This document shows, in pieces, positions 1-41,312 of a stretch of DNA of 41,312 bases. Below the pieces are notes generated by a model. The model saw only the letters and a list, made by a program, of their open reading frames with translations, had not been told where the DNA came from and searched no databases. The first letter of the stretch is position 1. Each line of letters opens with the position of its first letter. A program made the translations under genes and the position numbers. Origin of the DNA: a virus; the IMG/VR virus record IMGVR_UViG_3300022871_000039, positions 1 through 41,312 of that record; one strand, 5' to 3'.

Positions 1-203
1 GCTGGCGATACAATCACAGATGTGAATGCAGCAGCTATGACTTTAATATCTGGAACAACTGGTCAATATTTCTATGCTTGGGCAGTTGCTGATGATGCTT
101 ATGAAGGATCTTATTTAGTAACTTATAGTGGAACTGTTACAGGAAAAGTTGTTACTGCTACTGAATCAATTACTGTTTTAGATAGTGGAACAACTCCTGG
201 AGT
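1..203. repeat. Terminal redundancy, left copy (circular contig)
   Basis: Identical to the last 203 bases of the window (41110-41312) except for one base: C at 77 and T at 41186. The reading frame at the end of the window continues without interruption into the start, so this is one locus seen twice at the closing point of a circular or circularly permuted molecule, not a true duplicated gene. The difference changes residue 64 of the junction protein from Ala (GCT) to Val (GTT), which suggests a mixed population or a read error. Confidence 0.93.
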
Positions 204-1107
204 GTCTACAACTTATTATGCTACAACTTTACAAATTACTAGATTTGCAGGTATTGGTGTTGAAGTTCAAAAAGAAAATCTAGGAACCGGAGACGGAACT
301 GAAGACTCTTATGATACTGAAAACGGAAGTATTGTTGCAGATTCCTATACAGTATATTATGGGACTTCAAATGATTTAACAGAATTAACAGAAACTGACG
401 ATTATATTCTATCAAAAGATGACGGAAGAATATTGTTAACTGGTCCAGGAGTTACAAAAGTAAGTGGTTCAGTTATTTATATTGATTATACTTATTCTCC
501 AAAACAATCAGATACAATCTTGGCTTCATATCTTCCAATGGCAAGTGCTGAAGCTGATAAACTTACTGCTAACTATTGGGGAGAAGTTAAAACTTCATAC
601 CAATACTTTGACGGATATGCTTCCGGTTATGTTCATACTGATGCTCCTTTTGGAACTCAAATGGCAGACCAACCTGAATTTCAATTGAAATGGTCAGGTG
701 TTAAAACAATCACATCTGTAGAATTCCTTGATAACACTGGAGCAGTTCAAAACGACATTGATGCAGAATATATTAGACTAATCACTGATGATGACTATCA
801 AGATGGCAGAGTTATTATAACTGCTGGATCTATTCCTAATGGGAAAAACAATGTTAAAATAACTTACACTCATGGATATACAACAACTCCTGTATTAATT
901 CAAGAACTAGCTTCTCTCTTAGGCGGTGTTAGAGCTCTTGTTAATATCTCAGGAGGATCTTATAAAGATGTTTCGACTTATTCATTAGGTAGAAAATCGT
1001 TCAGCATAGGACAAGTATATGTGAATATTGAGTCCTCTATCAAACAAATGAAATTAAGAGCTAAAGAGATAACAGAAGAACTTGGAGAAAAGTTCGGATG
1101 TGCTTAA
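1..1107 (+). CDS. Head-tail connector-like protein, C-terminal part (gene continues from 40996)
   Basis: This is the continuation of the gene starting at 40996; joined across the circle it encodes 406 residues. The first internal ATG (22) is not the true start, because the frame is open from base 1 and matches the end of the window. The C-terminal ~120 residues look like gp6-type head-tail connectors: a strand ending in TYTHGY, then a Pro and an alpha-helical segment (LIQELASLLGG), and a final amphipathic helix rich in Lys and Glu. The N-terminal part is Thr/Ser/Gly-rich beta sequence, probably an Ig-like domain. The gene comes directly before head-closure and tail-completion genes, the usual place of a portal-side adaptor ring. 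The extra N-terminal beta domain is unusual for this family. Assignment is by pattern and order, not by a search. Confidence 0.6.
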   Translation, partial: AGDTITDVNAAAMTLISGTTGQYFYAWAVADDAYEGSYLVTYSGTVTGKVVTATESITVLDSGTTPGVSTTYYATTLQITRFAGIGVEVQKENLGTGDGTEDSYDTENGSIVADSYTVYYGTSNDLTELTETDDYILSKDDGRILLTGPGVTKVSGSVIYIDYTYSPKQSDTILASYLPMASAEADKLTANYWGEVKTSYQYFDGYASGYVHTDAPFGTQMADQPEFQLKWSGVKTITSVEFLDNTGAVQNDIDAEYIRLITDDDYQDGRVIITAGSIPNGKNNVKITYTHGYTTTPVLIQELASLLGGVRALVNISGGSYKDVSTYSLGRKSFSIGQVYVNIESSIKQMKLRAKEITEELGEKFGCA

Positions 1108-1500
1108 ATGGTTACAAGCAGAAGCACAGGAAGTCGTGCAGAAGGATTCAGAACCAGATTTAGTAATTACCTTTCTGAATTTGCAACTACAGTTGTTGTG
1201 AATAGTTTCACTGAAACTTTTGATAGCATGGGAAGAATGCTAACAAGAGTTCCAACATCAACTACGATCGATGCTGATATTCAATGGGTTAACAAAAAAG
1301 ACATTCAACATTTGAATGTTGCCGACGTTGAAATAGGTGATGGTATGTTGTTCACAAAAACCAATGCATCAATTAATCTTGAGGATGAGATTGTTTATAA
1401 TGGATCCACTTGGAGGATTGTTGCTCAAATAGAAGGAGAACAAGTCGGAGGAGAACTCGTTTATCTTGGGTTCTTAATTAGAAAAAATGCTCAAGTTTAA
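1108..1500 (+). CDS. Head-closure / head-tail stopper protein
   Basis: Encodes 130 residues and starts immediately after the stop codon of the connector gene. The C-terminal half has the pattern of the small beta-barrel head-completion proteins (SPP1 gp16 / HK97 gp7 type): a strand with a conserved YNGSTWRIV segment, a short Gly-rich turn, and a final strand. Such proteins form the ring between the connector and the tail and keep DNA inside the filled head. The next gene begins 14 bases before this one ends, so translation is probably coupled. Position between connector and gp10-like genes strongly supports the role; the sequence pattern alone would be moderate evidence. Confidence 0.6.
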   Translation: MVTSRSTGSRAEGFRTRFSNYLSEFATTVVVNSFTETFDSMGRMLTRVPTSTTIDADIQWVNKKDIQHLNVADVEIGDGMLFTKTNASINLEDEIVYNGSTWRIVAQIEGEQVGGELVYLGFLIRKNAQV

Positions 1501-1918
1501 AGTAAAACTTGAGGGCCTTGAAAAAGGTCAAAAGGTAACAAAAGATAAATCTAAAAGAATTCTAATGCTTTGTATGATGAAGATGGAACAATTGGCTATT
1601 AAGAATGCTCCTGTTGACCAAGGATTTTTAAGATTGAACATAAGTTTGTTTCCTCAGATTTTATCTTATAGTTATATTTTAACTTCTAATGCAGACTATT
1701 CAGCAGCCATGGAATATGGTACCCGACCTTATTGGGCGCCAATAGAACCTCTAAAGGAATGGGCTGCTAGAAAGATTGGTGACGAAGGAGTAGCTTATGC
1801 CATCCAAGCAAGTATTGCAAAGTATGGTGTTAAAGCACATCCATTCATGAGACCTGCATTTATGGAAATTATAAATTTCTGGTATGATTACTATTCAAAA
1901 CAAGTAATGATGGAGTAG
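1487..1918 (+). CDS. HK97 gp10-like tail completion protein
   Basis: Encodes 143 residues. The features of the gp10 family are visible in order: NAPVDQGFLR near residue 40 (the family's 'aPvdtG.Lr' signature), then Y-x-x-x-MEYGTRP, a Trp-containing helix, and HPFMRPAF close to the C-terminus. Members attach to the head side of the tail and help join tail to head. The start overlaps the head-closure gene by 14 bases. The stop codon TAG is also the first three bases of a 13-bp TATA element, so this gene ends a transcription segment and the next promoter begins inside its stop codon. Confidence 0.75.
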   Translation: MLKFKVKLEGLEKGQKVTKDKSKRILMLCMMKMEQLAIKNAPVDQGFLRLNISLFPQILSYSYILTSNADYSAAMEYGTRPYWAPIEPLKEWAARKIGDEGVAYAIQASIAKYGVKAHPFMRPAFMEIINFWYDYYSKQVMME

Positions 1919-1928
1919 TATTTAAATA
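1916..1928 (+). promoter_or_regulatory. Rightward promoter L1 (TAGTATTTAAATA)
   Basis: The 13-mer TAGTATTTAAATA occurs four times in front of virion transcription units (also 29662, 35486, 38401). TATTTAAATA is a good archaeal TATA box. Here the initial TAG is the stop codon of the preceding gene. Transcription should start near 1950, leaving a leader of about 37 nt with an AGAGGA ribosome site before the ATG at 1987. Confidence 0.7.
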
Positions 1929-1986
1929 GATAAAAGGTTATTAGTCTACTAACTCAAGAGAGTTTACTTTTCATCCAAGAGGATAA

Positions 1987-2688
1987 ATGACTACATTCGA
2001 AATAGACCCTGAAGATATTGTATCGGATTTCCTTCGCGTTAGACTAATAGATCCCCAAGCTAGAGCAGAAGCTTCTACTTCTGAAACCTTTGCAGCAACT
2101 TTAAGTCAAACAGATTTCAGTCTTACATCTCCTGTGGGAAGTGTCTCTTGTGTTACTTCTGTAACAGTTGAAGGAGTAACAAAAAAGAAATGGCTTGATT
2201 TCTTCTGGGATTATCAAAATTCCAAAATTACATTCTTCACAGGATTATCTTTGTCCGATGAAGTAATAATCACTTATAAATATGGAGCGTCTAATTGGAT
2301 CTTTAGCGATCGTCCAGACCAAAGACTGAAAGAATCTGGATTCCCGAGAATATCAATTTTTAATGTTTCTGGGTCAGCTAGAAGACTCGGTCAATATGAT
2401 GCTCCAATGGAATCATCAATCATGTTACAAATAGATACTTGGGCAAAGAATGGTCAGATATTTACGATCAATGGAAAGAAATATTCAAACGAATATTATG
2501 GAAGATTTTTATCTAGAAAAGTAACAAAAGCATTTGAAGATAATGAATCAGATTTATTTCCATGTCTCTACAATTATATTTGTACAGGTGGACCGCGAGA
2601 AGCTCCTTACACTGAAGAGTTTCAAGCACACCATACAGTAACAGAAGTTAACTTAAAAGGATTAAGATTAGGGAGAATAGAAAAATGA
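1987..2688 (+). CDS. Probable tail terminator protein
   Basis: Encodes 233 residues and is the first gene behind promoter L1. The middle contains a segment resembling tail-terminator proteins (lambda gpU / HK97 gp10-neighbour type): FPRISIFNVSG followed after a short Ala/Pro stretch by SIMLQIDTWAK, the 'PRi.i......l.iDiWak' pattern. The N-terminal ~95 residues are a separate beta-rich domain. A hydrophilic C-terminal part ends in a Lys/Arg-rich tail. The tail tube gene starts within its stop codon (ATGA overlap). Terminators cap the tail tube and set its final length, which matches this position between the tail completion and tube genes. Confidence is moderate because the match is short. Confidence 0.55.
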   Translation: MTTFEIDPEDIVSDFLRVRLIDPQARAEASTSETFAATLSQTDFSLTSPVGSVSCVTSVTVEGVTKKKWLDFFWDYQNSKITFFTGLSLSDEVIITYKYGASNWIFSDRPDQRLKESGFPRISIFNVSGSARRLGQYDAPMESSIMLQIDTWAKNGQIFTINGKKYSNEYYGRFLSRKVTKAFEDNESDLFPCLYNYICTGGPREAPYTEEFQAHHTVTEVNLKGLRLGRIEK

Positions 2689-3647
2689 GCACACAAGAAG
2701 GATATTTAGGAATCAGAGAAAGATTCATCACAGTCGAGGAAAGTGTATATGGTACAAATCCAGGGCTTTCTACAGCAACAGTCCCAGGAGTTGACATCAT
2801 AATGACGCCAACTTTTACTCAGGGATTTCAAGAAGTTAAGTCAGCAGGTCCCGATGAAAGAGTTATTCAAAGTAGGGTTCCAGGTCCTCTTAGTCTATCA
2901 TATTCATTAGTTTATTATCCTACAAATTTCAGTAGATTGAAATATGTGTTTGATATTGATTCTGAAACAGGAGCTAATCCATACACTCATACATTAAGTA
3001 TTGGAAACTCACTGAAAACATTTACTTCAGAATGGACACTTAGACATGATTCAGCACCTTTAAATTTTAGAATTACAGGAAACGTTATCAATCAATATTC
3101 AATATCTTTCAGTAAATCAAACGGGGAAGGAAATGATGGATTCATAACATGCAGTGAAAGTGTTATATCTCAAAATTATACAAATCCAACTGCTCAAGCA
3201 GGAACATTCACAGCTTCAGGAGATCCATTTCAATATAGACATTTGGATGCAGTGTTTGATGGTAACTCTGTTGTAGAAGTTAATTCGGGAGAATTAGTAT
3301 TTACTCAAGGAATAAATGCTAGTGATTCCAGATATGCAAGTACTACTCTGGGAAGAACAATAGGAGCTCCTATAGCAACAGTATTTAGAGTGACTGGAAG
3401 ACTAAATCTAAACCTATTCAAAACAGATTATACGACACTATGGGCAGCAGCGGCAGCAATAGGTGGAGCTTGTACTTTAGCATTTACTCAAACATCAGGA
3501 AACAAAGTTACATTCACTCTTTCAAATGTTGTATTAGAACCTGTTCCAATATCAGGGACAAACATTGAAGGAGTTAATACTGGCGACTTTACATTTACAG
3601 CAGACTCAGTTGGAGTTGTTGCAATTGATGCAATCGCTAATTGGTAA
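2685..3647 (+). CDS. Major tail tube protein
   Basis: Encodes 320 residues, almost wholly predicted beta strand, rich in Thr, Ser, Asn and Gly, without membrane segments. The N-terminal region (EESVYGTNPG near residue 18, then long strands) resembles siphovirus and archaeal tail tube proteins, in which EE..YGt.P is frequent at the N-terminus. It is followed by the frameshifting chaperone and the tape measure, the canonical tail order tube-G/GT-tape measure. At 320 residues it is longer than most tube proteins (150-250), so it may carry an added surface domain. The ATG overlaps the previous stop codon. Confidence 0.7.
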   Translation: MSTQEGYLGIRERFITVEESVYGTNPGLSTATVPGVDIIMTPTFTQGFQEVKSAGPDERVIQSRVPGPLSLSYSLVYYPTNFSRLKYVFDIDSETGANPYTHTLSIGNSLKTFTSEWTLRHDSAPLNFRITGNVINQYSISFSKSNGEGNDGFITCSESVISQNYTNPTAQAGTFTASGDPFQYRHLDAVFDGNSVVEVNSGELVFTQGINASDSRYASTTLGRTIGAPIATVFRVTGRLNLNLFKTDYTTLWAAAAAIGGACTLAFTQTSGNKVTFTLSNVVLEPVPISGTNIEGVNTGDFTFTADSVGVVAIDAIANW

Positions 3648-3652
3648 ATAAA

Positions 3653-4042
3653 ATGGAAAAGAAAAATTTTTTTGTAAATGAGGAAGTTGTTAAGATAGAA
3701 GTGTATGGCGAATCTTTTGATTATAAACCATCAACAGCAGGAGACGAATTGGATTGGGCTAAAGATTATACAGTCTTGAAAGAAGAAGAAGATCCAAAAA
3801 CAGGAGAAAAGGTTTTATATCAAAGACAAGATGCTGGAAAGTTATCAATATGTAAATTGAGAAACATTGTTGGTGTTCCTTTTACAAGAGAAGAATTAAA
3901 ACAGCTTTGTGGCATAGACAAAGAATTTGAAGATTATACAAATGAAGACAAAGACAAATTATTCAGAAAATTTGATGGAAGTGTTTTCAATAAACTTATC
4001 GTAGCGATCGATGGAGTTAAGTCGGTTCAAAAAAAAGAATAG
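3653..4042 (+). CDS. Tail assembly chaperone, short form (gpG-like)
   Basis: Encodes 129 residues from the ATG at 3653; a TTG at 3641 in the same frame lies inside the tube gene and is less likely. The protein is acidic and helical, as is usual for tail chaperones, which coat the tape measure during assembly and are absent from the virion. The final codons are CAA AAA AAA GAA TAG, containing the slippery heptamer A-AAA-AAA. A second open frame in -1 register follows. Placement between tube and tape measure and the slippery site make the G/GT interpretation strong despite low primary-sequence similarity in this family. Confidence 0.75.
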   Translation: MEKKNFFVNEEVVKIEVYGESFDYKPSTAGDELDWAKDYTVLKEEEDPKTGEKVLYQRQDAGKLSICKLRNIVGVPFTREELKQLCGIDKEFEDYTNEDKDKLFRKFDGSVFNKLIVAIDGVKSVQKKE

Positions 4043-4278
4043 TCTCGTTATTAAAACAAAGACAAAATAAAGTTTTTTTAACGAGAGGTGAACGATTAAG
4101 TTTACAAATGTTGGATGCTTGGAAGAACAAAAATATAAGTCCGTATGAATTTAGAAAATGTCTAAGTTCAGATTTAGATTTTTTGAAGACTTGTGACGAT
4201 GTTATTTCAGAAGAAGAAGAGAAGATTAAAAAAGAACAACAAATAAAAGAATTAATGAATAATATGATGCGGAGATAA
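3653..4278 (+). CDS. Tail assembly chaperone, -1 frameshift product (gpGT-like)
   Basis: Predicted product of programmed -1 ribosomal frameshifting. Ribosomes read to the AAA codon at 4034-4036, slip back one base, and continue from 4036 (AGA ATA GTC TCG ...) for 80 more codons to TAA at 4276-4278, giving about 208 residues. The extension is basic at first (LLKQRQNKVFL) and then a charged helix, ending one base before the tape-measure ATG at 4280. No ribosome site or suitable start lies at the beginning of the extension. Without frameshifting, 237 bases would be left non-coding in an otherwise gap-free operon. In lambda and relatives the T part recruits the tube protein. Confidence 0.75.
4030..4036 (+). 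promoter_or_regulatory. -1 frameshift slippery site A-AAA-AAA
   Basis: Bases 4029-4036 are a run of eight A. In the frame of the chaperone the heptamer reads A AAA AAA, followed by G, the ideal X-XXY-YYZ arrangement for -1 slippage. The zero-frame stop TAG follows one codon later. I saw no obvious strong hairpin directly downstream; a weak pairing cannot be excluded. Confidence 0.75.
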
Positions 4279-4279
4279 A

Positions 4280-5041
4280 ATGACAGAAGCAGGAAAATTA
4301 ACAATTGCAGGAGAAGTTGAAACGACTCAAATAGATCAAGGTTTTACGAGAATCAAATCTGGATTTAAACAAGTTGAGAATCAAGCTAATCAAACTAATG
4401 CTTCAATGTCAAGAGCAGGTCAAATAACGGGAAAGTTAGCAACTAATCTAAAAGTTATTGCTCTTGCTGGAGCTGCTGCAATGACTGCACTTGCTACTAA
4501 ATCTCCTGTCATGGCTAACACTATGGCAAAGATCGATGTTAGTTTACTTAAACTTTCAAACACTGTTGGAAGACATCTTCAACCTGTGTTCGAAGGATTC
4601 AATAGTCTTATCGGAAACTTTAATAGTTTCTTGAGTGGTGGCTCAGGAGGAAACCCTGATTCAATATTCAAAGGAGCAATTGCCGGCGGAGGAGTTGGTG
4701 CAATTGCTGGTGGGATTATAGGCTTCATGATTGGAGGTCCAGCAGGAATAGTTCCTGGAGCATGGATTGGTGGAACCGTAGGAACAGCAGTTGGTGCAGT
4801 AGCAGGAAAAGAAATCTCTGAATATAAACAGAATTACATTGATCCTATCACAGAAAGTATGAAAAATACTGAAGATGCTTTGGCTGGTGGAGACTTTTCC
4901 AAAGGCCAAGTAACAGCATTAAAAATTGGATATGCTCAACAAGATATAGGCGATGCAATCGCAGGTTTCTTTGAAACTATGTTCTCATTGTTTACAGGTA
5001 AAGATAGAATGATGTCTATGGCAACAGGAGTGGCTAGATAA
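4280..5041 (+). CDS. Short tape measure protein
   Basis: Encodes 253 residues. The N-terminal ~60 residues are a hydrophilic helix (Gln/Asn-rich), then a hydrophobic segment (KVIALAGAAAMTAL), a middle helix, and a strongly hydrophobic Gly/Ala-rich stretch at about residues 130-175 that could insert into the host membrane. This composition, together with its place directly after the G/GT chaperone and before Dit- and hub-like genes, indicates the tape measure. Its length is exceptional: at about 1.5 angstrom per residue it would specify a tail of only about 38 nm, whereas typical siphoviruses have 600-1500 residues. The stop codon overlaps the next start (TAATG). Confidence 0.65.
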   Translation: MTEAGKLTIAGEVETTQIDQGFTRIKSGFKQVENQANQTNASMSRAGQITGKLATNLKVIALAGAAAMTALATKSPVMANTMAKIDVSLLKLSNTVGRHLQPVFEGFNSLIGNFNSFLSGGSGGNPDSIFKGAIAGGGVGAIAGGIIGFMIGGPAGIVPGAWIGGTVGTAVGAVAGKEISEYKQNYIDPITESMKNTEDALAGGDFSKGQVTALKIGYAQQDIGDAIAGFFETMFSLFTGKDRMMSMATGVAR

Positions 5042-5826
5042 TGGCAACTATAAGAATTGAGGAATATACAGACAACAGTGATTATTTTGAGTTTCCTTAT
5101 AATCCAAACACTTTGGATTTGGTTACAAATAAATTCGTGGACCAAAGGAAGCTGCCATACTCATTCACATTTATGGGCTTTGCTTCTCCGATTAAATCTA
5201 GTATCACACTAGGACTTAATGGTCATTTTAATGGTTCAAGCAAGAACTCAAACTACAGAGCATTGGTTAATAAAGTTAATTCACCTAGTTTTCAAAAATT
5301 GTTCTTTCAAAATGATCGTGACAAGTTTTATCTATGTACTGGAATCAGCATCCAGAAAGTTCCTGCAGGAACAAGACCGCTTATGGTTGATTATGTTACA
5401 AGTTACTTTTCGCCTTTTGGAATGTTGTTTGATGCAACTCAACAAAGCGGATTAAAGAATGGATCCGATTCAAACGATGGAGATATTGTAACTCCAATTG
5501 AGGAAATCACTGGAACAGTTGTGAGTGGTGCAGCAGTTGTAATTAAAGATGCTAATGGTAATGGTTTTCAATTTACTCCAACAGGTTCAGGAACAATGAC
5601 TTATAGTATTATTAAAGTTACTTCTGAAGATAACACCACTTTTTTAACTGAATATATGTATATTGAAGTTAATGGTGTTCGGCAGGTTGGACGAATAGCA
5701 GATAGTTCTGGAGACTTTATGCTTAAATTAGAAGTTGGAGAAAGTCTAAACGATATATTTGCAGCAGGAACAGTTACAGGAATCACACCAACTTTCAAAT
5801 TTAGAAACGGATGGGCTTCGGATTAA
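5041..5826 (+). CDS. Distal tail (Dit)-like protein
   Basis: Encodes 261 residues, soluble and beta-rich. The N-terminal ~115 residues contain FEFPYNPNTLD and a PYSFTFMGF segment resembling the N-terminal domain of distal tail proteins that form a hexameric ring at the tail tip. A second domain from about residue 150 has short alternating strands and ends with FKFRNGWASD. It sits between the tape measure and the hub/fibre gene, the standard Dit position. I know no exact motif that defines Dit, so the call rests mainly on order and fold-like composition. Confidence 0.5.
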   Translation: MATIRIEEYTDNSDYFEFPYNPNTLDLVTNKFVDQRKLPYSFTFMGFASPIKSSITLGLNGHFNGSSKNSNYRALVNKVNSPSFQKLFFQNDRDKFYLCTGISIQKVPAGTRPLMVDYVTSYFSPFGMLFDATQQSGLKNGSDSNDGDIVTPIEEITGTVVSGAAVVIKDANGNGFQFTPTGSGTMTYSIIKVTSEDNTTFLTEYMYIEVNGVRQVGRIADSSGDFMLKLEVGESLNDIFAAGTVTGITPTFKFRNGWASD

Positions 5827-5827
5827 A

Positions 5828-8038
5828 ATGACAGGCGGATATATTATCAATATTGGAGATGCTTCAGCTAATGAGTGGACTCAGTTAAATTTTGAAAAGA
5901 CTCTGAATGGAATGGCAAATGGACAGATAGGTCTTGATGCTGTTAGTTCTGTTTATTCTGCTGAGTATGATGTTGATAGCGTTATTGAGATTTACAAAGG
6001 AGGAGTTGGAAAGTTTAAAGGAATAGTTACTGACCAAGATTCTATGATAGGAGGAGGAATTGTTCTTTCATTCCAGGGAATAGAATTAGAATTGGCAGAC
6101 GAAAAGGCTCCAATGGTAGGTTCAAAAACAACTAGAGTTTGGACTTCTGTTTCCGATGAAAGTATTTTGACAACTTTGATTGGATCAGTTTCTGGATGGT
6201 CGCTTGATGTTACTAATTCAACCCCGATAACTGTTTCATCATTCAGAGTTTCTGCAACTGAGAGTGTTTGGAATTCTGTGATTCGCCTATTAGAACAAAC
6301 AGGAAAGGACATTTATGTCGATCAATTTACAAGAACACTTTATTTTTATGATGAATTAACAAGAGCAGATAAATTCTCTTTTATTGAAGGAAAAAATGCT
6401 AGAGATATTTCTAGATCTAAATCCAGATCAAAAGCCGGTCAAGTATTGGTATATGGAAAAGGAGACGGAGAGAATCAAATAATCGGAAGCTTTGGTTCAG
6501 CTAAACCTGTTGAAGTTATACTTGACAGAAATATTATTACTGTTGCTGAAGCAAATGAAAGAGCTGAAAAAGAATATGATAAGATTAATCCTGTTGCTAA
6601 AAATTACAAAGTCACACCGACTGTTTATGATGACACATTGGAAATTGGAGACGCAGGAGTCATAACTAATAACTCTGCAAGAATAAATGAAACTGTTCAT
6701 ATTGTTAGAGCAACATTCACTGTCGATGGAAATGGAACTGAAAAGGTTGGTCTTGAAGTTACTAATCCCGAACTAAGACTTGCTCAAAAGAATGGAGCAG
6801 AAGATGCTAATATGCTTAAGAATAATTACGCACAATCACAACAAAATATGCAAGGAAGTGGAAACACTATGACTTGGGGAAGTGGAATCAATGCTCAATT
6901 TGGAACACCTGCTAAAGTTGGATTTTATATTCCTGAAGAGTTTGTTACTGATGAAGCTGGAAATATTAGAATACACAGCCTGACGGTTGATTATGATATA
7001 GATGGATACAATGCTCAATATGGAGACGCAACATTCTCTGGAACGGATCCACAAGTACAAAACCTTAGTGGTGATGAAGATGCAAATGTTAGTGGTTCAA
7101 CTGGCGACGATGCTCCTGGAGTTAATGGAACAACAGCTGATGAAACTTCTGGTGTGTCTGGTACAACAGGAGATGAAAACCCAGATCTAGATTCAGGAGA
7201 TTCAGGTTATAAATGGACAGGAAATACAATTGGATCAGATTCAGATAGTTCGACATCTTGTTCATCAGGAACTTGGACAACATTAGTTTATGTTAATACA
7301 ACAAACTCAGACCGATCATTATGGATAAATTTTTATGTTGAAGGAGTTAGTGGTGGAGCTGAAGATATATCCATAAGGGTAACAAATACTGGATACCTTC
7401 CTGCAACTAGATTTGAAATTTATCAAGATGGATTCAGAGATGTTTGTAGAGTTGAAATGACAGCAATAGGTGCCGGGGTTAATAATTATAGTGATCAAAT
7501 AAGAGTTCAAGTTTATCCTCATTCAGGAGCGATTGTATTGGGAGCATGGATGACAATTTATGAAGCTGACCATGAACATAGTTACGGAGATTATAGAGTT
7601 GAACTTCATGACCATAGTAGTACAGGATTAACTGGTTCAGCACACGACCACGGAGCGAGTGGATTAGCAGCTGACAGTCACGACCATAGTTCATCAGGTT
7701 TATCAGCTGACAATCACGACCACCCAGATGGAAGTTATGATATAAATGCAGCTGACTTAAATCATATCACCATAGGAGATAGTGTATCAGAAACAGGAAC
7801 AGTAAATGCAACAAGTGTGAATCTTTATCTTGATTTTTGGAATACTGGAACAAGCACATGGGATCTTAAGCATACAATAGCAACAACAGGAGTGACAATA
7901 GATTCAGATGTTGACATTTCTAATGGAGGAGTTTATCCAGACGTTGCAGGATATTGGAGAGTAAGAATCGAACCAAATGGTGTAGCACCTGACTTCGTTC
8001 AGGGAATAGTTAAGATCAAACATAATTTAGATAACTGA
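5828..8038 (+). CDS. Tail hub / tail fibre protein with HDH repeats
   Basis: Encodes 736 residues from the ATG at 5828; an in-frame TTG at 5759 lies inside the preceding gene. Residues 1-330 look like a baseplate hub (gp27 / gpD-type): strands, then a segment SESVWNSVIRLLEQTGKDIY-like in the middle, and GDAGVITNNSARIN late, as in proteins that close the tube and bind a fibre. Residues ~400-460 are low-complexity Ser/Gly/Thr/Asp repeats (VSGTTGDE variants). Residues 594-635 carry 12-residue repeats beginning HDH. The C-terminus is a compact beta domain. This is likely the receptor-binding or tip protein; the HDH repeats suggest a trimeric metal-binding shaft. Confidence 0.6.
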   Translation: MTGGYIINIGDASANEWTQLNFEKTLNGMANGQIGLDAVSSVYSAEYDVDSVIEIYKGGVGKFKGIVTDQDSMIGGGIVLSFQGIELELADEKAPMVGSKTTRVWTSVSDESILTTLIGSVSGWSLDVTNSTPITVSSFRVSATESVWNSVIRLLEQTGKDIYVDQFTRTLYFYDELTRADKFSFIEGKNARDISRSKSRSKAGQVLVYGKGDGENQIIGSFGSAKPVEVILDRNIITVAEANERAEKEYDKINPVAKNYKVTPTVYDDTLEIGDAGVITNNSARINETVHIVRATFTVDGNGTEKVGLEVTNPELRLAQKNGAEDANMLKNNYAQSQQNMQGSGNTMTWGSGINAQFGTPAKVGFYIPEEFVTDEAGNIRIHSLTVDYDIDGYNAQYGDATFSGTDPQVQNLSGDEDANVSGSTGDDAPGVNGTTADETSGVSGTTGDENPDLDSGDSGYKWTGNTIGSDSDSSTSCSSGTWTTLVYVNTTNSDRSLWINFYVEGVSGGAEDISIRVTNTGYLPATRFEIYQDGFRDVCRVEMTAIGAGVNNYSDQIRVQVYPHSGAIVLGAWMTIYEADHEHSYGDYRVELHDHSSTGLTGSAHDHGASGLAADSHDHSSSGLSADNHDHPDGSYDINAADLNHITIGDSVSETGTVNATSVNLYLDFWNTGTSTWDLKHTIATTGVTIDSDVDISNGGVYPDVAGYWRVRIEPNGVAPDFVQGIVKIKHNLDN
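7607..7732 (+). repeat. Four HDH repeats, 12-residue period, in tail fibre
   Basis: His-Asp-His occurs at a strict 36-base spacing starting at 7607, 7643, 7679 and 7715, each followed by a short Ser/Gly/Ala/Leu segment. A further HEH lies just upstream. In T4 gp37 and the spike tips of P2 and phi92, HxH motifs from three chains bind iron along the three-fold axis. Confidence 0.85.
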
Positions 8039-8046
8039 GGCATAAA

Positions 8047-8319
8047 ATGAAAATAAGAAGATTAGACCAGAATGAATTATCATTAAGCATTCGTATGAAT
8101 AAAGACGAATGGGAAACAACAAAGGCAAACGGAGATGCAAATTTCAAGAATCGTAATGTTGGATATATGAATGTAGTTCCAGGAAGAGTTCAGTTCGAAA
8201 CAACCTCTCCGTTTTTCAAAGATATGATAGAACTTGATAATCAAAATAAAGAAAAATCTGCTGAACAAGAAGCAATAGATAAAGCAGTAGCAGAAGAAAT
8301 TAGTAAGAAGGTAAAATAA
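8047..8319 (+). CDS. Small virion-operon protein, unknown
   Basis: Encodes 90 residues with a TGAGGC ribosome site 4 bases before the ATG. The N-terminal 60 residues mix strands and short helices and include GYMNVVPGRVQFETTSPFF; the C-terminal third is a Lys/Glu/Ala-rich helix. No family recognised. It follows the tail hub gene closely, so it could be a small tail-tip component or a peptide expressed from the late operon. Confidence 0.6.
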   Translation: MKIRRLDQNELSLSIRMNKDEWETTKANGDANFKNRNVGYMNVVPGRVQFETTSPFFKDMIELDNQNKEKSAEQEAIDKAVAEEISKKVK

Positions 8320-8321
8320 AA

Positions 8322-8609
8322 ATGACAAAACAAGAAGATTTTGAATATACAATACTTGATGTTTATGAAACACAAGGCGCACTTGTAGTTGAAGTAGAGC
8401 ATGAGTATGGTAAGCAAAAAATGGGACTTAGTTTGAATGCAAAATATCTTGGAAATGATGGGCAACCAAAGTGGAAGAAGGAAGTTGAAAGCAAACTACA
8501 ACGAAAGTTTGGAAATAGGAATGCTGATAAATCACTCCCAATAACTCCAGCTTATAAAGAAGAAGTCGGCAAGACTCACAAGATTAAGATTGAACAAAAA
8601 AAGATATAA
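8322..8609 (+). CDS. Small protein, unknown
   Basis: Encodes 95 residues, starting 2 bases after the previous stop. The sequence is hydrophilic with a predicted N-terminal beta sheet (YTILDVYETQGALVVEVEH) and a basic C-terminal half ending in Lys-rich sequence. No signal peptide or membrane segment. I do not recognise a family. Spacing and strand place it in the late rightward unit. Confidence 0.6.
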   Translation: MTKQEDFEYTILDVYETQGALVVEVEHEYGKQKMGLSLNAKYLGNDGQPKWKKEVESKLQRKFGNRNADKSLPITPAYKEEVGKTHKIKIEQKKI

Positions 8610-8638
8610 TTGTGAGGTCTTAAATATAAGAGGTCGTA

Positions 8639-8758
8639 ATGAGTTTCCGAGAACCAGTCCATTATTTGGAGGTTGTTGATATTCCTCCATCTAATTTCAA
8701 GGAGAGGCTTGTTATTTTTTATAGAAAGTTTAAAGCATTATTAAAAGAGTTAAAATGA
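8639..8758 (+). CDS. Small ORF, 39 residues, unknown
   Basis: A short frame begins at ATG 8639, preceded by an AGAGG ribosome site, and ends TGA at 8756-8758, overlapping the ATG of the nuclease gene (ATGA). The coupling and ribosome site suggest it is translated. The product has a hydrophobic N-terminal half (HYLEVVDIPP) and a basic helix at the C-terminus. Function unknown. Confidence 0.5.
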   Translation: MSFREPVHYLEVVDIPPSNFKERLVIFYRKFKALLKELK

Positions 8759-9078
8759 CAGGACCATCAGAAGCTAAAAGTCATATAAGACTTTGTGATT
8801 TAGTTGAGAGGCATTGTGAAAAACACAAAGATTGGATCATTCTAAGAAATTATATTTACCACGAAGGTGGAAAAGATGGTGAGGTTGATGTCCTTGCTGC
8901 AACCAAGTACGGCTTTGTTTTTTATGAAATTAAAAGTACTCATATGGCCAAAAGATATACAAAAGCCACAGAGCAATTCTCACGATTCTATCAGTCACAC
9001 AAAAGGTGCGGCCAACATATTATAGGAGTTTATGTAACTCCAACATGTGTTAAAAGAATTAGGAGGCTATATGATTAG
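8755..9078 (+). CDS. PD-(D/E)XK nuclease, Hjc-like
   Basis: Encodes 107 residues. The nuclease core is clear: an N-terminal helix with Glu (VERHCEKH), then GGKDGEVDVLAA (catalytic Glu/Asp), and FVFYEIKST (the E-x-K motif), followed by a helix and a strand. This is the pattern of single-domain restriction-fold nucleases such as archaeal Holliday junction resolvases and RecB-like enzymes. It lies at the end of the late rightward operon, where it could resolve branched DNA before packaging. Its length fits a minimal Hjc-like domain. The exact substrate is not deducible. Confidence 0.65.
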   Translation: MTGPSEAKSHIRLCDLVERHCEKHKDWIILRNYIYHEGGKDGEVDVLAATKYGFVFYEIKSTHMAKRYTKATEQFSRFYQSHKRCGQHIIGVYVTPTCVKRIRRLYD

Positions 9079-9502
9079 TAAAACAGAGGCATTTCTTTTC
9101 TTGATGTTTTTGTTAATGGGAATTTGTATCTCTGGAATATTTTTTAGCATCAGAGAAGTTCCAAAAATAGACTTCGAACCAAACATTTCAATTAAATATC
9201 AGAAAGAATCTGATCCTTTCTTTAGAGTGATTAATCAAAATGCAAATGCAAGACCTTATGAAATCGACATTTATGATTGCACAGAATTCGCCAAGAATGT
9301 CGCGCACGATTTAAATGAGTTAGGTTGGGAAGCAGAAGATATTCATGTCGTAGCAGATTGTGAATCTGGATTGTTTGAGAAGACAAGTTGTGAGAAATAT
9401 GATGGAGGACATAGAATTGTAAGGGTGGATAAAATTTATGTCGAAGCTGTATCAGGTCACATAATTGCTCCGTGGGACTATAAAGCTTACGGAATTAATT
9501 AA
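9071..9502 (+). CDS. Membrane-anchored putative cysteine hydrolase (transglutaminase/NlpC-like)
   Basis: Encodes 143 residues from ATG 9071, with AGGAGGC as ribosome site; it overlaps the nuclease gene by 8 bases. Residues ~5-28 form a hydrophobic N-terminal anchor or signal. The outer part has IYDCTEFAKNVAHDL (a Cys at the start of a helix), later GHRIVRVDKIYVEAVSG, i.e. His on a strand followed by a second strand with an acidic residue. This Cys-His order is that of papain-fold peptidases (transglutaminase-like and NlpC/P60). Such a surface enzyme at the end of the late operon could attack the host envelope during exit. The family call is an inference from the motif pattern only. Confidence 0.45.
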   Translation: MISKTEAFLFLMFLLMGICISGIFFSIREVPKIDFEPNISIKYQKESDPFFRVINQNANARPYEIDIYDCTEFAKNVAHDLNELGWEAEDIHVVADCESGLFEKTSCEKYDGGHRIVRVDKIYVEAVSGHIIAPWDYKAYGIN

Positions 9503-9687
9503 AGTTCTGTAGGCCAAACCTCAATAAATATTTTAAAGATCTTAGTGATTATAATTGCGATCCAATTAGTTCCTATAGTAGGAGTACAAATTGCCCAAGC
9601 AAGAATAACGATCAGGAAGTTCTTCAGATTAAAAACTTTCTTTGCATCACTTCTTTGTAGATTATAAGGTTTCCAATGAGTGTTCAT
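9499..9687 (-). CDS. Small membrane protein, unknown
   Basis: Encodes 62 residues with a GAGG ribosome site. A basic N-terminus (residues 1-20) is followed by one or two hydrophobic segments (FLIVILAWAICTPTIG and WIAIIITKIFKIFI). It is the last gene of the leftmost leftward unit, and its stop overlaps the end of the convergent rightward gene by 4 bases. It could be a membrane effector acting early in infection; a holin-like role is possible but unsupported because it is on the early strand. Confidence 0.5.
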   Translation of the reverse strand: MNTHWKPYNLQRSDAKKVFNLKNFLIVILAWAICTPTIGTNWIAIIITKIFKIFIEVWPTEL

Positions 9688-9836
9688 ATTGTTTGCCTCA
9701 CTCTATTTTTGAATCTCAATTCTCTTCTGATTCGATTTGTTTCTTCATTTAGAAGATTTGGCAAATTGTCTTTTACCCAAACGGCAAAGTCTTCATTAAC
9801 TTCTTTAGCTCTTAATATTTTCGCGTAGTTTTTCAT
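9684..9836 (-). CDS. Small basic/charged protein, 50 residues
   Basis: Starts at 9836 behind CGAGGT, a good ribosome site, and ends in an ATGA overlap with the next gene. The product is highly charged and mostly helical (KVNEDFAVWVKDNLPNLL-like centre, Arg-rich end). It is the first gene behind promoter A and so belongs to the operator-controlled early set. No family recognised. Confidence 0.55.
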   Translation of the reverse strand: MKNYAKILRAKEVNEDFAVWVKDNLPNLLNEETNRIRRELRFKNRVRQTI

Positions 9837-9864
9837 CGTTTTACCTCGTTTTATTGTTTGATAT

Positions 9865-9891
9865 GTATGTGCAGGAGTACTTCTTTATAAA
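9865..9891 (-). promoter_or_regulatory. Leftward promoter A with operator repeat
   Basis: Plus-strand 9884-9891 is TTTATAAA (its own complement), preceded by GTATGT at 9865 and GTACTT at 9877, 12 bp apart. Read on the minus strand the order is TATA box, then two ACATAC-type boxes in the spacer and start-site region, then the ATG at 9836. Same architecture as promoters B, C and D. Confidence 0.75.
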
Positions 9892-9959
9892 TCTTTCTAT
9901 TGACGTGAAATACCTCCATAAGCGCTCTGTACTGAATAGAAATGTTCTCCATATGTTTA

Positions 9960-10016
9960 TATTAAAAAATAAAAAGAATAACAAATAGAATAGAAAGAAC
10001 GCGAGTTATTTCTCGC
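9960..10016 (-). terminator. Terminator of the nucleotide/ligase operon
   Basis: On the minus strand GCGAG-AAATAA-CTCGC (10016-10001) is a 5-bp hairpin whose loop holds the ligase stop codon TAA (10008-10006). It is followed by a long U-rich tract down to about 9960. Hairpin plus U-tract suits transcription termination before promoter A. Confidence 0.65.
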
Positions 10017-10911
10017 ATTTCTCCTTTATTGAAGACAGTCTGGGATGTCTCAGTTTATCTTTAGCTCCATAGTCCATACTCTTGACAACAGCGTACTTTC
10101 CTATGTAGTCCTTTTGATTTTCCCAAATCTCTCTTCTGAATGTTTCGTCTCCGATGATTGAGACTTTTGTTTCAGTCTTCCCATTGGGCATTAGACAAAC
10201 AAAAGTTGCAGCAATTCCAGTTGACTCTTTATCTGCAACTGTATTTCTTTTGAAGCTGTGACCAAGTTCATTCGTCTGAGATTCATTTGTATTGTGAAGT
10301 CTTTCAGTAACTCCAATGATTTCTAGATCTTCTTCTTTATGAGGCTTAAGTTTGAATCCTATATGTTCTTTGATCGTAACTCTTCCACATTTATATTTCT
10401 TCGATCCATCCATCAGAACTGCGCCTTCAAAACCTTCTTCTAGGAATTCAGCATAAATAAATGCTGCATGGATATGAGTTTCAACTTTGTTCTGTTCAAC
10501 TTTTTCAACTTTATCTGTATCTTGAATAAAGCTTAATTTTTTTATTCTTGCTCCAAAAGGTAATTCTAAATCAACAACTCCGAATAAATATAGTTTTGTT
10601 CCTTTTGGAATATCTTTGTCTTTTGAATTACAAATTCCAGCCATTTCTCTACATGGAATTCCATCACAATATATTTCTCCTTCAAAAATTTCTTCTTCAA
10701 AATAATCATCTATAAGATTAATAAATTCTTCAAAATATTCATTAAGTTTATTGTTCTTAAACTCTTTGAAACTTCTTCCTTTTATTCCTTCGTTTGTAAT
10801 TTCGGCTCTCACTCCATCTCTTTTTATAGAAATATACATATTTGTATAATCTAATTCCTCTAAGTTGAATTCCTCATTACTTAGAAGCAGCGGTTTAAAT
10901 TTTTTCATCAT
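10006..10911 (-). CDS. ATP-dependent DNA ligase
   Basis: Encodes 301 residues from the ATG at 10911, whose ATGA overlaps the stop of the nuclease gene. Nucleotidyltransferase motifs are in order: motif I IKRDGVR with adenylated Lys30, motif III in IFEGEI, motif IV in GFEGAVL, and motif V in FKLKP. A C-terminal OB-like domain with ELGHSFKR and a Lys-rich end follows. The length matches compact viral ligases of the T7/T4 rnl-independent type, with no N-terminal DNA-binding domain. It seals nicks in viral DNA during replication and repair. It is the last gene of the nucleotide operon and its stop codon lies in the terminator loop. Confidence 0.88.
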   Translation of the reverse strand: MMKKFKPLLLSNEEFNLEELDYTNMYISIKRDGVRAEITNEGIKGRSFKEFKNNKLNEYFEEFINLIDDYFEEEIFEGEIYCDGIPCREMAGICNSKDKDIPKGTKLYLFGVVDLELPFGARIKKLSFIQDTDKVEKVEQNKVETHIHAAFIYAEFLEEGFEGAVLMDGSKKYKCGRVTIKEHIGFKLKPHKEEDLEIIGVTERLHNTNESQTNELGHSFKRNTVADKESTGIAATFVCLMPNGKTETKVSIIGDETFRREIWENQKDYIGKYAVVKSMDYGAKDKLRHPRLSSIKEKCEK

Positions 10912-11363
10912 TTTAATAACCTCATTTCTATATCGTCCCAACTGGGTCTTAGTTTGCAATCTCCAAATAATTCTAATGTTTCTTCCTCCTTTATGAAAGA
11001 TCTTTTTATTTTGTTTTTTCTTTCTATCCATACCTTAACAGGAATCAAAAATACTGAGGATCTATTTCTATTCAATCTCCAATAATTCAAAAGTAGAAAT
11101 CCCTTATTTCTATCCCAGCTTTCTTCCCACATTATCATTTTGTATTCCTGAGTGAATCTGTTTAGACTAAATCTAGGATCTGATTTTCTCTGGGTCATGA
11201 TTACTTCTTTGCATTCAACTATGATGTCCAACTCTTTAGATTGAATCATATAATCTCCTTTTTCTGAAGTACAAGCGAAGGGATTAACTTGGATTTTAGA
11301 AATAGTAAAATTTCCAAAGGATTTCATCTTAGTATAAAAATGTTTTTCTGTTACTTGTTTCAT
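10908..11363 (-). CDS. PD-(D/E)XK-type nuclease
   Basis: Encodes 151 residues from ATG 11363, which overlaps the deaminase stop (ATGA); an in-frame GTG at 11372 is less likely. The core shows an N-terminal helix, then GDYMIQSKELDIIVECKE, giving D-x(n)-E-x-K, the catalytic pattern of restriction-fold nucleases, followed by helices with several Trp residues. The C-terminal part is basic. It lies between dCMP deaminase and ligase, so it is likely a DNA repair or recombination nuclease. It is distinct in sequence from the nuclease at 8755. Confidence 0.55.
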   Translation of the reverse strand: MKQVTEKHFYTKMKSFGNFTISKIQVNPFACTSEKGDYMIQSKELDIIVECKEVIMTQRKSDPRFSLNRFTQEYKMIMWEESWDRNKGFLLLNYWRLNRNRSSVFLIPVKVWIERKNKIKRSFIKEEETLELFGDCKLRPSWDDIEMRLLK

Positions 11364-11767
11364 ATTTTCCACAACCTTAAATCCTTCAGAAAAGGATTTT
11401 CAAATATTTTATAATCATTGATATAATAAACATCTTCAATTCCTGCTTGTATTAAAAGTTTCGTACATGAAGGACAAGGAAGGTGTGTGACAAAAGCCAC
11501 ACACCCTGAGGAAGAAATTCCTTGTTTGGCAAGGAACATCAGCGCGTTTTGTTCTGCATGAATTGTTCTTATGCAATGCCCATCAACCATTAAATGCCCT
11601 TCTGAATCACATTCAGGAGCTCCAGGAAGACTTCCATTGTAACCTGTGGAAATTATTCTACCTTCTTTTAAGATCAAACATCCCACTCGTGCACGATTGC
11701 AACTTGATGCTTCTCCTAATATTTCTACAATCTTTTTATAGGTTTCTGTTCTTCTTTTACTGAGCAT
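11360..11767 (-). CDS. Deoxycytidylate (dCMP) deaminase
   Basis: Encodes 135 residues. Zinc and catalytic motifs are complete: HAEQNAL at residues 70-76 (His ligand and proton-shuttle Glu) and PCPSC at 97-101 (two Cys ligands). TGYNGSLPG at 41-49 is the substrate loop typical of dCMP deaminase rather than cytidine deaminase, and the additional Cys/His residues near 53-65 fit the second zinc site of that family. It converts dCMP to dUMP. In T4, this enzyme works beside dCMP hydroxymethylase and dCTPase. The gene overlaps the amidotransferase stop by 11 bases. Confidence 0.9.
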   Translation of the reverse strand: MLSKRRTETYKKIVEILGEASSCNRARVGCLILKEGRIISTGYNGSLPGAPECDSEGHLMVDGHCIRTIHAEQNALMFLAKQGISSSGCVAFVTHLPCPSCTKLLIQAGIEDVYYINDYKIFENPFLKDLRLWKI

Positions 11768-13271
11768 TTTTGCACCTCTTATTGAATTCTAAAAGAATCT
11801 TCATTCTTACTTCGTCCATGTCTTGAAATAATTTCAAAGGTCTTTTGCCTTGAACCTGGATAGTGTGCCCGACTTTCAATTCTTGGAGTCTATGTCGAAT
11901 CCAAATTTTATTGTGGACTTCATTTATATTTTCCGAGGGATCGGAATTTACAGCTGTTTCAATTAGATCTTTATACAAGAAAGGACATCGGGCTTCTATT
12001 CCAAATTCAGAAAATATCATGTCAATTCTTTTCATATGATAATCCACCAACTCAAAATTAAGATCTATTTTTCTTATTTCTTTCAGAGTAATTTTTTTGT
12101 CTTTCAGTCCAATATTCATTTTACCAATTCTTCTCAAATAACTAGAACCTCCATTCCTTTGAGCTTCCATGTGTCTTTTATATCCAAAGAACATTTCATC
12201 TGCTCCTTCTCCCAATATCACAACTTTGATTTCGGGGAAGTCATTCTTGATTTTCTCAGCCATAACATAAGTCAAAAGCATTGAACCAAGTTCTATTGGA
12301 GAATCAATATGTTTAACAAGATCGGGAATTCTTTCCAATAAATCATCTTTCATAATTAAGATCTCATGATGTTTAGTATTATATTTTTCAGCAAGCATTC
12401 TTGCATTAACAACATCTTCATCATCTCTTTCAAATCCAATTGTGATAGTTGTTAAATCTATCTCAGGAGACATTTCTTTTATCTCTGCTAATAACAAACT
12501 GGAATCCAATCCTCCACTTAAACATAAGGCGAAAGGTACGTCCATGTTTCCTATCTTAGCATGAATTGATTTCTTCAAATTATATTTGAAATCTGTATAG
12601 CATTGTTTATGATATGTTTGATTTAGATCTTGAGCCTGAATTAGTTTGCCATTCAAATACATTTGTCCTGGTTGTAAAGCTACAACATCTTCAAATACGC
12701 TATCTGAATATCCCAAACTCATAACTGACATCAAAGCAAGTTTACAATATTTTTTTGTCTTTGATAACAAAAATTGTTTTGAACTGAAACAGTCATCAGT
12801 GAAGTATAAAGGTTTTTCGCCTATACAATCTCTGAATAGAATTTTGTTTTCATATAAACGATCGTAGATTGCAAGAGCAAACATTCCATTTAAATGTTTT
12901 AAGTTTGTTGGATCTTCCCTACAATGTGACATGTAGAAATCCAAAACGATTTCCGTGTCACATTTAGTTTTCTGTTTATACTCAGGAACTTTGTCTCTTA
13001 TTAGATTGATGATTTCTTCAGGATTCCATAATTCGCCATTATAAGTAATCATGACTTCTGTGTTCTCTCCTTCTGAATCAGCTCTGTACATTGGTTGTCG
13101 ACCATTGATTGGATCTAAATCTTGGATTGCCAATCTAGTATGTCCGAACTCTACAATTCCCATTCGTTCAATTCCTTGTCCGTCAGGGCCTCTGTTTTTT
13201 AAATCTTTTATGTTGTCCTTTACAAAATCTCTATTTGTATCAGCGTCCCATGTTCCTATTATTCCACACAT
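11757..13271 (-). CDS. Asparagine synthetase-like glutamine amidotransferase
   Basis: Encodes 504 residues. The start at 13271 is fixed by a perfect GGAGGAA ribosome site and by the need for Cys at position 2 (MCGIIG), the class II glutaminase nucleophile. Glutamine-site residues are present: RGPDG, HTRLAI, YNGELWN (74-83) and CDTE (104-107). The C-terminal synthetase domain has the PP-loop LSGGLDSS (251-258) and LGEGADEMFFGY. Both active sites look intact; AsnB proteins are usually 550 or more residues. It may make asparagine for the infected cell, or use the adenylation-amidation chemistry on another substrate such as a modified base. Its place amid five deoxynucleotide genes favours the second idea, but this is inference. 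Confidence 0.8.
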   Translation of the reverse strand: MCGIIGTWDADTNRDFVKDNIKDLKNRGPDGQGIERMGIVEFGHTRLAIQDLDPINGRQPMYRADSEGENTEVMITYNGELWNPEEIINLIRDKVPEYKQKTKCDTEIVLDFYMSHCREDPTNLKHLNGMFALAIYDRLYENKILFRDCIGEKPLYFTDDCFSSKQFLLSKTKKYCKLALMSVMSLGYSDSVFEDVVALQPGQMYLNGKLIQAQDLNQTYHKQCYTDFKYNLKKSIHAKIGNMDVPFALCLSGGLDSSLLLAEIKEMSPEIDLTTITIGFERDDEDVVNARMLAEKYNTKHHEILIMKDDLLERIPDLVKHIDSPIELGSMLLTYVMAEKIKNDFPEIKVVILGEGADEMFFGYKRHMEAQRNGGSSYLRRIGKMNIGLKDKKITLKEIRKIDLNFELVDYHMKRIDMIFSEFGIEARCPFLYKDLIETAVNSDPSENINEVHNKIWIRHRLQELKVGHTIQVQGKRPLKLFQDMDEVRMKILLEFNKRCKNAQ

Positions 13272-13293
13272 TTTCTTCCTCCAAATTAAATGT

Positions 13294-13995
13294 TTAGTAA
13301 ATTCCTTCCGGAAAATCTTTCTTGTATGCGTGCAGGCTTCCTGCAAACATTATGAACTTTCCAACTTTGAGATCTAATTCATTAGCTACAAAGTTTCTGA
13401 ATTTGATTGCGTGCCAGATGTCGTTCTTGAAATGAGTTAAGAAGTCAGTGCTTCTCATTGTGTAGATCAAATCTAGTTTTCCGTTTCTAATCATCAATTG
13501 ATAATACATGCTACATGGAACTCTTGATTTTCCTCCCATCTTATCTTGGTCAATATCCCTATTATGGAATTGAACAATCACTTGTCTAGAATCTGGATTT
13601 CTTCTGAGTTCTTCGATGCAAGCATCTATTTGTTTTTGCATACGTTCATTGTATGTATAACAGAATTTTCCATTAACTAGGAACTGTTCCCAGACATCAT
13701 TTCGAAGTTTATAAGCTTCGCCGGGATTTGTAGTTTCAACAGAAGGATTGTCCCATCCATTAATTCTTTCAAGATGTTCAGCTTCACACCAATTCAAACA
13801 AGATCCAACCATTTCATTCATATCATTATCATTCATAATCATAAATGAATAGCCTTGCAGCTCTTTAGTCATATATGAATCGTCATCTTTAACAATCTTA
13901 TTTTGCATAGATTGTGGGTGAACTTCAATCCCCATCTCAAATAAATCCCTTTGGATTTCTGAAATTGCCTCAATACAATTTTTATATATTCTCAT
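13294..13995 (-). CDS. ThyA-family enzyme with dCMP-type Asp; putative dCMP hydroxymethylase
   Basis: Encodes 233 residues. An ungapped alignment with E. coli ThyA is possible from PC146 to the HxY motif: Cys161 (PCSMYYQ) is the nucleophile, R181-S182 and D184 match R166-S167-D169, and H222/Y224 match the His and Tyr that bind the deoxyribose. The position of Asn177, which recognises dUMP, is Asp192 (KNDIWHA). Asp at this site is the hallmark of T4 dCMP hydroxymethylase, and Asn-to-Asp in L. casei ThyA switches preference to dCMP. The protein is also shorter than ThyA, ending soon after the HxY motif. It probably hydroxymethylates or methylates dCMP. Overlaps the upstream gene by ATGA. Confidence 0.72.
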   Translation of the reverse strand: MRIYKNCIEAISEIQRDLFEMGIEVHPQSMQNKIVKDDDSYMTKELQGYSFMIMNDNDMNEMVGSCLNWCEAEHLERINGWDNPSVETTNPGEAYKLRNDVWEQFLVNGKFCYTYNERMQKQIDACIEELRRNPDSRQVIVQFHNRDIDQDKMGGKSRVPCSMYYQLMIRNGKLDLIYTMRSTDFLTHFKNDIWHAIKFRNFVANELDLKVGKFIMFAGSLHAYKKDFPEGIY

Positions 13996-14195
13996 TTTCT
14001 TTTACCTTTATATGGACAAGACCTACATTCGCTTCTTTCTTCGATCGGTGTTTCAGGTTTGTAATCTATACACTCAGGAAACATTCCAATACATTTCGGA
14101 AACGCTTTGTCCTTCCTTGAAGAAACCAAAGCGTTTGTTTCAGTTTCTTTTCTTTGTTGTTGTTTCTTAGCATCTGAAGTCTTGTATGATACCAT
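13992..14195 (-). CDS. Small four-Cys (zinc-binding) protein
   Basis: Encodes 67 residues, beginning directly after the dUTPase-like stop codon (TAAATG). The N-terminal half is hydrophilic with Lys/Gln/Thr-rich sequence. The C-terminal half has four cysteines (KCIGMFPEC ... ECRSCPYKG) spaced as in a small zinc finger. The end overlaps the ThyA-family start (ATGA). It could be a DNA-binding or protein-binding accessory for its neighbours; no family name can be given. Confidence 0.6.
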   Translation of the reverse strand: MVSYKTSDAKKQQQRKETETNALVSSRKDKAFPKCIGMFPECIDYKPETPIEERSECRSCPYKGKRK

Positions 14196-14861
14196 TTAAT
14201 AATCGCTCCGTTGTCGGAATTGGTTGACTTTGTTCTTTTTAAAATAGAGATTATAGATGTCACAATCATCTAATCCTACTGCTCTTAAACAAGCAACGAG
14301 TGAATCAAATGCTTGGATTAGATATTGAGTAAAGATTGGAACGTCAGTCAAGACATGTGTTTTTTTCCATTTCTTATTTCTTAATTTGTTTCCTGCTAAA
14401 GTTAAGTTCTGAATTATTTCCCAATGTCTTACTTTAAATCCTGTAGGAGTTAGATCCATGTTTCCTGAAGTTTTTCCATATGTTGAAATATCTAAAAATT
14501 CAGATCTATCAATTCCGGCAATTATACAAAGCTCTACAAAGAAATGAATTGAGTCTATTAATTCTTCTGAGTAATGAGTTTGATCCAAATCACAAATCAT
14601 CGACCAATCCTTTTTGGCAAATTCATTTATTAGAATTACTTCAAATGATTCTCCAACTTCTTCCGTTGTTCGATATAAAAAATCTTTTAGCCAAACTTGA
14701 CCTTCCATAGTATGAACATTTGTTTCAGTAGATTCAAGCAGGTCTCCCATGTTCTCTATGTCTACATACTTCTTTGCAAGCTCCATTTGTTTTTCAAATA
14801 TTGCTCCTAAAATATCTTGCGGAATTTCATCCGCTTCTTTCATCTCGTTTACACTTACCAT
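14196..14861 (-). CDS. All-alpha dUTPase/dCTPase-type NTP pyrophosphatase
   Basis: Encodes 221 residues. The dimeric dUTPase (MazG-superfamily) signatures are visible: TTEEVGES at residues 65-72 and SEELIDSIHFFVEL at 98-111, which supply the acidic Mg ligands, and a C-terminal YFKKNKVNQFRQRSDY matching the family's 'Y..KN..N..RQ..gY' end. These enzymes hydrolyse dUTP/dUDP, and relatives act on dCTP. In T4, dCTPase-dUTPase supplies dCMP to the hydroxymethylase and keeps unmodified C out of DNA. The same pairing here supports a base-modification or dNTP-pool role. Confidence 0.72.
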   Translation of the reverse strand: MVSVNEMKEADEIPQDILGAIFEKQMELAKKYVDIENMGDLLESTETNVHTMEGQVWLKDFLYRTTEEVGESFEVILINEFAKKDWSMICDLDQTHYSEELIDSIHFFVELCIIAGIDRSEFLDISTYGKTSGNMDLTPTGFKVRHWEIIQNLTLAGNKLRNKKWKKTHVLTDVPIFTQYLIQAFDSLVACLRAVGLDDCDIYNLYFKKNKVNQFRQRSDY

Positions 14862-14862
14862 T

Positions 14863-15411
14863 TTATTCTTCCTCTCGTTGTAAAAAATTTCGAATCAACT
14901 CAATTTCAGTTTCTCCATTGTCTGCCATAATCATATATGGCAATTTTGAAAATTTTGTCACGAATCTAATATATCTTGACCATAGATCTTCGATCTGTTC
15001 TCTGTTAATGTGTTCGTCTCCTCTCTTGTCAAATCTTCCATAGATTGTATTAATCGAAGGACACATGTGAATGAACAAAATTTGTTCAACATTAGTTGCA
15101 TTCATTAATGAGTCTTCAAAAGTTCTATACCAATCATCGTCAAAAGGTTCATATCCTCTTAGTTTTCCATATACCATTTCCGACATATAGAAACGATCGA
15201 TGATTACATATTCATAACTAGGGACCGATTCAATCAAAGATTTTATTCCTTCATAATTATCTTTTACTTTAGGAATTGTACTTTCATCGCTCGGCCTGAA
15301 ATTGTTCTTAATTAATAAGGAATTTCTGAATCTCTTATCTTTTGATATTCTTTCAATCAAAGTTGACTTGCCTGAGCAATCAACGCCGTCTACAATTATT
15401 ATTTTCGTCAT
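14863..15411 (-). CDS. Thymidylate kinase-like deoxynucleoside monophosphate kinase
   Basis: Encodes 182 residues. P-loop GVDCSGKST at residues 9-17, DRFYMSEMVYG at 72-82 (the DR(Y/F/H) substrate motif of the dNK/TMK family), and an Arg-containing lid region (YGRFDKRGDEH) are in the expected order. It would phosphorylate dTMP or a modified dNMP. It is the first gene behind promoter B; the TATA centre is about 33 nt before the ATG, so the mRNA has only a very short leader. T4 gp1, the kinase for hydroxymethyl-dCMP, plays the equivalent part in that phage. Confidence 0.75.
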   Translation of the reverse strand: MTKIIIVDGVDCSGKSTLIERISKDKRFRNSLLIKNNFRPSDESTIPKVKDNYEGIKSLIESVPSYEYVIIDRFYMSEMVYGKLRGYEPFDDDWYRTFEDSLMNATNVEQILFIHMCPSINTIYGRFDKRGDEHINREQIEDLWSRYIRFVTKFSKLPYMIMADNGETEIELIRNFLQREEE

Positions 15412-15421
15412 CTTCTTATAC

Positions 15422-15448
15422 GTATGTACAGGGGTATTACTTTATAAA
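15422..15448 (-). promoter_or_regulatory. Leftward promoter B with operator repeat
   Basis: TTTATAAA at 15441-15448 with GTATGT at 15422 and GTATTA at 15434, again 12 bp apart. The stop codon of the DNA polymerase gene (TAA, 15444-15442) lies inside this TATA box. Drives the nucleotide operon starting at 15411. Confidence 0.78.
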
Positions 15449-17940
15449 TCTTCCTCTTTGTCAAGTTTGACCTTTAACTTATTGATATAGGTTTCTGCTT
15501 GTTTCTCTGTCATCTTTTTCATTCTCCACAATGTATAGTTCTTCAGAATCTCTTCGGGATTTGTAACAAACAAAACTTTCATGATGCAAGTGATAATCCT
15601 CTCCCAATAATATTCACGATCGTAGTCAGATCCTTTTGCATATTCTTCAGGTGTGATTGCAACAATCGGTCCAGTCTCTTGAACGACATAAGATATTTGG
15701 TCTCCTGTGTAAATATCTTTTCCTTCTTCCATTAATCTTTTTGCCAATTTAACATGTGCAGGAATTGGTGCATATCTCATTTCTCCATTTTTATTTATCT
15801 TGGGTAATCCAGTTTTAGAATCAATCATTGGCTTTCCATATTCGTCCATGTTCTTATTAATGGATTTCTTCATAACCAAATATTTTGGATCCATTTCATT
15901 GTTGATTAATTGATTCTTAATTCCTTTCAGTTCAGTCAGGAATTTATCAACATCTTGATTTTCATATAAGACTTCTTCGATCAATCTCTTCTGATAGATT
16001 CTTGCCAATTCATTTGTATCTTTTTTGATACATTCTAAACCTGTTATACTTACATTTGGTTCTCCTATTTGATTTCCTTCTGTGTCTCTTGAAACTTTAA
16101 GATCCGCATAATTCTTTTTCATTATTGAAATCATTCGATCGAAATCTTTCTCATATTCAAATATGATAAAGTGAGGTTTCTGAACTGTTCCTTCTCCTTT
16201 CAAGTTCTTATGAGTAAACATTTTGGAACACATATTTTGTTTCTTGGCGAACTCATCAAAATAATCCGCAAACTCTATTTCAAGTTCTTCCTTTGTTATA
16301 AGATTCTTTTCATTCTTGAACATGATTGAGTCTGTATCTCCTTGAATCACAATGAACCCATTTCTTTCAGCTATCTTAACACATTCTTTAATGATATATC
16401 TACAGAATTGAGTTATTGAATTTGCAACATCTTCAACAAAGAATCTAAAGATCTTTTGACCTACTACGCCGTAACCTGAACAGCCTAATGTTTTATAGTT
16501 CCAATCTTCCGATTCGAGTTTCATAAATTTCTCTGGGTCTGATTCCTTATATTGCCATTTAGTAGTCTTGGCATTGTCTCTGAGTGCAATCAACTCTCCC
16601 ATTCGATCCGCCAACACTCCTCTTATATCTGTTCTATAATATTTCTCTTCGAACTTAGTATCGACAGATTTGGATCCTACTTTAATAGTATGAACATCTG
16701 CAGGGATTGTAGTGTAAGAAATTCCTTTGGCTTCAGCTTCTTCTTTAGAGATTAGAGTTGTAACACAAATGTTTGCTCCATCAACTGTTGTTGGATAGAA
16801 TGATTTAAAATCGAAAACCACAACATTGTTATGAACTCCGGGGTTTAAACAGAATGTATAAGCTCCTGCAACATTACAATATTTGTTTCTTCTTTCTTTC
16901 TCTTCATCATTAGGTTTTGTTGGTGCGACCAAACCGTTCTTCCTATAATCCTGTAAAAGCATTATGTCCCAGATTTCTGAGTTGTGAAGTGTTTCTTGTA
17001 TAAAACAATTTACATAATCACATTGGGTCATGTGCAGTTTTATGAATCCAAACTTCTTTTCAAGTTTAACCATGAGTTCTACATCTTTCATATTGTACTT
17101 CTCTAGTGTATCATCTCCTTCGAAAGATTTCTTCCAGAGGTTAAGAATTCCACCATTTCCTTTTTCCATCACATGGATCTTTTCGTCTTTCAGAATATCC
17201 TTTGCAACATTATCAAGTGCATAGCTTGGAAGTCTAGGAAATAAATTTTTCTTAACTAATTCCATATAGTCTAATTGATTAATGAAGTCCCATGGGGTAT
17301 TGTCGATTTGGTGTAGTTCATTCCTTTGTTTTATATAAGTATCATCAAATCTATAAGAGTTCCATCCCGAGATAATATCATAATGTTGTAGAATTTTCAT
17401 GTGAAATCTAAGAAGTTCTACCTCACCGCTCACAGGATCTTCCAAATTCTCATTCTTTATCCAATGTTTGTTCCCATCAATATCTTCATAAGCTATAGAA
17501 AGGATAGGTTCTCGAGCGATTATGGACCCTCTCATGTCCTTCTCTAAAGGAGAATCATCCTTTGTTTCAATATCATACTTAAGCCATTTCATTTCTGTGG
17601 AGTTCAATTCTTGCTCTCCCTTACAATCTATCAACCATCTTTTGTGAGCCTGAATGTCAGCTTCCATTAAAGTGATTCCTGAGAGTTCAAACTTAGACTT
17701 CAATTTATATCGATCGTTATTGTCTTTGAAATAAACCTTTATATAGTCTCCGAATTCTTCGATCTTGGCGATGTATTTGATTTCATTTTTAATCGTCATG
17801 ATATTTTCTTCGTAGATTGTTTTCTCAATATAGAAATAATTTTGAAATCGGATGTCTTCGAACTTTAAAAGTTCTCCATCTCTTACTTTTAATCTGAGAC
17901 CTGTAGCGGTCTCTCTCCCACGGATTATTGTTTTTACCAT
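15442..17940 (-). CDS. Family B DNA polymerase
   Basis: Encodes 832 residues. Exonuclease motifs: DIE (123-125), NSYRFDD (194-200) and YNMKDVEL (282-289). Polymerase motifs: A DFKSFYP (377-383), B KTLGCSGYG (483-491), and C GDTDS (534-538). Two details differ from the consensus: motif A has Phe for the usual Leu and ends YPT, and motif B reads CSGYG instead of NSxYG. It lacks the TPR2-type insertion needed for protein priming, so it is likely an RNA/DNA-primed replicase working with the primase-helicase. No promoter lies at the proper distance; an elaborate hairpin precedes the ATG by 20 bases. Its stop codon is part of promoter B. Confidence 0.93.
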   Translation of the reverse strand: MVKTIIRGRETATGLRLKVRDGELLKFEDIRFQNYFYIEKTIYEENIMTIKNEIKYIAKIEEFGDYIKVYFKDNNDRYKLKSKFELSGITLMEADIQAHKRWLIDCKGEQELNSTEMKWLKYDIETKDDSPLEKDMRGSIIAREPILSIAYEDIDGNKHWIKNENLEDPVSGEVELLRFHMKILQHYDIISGWNSYRFDDTYIKQRNELHQIDNTPWDFINQLDYMELVKKNLFPRLPSYALDNVAKDILKDEKIHVMEKGNGGILNLWKKSFEGDDTLEKYNMKDVELMVKLEKKFGFIKLHMTQCDYVNCFIQETLHNSEIWDIMLLQDYRKNGLVAPTKPNDEEKERRNKYCNVAGAYTFCLNPGVHNNVVVFDFKSFYPTTVDGANICVTTLISKEEAEAKGISYTTIPADVHTIKVGSKSVDTKFEEKYYRTDIRGVLADRMGELIALRDNAKTTKWQYKESDPEKFMKLESEDWNYKTLGCSGYGVVGQKIFRFFVEDVANSITQFCRYIIKECVKIAERNGFIVIQGDTDSIMFKNEKNLITKEELEIEFADYFDEFAKKQNMCSKMFTHKNLKGEGTVQKPHFIIFEYEKDFDRMISIMKKNYADLKVSRDTEGNQIGEPNVSITGLECIKKDTNELARIYQKRLIEEVLYENQDVDKFLTELKGIKNQLINNEMDPKYLVMKKSINKNMDEYGKPMIDSKTGLPKINKNGEMRYAPIPAHVKLAKRLMEEGKDIYTGDQISYVVQETGPIVAITPEEYAKGSDYDREYYWERIITCIMKVLFVTNPEEILKNYTLWRMKKMTEKQAETYINKLKVKLDKEEDL

Positions 17941-17959
17941 TTTTTTTCAAGTATAAAAA

Positions 17960-17995
17960 CCTACAAGAAACAATTCGAAAATTGTCTCCTGTAGG
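17960..17995 (-). promoter_or_regulatory. Bipartite hairpin before PolB: attenuator or translational operator
   Basis: CCTACA (17960-17965) pairs with TGTAGG (17990-17995), then a 4x4 internal loop, then ACAATT pairs with AATTGT around a CGAA tetraloop. On the minus strand it is followed by GTTTTTATA, so it can act as a terminator for the upstream operon; it also lies in the leader of any read-through mRNA reaching PolB. Confidence 0.65.
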
Positions 17996-18010
17996 AAAAA
18001 AGAGGTGAGC

Positions 18011-18343
18011 TTAAAATTCTTCTATTCTTTTCTTTAAGTATCGAATCCTATCTTTCAACTTAATCCTCATTGATCCATCTGTTGAAGTTCTTAAAGCTTC
18101 TTCTGCAACTTTCAAATCTTGACGGTATTTTGCAAGACTTACTTTAAGAGCTTTAGGTTTTTGAATTACCTTAACAGTTTTAGTAAGAGCTTCAATTTCA
18201 AGTGCGCTTGAACTTCTTTTGGATTTTGATCTTCCTGGACATTTAGCTGCATGTTTTGCAACTGCTTCTTCTTTAGACCACATGGATCTTTTACATACAG
18301 GACATTTAAAGTTCCCATTGTTTGCTTTTTCAAATTTAGTCAT
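18011..18343 (-). CDS. Zinc-finger protein with basic helical tail
   Basis: Encodes 110 residues from ATG 18343 behind a GAGGA ribosome site. A single zinc finger occurs at about residues 14-38: CPVCKRSMWSKEEAVAKH followed by AAKCPGR, a C2HC arrangement. The rest is a Lys/Arg-rich predicted helix. Last gene of the unit behind promoter C; a hairpin/T-run follows 16 bases after its stop. A nucleic-acid-binding role, perhaps linked to the polymerase encoded next, is likely but not specific. Confidence 0.6.
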   Translation of the reverse strand: MTKFEKANNGNFKCPVCKRSMWSKEEAVAKHAAKCPGRSKSKRSSSALEIEALTKTVKVIQKPKALKVSLAKYRQDLKVAEEALRTSTDGSMRIKLKDRIRYLKKRIEEF

Positions 18344-18344
18344 T

Positions 18345-18593
18345 TTATTCTTCCTCATCAAATCCACCAATGGATTCTTTTCTGTCTTCGTCTTTTAGAT
18401 CTTGAAATCGATCGTCTTCTGATTTAAATTGAGCTTCATAAGTTTCATAGTTTGCCATAATTTCCAGACAATCTTCTCGTGTTAAATCTTCATCTGCCAA
18501 AAGGCAAACTGTTTTGAGGTCAAACATATTAGTCTGCCCTCCTTGTCTTACATCTTCATAAGAGTCAAATTTTGCTCTAGTAATTTCAACCAT
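18345..18593 (-). CDS. Conserved small phage-type protein
   Basis: Encodes 82 residues. The segment YEDVRQGGQTNMFDLKTV and the following CLEIMANYETYE resemble a small conserved protein found near replication genes in many tailed phages ('VR.sG.tNMfD...V.....l.......I...Y'). Acidic C-terminus ending in DEEE. Function of that family is not known to me. It lies one base before the previous zinc-finger start and one base after the stop of the 51-residue gene upstream. Confidence 0.6.
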   Translation of the reverse strand: MVEITRAKFDSYEDVRQGGQTNMFDLKTVCLLADEDLTREDCLEIMANYETYEAQFKSEDDRFQDLKDEDRKESIGGFDEEE

Positions 18594-18594
18594 C

Positions 18595-18750
18595 TTAATA
18601 CTCCATCTCGGTGATTTGATCTTCAGCTGAATTTTCGCCTTGTAATATTGAATCTAATTCGTTCTCAATTTGATTTATACATTGAGCATTACTTCCATTT
18701 GCTTCTTGGTTTTTTAACCATGATAATTGATTTCTTAAATATTGTTCCAT
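18595..18750 (-). CDS. Small ORF, 51 residues, acidic
   Basis: Frame from ATG 18750, with a GGAGGTG ribosome site 6 bases upstream, to TAA at 18597-18595, one base before the next start. The product is Gln/Asn/Glu-rich and helical with no Cys pair. The ribosome site and tight packing argue it is real. Function unknown. Confidence 0.6.
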   Translation of the reverse strand: MEQYLRNQLSWLKNQEANGSNAQCINQIENELDSILQGENSAEDQITEMEY

Positions 18751-18990
18751 TTATTGCACCTCCATATATTTATCGTAGTCTTTTCGATCGTATGAAACTT
18801 CCAATGTTGGTAAGTCTTTAACTAATAAACATTCACATCCTTGGCTTTGTTTTAATAGAATTTCTTCAATCGCTTTAAAATAACTTAATGACCCGCAAGT
18901 CATTGTTCTTTTTCCGTCTTTGAAACTAACTACTGTTACTGTTTTGTTTTTCTTTTCTTCGTATTCTTTTCGTTTTATTTCGTTTGTCAT
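18751..18990 (-). CDS. Small early protein, unknown
   Basis: Encodes 79 residues; first gene behind promoter C, with a leader of about 35 nt. The N-terminus (MTNEIKRKEYEEKK) is a charged helix; then an alpha/beta core. The last residues (DKYMEVQ) overlap the ribosome site of the next gene. The 22 bases around its start codon are identical to those at the start of the gene at 21945. No family recognised. Confidence 0.6.
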   Translation of the reverse strand: MTNEIKRKEYEEKKNKTVTVVSFKDGKRTMTCGSLSYFKAIEEILLKQSQGCECLLVKDLPTLEVSYDRKDYDKYMEVQ

Positions 18991-19025
18991 TTTCGTTTTC
19001 TTCCATCAAATTTATTATTTGATAA

Positions 19026-19053
19026 GTATGTACAGACGTATGTTCTTTATAAA
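19026..19053 (-). promoter_or_regulatory. Leftward promoter C with operator repeat
   Basis: TTTATAAA at 19046-19053 with two exact GTATGT boxes at 19026 and 19038. The helicase stop codon TAA (19049-19047) lies inside the TATA box. This copy and D have the cleanest repeats. Confidence 0.8.
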
Positions 19054-21185
19054 GCTTGCTGTTTCTGGACGGTAAAACCCTCTTTTTCAAGGGTAATTAC
19101 TCTATTTTTAGTGTGATTTTTGAGATCGTAGACTGTATCATTGAAGTCATAGAACGTAGATTCCTTCTTGTCAGGATGATTCCTGACGATCCTTCCTAGG
19201 AATTGTCTGGTCAATATAGATCCAAGATTGCCAACATAGTTTATCCCTACATTCAGTCTTGGGATATCAAGTCCCTTCTGAACTATCTTATCGGTCCCGA
19301 TTATGATGTGAAGATCTCCTGAACGCATTGCATCATATATGATTTCACGATCTTTGTCTTTAGTAGCTCCTTCGATCAAAGCGCAAACATATCCTTGAGA
19401 TTCTATCTCCTCAACCAAGGCATAAGCGTGTTTCAGATGTCGGGTAACTATTAAGATGTAATCTTTGTCCGCGTGTTTCTTAACGATCGTTGAGACTTCA
19501 TTGATTCTTTCTTCTGAGGAAAGAACTTGTTCATATTGTTCTTGCCAAGTCCCGTAGATAATATTTGGCTCGGGATAATCTATGAACTTAATTTCTGGCA
19601 TCATTAGATGCCCCGATTCTATTAATTCCATTAGCGTTATTTTATAATTTACAAATCCGAATGCTGAGTATAATTCCAATGAAGCATTTCCGTCCGCGTA
19701 AGCTGTACCGGTCAATCCGATCCTATATTCTGCTTTAATATTATCCATCATCTTCTTATAAGATTTAGCCTTGACAGCGTGAGCCTCATCAATTATCACC
19801 ACATTACATTCGTGAAGGTTCTTAATAAATTCCCGATCTTTCTTCTTCAGAAATTTAGAAACTGTTTGGATAGTTGCAAGATTCACCTCGGACCATTCTT
19901 GTTTCCCCGCAGTTATTAATCCGCATTTCTTTCCAAGTAATTTCTCGAAACTATTTTGAGTTTGTTTCAATAGATCTTTAACATCCACAACAAAGATTGT
20001 TTTCTTTGCAACTTTTCTAATAAGTTCCGCGGCCATTATGGTTTTACCTGCACCTGTACAAATCTCTCCAAAGAAAAACTTTTCATGTATAATCTTATCG
20101 ATCGCTATTTTTTGGTAATCTCTGATTGTTATTCCGTTAAGTTGTTCAGGCATATCGATCGTAACCTTTGGAAATTCTCTAGAATCTACGATCTGAAGGA
20201 TTAGTCTCTTTCCTTTGACTTCTAGATGTTTCTTATAATCTTTGAGAAGCTCCTTAATCCTTTCTTTAAATGCAACTGGTGCAACACCGTTTTTATATAG
20301 TCTAATCTTTCCATCGAACGTCTTATTCCCTTTGGCCCTCATGGCTTTTATTGCAAAATAAGCATTGTCAAGTTCATACATGAATTCACTCTCAAGAACA
20401 TTTTCTAGAACCGGGTCATGTTGTTCAGATTGTAATAATAGGTTCTTATGTCCCAATGTGATTTTTATCTTATAATCTTTGAGCTTGGAAGTATCATCAG
20501 CCCAACATCTCTTTTTCCATCCACAGAAGAAACATGCTTTCGGAGTTCTATTAACTTTGAAATTCTCAAAGGCTCCTTTAGAAAGAATAAGATCCATTTG
20601 TGCTTTGATCTTAGCTTCAAAATCTAGAATGTCTTGTTCTGAGAATGAGAACTCTTGCAAAGGGATGTAGTTTCCTTTCTTCTGTTTCTTGTTGAAGTCA
20701 ATAATACCTTTTGGCGGTAAGATATTTTTAACTCTATAATATACCCAGGAATAGAATAGAACTTGGCGTTTATATTCTTCCATCTTTTTAACGTCCCAAG
20801 TAGATGTTTTGTAGTCGACTATGGTATTATCTTCTAATACACAATCAATGATTGCGATGAATTTGTGCCCATTAAAATCGAAGTAGATCTTTTCTTCTCG
20901 ATGTTTGATTTTGAATCCATGAGAAATGGATCTTTCAACGCATTCGTATGCTGCAAGAACACTCATTCCATCGATAGTTTCTCCTTCATCGATCCAATAT
21001 TTATTTACCGCTTCTTTAGGAGAATTGAAATTATTAATATGCTCAAGAGAATTATGAACAACTCTACCAAAGGCACCGTATTTCTCCTCAACCTTATCTG
21101 AGAAGGGTGGTTTGGAAACATATTTGTAGAACCACTGTCTTTCACAATTCAGAAAGCAGTTTAAGTTTGAGAAAGAGAACATCAT
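19047..21185 (-). CDS. Fe-S RecB/Cas4-like nuclease fused to UvsW-type SF2 helicase
   Basis: Encodes 712 residues. Residues 1-230 are a RecB-family nuclease of the iron-sulfur type: Cys14, GRVVH (His44), AIIDC (Asp114), VDYKTS (Asp124, Lys126), then Cys218, Cys221 and Cys227, the 1+3 cysteine pattern of Cas4, AddB and Dna2. Residues ~285-345 resemble the UvsW N-terminal domain (DGKIRLYKNGVAP). The helicase core has TGAGKT (377-382), DEAH (466-469), LTGTA (491-495) and GRIVR late. Dna2 joins such a nuclease to an SF1 helicase; here it is SF2. Likely role: processing or remodelling of branched replication intermediates and recombination-dependent replication. Cys and motif residues are complete, so both activities should be present. 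Confidence 0.85.
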   Translation of the reverse strand: MMFSFSNLNCFLNCERQWFYKYVSKPPFSDKVEEKYGAFGRVVHNSLEHINNFNSPKEAVNKYWIDEGETIDGMSVLAAYECVERSISHGFKIKHREEKIYFDFNGHKFIAIIDCVLEDNTIVDYKTSTWDVKKMEEYKRQVLFYSWVYYRVKNILPPKGIIDFNKKQKKGNYIPLQEFSFSEQDILDFEAKIKAQMDLILSKGAFENFKVNRTPKACFFCGWKKRCWADDTSKLKDYKIKITLGHKNLLLQSEQHDPVLENVLESEFMYELDNAYFAIKAMRAKGNKTFDGKIRLYKNGVAPVAFKERIKELLKDYKKHLEVKGKRLILQIVDSREFPKVTIDMPEQLNGITIRDYQKIAIDKIIHEKFFFGEICTGAGKTIMAAELIRKVAKKTIFVVDVKDLLKQTQNSFEKLLGKKCGLITAGKQEWSEVNLATIQTVSKFLKKKDREFIKNLHECNVVIIDEAHAVKAKSYKKMMDNIKAEYRIGLTGTAYADGNASLELYSAFGFVNYKITLMELIESGHLMMPEIKFIDYPEPNIIYGTWQEQYEQVLSSEERINEVSTIVKKHADKDYILIVTRHLKHAYALVEEIESQGYVCALIEGATKDKDREIIYDAMRSGDLHIIIGTDKIVQKGLDIPRLNVGINYVGNLGSILTRQFLGRIVRNHPDKKESTFYDFNDTVYDLKNHTKNRVITLEKEGFTVQKQQAL

Positions 21186-21319
21186 TTCAATTTCCTAGCG
21201 TCAGCTTCTGCTTGAAGTTTTTTATTTCTTGCAACGTGAATTTCGTAGCATTCTTTTGAGCAGTAAAATCCTGCTAACTTCCTAGGCCTTTCCTGACATA
21301 TTATGCAAACTGATTCCAT
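21182..21319 (-). CDS. Small zinc-finger protein, 45 residues
   Basis: ATG 21319 to TGA 21184-21182, overlapping the helicase start. The product has CIICQERPRKLAGFYCSKEC, two CxxC/CxxxC pairs as in FCS/MYND-like fingers that recognise cut or modified macromolecules or form bridges between proteins. Basic helical tail. Translational coupling to the helicase suggests an accessory subunit. No promoter at a suitable distance; it may be read through the terminator just upstream. Confidence 0.6.
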   Translation of the reverse strand: MESVCIICQERPRKLAGFYCSKECYEIHVARNKKLQAEADARKLK

Positions 21320-21326
21320 TTTAGAA

Positions 21327-21354
21327 TATAAAAAAAGAAAGAGGCTTAAGCCTC
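21327..21354 (-). terminator. Terminator behind the acidic DNA-binding-like gene
   Basis: On the minus strand GAGGC-TTAA-GCCTC (21354-21341) is a perfect hairpin with the stop codon TAA of the gene at 21346 inside the loop, followed by TTTCTTTTTTTAT. Read-through to the finger/helicase genes downstream may be partial. Confidence 0.7.
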
Positions 21355-21945
21355 AGTCTTAATTTCGTTGCTGTCTCCTTCGATCTTCATCTTTAAACTT
21401 GGTACTTCAAGAATAAAGTTATGTCCGGCTGTTGAAGTTCCTTTTGCAACTCTGTTGAATTTAACTGTTTGACCAACAAACATGATATTTGTTCTTTTAC
21501 AGTATCTCAATAGAGTCATAATTTTTCCAACTTGTTCCCATGAATCAACCTTATAAGAAACTTTTTCTCCTTTGACTGTTCCTTTAATATTGTATTCTTC
21601 ACAGTTTTCAATTACGCCCGTTGCTTTATCCTTTCGAGTTAAACCTGACCAAAATGAAGCCATTCCTTTTGGGGAAATCGTTCGCCCTGGTTTCTTTGAG
21701 AATTTAACGATCTTAATCAATGGAGTTGATGTTCCGATTTCCTTTGGAGTTTTAATCCATTCAGTATCATCAAGAGTATCAACATTGATTTCTTCTTCTC
21801 CTACATCTACTTTTGGCGCAGTAGGTGTACCATTTGAATCGTCTTCAACTTCAGCTGTATTTAGAACTTCTTTTTCCGCCTTATCAAAGGGGTTTTCTTT
21901 TTGTACTTCTTCTTGTACGTTTTCTTGTTTTGTTTCGTTTGTCAT
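21346..21945 (-). CDS. Acidic-tailed protein, possible ssDNA-binding protein
   Basis: Encodes 199 residues from ATG 21945, with AAAGGT as ribosome site. The first ~60 residues are Glu/Lys/Asp-rich and disordered; the rest is a beta-rich, Lys-containing domain (VKFSKKPGRTISPKG, YNIKGTVKGEKVSY, IMFVGQTVKF) that could be an OB-like fold. It has its own promoter (D), structured 5' leader and terminator, i.e. a monocistronic, separately controlled, probably abundant product. These traits fit a viral ssDNA-binding protein, but no diagnostic motif is visible, so the function is a guess. Confidence 0.5.
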   Translation of the reverse strand: MTNETKQENVQEEVQKENPFDKAEKEVLNTAEVEDDSNGTPTAPKVDVGEEEINVDTLDDTEWIKTPKEIGTSTPLIKIVKFSKKPGRTISPKGMASFWSGLTRKDKATGVIENCEEYNIKGTVKGEKVSYKVDSWEQVGKIMTLLRYCKRTNIMFVGQTVKFNRVAKGTSTAGHNFILEVPSLKMKIEGDSNEIKTEA

Positions 21946-21967
21946 TTTCGTTTTACCTTTTTTAAAA

Positions 21968-22041
21968 CACAAGCAATTAATCTTATCCCTACTAGTTTAA
22001 AGAGTTGTGCGCTCTTTGGGAGTTTGAATTAATTGCTTGTG
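21968..22041 (-). promoter_or_regulatory. 5'-terminal leader hairpin
   Basis: A perfect 14-bp inverted repeat, 21968-21981 with 22028-22041, encloses a second 6-bp stem (21999-22004 with 22012-22017). The predicted start site of promoter D (about 22042) is at the outer edge, so the mRNA for the 21945 gene would begin with this structure. Confidence 0.75.
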
Positions 22042-22045
22042 ATAT

Positions 22046-22072
22046 GTATGTAGGAACGTATGTCTTTATAAA
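22046..22072 (-). promoter_or_regulatory. Leftward promoter D with operator repeat
   Basis: TTTATAAA at 22065-22072 with exact GTATGT boxes at 22046 and 22058 (12 bp apart). It begins six bases after the end of the gene at 22078. Same geometry as promoters A-C. Confidence 0.8.
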
Positions 22073-22077
22073 ACTTT

Positions 22078-22269
22078 CTATTCGAACATCAATTTATGTG
22101 GTTTATTGCAAAGCAATAATACCTTTTCTTTGACGATCGACCAATTCTCAGGCATTGAAAGAGTTTCATCTATTAGACTTTCTAGATCCAATAGACTTGA
22201 ATCAACCCCATAGTTTCGAATGCATAAATTTCTTATTGCACCGATCGTGAATTCCTTATTCTTTTTCAT
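22078..22269 (-). CDS. Small protein, unknown
   Basis: Encodes 63 residues from ATG 22269, which overlaps the preceding stop codon (ATGA). Mostly helical; a segment GAIRNLCIRNYGVD and a Leu-rich centre are visible. Last gene of the primase unit; promoter D follows its stop directly. No family recognised. Confidence 0.55.
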   Translation of the reverse strand: MKKNKEFTIGAIRNLCIRNYGVDSSLLDLESLIDETLSMPENWSIVKEKVLLLCNKPHKLMFE

Positions 22270-22469
22270 TTCACTGTCCAAGATCTAAGAACATCTTCGC
22301 CCTTACAATATGGACAAATTGAATATAATTTTTTATATGGATCTCTGAATGGAAAAACATTAGTTCCTATTGACATCATATCCTGAATCTTCTTACTTGT
22401 CTTTATATTCTTCTTCAATAATTTATATGATGTTTTACAAATAGTGCATTGTCTGCATCCTTCACTCAT
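22266..22469 (-). CDS. Zinc-ribbon-like small protein
   Basis: Encodes 67 residues, with ATGA overlaps at both ends. CRQCTIC near the N-terminus and CPYCKGED near residue 52 form a two-CxxC ribbon; the middle is basic. Position directly after the primase-helicase suggests a nucleic-acid-binding accessory, perhaps to replication. Family not recognised. Confidence 0.6.
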   Translation of the reverse strand: MSEGCRQCTICKTSYKLLKKNIKTSKKIQDMMSIGTNVFPFRDPYKKLYSICPYCKGEDVLRSWTVK

Positions 22470-24829
22470 TCTTGTTTTCCTCCCACCAAATCTTTTGGAT
22501 TGTAGTATCTTGCAAGTTTTCCTGAGATCCTTTTTCTTGCGGTGTCTATCTTTTTCTCTTTTGATAGTTTCATTCCAAATCCTATTTGGGATTTCTTATA
22601 TCTGAAGTGATTCTTGTCGGCCCAAACATAATATAAATCATAAAGATCTTTTGAAGAAATTGCTTCGTCCACATTCTTTGTTGTATCGATTGCAAGTTCA
22701 GATCCATACTCAATACAGAACGAAGACATAGTTTCATAATCTTTTAACTCTTCCAAGAAAGAATCAACCGTGTCTTTGCTCATTTGAATTATTTCGTCTT
22801 TAGAATCTGTAGGAAGAAATTTATACACCTCTTCGAACTTAACTTCTAGAGTTCTCAGATAAGAAACATATTCCCTCATTTCTTCCATAAGCTTCCCGGG
22901 ATTTATATCTGGACTTAGCTCCATTACGATCGCTGGCGGAATTGCAGTCTCTTGATGGAAGATTGTATGTCTTCGATCCTCTGCGTCTAGTTTAACAGGC
23001 ATTTCCTGGTCTGAGAAGAATAACCAATGAGAATAGTTGTGAATCTTTTCCAGGGGTTTTCCTTTCTGTTGGATTGAAACTTCCTTGTCTGTACTATATT
23101 CTTTGATTCTCTTGTACGCTGAGTTTGAACCTGAATCAGTAAGATTTATCTCGTTAGCAATAACGATTCGGTTATTCTTAACATAATCTCCCCAAATATT
23201 CTTTAGGTTCGTATCATTGATTTCTTCAATATTATGATTTCCCCAAATAGAAGGTAAGATCCATTCCCTGAATCTTCCTTTCCCAGTTCCTTGTGTTCCT
23301 TTGAAGATAATGGAACTTGGCAACTTAACAAGAGGATTTACCAAGATAAAGCTTAACCATTTGTTTAGATATTCATATCCTGCTTCTGAGTTTGTAAGAT
23401 GTTTAAGCAGTTTCTCAATGTACGGGAATTCGTAGGAATCTTTGTGAACGAAATAATTCTCAAGAGGTCCTGCAGAATAAGTATTGAAATATTTTCTTCC
23501 AAAGTCTTCAAAGAACTTTTCTTCTGTTGGTTTATATCCAAATTCGTCGATCAGTTTAAGGATATCAGATTCCTGGAACATTCTAAGCATTCGATCTTGA
23601 ATCTTATTTAGAAGTTGTCGTTGTGATAATGGTTCGCCTTCAGGATTTACTCTACTTATATTGAATTCTGAATAGATGTCTACTCCTTCTTCAAAGCTCA
23701 GGTATTTAATGAACTCTGATAGCTGACTCTCTGTATGTCTATTGATTCCACCAGATCGTTTATCATATATCATATATCTATGTGTCTTTTCGCTTGCTAT
23801 GTAACACATTTGAAAGTTCTCAAGGAATGCAACGCTTATCTTCAATTGTTCCTTTATGATGGGTTTAAGAAGGTCTAGATCGTAATCAAAGATCCATTTT
23901 CTTATCTCTGAATAGTTAACAATCAACATATCTTTCTTAACCCAACCGTAGAATTCTCCTTCTGAATGATCGCAAAGTTTAACAAACTCGTGAATCTCTT
24001 CTTCAGCTTCTTCATGGGATTTTAGGTATATTGCAATATTCTTGAATAATATGTTATTCTTTTCGATGCCATCTTTGTCGGCGATATACTTTTGAAGCTC
24101 TTTAGATTTTAGAATTGTGTCAAAGAAAACATCGGGTTCTTCCTGCATAATGTCTACAGAATTAACAATGCTTTCAAACTTATCTGATTTCAATTCAACA
24201 GATTCTGCATATTCTCGAATGATTCGAGTGTTATTTTGAACCATTTCGTCATTGAACATATCATCCATCCACATTGTTTCTAATAGTGTTCCAGGTATTG
24301 ATTTGTTGTTTATGGTCTCTGGAAGTCTAAAGAAACGTGGTAAATCAAAAACAATCGTATCAACATCTTCGTGAACATGTTCTTTAAATCCTTTCAGGAA
24401 TCTTTCAACAACTTTAGAATCTGTATTTGACATCTCAACAGGGATGACAAAATGAAATCCATTCTGAGATTTATCTGTTAAGCTTGTTTGAATTCCCATG
24501 CTTGTTAATTTATCAAGAACTATATTATATTTTGATATATCATTTCCTTTGTCGATATCGATCGCCACATTTAGAATTCTGCTTACATTCTTTGAATCTC
24601 TTTTAGATTCATTCAAAGGATTTAACATATAACCAGCAGCATAAGTATTTTCCTGGTTCCAAGAAACAATTAATTCTTCAATCTCATTTAGATCTATATT
24701 ATCTTTTTTGTAATAAGTGTCAATGATTCTATCTCTTTTTTGATCGTTCCAGAAACATATATCTAGATACTCATCTGGTGTTAGTCTGTCTCGAAGAAAT
24801 CTTAAATACTTTTCAAGGCCTTCATTCAT
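22466..24829 (-). CDS. AEP primase - SF3 helicase fusion
   Basis: Encodes 787 residues. The N-terminal archaeo-eukaryotic primase (prim-pol) domain has AIDIDKG (catalytic Asp91/Asp93), NGFHFVIP (His126) and VFDLPRFFR (third acidic residue at 162). The C-terminal helicase has Walker A GTQGTGKGRF (511-520), NNRIVIANEIN as the Walker B region, and a DUF5906/D5-type SF3 organisation with a C-terminal helical wing domain. Such proteins synthesise primers and unwind DNA at the origin. The gene is the second in the unit leaving the iteron region at 25.1-25.4 kb, consistent with an origin-binding initiator. Length is typical for viral primase-helicases. Confidence 0.9.
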   Translation of the reverse strand: MNEGLEKYLRFLRDRLTPDEYLDICFWNDQKRDRIIDTYYKKDNIDLNEIEELIVSWNQENTYAAGYMLNPLNESKRDSKNVSRILNVAIDIDKGNDISKYNIVLDKLTSMGIQTSLTDKSQNGFHFVIPVEMSNTDSKVVERFLKGFKEHVHEDVDTIVFDLPRFFRLPETINNKSIPGTLLETMWMDDMFNDEMVQNNTRIIREYAESVELKSDKFESIVNSVDIMQEEPDVFFDTILKSKELQKYIADKDGIEKNNILFKNIAIYLKSHEEAEEEIHEFVKLCDHSEGEFYGWVKKDMLIVNYSEIRKWIFDYDLDLLKPIIKEQLKISVAFLENFQMCYIASEKTHRYMIYDKRSGGINRHTESQLSEFIKYLSFEEGVDIYSEFNISRVNPEGEPLSQRQLLNKIQDRMLRMFQESDILKLIDEFGYKPTEEKFFEDFGRKYFNTYSAGPLENYFVHKDSYEFPYIEKLLKHLTNSEAGYEYLNKWLSFILVNPLVKLPSSIIFKGTQGTGKGRFREWILPSIWGNHNIEEINDTNLKNIWGDYVKNNRIVIANEINLTDSGSNSAYKRIKEYSTDKEVSIQQKGKPLEKIHNYSHWLFFSDQEMPVKLDAEDRRHTIFHQETAIPPAIVMELSPDINPGKLMEEMREYVSYLRTLEVKFEEVYKFLPTDSKDEIIQMSKDTVDSFLEELKDYETMSSFCIEYGSELAIDTTKNVDEAISSKDLYDLYYVWADKNHFRYKKSQIGFGMKLSKEKKIDTARKRISGKLARYYNPKDLVGGKQE

Positions 24830-25008
24830 ATGTCACACCTCTTAGAGTCTTTTATCGAGTCTTTATGAATCACCTTTTCTTCATCTTTAATAGTTCGAAT
24901 CTTCAGAGATATTTCATCTTCTTCAATTATTTCACCTGTGTATAGAATCCATTCGCCCTTTTTATAGGTATCGAATTTCCATGTTGTGTTTATTCCATAA
25001 TTCACCAT
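24826..25008 (-). CDS. Small beta protein, unknown
   Basis: Encodes 60 residues, the first gene behind promoter E, with TGAGGT as ribosome site. The sequence reads as a small beta barrel (TWKFDTYKKGEWILYTGEII then KIRTIKDEE), like SH3/KOW-type modules. Overlaps the primase start by ATGA. Function unknown. Confidence 0.6.
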   Translation of the reverse strand: MVNYGINTTWKFDTYKKGEWILYTGEIIEEDEISLKIRTIKDEEKVIHKDSIKDSKRCDI

Positions 25009-25062
25009 TTCTTTTACCTCAAATCACAAATCTTTAATCAGAATCTTAAATCTGGTGAGAAC

Positions 25063-25070
25063 TTTATAAA
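25063..25070 (-). promoter_or_regulatory. Leftward promoter E (no operator repeat)
   Basis: TTTATAAA in front of the primase unit, 55-62 bases before the ATG at 25008, leaving a leader of about 30 nt with a GAGGT ribosome site. Unlike A-D there is no GTATGT repeat downstream, so this unit may escape the control acting on the others. Confidence 0.7.
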
Positions 25071-25172
25071 TCTTTCTGTTTACTCTTGCACACACATAAA
25101 GTGACAAGCTGCGACACCCTCCCAAAAAAGACGTCACAGCTCATACCCTCAAATCTGAGCTCGTAGAGCGCC

Positions 25173-25199
25173 AGTGACGACTGCGACGACTGTGACGAC
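25173..25199 (+). repeat. Iteron array, three 9-bp units (TGTGACGAC type)
   Basis: Units AGTGACGAC, TGCGACGAC and TGTGACGAC follow each other without spacers. Confidence 0.85.
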
Positions 25200-25283
25200 C
25201 GAGTCCCTACCCCTGCTCTTTCGTACGCTCTTTTATACACTCTCTTTTTAAGGGAAGTGCGTATACGTTTAATATGTATATAG

Positions 25284-25310
25284 GTTGTCACAGTTGTCAC
25301 AGTTGTCACA
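25284..25310 (-). repeat. Iteron array, three 9-bp units (TGTGACAAC, inverted)
   Basis: Three exact copies of GTTGTCACA in tandem on the plus strand. They differ from the plus-strand array only by A for G at one position when read on the minus strand. Confidence 0.9.
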
Positions 25311-25407
25311 CTTAGCTTGTTAGCTCCTCTAGTCTTAAGATTTTGCATCGACGACCTTTGTGGAGGCTTGGATATGAATTTAGAGATGTCACACTTATTT
25401 AGGAAAG

Positions 25408-25417
25408 ATTTATATAT
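25408..25417 (+). promoter_or_regulatory. Rightward promoter for RHH-terminase unit
   Basis: ATTTATATAT is a good archaeal TATA box, centred about 32 bases before the ATG at 25445, giving a leaderless or nearly leaderless mRNA. The spacer holds TATGTG ... ACATA, an imperfect palindrome that may be bound by the encoded RHH protein. Confidence 0.6.
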
Positions 25418-25444
25418 GTGTGTATAAACATATTCATTGTAAAA

Positions 25445-25639
25445 ATGGTTAAAGATAGAACATCAAAAACTACAGTTTCTCTATATCCCATGGATGACGA
25501 GCGATTGAAAATTATAAAAGAGGAGTTCAAAGGATTCGGAATTGTGTTTAATATGTCCGAGTTCTTGCGCTTCTGTATTAGAAGCAATACGATGGTCTCA
25601 GTATACAAAGAAAAGATCGAAAAAGGGTACAAATATTGA
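25445..25639 (+). CDS. Ribbon-helix-helix DNA-binding protein
   Basis: Encodes 64 residues from ATG 25445. The RHH fold is apparent: a short strand KTTVSLYP, helix 1 DDERLKIIKEEFK, a turn with Gly, and helix 2 MSEFLRFCIRS with the typical 'SEFLR' N-cap. RHH dimers insert the strand in the major groove and often bind tandem half-sites as pairs. It is the only clear transcription-factor candidate beside the control region, and it could bind the GTATGT repeats of the leftward promoters and regulate its own promoter. The stop overlaps the terminase small-subunit start. Confidence 0.75.
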   Translation: MVKDRTSKTTVSLYPMDDERLKIIKEEFKGFGIVFNMSEFLRFCIRSNTMVSVYKEKIEKGYKY

Positions 25640-26106
25640 AGAATAGAAAACCTAGACTACTGCCTGATAATATAGTAAATCCGATAGTACAAACTAGCAA
25701 TAGAAGATCAATTCATGCAGAGCTTAATAGACATGAATATTTAATGAACTTTGATCTTAAACCTATTCAGATTCAATTCTTACAAAAATTCGTCAGGAAT
25801 CATTTCAAGATCCAAAAGACTTGCGAAGCCATTGAGATTTCTTTGATGACTTATAATAATTGGAAGAACTCAAATCCTGATTTTAAGAAAGCAGTTGAAT
25901 TCTGTATGGAGTCAGAATTAGATATATTCGAAGATGCTTTGAGAGATTTAGTAGAAGAGAGAAATCCCCAAGCAGTATTGTTCGGTCTTCGTACTCGTGG
26001 GAAGGATAGAGGATACGGAGAGAAACAAGAATTAGCAAGCGGGATCGCAGCGATCAATATTACATTTGAAAAGGCTGAAGATCAAAAAGTTATTGATGTA
26101 GAATAA
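25636..26106 (+). CDS. terS: Terminase small subunit
   Basis: Encodes 156 residues. The start is probably TTG at 25636, overlapping the RHH stop; an ATG at 25743 would remove part of the DNA-binding region. A helix-turn-helix-like centre (KTCEAIEISLMTYNNWKNSNPDF) resembles the phBC6A51-type small terminase, and the segment NPQAVLFGLRTRGKDRGYGEK is characteristic of that family's oligomerisation end. It binds viral DNA and brings it to the large subunit. The large subunit follows, but after an unusual 79-base structured spacer. Confidence 0.75.
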   Translation: MKNRKPRLLPDNIVNPIVQTSNRRSIHAELNRHEYLMNFDLKPIQIQFLQKFVRNHFKIQKTCEAIEISLMTYNNWKNSNPDFKKAVEFCMESELDIFEDALRDLVEERNPQAVLFGLRTRGKDRGYGEKQELASGIAAINITFEKAEDQKVIDVE

Positions 26107-26185
26107 TACTCCATTGCGAGAACGTCTTGGCGAGGCGTTGAGATTAAGGTCTTGAAGGTTTCGCGGACCACGCCACTTATAATCA
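26107..26185 (+). other. GC-rich structured spacer between terminase genes (possible packaging site)
   Basis: Seventy-nine bases, clearly richer in G+C than the genome. AACGTCTT (26121-26128) pairs with GAGGCGTT (26132-26139) around GGC, an 8-bp stem with two G-U pairs. GGTC (26148-26151) can pair with GACC (26166-26169), and TGGCG (26128-26132) with CGCCA (26171-26175) as an alternative. No open reading frame of note. Confidence 0.5.
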
Positions 26186-27577
26186 ATGACGAAGAAGTTA
26201 CAGATAAGCATTAGACCTACAAAGAAACAGGAAATATGTTGGGGTTACTTAAAAGACCCAACAAAGAAGTTTGTACTATTTGGAGGAGGTGCAGGAGGTG
26301 GTAAATCTTGGCAAGGATGTGAATGGCTACTTATTACAGCTTTGCAATATCCTGGATCTAAATTGTTTGTAGGTAGAAATGAATTGAAGAGATTGATGTC
26401 CTCAACATATATCACCTGGATGAAAGTATGTTCATTCCATAAGATTCCACGATCAATGTGGACTTTGAATTCTAAATATAACTATATTGAAATGTCTAAT
26501 GGGAGTAGAATTGATTTATTAGATGTCGCATACCAGCCAAGAGATCCGCTATATGAACGATTTGGATCCACAGAATATTCTTGTGGATGGCTTGAGGAAG
26601 TTGGTGAGATTAAGGAACGAGCATTCGATGTACTCAAATCAAGGATTGGAAGACATCAGACTCCTAAGATGGTAGAGAATGGATTTAAGTCTAAGATGTT
26701 TCTTACTTGTAACCCAAAGAAGAATTGGGTATATCATCAAGCTTATAAGCCATGGAAAGAACATTGTCTACCTCCTGAATGGGTATTCATCCAATCTCTA
26801 TACCAAGACAATCCATTCACTGCTTCAGAGTACGGAGAGAACCTACGATCGATAAAAGATCCAGTACTACGAGAAAGACTTATGCTTGGTAATTGGGAGT
26901 ATGAGAATGATGATGCAATCTTAATAAAATATGAAAACATACTAGACATGTTCGGGAGAGAATATGATGTCGAATCAATGGGAGGAGATTTCTATTTGTC
27001 TGTGGATGTTGCAAGATTTGGTAGAGACAAAGCAGTTATAATGTTATGGCAAGGATGGTTCATTAGAAAGATCTGGTTTTATGATAAGTCCTCCGCAGAC
27101 TTCCTAGAAGATAAGATTACTTCAAAGGTGAATCAATATCATATTGAATGGAATAATGTTGTTATAGATGAAGACGGAGTCGGTGGAGGTGTTGTAGATC
27201 ATTTGAGAGGATGTACAGGATTTGTGAACAACTCAACAGCAGTGGAAGAGTTCTATGAAGATACTCAAGACACTAAAATGTATAACTATAGGAATCTACG
27301 ATCTCAATGCTATTACAAATTGGCAGAAGTTATCAATGAAGGAAAGATTGGAATATCAAAAGATCTTCCAATGGATATTAAGAATGGCATAATAGAAGAG
27401 CTTGAATGTGTGAAGAGAAAAGACGTAGAGAAGAACGAAACAACTCTTGCAATCATTGGAAAGGATGAGATGAAGGAGATGATAGGAAGATCACCCGACT
27501 TCGCAGATTCAATGATGATGCGATGTTACTTTGGACTAGGAGAAGTTGAAAACTTCGAGGTAGATATTGCATGGTAA
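26186..27577 (+). CDS. terL: Terminase large subunit
   Basis: Encodes 463 residues. ATPase: Walker A GGGAGGGKS (33-41), an Arg-rich segment, Walker B CGWLEEVGE with catalytic Glu, and TCNPKKNW as coupling motif III. Nuclease (RNase H fold): SVDVARFGRD, VVIDEDGVGGG and SPDFADSMMMR supply the acidic residues. It motors DNA into the prohead and cuts it. The family is most like headful (pac) TerL, in agreement with circular permutation. Length is usual. The gene ends a few bases before small zinc-protein genes. Confidence 0.93.
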   Translation: MTKKLQISIRPTKKQEICWGYLKDPTKKFVLFGGGAGGGKSWQGCEWLLITALQYPGSKLFVGRNELKRLMSSTYITWMKVCSFHKIPRSMWTLNSKYNYIEMSNGSRIDLLDVAYQPRDPLYERFGSTEYSCGWLEEVGEIKERAFDVLKSRIGRHQTPKMVENGFKSKMFLTCNPKKNWVYHQAYKPWKEHCLPPEWVFIQSLYQDNPFTASEYGENLRSIKDPVLRERLMLGNWEYENDDAILIKYENILDMFGREYDVESMGGDFYLSVDVARFGRDKAVIMLWQGWFIRKIWFYDKSSADFLEDKITSKVNQYHIEWNNVVIDEDGVGGGVVDHLRGCTGFVNNSTAVEEFYEDTQDTKMYNYRNLRSQCYYKLAEVINEGKIGISKDLPMDIKNGIIEELECVKRKDVEKNETTLAIIGKDEMKEMIGRSPDFADSMMMRCYFGLGEVENFEVDIAW

Positions 27578-27604
27578 AGACTAGTTCGGCCAAAAGACAT
27601 AATA

Positions 27605-27760
27605 ATGCGTGGAAACATTGGTGCCCAAATGAATGTTAAAAGAACTGAAAGTAAAGTAAAATGTTGTTGTTGTAATACTACTGTGGGAATAACAGATGGT
27701 ATCGTTTATAATAATGTTTTATGTTTAAGTTGTTATTTTGAAAAGGAACTAGAAAGGTGA
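27605..27760 (+). CDS. Small zinc-ribbon protein
   Basis: From ATG 27605 (51 residues) or ATG 27629 (43 residues) in the same frame. The sequence has KCCCC near the middle and CLSC near the C-terminus, giving two cysteine pairs for a zinc ribbon. The stop is followed four bases later by the next ATG. The ending AAAGGTGAACAAATGAA is nearly repeated at the end of the next gene, hinting at duplication. Function unknown. Confidence 0.5.
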   Translation: MRGNIGAQMNVKRTESKVKCCCCNTTVGITDGIVYNNVLCLSCYFEKELER

Positions 27761-27764
27761 ACAA

Positions 27765-27959
27765 ATGAAAAAGATAGATTTATGTAATATGTGTATTCAT
27801 GATGATTTTGGATACTGTGGATTAAGAAATAGCAAATTAGAACTTCAATATAAAAATGATGAAGATGGAGACTTAACTCAATGTTCAAGCTTCTCAGTAG
27901 ATAAAGAAAGAGTTAACAGAATGTTTAAGTTGAAAGTTACTAGGAAGGTGAACAAATGA
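27765..27959 (+). CDS. Small cysteine-rich protein
   Basis: Encodes 64 residues behind an AGGTGA ribosome site. Cysteines occur in LCNMCIHDDFGYCGL and in a later QCSSF, a four-Cys pattern as in small zinc-binding proteins. Basic C-terminus (KVTRKVNK). Similar layout to the neighbouring small genes. No function assigned. Confidence 0.6.
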   Translation: MKKIDLCNMCIHDDFGYCGLRNSKLELQYKNDEDGDLTQCSSFSVDKERVNRMFKLKVTRKVNK

Positions 27960-28050
27960 ATGTGGAAGACAAGCAGTGTATGATGGATCTCTCAAGCGTT
28001 ATATTTGTAGTGTGTGCAAAGGAGAATTTTTAAAAGAGGATTTAAAATGA
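27956..28050 (+). pseudogene. Apparently frameshifted zinc-ribbon remnant
   Basis: A well-placed ATG (27956, with AGGTGA upstream) opens only 25 codons in frame. The frame one base off (from 27958) encodes ECGRQAVYDG then YICSVCKGEFLKEDLK to TGA 28048-28050, a good one- or two-pair zinc ribbon with no start codon of its own. A single-base indel just after the start codon would explain both. Confidence 0.45.
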
Positions 28051-28145
28051 AAAAGTTATACGAAAAGAAAGACAAAGAGAAGAAGAAAGAGAAAGACAAA
28101 GAGAAACTCCTTGAAGATGTAAAGGAGGAAATTATTGTTAAATGA
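28047..28145 (+). CDS. Small Lys/Glu-rich peptide
   Basis: Thirty-two codons from ATG 28047; the start overlaps the stop of the zinc-ribbon frame, and the stop overlaps the next start (ATGA). The peptide is nearly all Lys, Glu and Asp until LLEDVKEEIIVK. It may be mainly a coupling frame that carries the GGAGG ribosome site for the winged-helix gene. Confidence 0.4.
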   Translation: MKKLYEKKDKEKKKEKDKEKLLEDVKEEIIVK

Positions 28146-28369
28146 GTCAACAAAGTGTTGCTAATGAATTGGAGAAGCATTATCCTGAGTATTTGACTAA
28201 AGATGATTTGATGGAGATACTAGGAACTAATAAGCAGAGCGTGTGTCGCAATTTGAGAGCATTAATTAAAAGAGAAGAAGTTGAGTACGAAATGACTTGG
28301 AAGAGTAAGTTCTCTCCAAAGTTCGGAAAAGCTTATAGAATTAAACCAGAGGTAAAAAATGGAAACTAA
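28142..28369 (+). CDS. Winged helix-turn-helix protein
   Basis: Encodes 75 residues. The pattern YLTKDDLMEILGTNKQSVCRNLRALIK, then REEVEYE with a likely wing (SPKFGKAYRI), matches compact archaeal wHTH DNA-binding proteins. Ribosome site GGAGG lies just upstream. It overlaps the following gene by 11 bases. It might be a switch between early and late transcription, as it comes before the terminator and promoter L2. Confidence 0.6.
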   Translation: MSQQSVANELEKHYPEYLTKDDLMEILGTNKQSVCRNLRALIKREEVEYEMTWKSKFSPKFGKAYRIKPEVKNGN

Positions 28370-28859
28370 ACCAGAACAAGATAAACAACCAACACAGAAC
28401 ATCCCAGAAGCTTTGAGAAGCGAGGGAACAAAAGTAGTGTCATTCAAGAAAGCAATTGATGATGCTTTAACCAGGATCGAAGATCTTGCAACAATGGAAG
28501 TTCTTATGCCTGTTGAATCAAGACTACGTGAAAGGATGAATTCCATTCAGAAGATGGGAGCAGCAAACCATTTAAAGATTAGAGGTCATTGGAAAACTAC
28601 TCCTCCTAGAATGCACATTACTAAGCTATCAGGAAGAAAGTTAGGACCTAATGAAGCTGAAATTACTTTCTCTGTTTTTGAAGTGGATGAGAACAACAAT
28701 AAGAAGATGCACGAACAAAACACAGTTATCATCAAAGAAGATGGATCCAAAATCAACAGAACTACATCTGCAGAATATAGAGTTGCTTATGAAGTTACAG
28801 AAAAGATTAAGACTGGCAAGACAATATCAAGAGAAGTAATGCAATTCGAGTTAAGATGA
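28359..28859 (+). CDS. Conserved-type protein, unknown
   Basis: Encodes 166 residues behind AGAGG. The N-terminal part is charged with a helix around KKAIDDALTRIEDL; then strands (MHITKLSGRKLG, ITFSVFEVDE) and a C-terminal strand (MQFELR). No Cys and no membrane segment. It overlaps the next gene by 4 bases. I do not recognise it; the location between terminase and portal groups is common for accessory packaging or DNA-metabolism proteins. Confidence 0.55.
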   Translation: METKPEQDKQPTQNIPEALRSEGTKVVSFKKAIDDALTRIEDLATMEVLMPVESRLRERMNSIQKMGAANHLKIRGHWKTTPPRMHITKLSGRKLGPNEAEITFSVFEVDENNNKKMHEQNTVIIKEDGSKINRTTSAEYRVAYEVTEKIKTGKTISREVMQFELR

Positions 28860-29146
28860 AATCAATAGAAATAACAACAGGACAAAGAATGTTATGTTTA
28901 ACATTCATGACACAGGGTAAAGCAGGAACAGTAGATCAAATGAGAAAAGTTGATAAAGTATGTAATGTGCTTGAAGAAGGTCTAGATGTGAAGGAAACAG
29001 ATATGGAGAAAATCAATACTCTTAAATTTGAAGATACAGATTTTGCATTCTTGAAACAATCATTTGATTCATTTGAAGGATGGCTACCACAAGCAAGGAA
29101 GCAAATAATTGCTATGGCTAAAGTATTAGAAGAGGCAAAAGAGTAA
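28856..29146 (+). CDS. Small helical protein, unknown
   Basis: Encodes 96 residues, all helical, acidic in the second half, ending KVLEEAKE. ATGA overlap with the gene before and a 1-base gap to the next indicate coupled translation. No motif recognised. Confidence 0.55.
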   Translation: MKSIEITTGQRMLCLTFMTQGKAGTVDQMRKVDKVCNVLEEGLDVKETDMEKINTLKFEDTDFAFLKQSFDSFEGWLPQARKQIIAMAKVLEEAKE

Positions 29147-29147
29147 G

Positions 29148-29639
29148 ATGGCTGAAAAGATTAAGTTCGAATGGGATGGAGAACAACTTAGACAAACAGT
29201 TGAAATCGTACCACAGAAATTTACTCCGAAGGAAGTAGTTGAATCTATTTCTCAATCCAGGAATAATATTGGTCAAATGGAAGAGAACTTGATAAAGCTT
29301 GAAAATAATATTGTTAAGTTGAAGAATGATATTAAAGCAGGAAAAGAACATCTTTCAAGACTTGAAGATTTTGAACCTAAATGTAAAGAGATAATGCTTG
29401 AGCATCTAAAGAGTCAAATTGCAAAATGTTCAACAAAGTGTAAAGAACAGGCTATTGCAGATACTGAAAAGACTATCAAAGCAGATCCAAGTGCTTACAC
29501 TGAAGATCAAAAGAAGAACATGAATTATGTGAATTATCAAAGGCTTTTAGCTACCGATGAGAAAATAGCACGGAAGATATCAGCTGATATGATAAGAGAG
29601 AACATATTTATGAACCCGATTTATTCAAACCCTTTTTAG
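29148..29639 (+). CDS. Coiled-coil protein
   Basis: Encodes 163 residues. A clear heptad pattern of Ile/Leu and Asn occurs at roughly residues 40-75 (NIGQMEENLIKLENNIVKL), followed by a second helix with Cys residues. The end is hydrophilic. It is the last gene before the terminator at 29627, its stop codon being in the hairpin loop. Role unknown; a structural or scaffolding helper is one option. Confidence 0.55.
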   Translation: MAEKIKFEWDGEQLRQTVEIVPQKFTPKEVVESISQSRNNIGQMEENLIKLENNIVKLKNDIKAGKEHLSRLEDFEPKCKEIMLEHLKSQIAKCSTKCKEQAIADTEKTIKADPSAYTEDQKKNMNYVNYQRLLATDEKIARKISADMIRENIFMNPIYSNPF

Positions 29640-29658
29640 GGTTTATTTCTTTTTTTTC
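29627..29658 (+). terminator. Terminator before the portal operon
   Basis: AAACCC (29627-29632) pairs with GGGTTT (29639-29644); the loop includes the stop codon TAG of the coiled-coil gene partly (29637-29639). ATTTCTTTTTTTTC follows. Hairpin plus U-tract, just ahead of promoter L2. Confidence 0.75.
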
Positions 29659-29661
29659 AAC

Positions 29662-29674
29662 TAGTATTTAAATA
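29662..29674 (+). promoter_or_regulatory. Rightward promoter L2 (TAGTATTTAAATA)
   Basis: Identical 13-mer to L1, L3 and L4. TATA centre is about 30 nt before the portal ATG (29700). An AAGGAG site precedes an ATG at 29690 that opens only seven codons in another frame, so the actual mRNA start, near 29695, may exclude it. Confidence 0.7.
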
Positions 29675-29699
29675 TATAGAAGGAGATACATGATTCAAG

Positions 29700-31187
29700 A
29701 TGCCTGGTATTAAAAGAATTTTTCATAATGTAAAGGAGCTCGCCTTAGGTAAAGGTATCAATACTTTGCAGACTTCTGATGAAACTGCAATCACTGCGTT
29801 ACCATGGGGAAGTCAATCAGACCCAGTCGATAAACAGGCAGTATTTCCTAATTGGTTCTTCTCAGCTAGACTTGGACAACCAAGACAGGTTGATACTAGA
29901 AAGATTCGAAATCTTGCTCAAAGTCCTTGGGTTCAGATGGTTCTTACTACTTTTAAAAAACAAATTTATACTACTGACTGGAAGATTGTTAATGTGGATC
30001 CAGAGGATGAAACAGACCATATAGAAGAGACTAAGAAGGTAAAAGACTTTTTAGCTAATCTTAATGAAGACAACCAATCGATCGATGATATCAATTCAGA
30101 AGTGATTTCTGATGTTGGTGAAATTGATGCAGGTGTCTGGAATTTTGTTTATTCTAGTGATTCATATGTTATTGGAGATGTTCCAATTTATGATGGTTGG
30201 GGAAGAATACAATCTACTGAAACCGGTCTTGTTCTTAAACCTTTGGGTCAGAGAACCATAACTCAGGTGAAATCCGTTGATGGATCTACAATGCTTAAAC
30301 AAATTGATCTTTATAAGAATCTTTTAAACTTCTGGCAATACTCATTCAAACATCCAAGACAAAATCCTACCAGGTTTGAAAAGGATGAAATACTTTATAT
30401 GATGATGAACAAGAGGCCATATTCCATATATGGGTTCTCTCCTGTTCAATCTATCCAACAAGTTGTTGAGTTATTGATTCAAGGAACTAGATATAATAAA
30501 GATCTTTATACTAATAATGCAGTGCCTGATATTATGGTTTCTCTCCCAAAGCTTCCTACTGAAAAGCTTCAAAAGCTTAAAAGAGTTTGGAATGATAACT
30601 ATAAGGGTAAACCTCATCAAGTAGGATTTATCAATTGGGCAATTGAGAATTTACACAAGCTGAATGATTCGAACAGAGATTTAGAATGGTTGAATGGTCA
30701 GCAATGGTATTTCAAGATTGTATTTGGTGCATACGGTGTGAGTCCTGAAGAAGCTGGATTTACAGAGAATTCTAATAGAGCAACAGGAGACAGTCAAGAA
30801 CGTGTGACTGTTAGAAATGCTTTAAGTCCATATTATAAGATGCTTGAAACATCTATAAATAACAGATTGATTCCAGAAATCTTACAAGATGAATTTCCAA
30901 AGATCAAATTTCAATACGCTCCTAAAGACCAAGAAAAGAAGAAGACAGAATTCGAACAACAAACTAAAGAACTTGAATTAGGAGTTATAACAGTTAATGA
31001 ATATAGAAAATCTCAAGGAAAAGAGTCTGTTGAATGGGGAGATGAACCTCTACGGAAACCTTTTGATCCTACTGAAATGTCTATGAATAATTTCGGAAAT
31101 CCTAATGCTCCTCCTAAACCAAAGGAAAATGTAAAGAATGAGAAATTCAAAAAGAAGTTCGAGGTATTTCTAAATGGTCGCAAATAG
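29700..31187 (+). CDS. Portal protein
   Basis: Encodes 495 residues. It has the layout of HK97-type portals: an N-terminal region leading to SPWVQMVLTTFKKQIYTTDW, a central part with FEKDEILYMMMNKRPYSIYGFSP followed by VVELLIQGTRYNKDLYTNNAVP (the conserved 'yG.Sp......i......f..ng..p.' stretch), and a helical C-terminal tail rich in Lys, Pro and Asn. It forms the dodecameric ring through which the terminase packs DNA. The last 14 bases overlap the next gene. The length fits the family. Confidence 0.85.
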   Translation: MPGIKRIFHNVKELALGKGINTLQTSDETAITALPWGSQSDPVDKQAVFPNWFFSARLGQPRQVDTRKIRNLAQSPWVQMVLTTFKKQIYTTDWKIVNVDPEDETDHIEETKKVKDFLANLNEDNQSIDDINSEVISDVGEIDAGVWNFVYSSDSYVIGDVPIYDGWGRIQSTETGLVLKPLGQRTITQVKSVDGSTMLKQIDLYKNLLNFWQYSFKHPRQNPTRFEKDEILYMMMNKRPYSIYGFSPVQSIQQVVELLIQGTRYNKDLYTNNAVPDIMVSLPKLPTEKLQKLKRVWNDNYKGKPHQVGFINWAIENLHKLNDSNRDLEWLNGQQWYFKIVFGAYGVSPEEAGFTENSNRATGDSQERVTVRNALSPYYKMLETSINNRLIPEILQDEFPKIKFQYAPKDQEKKKTEFEQQTKELELGVITVNEYRKSQGKESVEWGDEPLRKPFDPTEMSMNNFGNPNAPPKPKENVKNEKFKKKFEVFLNGRK

Positions 31188-31494
31188 ACAACCAACTCTG
31201 ACTGAGCTTAATGGTAAGAATCAAGATACTGTACAATGGCCAGCCAAAGCAACAAGAGTAACTGCTGTACTTTCTGATGGATCTGAAATAACTAATGATA
31301 ATCCTCTTCCAGTTATGAACTTTGGTGGATTAGTTCCAGAAGGTTATGACGAAATAATGCTAACTTATGTTACTTCAGGAGATGGTATTGGAGAGATTGA
31401 AACTGTTACTTATAAAAAAGATTCTTCTACTTTGGCAATCTTAACTCTTTCTTATAATGGAGATGATAAGTTAGTTGGAGTTGTGAGGTCTTAA
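31174..31494 (+). CDS. Small virion-associated beta protein
   Basis: Encodes 106 residues. The C-terminal 60 residues contain IMLTYVTSGDGIGEIETVTY and a short second repeat (LAILTLSYNGDDKLVGV), a module I have seen repeatedly next to phage fibre and adaptor genes; its exact job is not known. The stop codon overlaps the fibre gene start (TAATG). Likely anchors the fibre-like protein encoded next. Confidence 0.5.
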   Translation: MVANRQPTLTELNGKNQDTVQWPAKATRVTAVLSDGSEITNDNPLPVMNFGGLVPEGYDEIMLTYVTSGDGIGEIETVTYKKDSSTLAILTLSYNGDDKLVGVVRS

Positions 31495-33686
31495 TGGCTT
31501 ATTCTTTTAATCCTTTTACTGGTAATTTAGATAAAGTAAGTGTAGAGGATTTATCTTTATTAAAACTTCAAGATTTAAGCGATGTTGATAAAACAGACAA
31601 AGCAACAAGCAAAATATTACAGGTAAGAGCTGATGGAAAACACGAGTATGTTACTTTACCTAACCCTGATTTAACACCATACTGGAAATCAGATGGAAGC
31701 TCAACAGCTACTGGAGATTGGGATTTAGGTGCTAATGATTTAAGTGCTACTAATGGAGCTTTTACTGGTAATGTAGGAATAGGAACAAGTAGTTTTTCAG
31801 AAAAGTTGGTAATCAGTGGAGCAGGAACACAAAGGTTTTTAATAAATGATACTGGTGGCACAGCTAGTTTAAAATTTGCAGCAGCAGGAGATGATGCTTT
31901 TTTTGGTAATGCAAGTGCAACAGGAGATATATTTTTACAAACAAATAACATTAATAGAATACAATTAAGCAACGCGGGTGGGTTTTCTTTAGGGGCAAGT
32001 TATATTAATACCGACGCAGGATTAAATAATATGTTAGTTCAGGGAAAATTAAGCGTAGGATTAAATACCCAAGATAAAGGTTTAAATGTTGCAGGCGGTA
32101 GTTTATTGACGGGCGGTATTGTTGTAGGTAGTAATACCTTGACTTCCAATTTAATAGAAATGAGGACAGCAGGAGGACATGGAACAAATACAAAATATTA
32201 TCGTAATGGTTCTTTTAGGTTTCAGGAATCATGGACTTCTACAGATTTATATCAAATGCAAGATGCTAGTGGAAATGTTTTATTTCAATTAGCACCATAC
32301 ACAGCACAGTTTACAATGAATGGAGGTTTAAGTGTAACTGGAGAGTCATTATTTACAGATAAATTAAAGTTCACACAAACAGACGGAAACGAGTATATAG
32401 ATTCTCTTAATGATGGATACCTTGACATTGGTGCAACTACAGGGATAAGGTTATTAAAAGATACAACAATTACGGGTACAGCTTCAGCTACTACTTTAAC
32501 AGACGGCACAGCTACTCTTACAGGTGGGGTGTTGACAGGTGCTACTACAATTAATGGAATAGATATTGAAACAGCCTTTTATCTACCAACACCAGATAGA
32601 GAGGGGCTTATATCTGATGGAACGGCGTTTGTCACCGACGATACAGCGGGTGCATCAGATATTGAGATACCCGTTAAGGATGTTATCTCTATCACTCGTT
32701 CAGGAACAACATGTACAGTAACCTCGACAGCTCATGGCTTCCCCACAGACGCCTCCGTTACAATAGCAGGGGCATCGAGTGGCTATAATGGAGAGTTCAC
32801 AATCACCAGCACGGGCGATGATACATTTACTTACGAAGTAACTGGTACTCCCGCAAGTCCAGCAACAGGAACGATAACCGCCACTAATTATTGGGTACAA
32901 CTTACATCTCGGTCAACCAATAAAGGCTGGGCGTTTAATTTTACTCTAAGTACAAATGCAGCAGGTTCAAACGAAACACATATTTTGCAAGTAACTGGTA
33001 GTGCTTATTCAAGTGCGGCAAAAATTAAATACAGGGGTGTGAATGGTTACTACTGGATATCACATTTTCGTACATCAGTTCAGAATAATAATTTAAAACT
33101 TGAAGCTAAACTACATGATACTACTCGTTCTTATTCATTATCTTGGGTAGCTGAAATGGTTTCTGGAGAAATGGGAACTGATAATGGTGGAATAGAAGCA
33201 AACTCTTTCCCTATCACAGGAGCAGGTAGAATAAACACCTCTGTTGTAAATGAACTTGATGCAACCTCTCTTAATCTTACACATCCAGGGGCTTGGATTT
33301 TTGGTGACAACGACCTGTTGGAATTTAAAAGTTTTGGGACTTACTCTAATGGTGCTGGTTTAATGCAGAAGTGGAGTGATACTTATTATGATGATACTTG
33401 GGGGCGCTTTGGAATGGAAAGAGCCGCTACCACAAAAGACTTCGTCTGGAAGGATATGTACAATACCACAGAAACTACTGTTGAAGCAATGAGGTTGACT
33501 GGTGATGGAATCTTAAAAGTTAATGATATTCAAACAACTGGTTCAGTTAAAGGTGTTCATAAAGCTGCTGATGGAACTAGTGCTGTTGCAGACGGAACTT
33601 ATACAATGGGTCTAGGAACTACTACAAATGGAACTATTACTATTAAAGACGGTTTGATTACAAGTGTTACTGAAGCAGTAGATTAA
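31494..33686 (+). CDS. Fibre-like virion protein 1 (head fibre or tail fibre)
   Basis: Encodes 730 residues. N-terminus FNPFTGNLDKV and LQDLSDVDKTDK form the 'LsDV' attachment motif of phage fibres. Then come NVGIGT-type beta repeats, a distinct domain at about residues 395-470 (SITRSGTTCTVTSTAHG, then a YNGEFTITST strand pair), and a C-terminal beta-sandwich. The gene sits between portal and MuF genes rather than in the tail group, so it may be a head fibre or decoration spike. Bases ~32620-32890 are richer in G+C than the rest, marking the inserted domain. Confidence 0.6.
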   Translation: MAYSFNPFTGNLDKVSVEDLSLLKLQDLSDVDKTDKATSKILQVRADGKHEYVTLPNPDLTPYWKSDGSSTATGDWDLGANDLSATNGAFTGNVGIGTSSFSEKLVISGAGTQRFLINDTGGTASLKFAAAGDDAFFGNASATGDIFLQTNNINRIQLSNAGGFSLGASYINTDAGLNNMLVQGKLSVGLNTQDKGLNVAGGSLLTGGIVVGSNTLTSNLIEMRTAGGHGTNTKYYRNGSFRFQESWTSTDLYQMQDASGNVLFQLAPYTAQFTMNGGLSVTGESLFTDKLKFTQTDGNEYIDSLNDGYLDIGATTGIRLLKDTTITGTASATTLTDGTATLTGGVLTGATTINGIDIETAFYLPTPDREGLISDGTAFVTDDTAGASDIEIPVKDVISITRSGTTCTVTSTAHGFPTDASVTIAGASSGYNGEFTITSTGDDTFTYEVTGTPASPATGTITATNYWVQLTSRSTNKGWAFNFTLSTNAAGSNETHILQVTGSAYSSAAKIKYRGVNGYYWISHFRTSVQNNNLKLEAKLHDTTRSYSLSWVAEMVSGEMGTDNGGIEANSFPITGAGRINTSVVNELDATSLNLTHPGAWIFGDNDLLEFKSFGTYSNGAGLMQKWSDTYYDDTWGRFGMERAATTKDFVWKDMYNTTETTVEAMRLTGDGILKVNDIQTTGSVKGVHKAADGTSAVADGTYTMGLGTTTNGTITIKDGLITSVTEAVD

Positions 33687-33700
33687 AAGGAGAAGATAAA

Positions 33701-33871
33701 ATGGATTATGTAAAGATAGATGAAGAAGTACCTGTAGAGGTAAGAACAGCCCTAAGTAATGCAATGGGTGCTATCTTAATAGGAATCAATGCTTACAAAG
33801 CATACGATAAAGCTAAGAAAGAAGCAGAAGTATTAGCTAATGAAGGGCCTGTAATAGTAGAGGAATTATAA
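33701..33871 (+). CDS. Small protein, 56 residues, unknown
   Basis: ATG 33701 after AAAGGAGAAG; stop overlaps the next start (TAATG). A helix with moderate hydrophobicity (SNAMGAILIGINAY) followed by Lys/Glu-rich sequence. It might be a small membrane-interacting partner of the two genes downstream; there is no certain transmembrane span. Confidence 0.55.
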   Translation: MDYVKIDEEVPVEVRTALSNAMGAILIGINAYKAYDKAKKEAEVLANEGPVIVEEL

Positions 33872-34128
33872 TGCCAGATTACTGCTCATTCAGCCCTGAT
33901 AAAATTAACGGAGTTTACATTGGAGATATTTGTAAGATCCATGATGAAGACTATGAGAAATCAAATGGATGTCCGATTGCTAGAGCAAAAGCTGATAAAA
34001 GGTTTATGAATAGATTGACAAAAAGAATTGGAAAAGATTGGGCAAAGGTTTATTATATCGGAGTAAGACTATTTGGTTGGATCTTTTGGATCAAACATTA
34101 CATCAATAACAATTGGAGAAAAGATTAA
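33871..34128 (+). CDS. Phospholipase A2-like protein
   Basis: Encodes 85 residues. The N-terminal half reads CSFSPDKINGVYIGDICKIHDEDYE, i.e. a PLA2 calcium loop analogue followed by C-x-x-HD-x-x-Y, with the catalytic His-Asp. ADKRF (a second Asp) follows at the right distance. The C-terminal half has aromatic/hydrophobic helix sequence (KVYYIGVRLFGWIFWI) that could bind membranes. Phage and parvovirus proteins of this kind are known. In an archaeon, ether lipids would not be ordinary PLA2 substrates, so the role needs thought. Overlaps with both neighbours (TAATG) suggest a lysis or entry cassette. Confidence 0.55.
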   Translation: MPDYCSFSPDKINGVYIGDICKIHDEDYEKSNGCPIARAKADKRFMNRLTKRIGKDWAKVYYIGVRLFGWIFWIKHYINNNWRKD

Positions 34129-34415
34129 TGGTTAATCATAAGTGTTTACATGAAGGTGATTTAAGAGTGATGCAAAGAGATGTTGAGAAAGTAAAGATAG
34201 ACACTGCAAAGATTTTAAGCAGAATGGACACCAGAGACACACAAAGAGAAATCGATCGAATCATGTACAAAGAAGGAATTGACATAATGAAATTGGAGAT
34301 CGCAACAAATTCCATATTCAGACAAAAAACATCAGGTATCATAGGATTTATCGCGTTCATGTTTACAGTATTGGGTGCAACAGTTATTTATGTTGTGCAG
34401 AAGGTATTCAAATAA
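34128..34415 (+). CDS. Coiled-coil protein with C-terminal membrane anchor
   Basis: Encodes 95 residues from ATG 34128 (TAATG overlap); an ATG at 34113 is in frame but inside the previous gene. Residues 10-60 form a charged helix, and residues ~68-90 (GIIGFIAFMFTVLGATVIYVV) are a transmembrane segment close to the C-terminus, ending QKVFK. This layout is like XhlA/haemolysin-type partners of phage holins. Together with the PLA2-like gene it makes a plausible membrane-attack cassette. Confidence 0.55.
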   Translation: MVNHKCLHEGDLRVMQRDVEKVKIDTAKILSRMDTRDTQREIDRIMYKEGIDIMKLEIATNSIFRQKTSGIIGFIAFMFTVLGATVIYVVQKVFK

Positions 34416-34417
34416 AA

Positions 34418-35488
34418 ATGTTAGAACTAGAATTTAGTATATTTCAAGAGAAATTGAAACTTGAGAAGCAAAGAGGTTATTATCCTACTATTCACTGTAT
34501 GGTAAATCCAAGTGGCTTTAAGTTCATTATTAGAAGTCAAGAGAGAATCATGTACTTTACTAATATGCCTTTTGAAAGGTTAAATTCTTTTGCAGAATTA
34601 AATGATATAGATCCAATGGAGGTTTATGAAGATTTTGTTACAAATTACTGTTCAGGAACTCTTCAGCTAGAACCCGACGAAGAAGATCTTATTCCAGAGT
34701 ACTCAGGAGACGAATATAAAAAGAGCCTTGAGATCGACGCGGGCGAAGATATTGTTATTGAAGCTAAAGACTATTCAGAATTCTTGTTAAAGTTCTTTGA
34801 TAGTATGCAAGGAAAGATATTAAAGGCGGTTGATAAGATCGACAAAAATTATACTACTAAGACTCTTGGTAAGTTCCTCCAAGATCTATTTAATGGTGTT
34901 AATACTATAGCATTCGGTAACCAGGTGAGAAGATACATTAAGGTCGATCTTGTCAAAGGAATGGTTTCTGCTGAGGCTGAAACAGATTCTCAAATAGGAT
35001 TCACTGAAACATACTCTGATAAAATGAACATATTGGCTTCACAACAAATTGACGGATATACTATCAATGGAAAGAAATGGCCAGGTATTAAAGGAGTAAC
35101 AAAAGAGATTCAAGCCAAAGTAATTGCAGCAGTTCAACAAGGAGTTAGTAATAACTCATCACTTAAAGATATAAAGGAACTAGTAAATAAGGAATTCAGC
35201 GGATTTTCAGACTGGAGATCCAATATGATTGCTAGGACTGAAACCAACAGAATAATCAATGAAGGTAAATTAGTTGGATATAAAGAAACAAAAATTGATG
35301 GAGTTAAGGTCTGGGACACAGCTCCATATGAAGCTGGAAGGTCATCTCCGATATGTCAAAGACTGAATGGTCAGAGACAATTAATCGACGATCCTTTCAT
35401 AGATCCAGAAACTCATAAAGCTTTTATGACTCCTGGTGCTCATCCTAATTGTAGGTCTACGATGCATTTTGAGCCAATTTTCAAGTAG
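34418..35488 (+). CDS. MuF-like minor head protein
   Basis: Encodes 356 residues. The SPP1 gp7/Mu F domain is in the C-terminal ~110 residues: MIARTETNRIINEGKLVGYKE, then VKVWDTAP, ICQRLNGQ, and HPNCRSTMHF at the end, the family's signature. The N-terminal half, helical and acidic, is unique to this protein. MuF proteins travel inside the head on the portal and may be ejected with DNA. Stop codon TAG is the start of promoter L3. Confidence 0.82.
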   Translation: MLELEFSIFQEKLKLEKQRGYYPTIHCMVNPSGFKFIIRSQERIMYFTNMPFERLNSFAELNDIDPMEVYEDFVTNYCSGTLQLEPDEEDLIPEYSGDEYKKSLEIDAGEDIVIEAKDYSEFLLKFFDSMQGKILKAVDKIDKNYTTKTLGKFLQDLFNGVNTIAFGNQVRRYIKVDLVKGMVSAEAETDSQIGFTETYSDKMNILASQQIDGYTINGKKWPGIKGVTKEIQAKVIAAVQQGVSNNSSLKDIKELVNKEFSGFSDWRSNMIARTETNRIINEGKLVGYKETKIDGVKVWDTAPYEAGRSSPICQRLNGQRQLIDDPFIDPETHKAFMTPGAHPNCRSTMHFEPIFK

Positions 35489-35498
35489 TATTTAAATA
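35486..35498 (+). promoter_or_regulatory. Rightward promoter L3 (TAGTATTTAAATA)
   Basis: The 13-mer starts with the MuF stop codon. TATA centre is about 27 nt before the protease ATG (35521), predicting a leaderless mRNA for the capsid genes. Confidence 0.75.
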
Positions 35499-35520
35499 TA
35501 TATTTAGGAATTGAATTACT

Positions 35521-36414
35521 ATGAACATCGACAAAGCAACACATGAGCCATTTAATACAGAATTGTTTGCTCCGGTTATTAAATCAACCGAAGGAAAGTA
35601 TATTGCTGTTCTCTCTGATACGTCAGTTGATAGAGATGGTGAAAGAGTTGGAAAATCTGCTCTTTTAGGTATTGACATTGAAAACGAATATACAGCAGGT
35701 TTGATAGACCATGAAAACAAAGTTCTAAATCAAGTATGTTGTTGGATCAATAAGAAAATTGTTGAGATTGATGGTCATACTGTATTAACTGCAGAGCCAA
35801 AATTCTTTGATTCTAATCCAAATGCAAAAATCATAAGAGGCATGTTGGATGACGGAGCTCAAATGGGAATATCAATTGGTGCGATCGTTAAGCAATATGA
35901 GGATCAAAAAGTTAACTCTAAATCAATCCGAACATTCACTGAATTAGAATTACTAGAAGCTAGTTTTGTAGCTATTCCATCTAACAAGCATGGACGAGCT
36001 ATGGCGGTGGCTAAAAGTTATAAAACAAACGAGGCAAATAAAGTGGAAAAAGAATTTACACAAAAGGATGTCGATTCAGCTATTGAAAAATCTATTGTTG
36101 AAAAACAAGCAGATTTCGAAAAGAAACTTGAATTAAAAGACACTGAAATTTCTGATCTTTCCAAAAAACTTACAGACTCTGAAAAGGCTGCTAGTGATAA
36201 GGAAGACGAGAAAAAGAAAGAAGAAGATGCTAAGAAAGAAGCCGAAAAGAAATTGGAAGCTGCTGAAAAAGCTCTTGAAACAGAAAAGAAATTATCTCTA
36301 GAGAAACAAAAGTTTATCGAAGAAGGTAATAATGGCTCAGAAGGAAACGACGAAGAAGCTGCTGCAAAAGCATATTCTGAGGGCAAACTTCCATTCGTGA
36401 GAATAGGTAACTAA
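35521..36414 (+). CDS. Prohead protease-scaffold fusion
   Basis: Encodes 297 residues. Residues 20-170 are an HK97-type (S78) protease: LIDHENKV (His64), GAQMGISIGA (nucleophile Ser118) and LELLEASFVAIPSN (third element) are in order. Residues ~185-285 are a Lys/Glu/Ala-rich coiled coil, as in scaffold or delta domains, leading to a short C-terminal segment ending LPFVRIGN. The fused protein would guide capsid assembly and then digest itself and the capsid N-terminus. It starts as a leaderless mRNA from L3. Confidence 0.8.
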   Translation: MNIDKATHEPFNTELFAPVIKSTEGKYIAVLSDTSVDRDGERVGKSALLGIDIENEYTAGLIDHENKVLNQVCCWINKKIVEIDGHTVLTAEPKFFDSNPNAKIIRGMLDDGAQMGISIGAIVKQYEDQKVNSKSIRTFTELELLEASFVAIPSNKHGRAMAVAKSYKTNEANKVEKEFTQKDVDSAIEKSIVEKQADFEKKLELKDTEISDLSKKLTDSEKAASDKEDEKKKEEDAKKEAEKKLEAAEKALETEKKLSLEKQKFIEEGNNGSEGNDEEAAAKAYSEGKLPFVRIGN

Positions 36415-36416
36415 AA

Positions 36417-37454
36417 ATGAAAGCAATGTATAAATCATTTGAGGATGGATTCAGTATTGATAAATGTAACTCACGATTCAACGCTGGAGAAATCAGCAAA
36501 GACAACTTTGGTGGTATGTCAAAAGAATATTTTAACCCAATCACTAAAGTCGACAAAAGACTAGATATAGCTAAAGCTTCTATCGACAGTCAAACAGGCG
36601 GCGCAGGAACTGCGGGAACAGCATTAGTGCCAGTATACCCAGATCCAAACGTAGTAAATAGAACTATTAGGGAAACTCCTTTTAGAAACATGGTGGCAAG
36701 AAGAGCTGTTAAAGGTTTAACTTACGACTATATCCCATTAACTGCTAAAGGCGGTGCATTCTGGGCAGGTGAAAACCAATCATTAGATGTTGTTGAAGAC
36801 ACATACGATCGTGTGAGTCTACCAATCAAATATCTATATGCTAAAGGTTTAATCTCAGGACCAGCAATTGCGGGTATGAGAGGATTTATTGATCCAACTC
36901 AATTAGACTTAGGTGTAAAAACTGATAGTATTTATGAAGCTGAAGAAGACGCTTTAATCAACGGAGATTCATCTACTAACATTTATGAACCAAACGGTAT
37001 GATTAAGCAAATTACTACAAACACTACTAACTTGTCTGGTGGTTACCCGACTCTACCTGGAATCAGAGCAGAGTTCGCAACAACTTACAACGCAAATGGT
37101 ATTGTAACTGTAGCAATTACTGATGCAACAACTCATAACTACATCAAAGGTTTATTACTTGATATTCAAAGACAAGTAACTAACCCATCTCAAGGAATCT
37201 TAGGATTTGGTATTCCAGATGCTTTTGACTTCGACGGAGTAATGTTTATCAGAGATAAATTTATGCCGACTGGAGCAAGTGCAAAAAGAATCTTACTAAT
37301 GGATATGAGATATGTTTTCATGGCTGTTCTTCAAGACTTGACTTACGAAGAAAAGTACACTGACCAAGATGGATATGTATACCTATTAAAGGAATACTTG
37401 ACAGTTGTTAATACATTCGAAGCTTCATGCTCTCAAATGTATGGAATTGCATAA
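36417..37454 (+). CDS. Major capsid protein (HK97 fold)
   Basis: Encodes 345 residues. Features of HK97-fold capsid proteins: an N-terminal extension of about 60 residues, then a Gly/Thr/Ala-rich stretch (TGGAGTAGTALVP), a TPFRNMV E-loop-like hairpin, KGGAFWAGENQ, ALINGDSSTN, and an A-domain with a long helix and IFMP-type loops (RILLMDMRYVFMAVLQDLTYE near the end). It follows the protease-scaffold gene, as usual. The exact protease cut cannot be read off the sequence. Confidence 0.85.
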   Translation: MKAMYKSFEDGFSIDKCNSRFNAGEISKDNFGGMSKEYFNPITKVDKRLDIAKASIDSQTGGAGTAGTALVPVYPDPNVVNRTIRETPFRNMVARRAVKGLTYDYIPLTAKGGAFWAGENQSLDVVEDTYDRVSLPIKYLYAKGLISGPAIAGMRGFIDPTQLDLGVKTDSIYEAEEDALINGDSSTNIYEPNGMIKQITTNTTNLSGGYPTLPGIRAEFATTYNANGIVTVAITDATTHNYIKGLLLDIQRQVTNPSQGILGFGIPDAFDFDGVMFIRDKFMPTGASAKRILLMDMRYVFMAVLQDLTYEEKYTDQDGYVYLLKEYLTVVNTFEASCSQMYGIA

Positions 37455-37467
37455 GGAGGAATGAAAC

Positions 37468-37743
37468 ATGACTGATATAACAAGCGGATGCACTATTAAC
37501 AAAGGCGTAGCAGGCGAAGTAATGCTTTTACTTATTCAAACTCCAGCAACTGCAGCAACAGGAGATACTATTGATTTAGGATCTGATACTGCAGCTGGTG
37601 TAAAGATGAGTAGGATTCACAATGTAGTTTCAGAAGATGATGCAGGAGCTGTTGTTGCAGCAACTTTCGCACCAGCAACTGGAATTATTACATTGGGAAC
37701 AATTGTAACTGGAATCCACAACTTAACTGTGATTGGTAGGTAA
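37468..37743 (+). CDS. Small capsid-associated beta protein 1
   Basis: Encodes 91 residues behind a perfect AAGGAGG ribosome site that overlaps the capsid stop. It is rich in Ala, Gly, Thr and Val with alternating strands and no charge clusters. Directly after the capsid gene it is probably a decoration protein stabilising capsid vertices or faces. No motif recognised; strong ribosome site implies high expression. Confidence 0.55.
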   Translation: MTDITSGCTINKGVAGEVMLLLIQTPATAATGDTIDLGSDTAAGVKMSRIHNVVSEDDAGAVVAATFAPATGIITLGTIVTGIHNLTVIGR

Positions 37744-37749
37744 TTTTAA

Positions 37750-38022
37750 ATGGCAGAAGCAACAGTTGATGCACGTTTAGAAATACACCAACCAGACATA
37801 GAAGTTGTAAGATTAACTGCAAGTGATGGGGAAACTTTCACTAGCAGAAAATTTGCAAAGATTGGAGCTGCTCAGGCAACTTTAAATGTTGCAAGTGCAG
37901 GTCTTACAGATGAAGTTGTAAGTGTAACTTGGAGTGGAGCAGTGGCAACTATTGAATTAGTTGGAACTGATACCTCTGATTTAGCAGTTACTCTGGTTTT
38001 ATACGGAAATCTAGGAAACTAG
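37750..38022 (+). CDS. Small capsid-associated beta protein 2
   Basis: Encodes 90 residues, similar in size and composition to the gene before (strands, Ala/Thr/Val/Gly) and perhaps its paralogue. TSRKFAKIGAAQATLN and LVLYGNLGN are its most distinctive parts. A U-rich terminator follows. Likely a virion decoration protein. Confidence 0.55.
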   Translation: MAEATVDARLEIHQPDIEVVRLTASDGETFTSRKFAKIGAAQATLNVASAGLTDEVVSVTWSGAVATIELVGTDTSDLAVTLVLYGNLGN

Positions 38023-38023
38023 A

Positions 38024-38050
38024 TTTTTATTTTTTTATTTTATTATTATT
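38024..38050 (+). terminator. U-rich terminator after capsid genes
   Basis: A long T/A run (TTTTTATTTTTTTATTTTATT) with no hairpin follows the stop of the second small capsid gene, the form many archaeal terminators take. Confidence 0.55.
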
Positions 38051-38069
38051 AAATAATGAGGATATAAAT

Positions 38070-38225
38070 ATGGCAGCAGGAGATACAACAATAGTTACAT
38101 TTACAGCAGGAGATGCTGTAGCAGCAAAGGCTCAAATTGAATCTTTGTCAATAGTTTCAGGTGACATCGTTAAATCGTGGCAACAAAATAATCAAGTGTT
38201 CGTAGCACAAATAAAGACGGCTTAA
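38070..38225 (+). CDS. Small protein, 51 residues
   Basis: ATG 38070 behind TGAGGA; stop 38223-38225, with the next start one base on. Ala/Thr-rich with a strand-helix pattern (MAAGDTTIVTFTAGDAVAAK then SIVSGDIVKSWQQNNQVFV). Resembles short virion proteins beside capsid genes. Function unknown. Confidence 0.6.
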   Translation: MAAGDTTIVTFTAGDAVAAKAQIESLSIVSGDIVKSWQQNNQVFVAQIKTA

Positions 38226-38226
38226 A

Positions 38227-38403
38227 ATGAAATATAAAAATATAACATTGAAAACAATCAATCTTAAAATAGAAAAAGATTGGCGATCAATTGAACCTAA
38301 TGAAGTTGTTGATTTGGAAAAACCTTTCGAAGGTCTTGAAAAAGTCAAAGAAGCACCTAAAAAGGTTGAAAAGAAAGCACCTAAAAAGAAGAAGTCTAAC
38401 TAG
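38227..38403 (+). CDS. Small protein with basic tail, 58 residues
   Basis: ATG 38227 to TAG 38401-38403. The first ~40 residues are a short alpha/beta segment; the rest is Lys/Pro/Ala-rich (APKKVEKKAPKKKKSN), an extended positively charged tail that could contact DNA or capsid. The stop codon opens promoter L4. Confidence 0.6.
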   Translation: MKYKNITLKTINLKIEKDWRSIEPNEVVDLEKPFEGLEKVKEAPKKVEKKAPKKKKSN

Positions 38404-38413
38404 TATTTAAATA
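38401..38413 (+). promoter_or_regulatory. Rightward promoter L4 (TAGTATTTAAATA)
   Basis: Same 13-mer, beginning with the stop codon of the preceding gene; the TATA centre is about 26 nt before the fibre ATG (38435), predicting a leaderless mRNA. Confidence 0.75.
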
Positions 38414-38434
38414 GTAGATTAAGAATATATTAAT

Positions 38435-40981
38435 ATGGTAATTGTAAAACCTGGTGTTAGCGAGCTAAAAGATCTTACTGACGTGGATGACGCGTTATCT
38501 CCATTAGATGAAGACATTTTAGAATATGAGTCAATTGACTCGGAATTTAAAGGAGTTAATATAGATACAAGAATTTCTGCTAACTCTGATGTGACAGACA
38601 ATACTGCTCATCGAAACGACGTTACTACAAATCCTCACGCTACTACTTTAGAACAAGCGAGGAATTCTAATAATCAAATCGCTGGAGACATTGATGCAAA
38701 TTCTAATACTATTACTAATGTTGCAGATCCATCAAATGATGGTGATGCGGCTTCAAAAGGTTATGTTGATTCAAAGATTCAAGGACTTGATTGGGTTGAA
38801 TCTGTATTGTCATTTTTTGATCCAACTTCAGCTCTACCTGTTGGCCCTACATTAGGCGACAGATATATTTCAAGTGCAACTGCAAATGGTTGGACAGATA
38901 ATAATATTTATGAATGGGATGGAGCAGCTTGGGACGAGACTGTTATCTCAGAAGGAAAAGCAACTTGGGTTGAAGATGAAGATCTAGTTTATGTTTATAA
39001 TGGCTCTGCTTGGGTTAAGTTCGGAAGCACAGTTTCTCACAACAATACTTCTGGAAAACAAGGTGGAACTACAAATGAGTATTATCATATTACTTCTGCT
39101 CAACATACTGATTTAACAGATGGTGGAGATAGTGCTTTACATTATCATGCAACTGATAGAGCAAGAGCAAATCATACTGGAACTCAAGTTGCTGCAACTA
39201 TTTCTGACTTCGATGCAGAAGTTGCAAACAATTCTGCAGTTGCAGCATCAACATCACATATCACAGCAACAGGAGCAAGTCATACTTATATTGACCAGAA
39301 TGTAACAACAGGTGGATCACCTGTATTTCTTAATGCTCAAATGAAGTATGGTAATGATGCTGCAGCTTATACACTTAATCAACTTGAATTTTCTTATAAT
39401 GCTGGTGTTGACCAATACAGACACGCATTAAAAACTAGACATAGTGGTGGTACTGCAGCTGGCAATGCTATCGATTTATTTTTATGGGAATTTGGAACAG
39501 ATGCTATAGGAGATGTAGGAACTTTCAAAGCGATTTCTATTGATAAAACAGGAAGCAGTCTATGGAATGACTTAGATGTAAATGGAAACTTTGTAGTTAC
39601 TGCTCAACAAAGAATCGGAACTGATACTAGCATAACTTCTCAAGCTTTAGCAGTTGCATCAGCAAGTCAAGGAACTCATTTAGGAGGTCAGTTTGGGCTT
39701 TATGATAACGCAGCTATGGCAATTGATGTAGGTGGCTTAATTAACCTTGGTGGTCAATATACCACAGGTGGAGCTTATACAGAATTTGCAGGACTATGGG
39801 CTGGTAAAGATACAGCAGTTTCTGGCGAATATGGCGGCTATCTTGTTTTAGGAAGTAGAGCACATGCAACTGGTGTATTAAAAGAAGTTATGAGATTAGC
39901 AAGTGATGGTAATGTTGGAGTAGGAATAACAGATCCGTTGGCAAAAATTCATGTAGCAGGAAGCAATCCAGCCATAAGACTTGACGACACAACAAATGCA
40001 TTATATTCATGGAATATCCAATCAGTAGGAGCAAGAGCAGGAGAATTCGAAATAGCTCATGTTGCTGATAATAAAATTCCACTTATGATTAACACAGACG
40101 GAGATGTTTTTATCGGAAGTGACTCTTCAACAACTCCAGTTAATCCTCCAATATATGCAGAAAGTGGTGGCAAGGTAGGTATCAGAAACTCATCTCCAAC
40201 TTATAATATTGATGCAATTTCAAGAACTGCAGCTGCAGGTGGACCAACTTTAAGACTTTCAGATACTTATGTGGAAAACAGTCAGGGTGGATTCGAGATT
40301 GGATTCGCAAGTGACAACAGATACATAGGAGCAGCAGGAACAGGGCTTTATACTTTCAGTGATCATAATCTTTATTTGGGAGCAAATGGTTCAACCAATA
40401 GATTTATGACAATAGCAACTTCTGGCAAAGTTGGAATCGGAACAATTGCACCAACTGCAAAATTACATGTAGTTAATGATGGAACTGGTAACGGATTATT
40501 CATTGACCAGAATGGAAATGGAATTGGTATGGTAATAGATACCGAAGCAACAACACAACCTGGACTTCAAATACTTGGTGATGCAGTAAGAACCGCAGGT
40601 GGAACTGGAGCACTTTTAGCAGTAAGACAAGCAAGTGGAAGTTCAACAGGAACAAATACTTATTTACAAAATGCAGGAACTGGAAAGAACTTACATATTG
40701 ACCAAGATGGTAATGGGATTGCTTTAGAAATTGATAGTGAAGCAACAACTCAATCTGCATTTTATATTGGCCAAACAATTGCAAATGCTCAAAGTAGTTT
40801 TCAAATTGCCCATGGTGGTACAACAAAATTTAGAATTACTAGAGAAGACTCAATAAATGAAGATGTACTTGTGAGATTGGGTTCATACTCTTTATGGGTT
40901 GATTCAACCGGAGATTTAAGAATTAAAAGTGGAATACCAACTTCCGATACTGATGGAACAGTAGTTGGAACTCAAACTTAA
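38435..40981 (+). CDS. Fibre-like virion protein 2
   Basis: Encodes 848 residues. N-terminus VSELKDLTDVDDALSP carries the 'LtDVD' motif shared with fibre-like protein 1. Next are NTITNVADPSNDGDAASKGYVDS (a repeat common in phage fibres), a small domain around NIYEWDGAAWDET, then long beta repeats with NVGVGIT and KVGIGT units. Two near-copies of IDQNGNGI...EATTQ (near 40502 and 40697) show internal duplication. The gene lies between capsid and connector genes, an odd place for a tail fibre, so it may decorate the head or neck. It uses its own promoter. Confidence 0.65.
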   Translation: MVIVKPGVSELKDLTDVDDALSPLDEDILEYESIDSEFKGVNIDTRISANSDVTDNTAHRNDVTTNPHATTLEQARNSNNQIAGDIDANSNTITNVADPSNDGDAASKGYVDSKIQGLDWVESVLSFFDPTSALPVGPTLGDRYISSATANGWTDNNIYEWDGAAWDETVISEGKATWVEDEDLVYVYNGSAWVKFGSTVSHNNTSGKQGGTTNEYYHITSAQHTDLTDGGDSALHYHATDRARANHTGTQVAATISDFDAEVANNSAVAASTSHITATGASHTYIDQNVTTGGSPVFLNAQMKYGNDAAAYTLNQLEFSYNAGVDQYRHALKTRHSGGTAAGNAIDLFLWEFGTDAIGDVGTFKAISIDKTGSSLWNDLDVNGNFVVTAQQRIGTDTSITSQALAVASASQGTHLGGQFGLYDNAAMAIDVGGLINLGGQYTTGGAYTEFAGLWAGKDTAVSGEYGGYLVLGSRAHATGVLKEVMRLASDGNVGVGITDPLAKIHVAGSNPAIRLDDTTNALYSWNIQSVGARAGEFEIAHVADNKIPLMINTDGDVFIGSDSSTTPVNPPIYAESGGKVGIRNSSPTYNIDAISRTAAAGGPTLRLSDTYVENSQGGFEIGFASDNRYIGAAGTGLYTFSDHNLYLGANGSTNRFMTIATSGKVGIGTIAPTAKLHVVNDGTGNGLFIDQNGNGIGMVIDTEATTQPGLQILGDAVRTAGGTGALLAVRQASGSSTGTNTYLQNAGTGKNLHIDQDGNGIALEIDSEATTQSAFYIGQTIANAQSSFQIAHGGTTKFRITREDSINEDVLVRLGSYSLWVDSTGDLRIKSGIPTSDTDGTVVGTQT

Positions 40982-40995
40982 TAGAGGAAAATAAA

Positions 40996-41312
40996 ATGTC
41001 ATATGTAATACAAGGAACAACAACGAATCTTTTCGCAACTTTTCAAGATGTGGAAGGTGTAGAGACCGTTGCAACTACGCCAACTGTTACAGTTATTCAT
41101 GTTGATAATGCTGGCGATACAATCACAGATGTGAATGCAGCAGCTATGACTTTAATATCTGGAACAACTGGTCAATATTTCTATGTTTGGGCAGTTGCTG
41201 ATGATGCTTATGAAGGATCTTATTTAGTAACTTATAGTGGAACTGTTACAGGAAAAGTTGTTACTGCTACTGAATCAATTACTGTTTTAGATAGTGGAAC
41301 AACTCCTGGAGT
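40996..41312 (+). CDS. Head-tail connector-like protein, N-terminal part (continues at base 1)
   Basis: ATG 40996 after TAGAGGAAAATAAA; the frame runs off the end of the window and continues at base 1 to 1107, total 406 residues. This part begins MSYVIQGTTTNLFATF and reads as a beta-strand domain rich in Thr, Val and Ala with an Ig-like look (SYLVTYSGTVTGKVV). See the entry at 1-1107 for the C-terminal connector domain. Confidence 0.85.
   Translation, partial: MSYVIQGTTTNLFATFQDVEGVETVATTPTVTVIHVDNAGDTITDVNAAAMTLISGTTGQYFYVWAVADDAYEGSYLVTYSGTVTGKVVTATESITVLDSGTTPG
41110..41312. repeat. Terminal redundancy, right copy
   Basis: Matches bases 1-203 with one mismatch (T at 41186 for C at 77). 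Unique circular length is about 41,109 bases. Confidence 0.93.

Follow-up and report, generated by a model that had tools for sequence, protein, structure and literature searches.

A virus-only AsnB-type family recurring beside dCMP-type ThyA homologues suggests an undescribed nitrogen-bearing DNA base

A family of AsnB-type glutamine amidotransferases, found in viruses only, recurs beside dCMP-type ThyA homologues in many unrelated phages, a pattern that points to a nitrogen-bearing DNA base not yet described. We encountered it in a viral stretch of 41,312 nucleotides, referred to as the window, where a single operon probably builds a hypermodified cytosine into viral DNA, with the amidotransferase adding a glutamine-derived nitrogen after hydroxymethylation of dCMP, a reading that we favor with some reservation. 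It draws on features observed in the sequence: the gene content, the dCMP-type determinants of ThyA, the preserved residues of the glutaminase and synthetase sites, the motifs shared across the family and a recurrent genomic linkage. More tentatively, at somewhat less than an even chance, the family as a whole, in about ten tailed-phage lineages including jumbo phages, might use ThyA-made 5-hydroxymethylcytosine to produce a nitrogen-bearing base, either 5-aminomethylcytosine or an amide, by an undescribed hypermodification route. Hypermodification of phage DNA influences the conflict between phages and restriction or CRISPR defenses and is a source of DNA chemistry tools. Hydroxymethylcytosine is known to be glycosylated or carbamoylated in a second step; an amidotransferase that receives its handle from a ThyA homologue would, if true, define a new branch, leaving a cytosine that is possibly positively charged or amide-bearing. 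In our literature searches, we found no paper that joins a dCMP hydroxymethylase with an asparagine synthase and none that names aminomethylcytosine or carbamoyl(methyl)cytosine.

The operon consists of tandem minus-strand genes from 15411 to 10006, directly downstream of a family B DNA polymerase (PolB, 15442-17940, minus strand; PF00136, 2e-33). Its first gene encodes a P-loop deoxynucleotide kinase of the dNK/TMK type (14863-15411, 182 aa; PF01712, 2e-6; PF02223, 5e-5; PHROG thymidylate kinase, 2e-19), a candidate kinase of (modified) dCMP, followed by a dimeric dUTPase/dCTPase-type pyrophosphatase (dUTPase_2, 14196-14861, 221 aa; PF08761, 2e-12), whose family adjoins ThyA in most related loci. 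A 67-residue ORF with four cysteines (13992-14195), which found no match in family searches including Pfam and PHROG, probably encodes a small zinc-binding protein. It precedes the ThyA homologue, a predicted dCMP hydroxymethylase (13294-13995, 233 aa; Pfam Thymidylat_synt, 4e-18), and the AsnB-type class II amidotransferase/synthetase (11757-13271, 504 aa; Pfam Asn_synthase, 8e-40, and GATase_7, 9e-23), for which we rejected a TTG start at 13346, since the ATG at 13271 yields Met-Cys-Gly-Ile with GGAGG upstream. The remaining genes encode a dCMP deaminase (11360-11767, 135 aa; PF00383, 4e-22; PHROG, 1e-38), a putative nuclease or resolvase (10908-11372, 154 aa) and an ATP-dependent DNA ligase (10006-11031; PF01068, 3e-8; PHROG, 7e-43), whose true start probably lies near 10911, given that the full ORF extends into the gene of the nuclease. 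Family E-values are far beyond chance for all operon genes except those of the nuclease and the four-Cys protein, and the matches returned by PADLOC were weak and uninformative. The original prediction of one operon combining a kinase, a dUTPase/dCTPase-type enzyme, a dCMP deaminase and a ligase with a complete amidotransferase and a four-Cys protein is thus borne out by domain matches, shared strand and residue content; the predicted nuclease is present as an ORF, with its identity resting on a weak PHROG match to Holliday junction resolvases (E 0.0014).

The amidotransferase retains the N-terminal Cys, the Arg, Asn-Gly-Glu and Asp of the glutaminase site, the ATP site as SGGLDS (SGGxDS), the E/D position and the catalytic Lys. 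Its synthetase domain carries three pocket motifs, [DE]xGS[VMLA], [YF]HxxRxD and Kx[PA][LM][KR], the first of which reads ELGSM (residues 327-331; 12279-12293, minus strand) in our alignment and the last KRPLK (residues 476-480; 11832-11846, minus strand), located at the catalytic Lys of the domain. All three are present in the window protein and in 70 of 70 members of a viral family, and they occur together in none of 80 cellular and none of four other viral AsnBs. The protein thus appears to belong to a family that is restricted to viruses and has an altered substrate pocket; the motifs provide a simple marker to find further members of this family. We assign membership by the motifs, since the position of the protein in a phylogenetic tree, on the viral side at the end of a long branch, is weakly supported (0.47). 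A scan with the window protein as single query found no viral relative; these were detected only with a three-row alignment as query. Members are frequent in jumbo-phage contigs from the environment, but none of 50,697 phage records contains a close relative, which is why work on isolates would have missed the family; a search for an isolate carrying it, as a check on known base data, found none.

The linkage to ThyA is recurrent. Amidotransferase homologues that always lack a ThyA-like neighbor would have spoken against the original prediction, but this was not the case: among 80 loci found by scans with AsnB alone, 13 have a dCMP-type ThyA at a distance of no more than 7 kb. Such a ThyA is present on ten of ten AsnB contigs with a length of 230 kb or more, several of which are near-identical or from one phage group, compared with 107 of 50,697 phage records. 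Conversely, four of the five contigs that carry a dCMP-type ThyA and are 215 kb or longer also encode AsnB, and when the loci of both scans and the window are grouped at 60% identity, the link extends over ten ThyA lineages. No AsnB accompanies two close ThyA relatives, L050 and L071, whose contigs measure 158 and 106 kb, and AsnB is therefore an optional add-on. Both loci also contradict our expectation that every ThyA locus devoid of a companion protein of about 280 residues carries AsnB. This companion is found in 66 of 79 other dCMP-type ThyA loci and never together with AsnB; by eye it resembles thymidylate synthase (TS), but it matches no solved structure and is left unnamed.

In the proposed pathway, the dUTPase_2/dCTPase would hold dCTP low and supply dCMP, onto whose C5 the ThyA homologue would transfer a one-carbon hydroxymethyl unit. 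The kinase together with host enzymes would then convert the modified dCMP to the triphosphate and PolB would insert it into viral DNA. The AsnB-type enzyme would hydrolyze glutamine, channel the ammonia and activate the modified cytosine, as nucleotide or in DNA, with ATP, leaving a nitrogen on the C5 substituent. Prior formation of a carboxylate would lead to an amide, direct activation of the hydroxymethyl to an aminomethyl group. We know of no AsnB enzyme that adenylates an alcohol, which counts against the latter route. The original prediction of an amide- or amine-bearing cytosine derived from a hydroxymethyl group is partly upheld, by the hydroxymethylase-type ThyA and the recurrent AsnB linkage; the final base, a 5-aminomethyl- or amide-bearing cytosine, is inferred. 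A possible, if rather doubtful, alternative is that another enzyme makes a carboxylated cytosine that AsnB only amidates, with hydroxymethylation being incidental or blocking other sites. The carboxylate would come from a host gene, an unrecognized viral gene or the methyltransferase-like genes of relatives. There is precedent in CmoA/CmoX/CmoY of Synechococcus phage S-B43, described in 2025, where 5-carboxymethylcytosine is the substrate of an AsnB-type amide ligase, and in an amidase-containing CmoY cluster of predicted function (PMC12783734). Moreover, locus L099 is arranged as CmoX-AsnB-CmoA, with TurkishDelight being similar, and genes resembling C5- (motif HTECG) or N4/N6-methyltransferases (GTPYP) adjoin ThyA-AsnB in ten loci (L018, L025, L030, L102, L128, L141, L145, L162, L169 and L173). 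However, neither methyltransferase type is found in the window or in loci L126 and L142, and the amidase-containing AsnBs linked to CmoX (L099, L127) have none of the three pocket motifs and group with cellular AsnBs. CmoA and CmoX (SPPC C5 carboxymethyltransferase) found no match among the window proteins in phmmer searches, which also leaves the proposed pathway without a carboxylate-making gene to feed a classical AsnB reaction.

The hydroxymethylation step of this pathway depends on the identity of the ThyA homologue, whose residues C161, S162, D184 and D192 correspond to C146, H147, D169 and N177 of the E. coli enzyme. The catalytic core of TS is complete (Cys146, Tyr94, Arg126, Arg166, Ser167, Asp169, His207, Tyr209 and Glu58 in E. 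coli numbering), with Arg126 and Ser167 pointing to a deoxy preference. The Asp at position 177 agrees with the dCMP-type label of the original prediction, and Asp177 together with a non-His147 position marks modified contigs (PMC8670742). The C-terminal tail of TS is missing, leaving V262 without aligned residue, as is the case in T4 dCMP hydroxymethylase (PMC5175136). The T4 enzyme is the top PDB sequence match (2.8e-11), MilA is the best fold match to the model, and both rank above every thymidylate synthase with a profile of related ThyAs including that of the window. The protein thus more closely resembles T4 dCMP hydroxymethylase than thymidylate synthase, and its product would be 5-hydroxymethyl-dCMP. 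A product of 5-methyl-dCMP or dTMP instead, as might be expected from an N177D thymidylate synthase cited in PMC8670742 as yielding 5mdCMP, appears improbable in light of the missing tail and of hydroxymethylases being the nearest solved relatives. A flavin-dependent dCMP hydroxylase producing 5-hydroxycytosine, like AfhB of phage HY126 (9iqc/9iqu), is the second fold match and the fourth by sequence, but such an activity is very unlikely, since T4 hydroxymethylase scores better and AfhB has an Asn where the window protein and all 155 aligned sequences keep D169, the Asp with which TS contacts folate. An apparent Glu58-to-His change in a MAFFT alignment was rejected, as the motif [WIK]ELxGxSF retains the Glu, and we thus do not claim altered ThyA chemistry; a change of Trp80 in the same clade is a candidate subject to the same alignment caveat.

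Very unlikely as well is an auxiliary metabolic role of AsnB in supplying asparagine to the infected host, with the remaining genes serving ordinary nucleotide metabolism. The full-length two-domain architecture, the fold, which matches E. coli AsnB (1ct9) along with its glutaminase and ATP-site residues, and a TIGR01536 score of 249.1 bits would be compatible with this role, but the score is below the curated cut-off of 267.1, the linkage to dCMP-type ThyA is repeated and the substrate loop is replaced. The TTIRAST segment of E. coli AsnB, which takes part in aspartate binding, aligns with SPIELGSM, and the window protein differs further in the two other pocket motifs and a shorter C-terminus. 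Judged from these positions, it is not an ordinary asparagine synthetase.

The favored pathway, in which the amidotransferase follows a dCMP hydroxymethylase, resembles the hydroxymethylcytosine set of T4 (gp42, gp56, gp1, cd) in combining a hydroxymethylase-type enzyme with a dCTPase/dUTPase, a kinase and a dCMP deaminase. It differs in its dNK/TMK-like kinase and in the glutamine amidotransferase, which takes the place of the glucosyltransferases with which T4 decorates its DNA. Loci of 5hmC carbamoyltransferases similarly contain an Asp177 ThyA, a pyrophosphohydrolase, a dCMP deaminase and a second-step enzyme (PMC8670742), which in the window is of the AsnB type instead; the carbamoyltransferase domains PF02543 and PF16861 found no match among the 20 window proteins scanned. 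The closest precedent is CmoX/CmoY, where an AsnB homologue acts on a modified cytosine. In both systems, the gene of an ATP-dependent AsnB-homologous ligase adjoins that of an enzyme modifying C5 of cytosine, and the second-largest cluster of CmoY ligases also contains a glutamine amidase domain (PMC12783734), which is present in the window protein and absent from CmoY of S-B43. The C5 handle, however, derives from Cx-SAM via CmoX in the cyanophage, whereas in the window it would be provided by a ThyA-type enzyme.

The window represents a linear IMG/VR virus record of 41,312 bases with terminase, portal and capsid genes. Its minus strand contains an operon running from 15411 to 10006, which encodes a kinase with PolB directly upstream, dUTPase_2, a 67-residue four-Cys reading frame, a ThyA homologue (13294-13995, 233 residues), an AsnB-type amidotransferase (11757-13271, 504 residues), a dCMP deaminase, a putative nuclease and a ligase. 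The amidotransferase starts at the ATG at 13271 (Met-Cys-Gly) and is preceded by GGAGG, and the assignment of the frame between deaminase and ligase as nuclease is weak. A small NERD-domain (nuclease-related) protein adjoins the tail module at 8755-9078 (PF08378, 5e-6).

The ThyA homologue has kept the catalytic core of thymidylate synthase (TS), lacks its C-terminal tail and carries an Asp at E. coli position 177, which defines the dCMP-type, and a Ser at 147, two positions that in MetaGPA tell modified from unmodified phage contigs (PMC8670742). In a study of MilA, a ThyA-superfamily relative of known structure, the Asp is the mark of enzymes with cytosine substrates, those with deoxy substrates are recognised by Arg and Ser at MilA positions 133/176, and the T4 hydroxymethylase is devoid of the C-terminal tail (PMC5175136). 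The window protein shares all of these features. Among proteins of solved structure, T4 dCMP hydroxymethylase is the closest in sequence (2.8e-11), a profile built from related ThyAs and the window protein places MilA and the T4 enzyme at the top, and a confident structure model (pLDDT 93) best matches MilA. The flavin-dependent dCMP hydroxylase AfhB of phage HY126, a newer relative, also matches by fold and sequence, but its residue at TS position 169 is an Asn. The Asp that contacts the folate at this position in TS is kept in the window protein and throughout the 155 aligned sequences. Although 5-methyl-dCMP would be a possible product, 5-hydroxymethyl-dCMP is the best prediction from sequence and model, in light of the hydroxymethylase-like residues, the loss of the tail, the nearest solved relatives and the difference of AfhB at Asp169.

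The window amidotransferase has intact glutaminase and ATP-site residues and its model matches E. coli AsnB, whereas its score is below the asparagine synthetase cut-off. Three synthetase-domain motifs, [DE]xGS[VMLA], [YF]HxxRxD and Kx[PA][LM][KR], are common to the window and all 70 non-redundant viral family members, while not one of the 80 cellular AsnBs or the four other viral ones in the comparison combines all three. Since the viral sequences were collected with patterns from the glutaminase half, these motifs were free of selection in the scan. In a tree, the window protein falls on the viral side, at a weakly supported position (0.47). In one family member (L166:2335-3717; L numbers denote viral loci from our scans), Ser replaces the N-terminal Cys nucleophile, and this protein may thus use free ammonia or another amine.

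An AsnB-alignment scan yielded 80 viral loci, 64 with a P-loop kinase-like gene directly ahead of AsnB and 13 with a dCMP-type ThyA within 7 kb, often adjacent; the remainder are mostly large phage genomes or their fragments, with ThyA far from AsnB. Ten AsnB contigs measure 230 kb or more, and each of them has a dCMP-type ThyA; several are near-identical, so that they amount to fewer than ten independent cases, and most encode a separate canonical TS in addition. Conversely, of the five contigs of 215 kb or more that were selected by ThyA, four contain AsnB; among phage records, 107 of 50,697 match dCMP-type ThyA. When the window is pooled with the loci from both kinds of scan, by AsnB and by ThyA, AsnB-linked ThyAs form ten lineages at 60% identity, and in the ThyA tree the loci are spread over three or more clades. 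In the record of the L130 contig (396502-398409), a dCMP-type ThyA is found in two parts within one 637-residue open frame, a sequence that suggests an intein-like insertion.

Certain AsnB-linked relatives contain methyltransferase-like neighbours. Four encode a C5-cytosine methyltransferase homologue with a Cys-rich C-terminal tail and HTECG replacing PPC in motif IV (L128:4792-6018, L145:4262-5491, L141:9093-10283 and L173:4208-5365, the last with motif IV altered further), and six an N4/N6-methyltransferase-like protein with GTPYP replacing the usual (S/D/N)PPY (L025:9012-9890, L030:9032-9943, L018:5947-6774, L102:5528-6655, L162:999-2150 and L169:5944-6873). The window contains neither protein.

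In 66 of 79 dCMP-type ThyA loci, ThyA is adjoined by a conserved companion of about 280 residues, which belongs to no known family and is located between dUTPase_2 and ThyA (e.g. L011:4618-5466; Serratia phage Serbin, L402:3129-3938; also Streptomyces phage KimJongPhill). Neither the window nor any AsnB-linked locus contains it, and no companion-bearing contig tested matched Asn_synthase. Within this ThyA group the mutual exclusion has a Fisher p of 0.0006, in a test that ignores relatedness. AsnB and the companion, which may be an unrecognised DNA-modification enzyme, may constitute alternative second steps. L050 and L071, both without AsnB and among the nearest ThyA relatives, encode a second, divergent TS-like protein near the dCMP-type ThyA (L050:8596-9534; L071:9368-10300).

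The most likely pathway, as judged from sequence, would form 5-hydroxymethyl-dCMP in a first step and, in a second, employ AsnB to place a glutamine-derived nitrogen on the C5 substituent. Direct action on the hydroxymethyl group would give 5-aminomethylcytosine, a chemistry for which we know of no precedent in the AsnB family, and a CmoY-like action would need a carboxylate from elsewhere.

Our literature search found no paper joining a dCMP hydroxymethylase with an asparagine synthase. In the published hypermodification system of Synechococcus phage S-B43, CmoX makes 5-carboxymethylcytosine from Cx-SAM and the AsnB homologue CmoY ligates glycine to it; a second CmoY cluster, untested in that study, contains an amidase domain (PMC12783734). 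This cluster is probably represented by L099 (1141-4782), with the gene order CmoX-AsnB(amidase domain)-CmoA, and by the similar layout ParB-ParB-methyltransferase-AsnB-methyltransferase in Streptomyces phage TurkishDelight (L405:2127-7155). None of the three motifs occurs in the CmoX-linked AsnBs tested (L099 and L127), which group with cellular AsnBs in the tree, and the ThyA-linked family is thus distinct from the CmoX-linked one in motifs and also in context. What the two have in common is the general principle of an AsnB-type ligase decorating a C5 handle.
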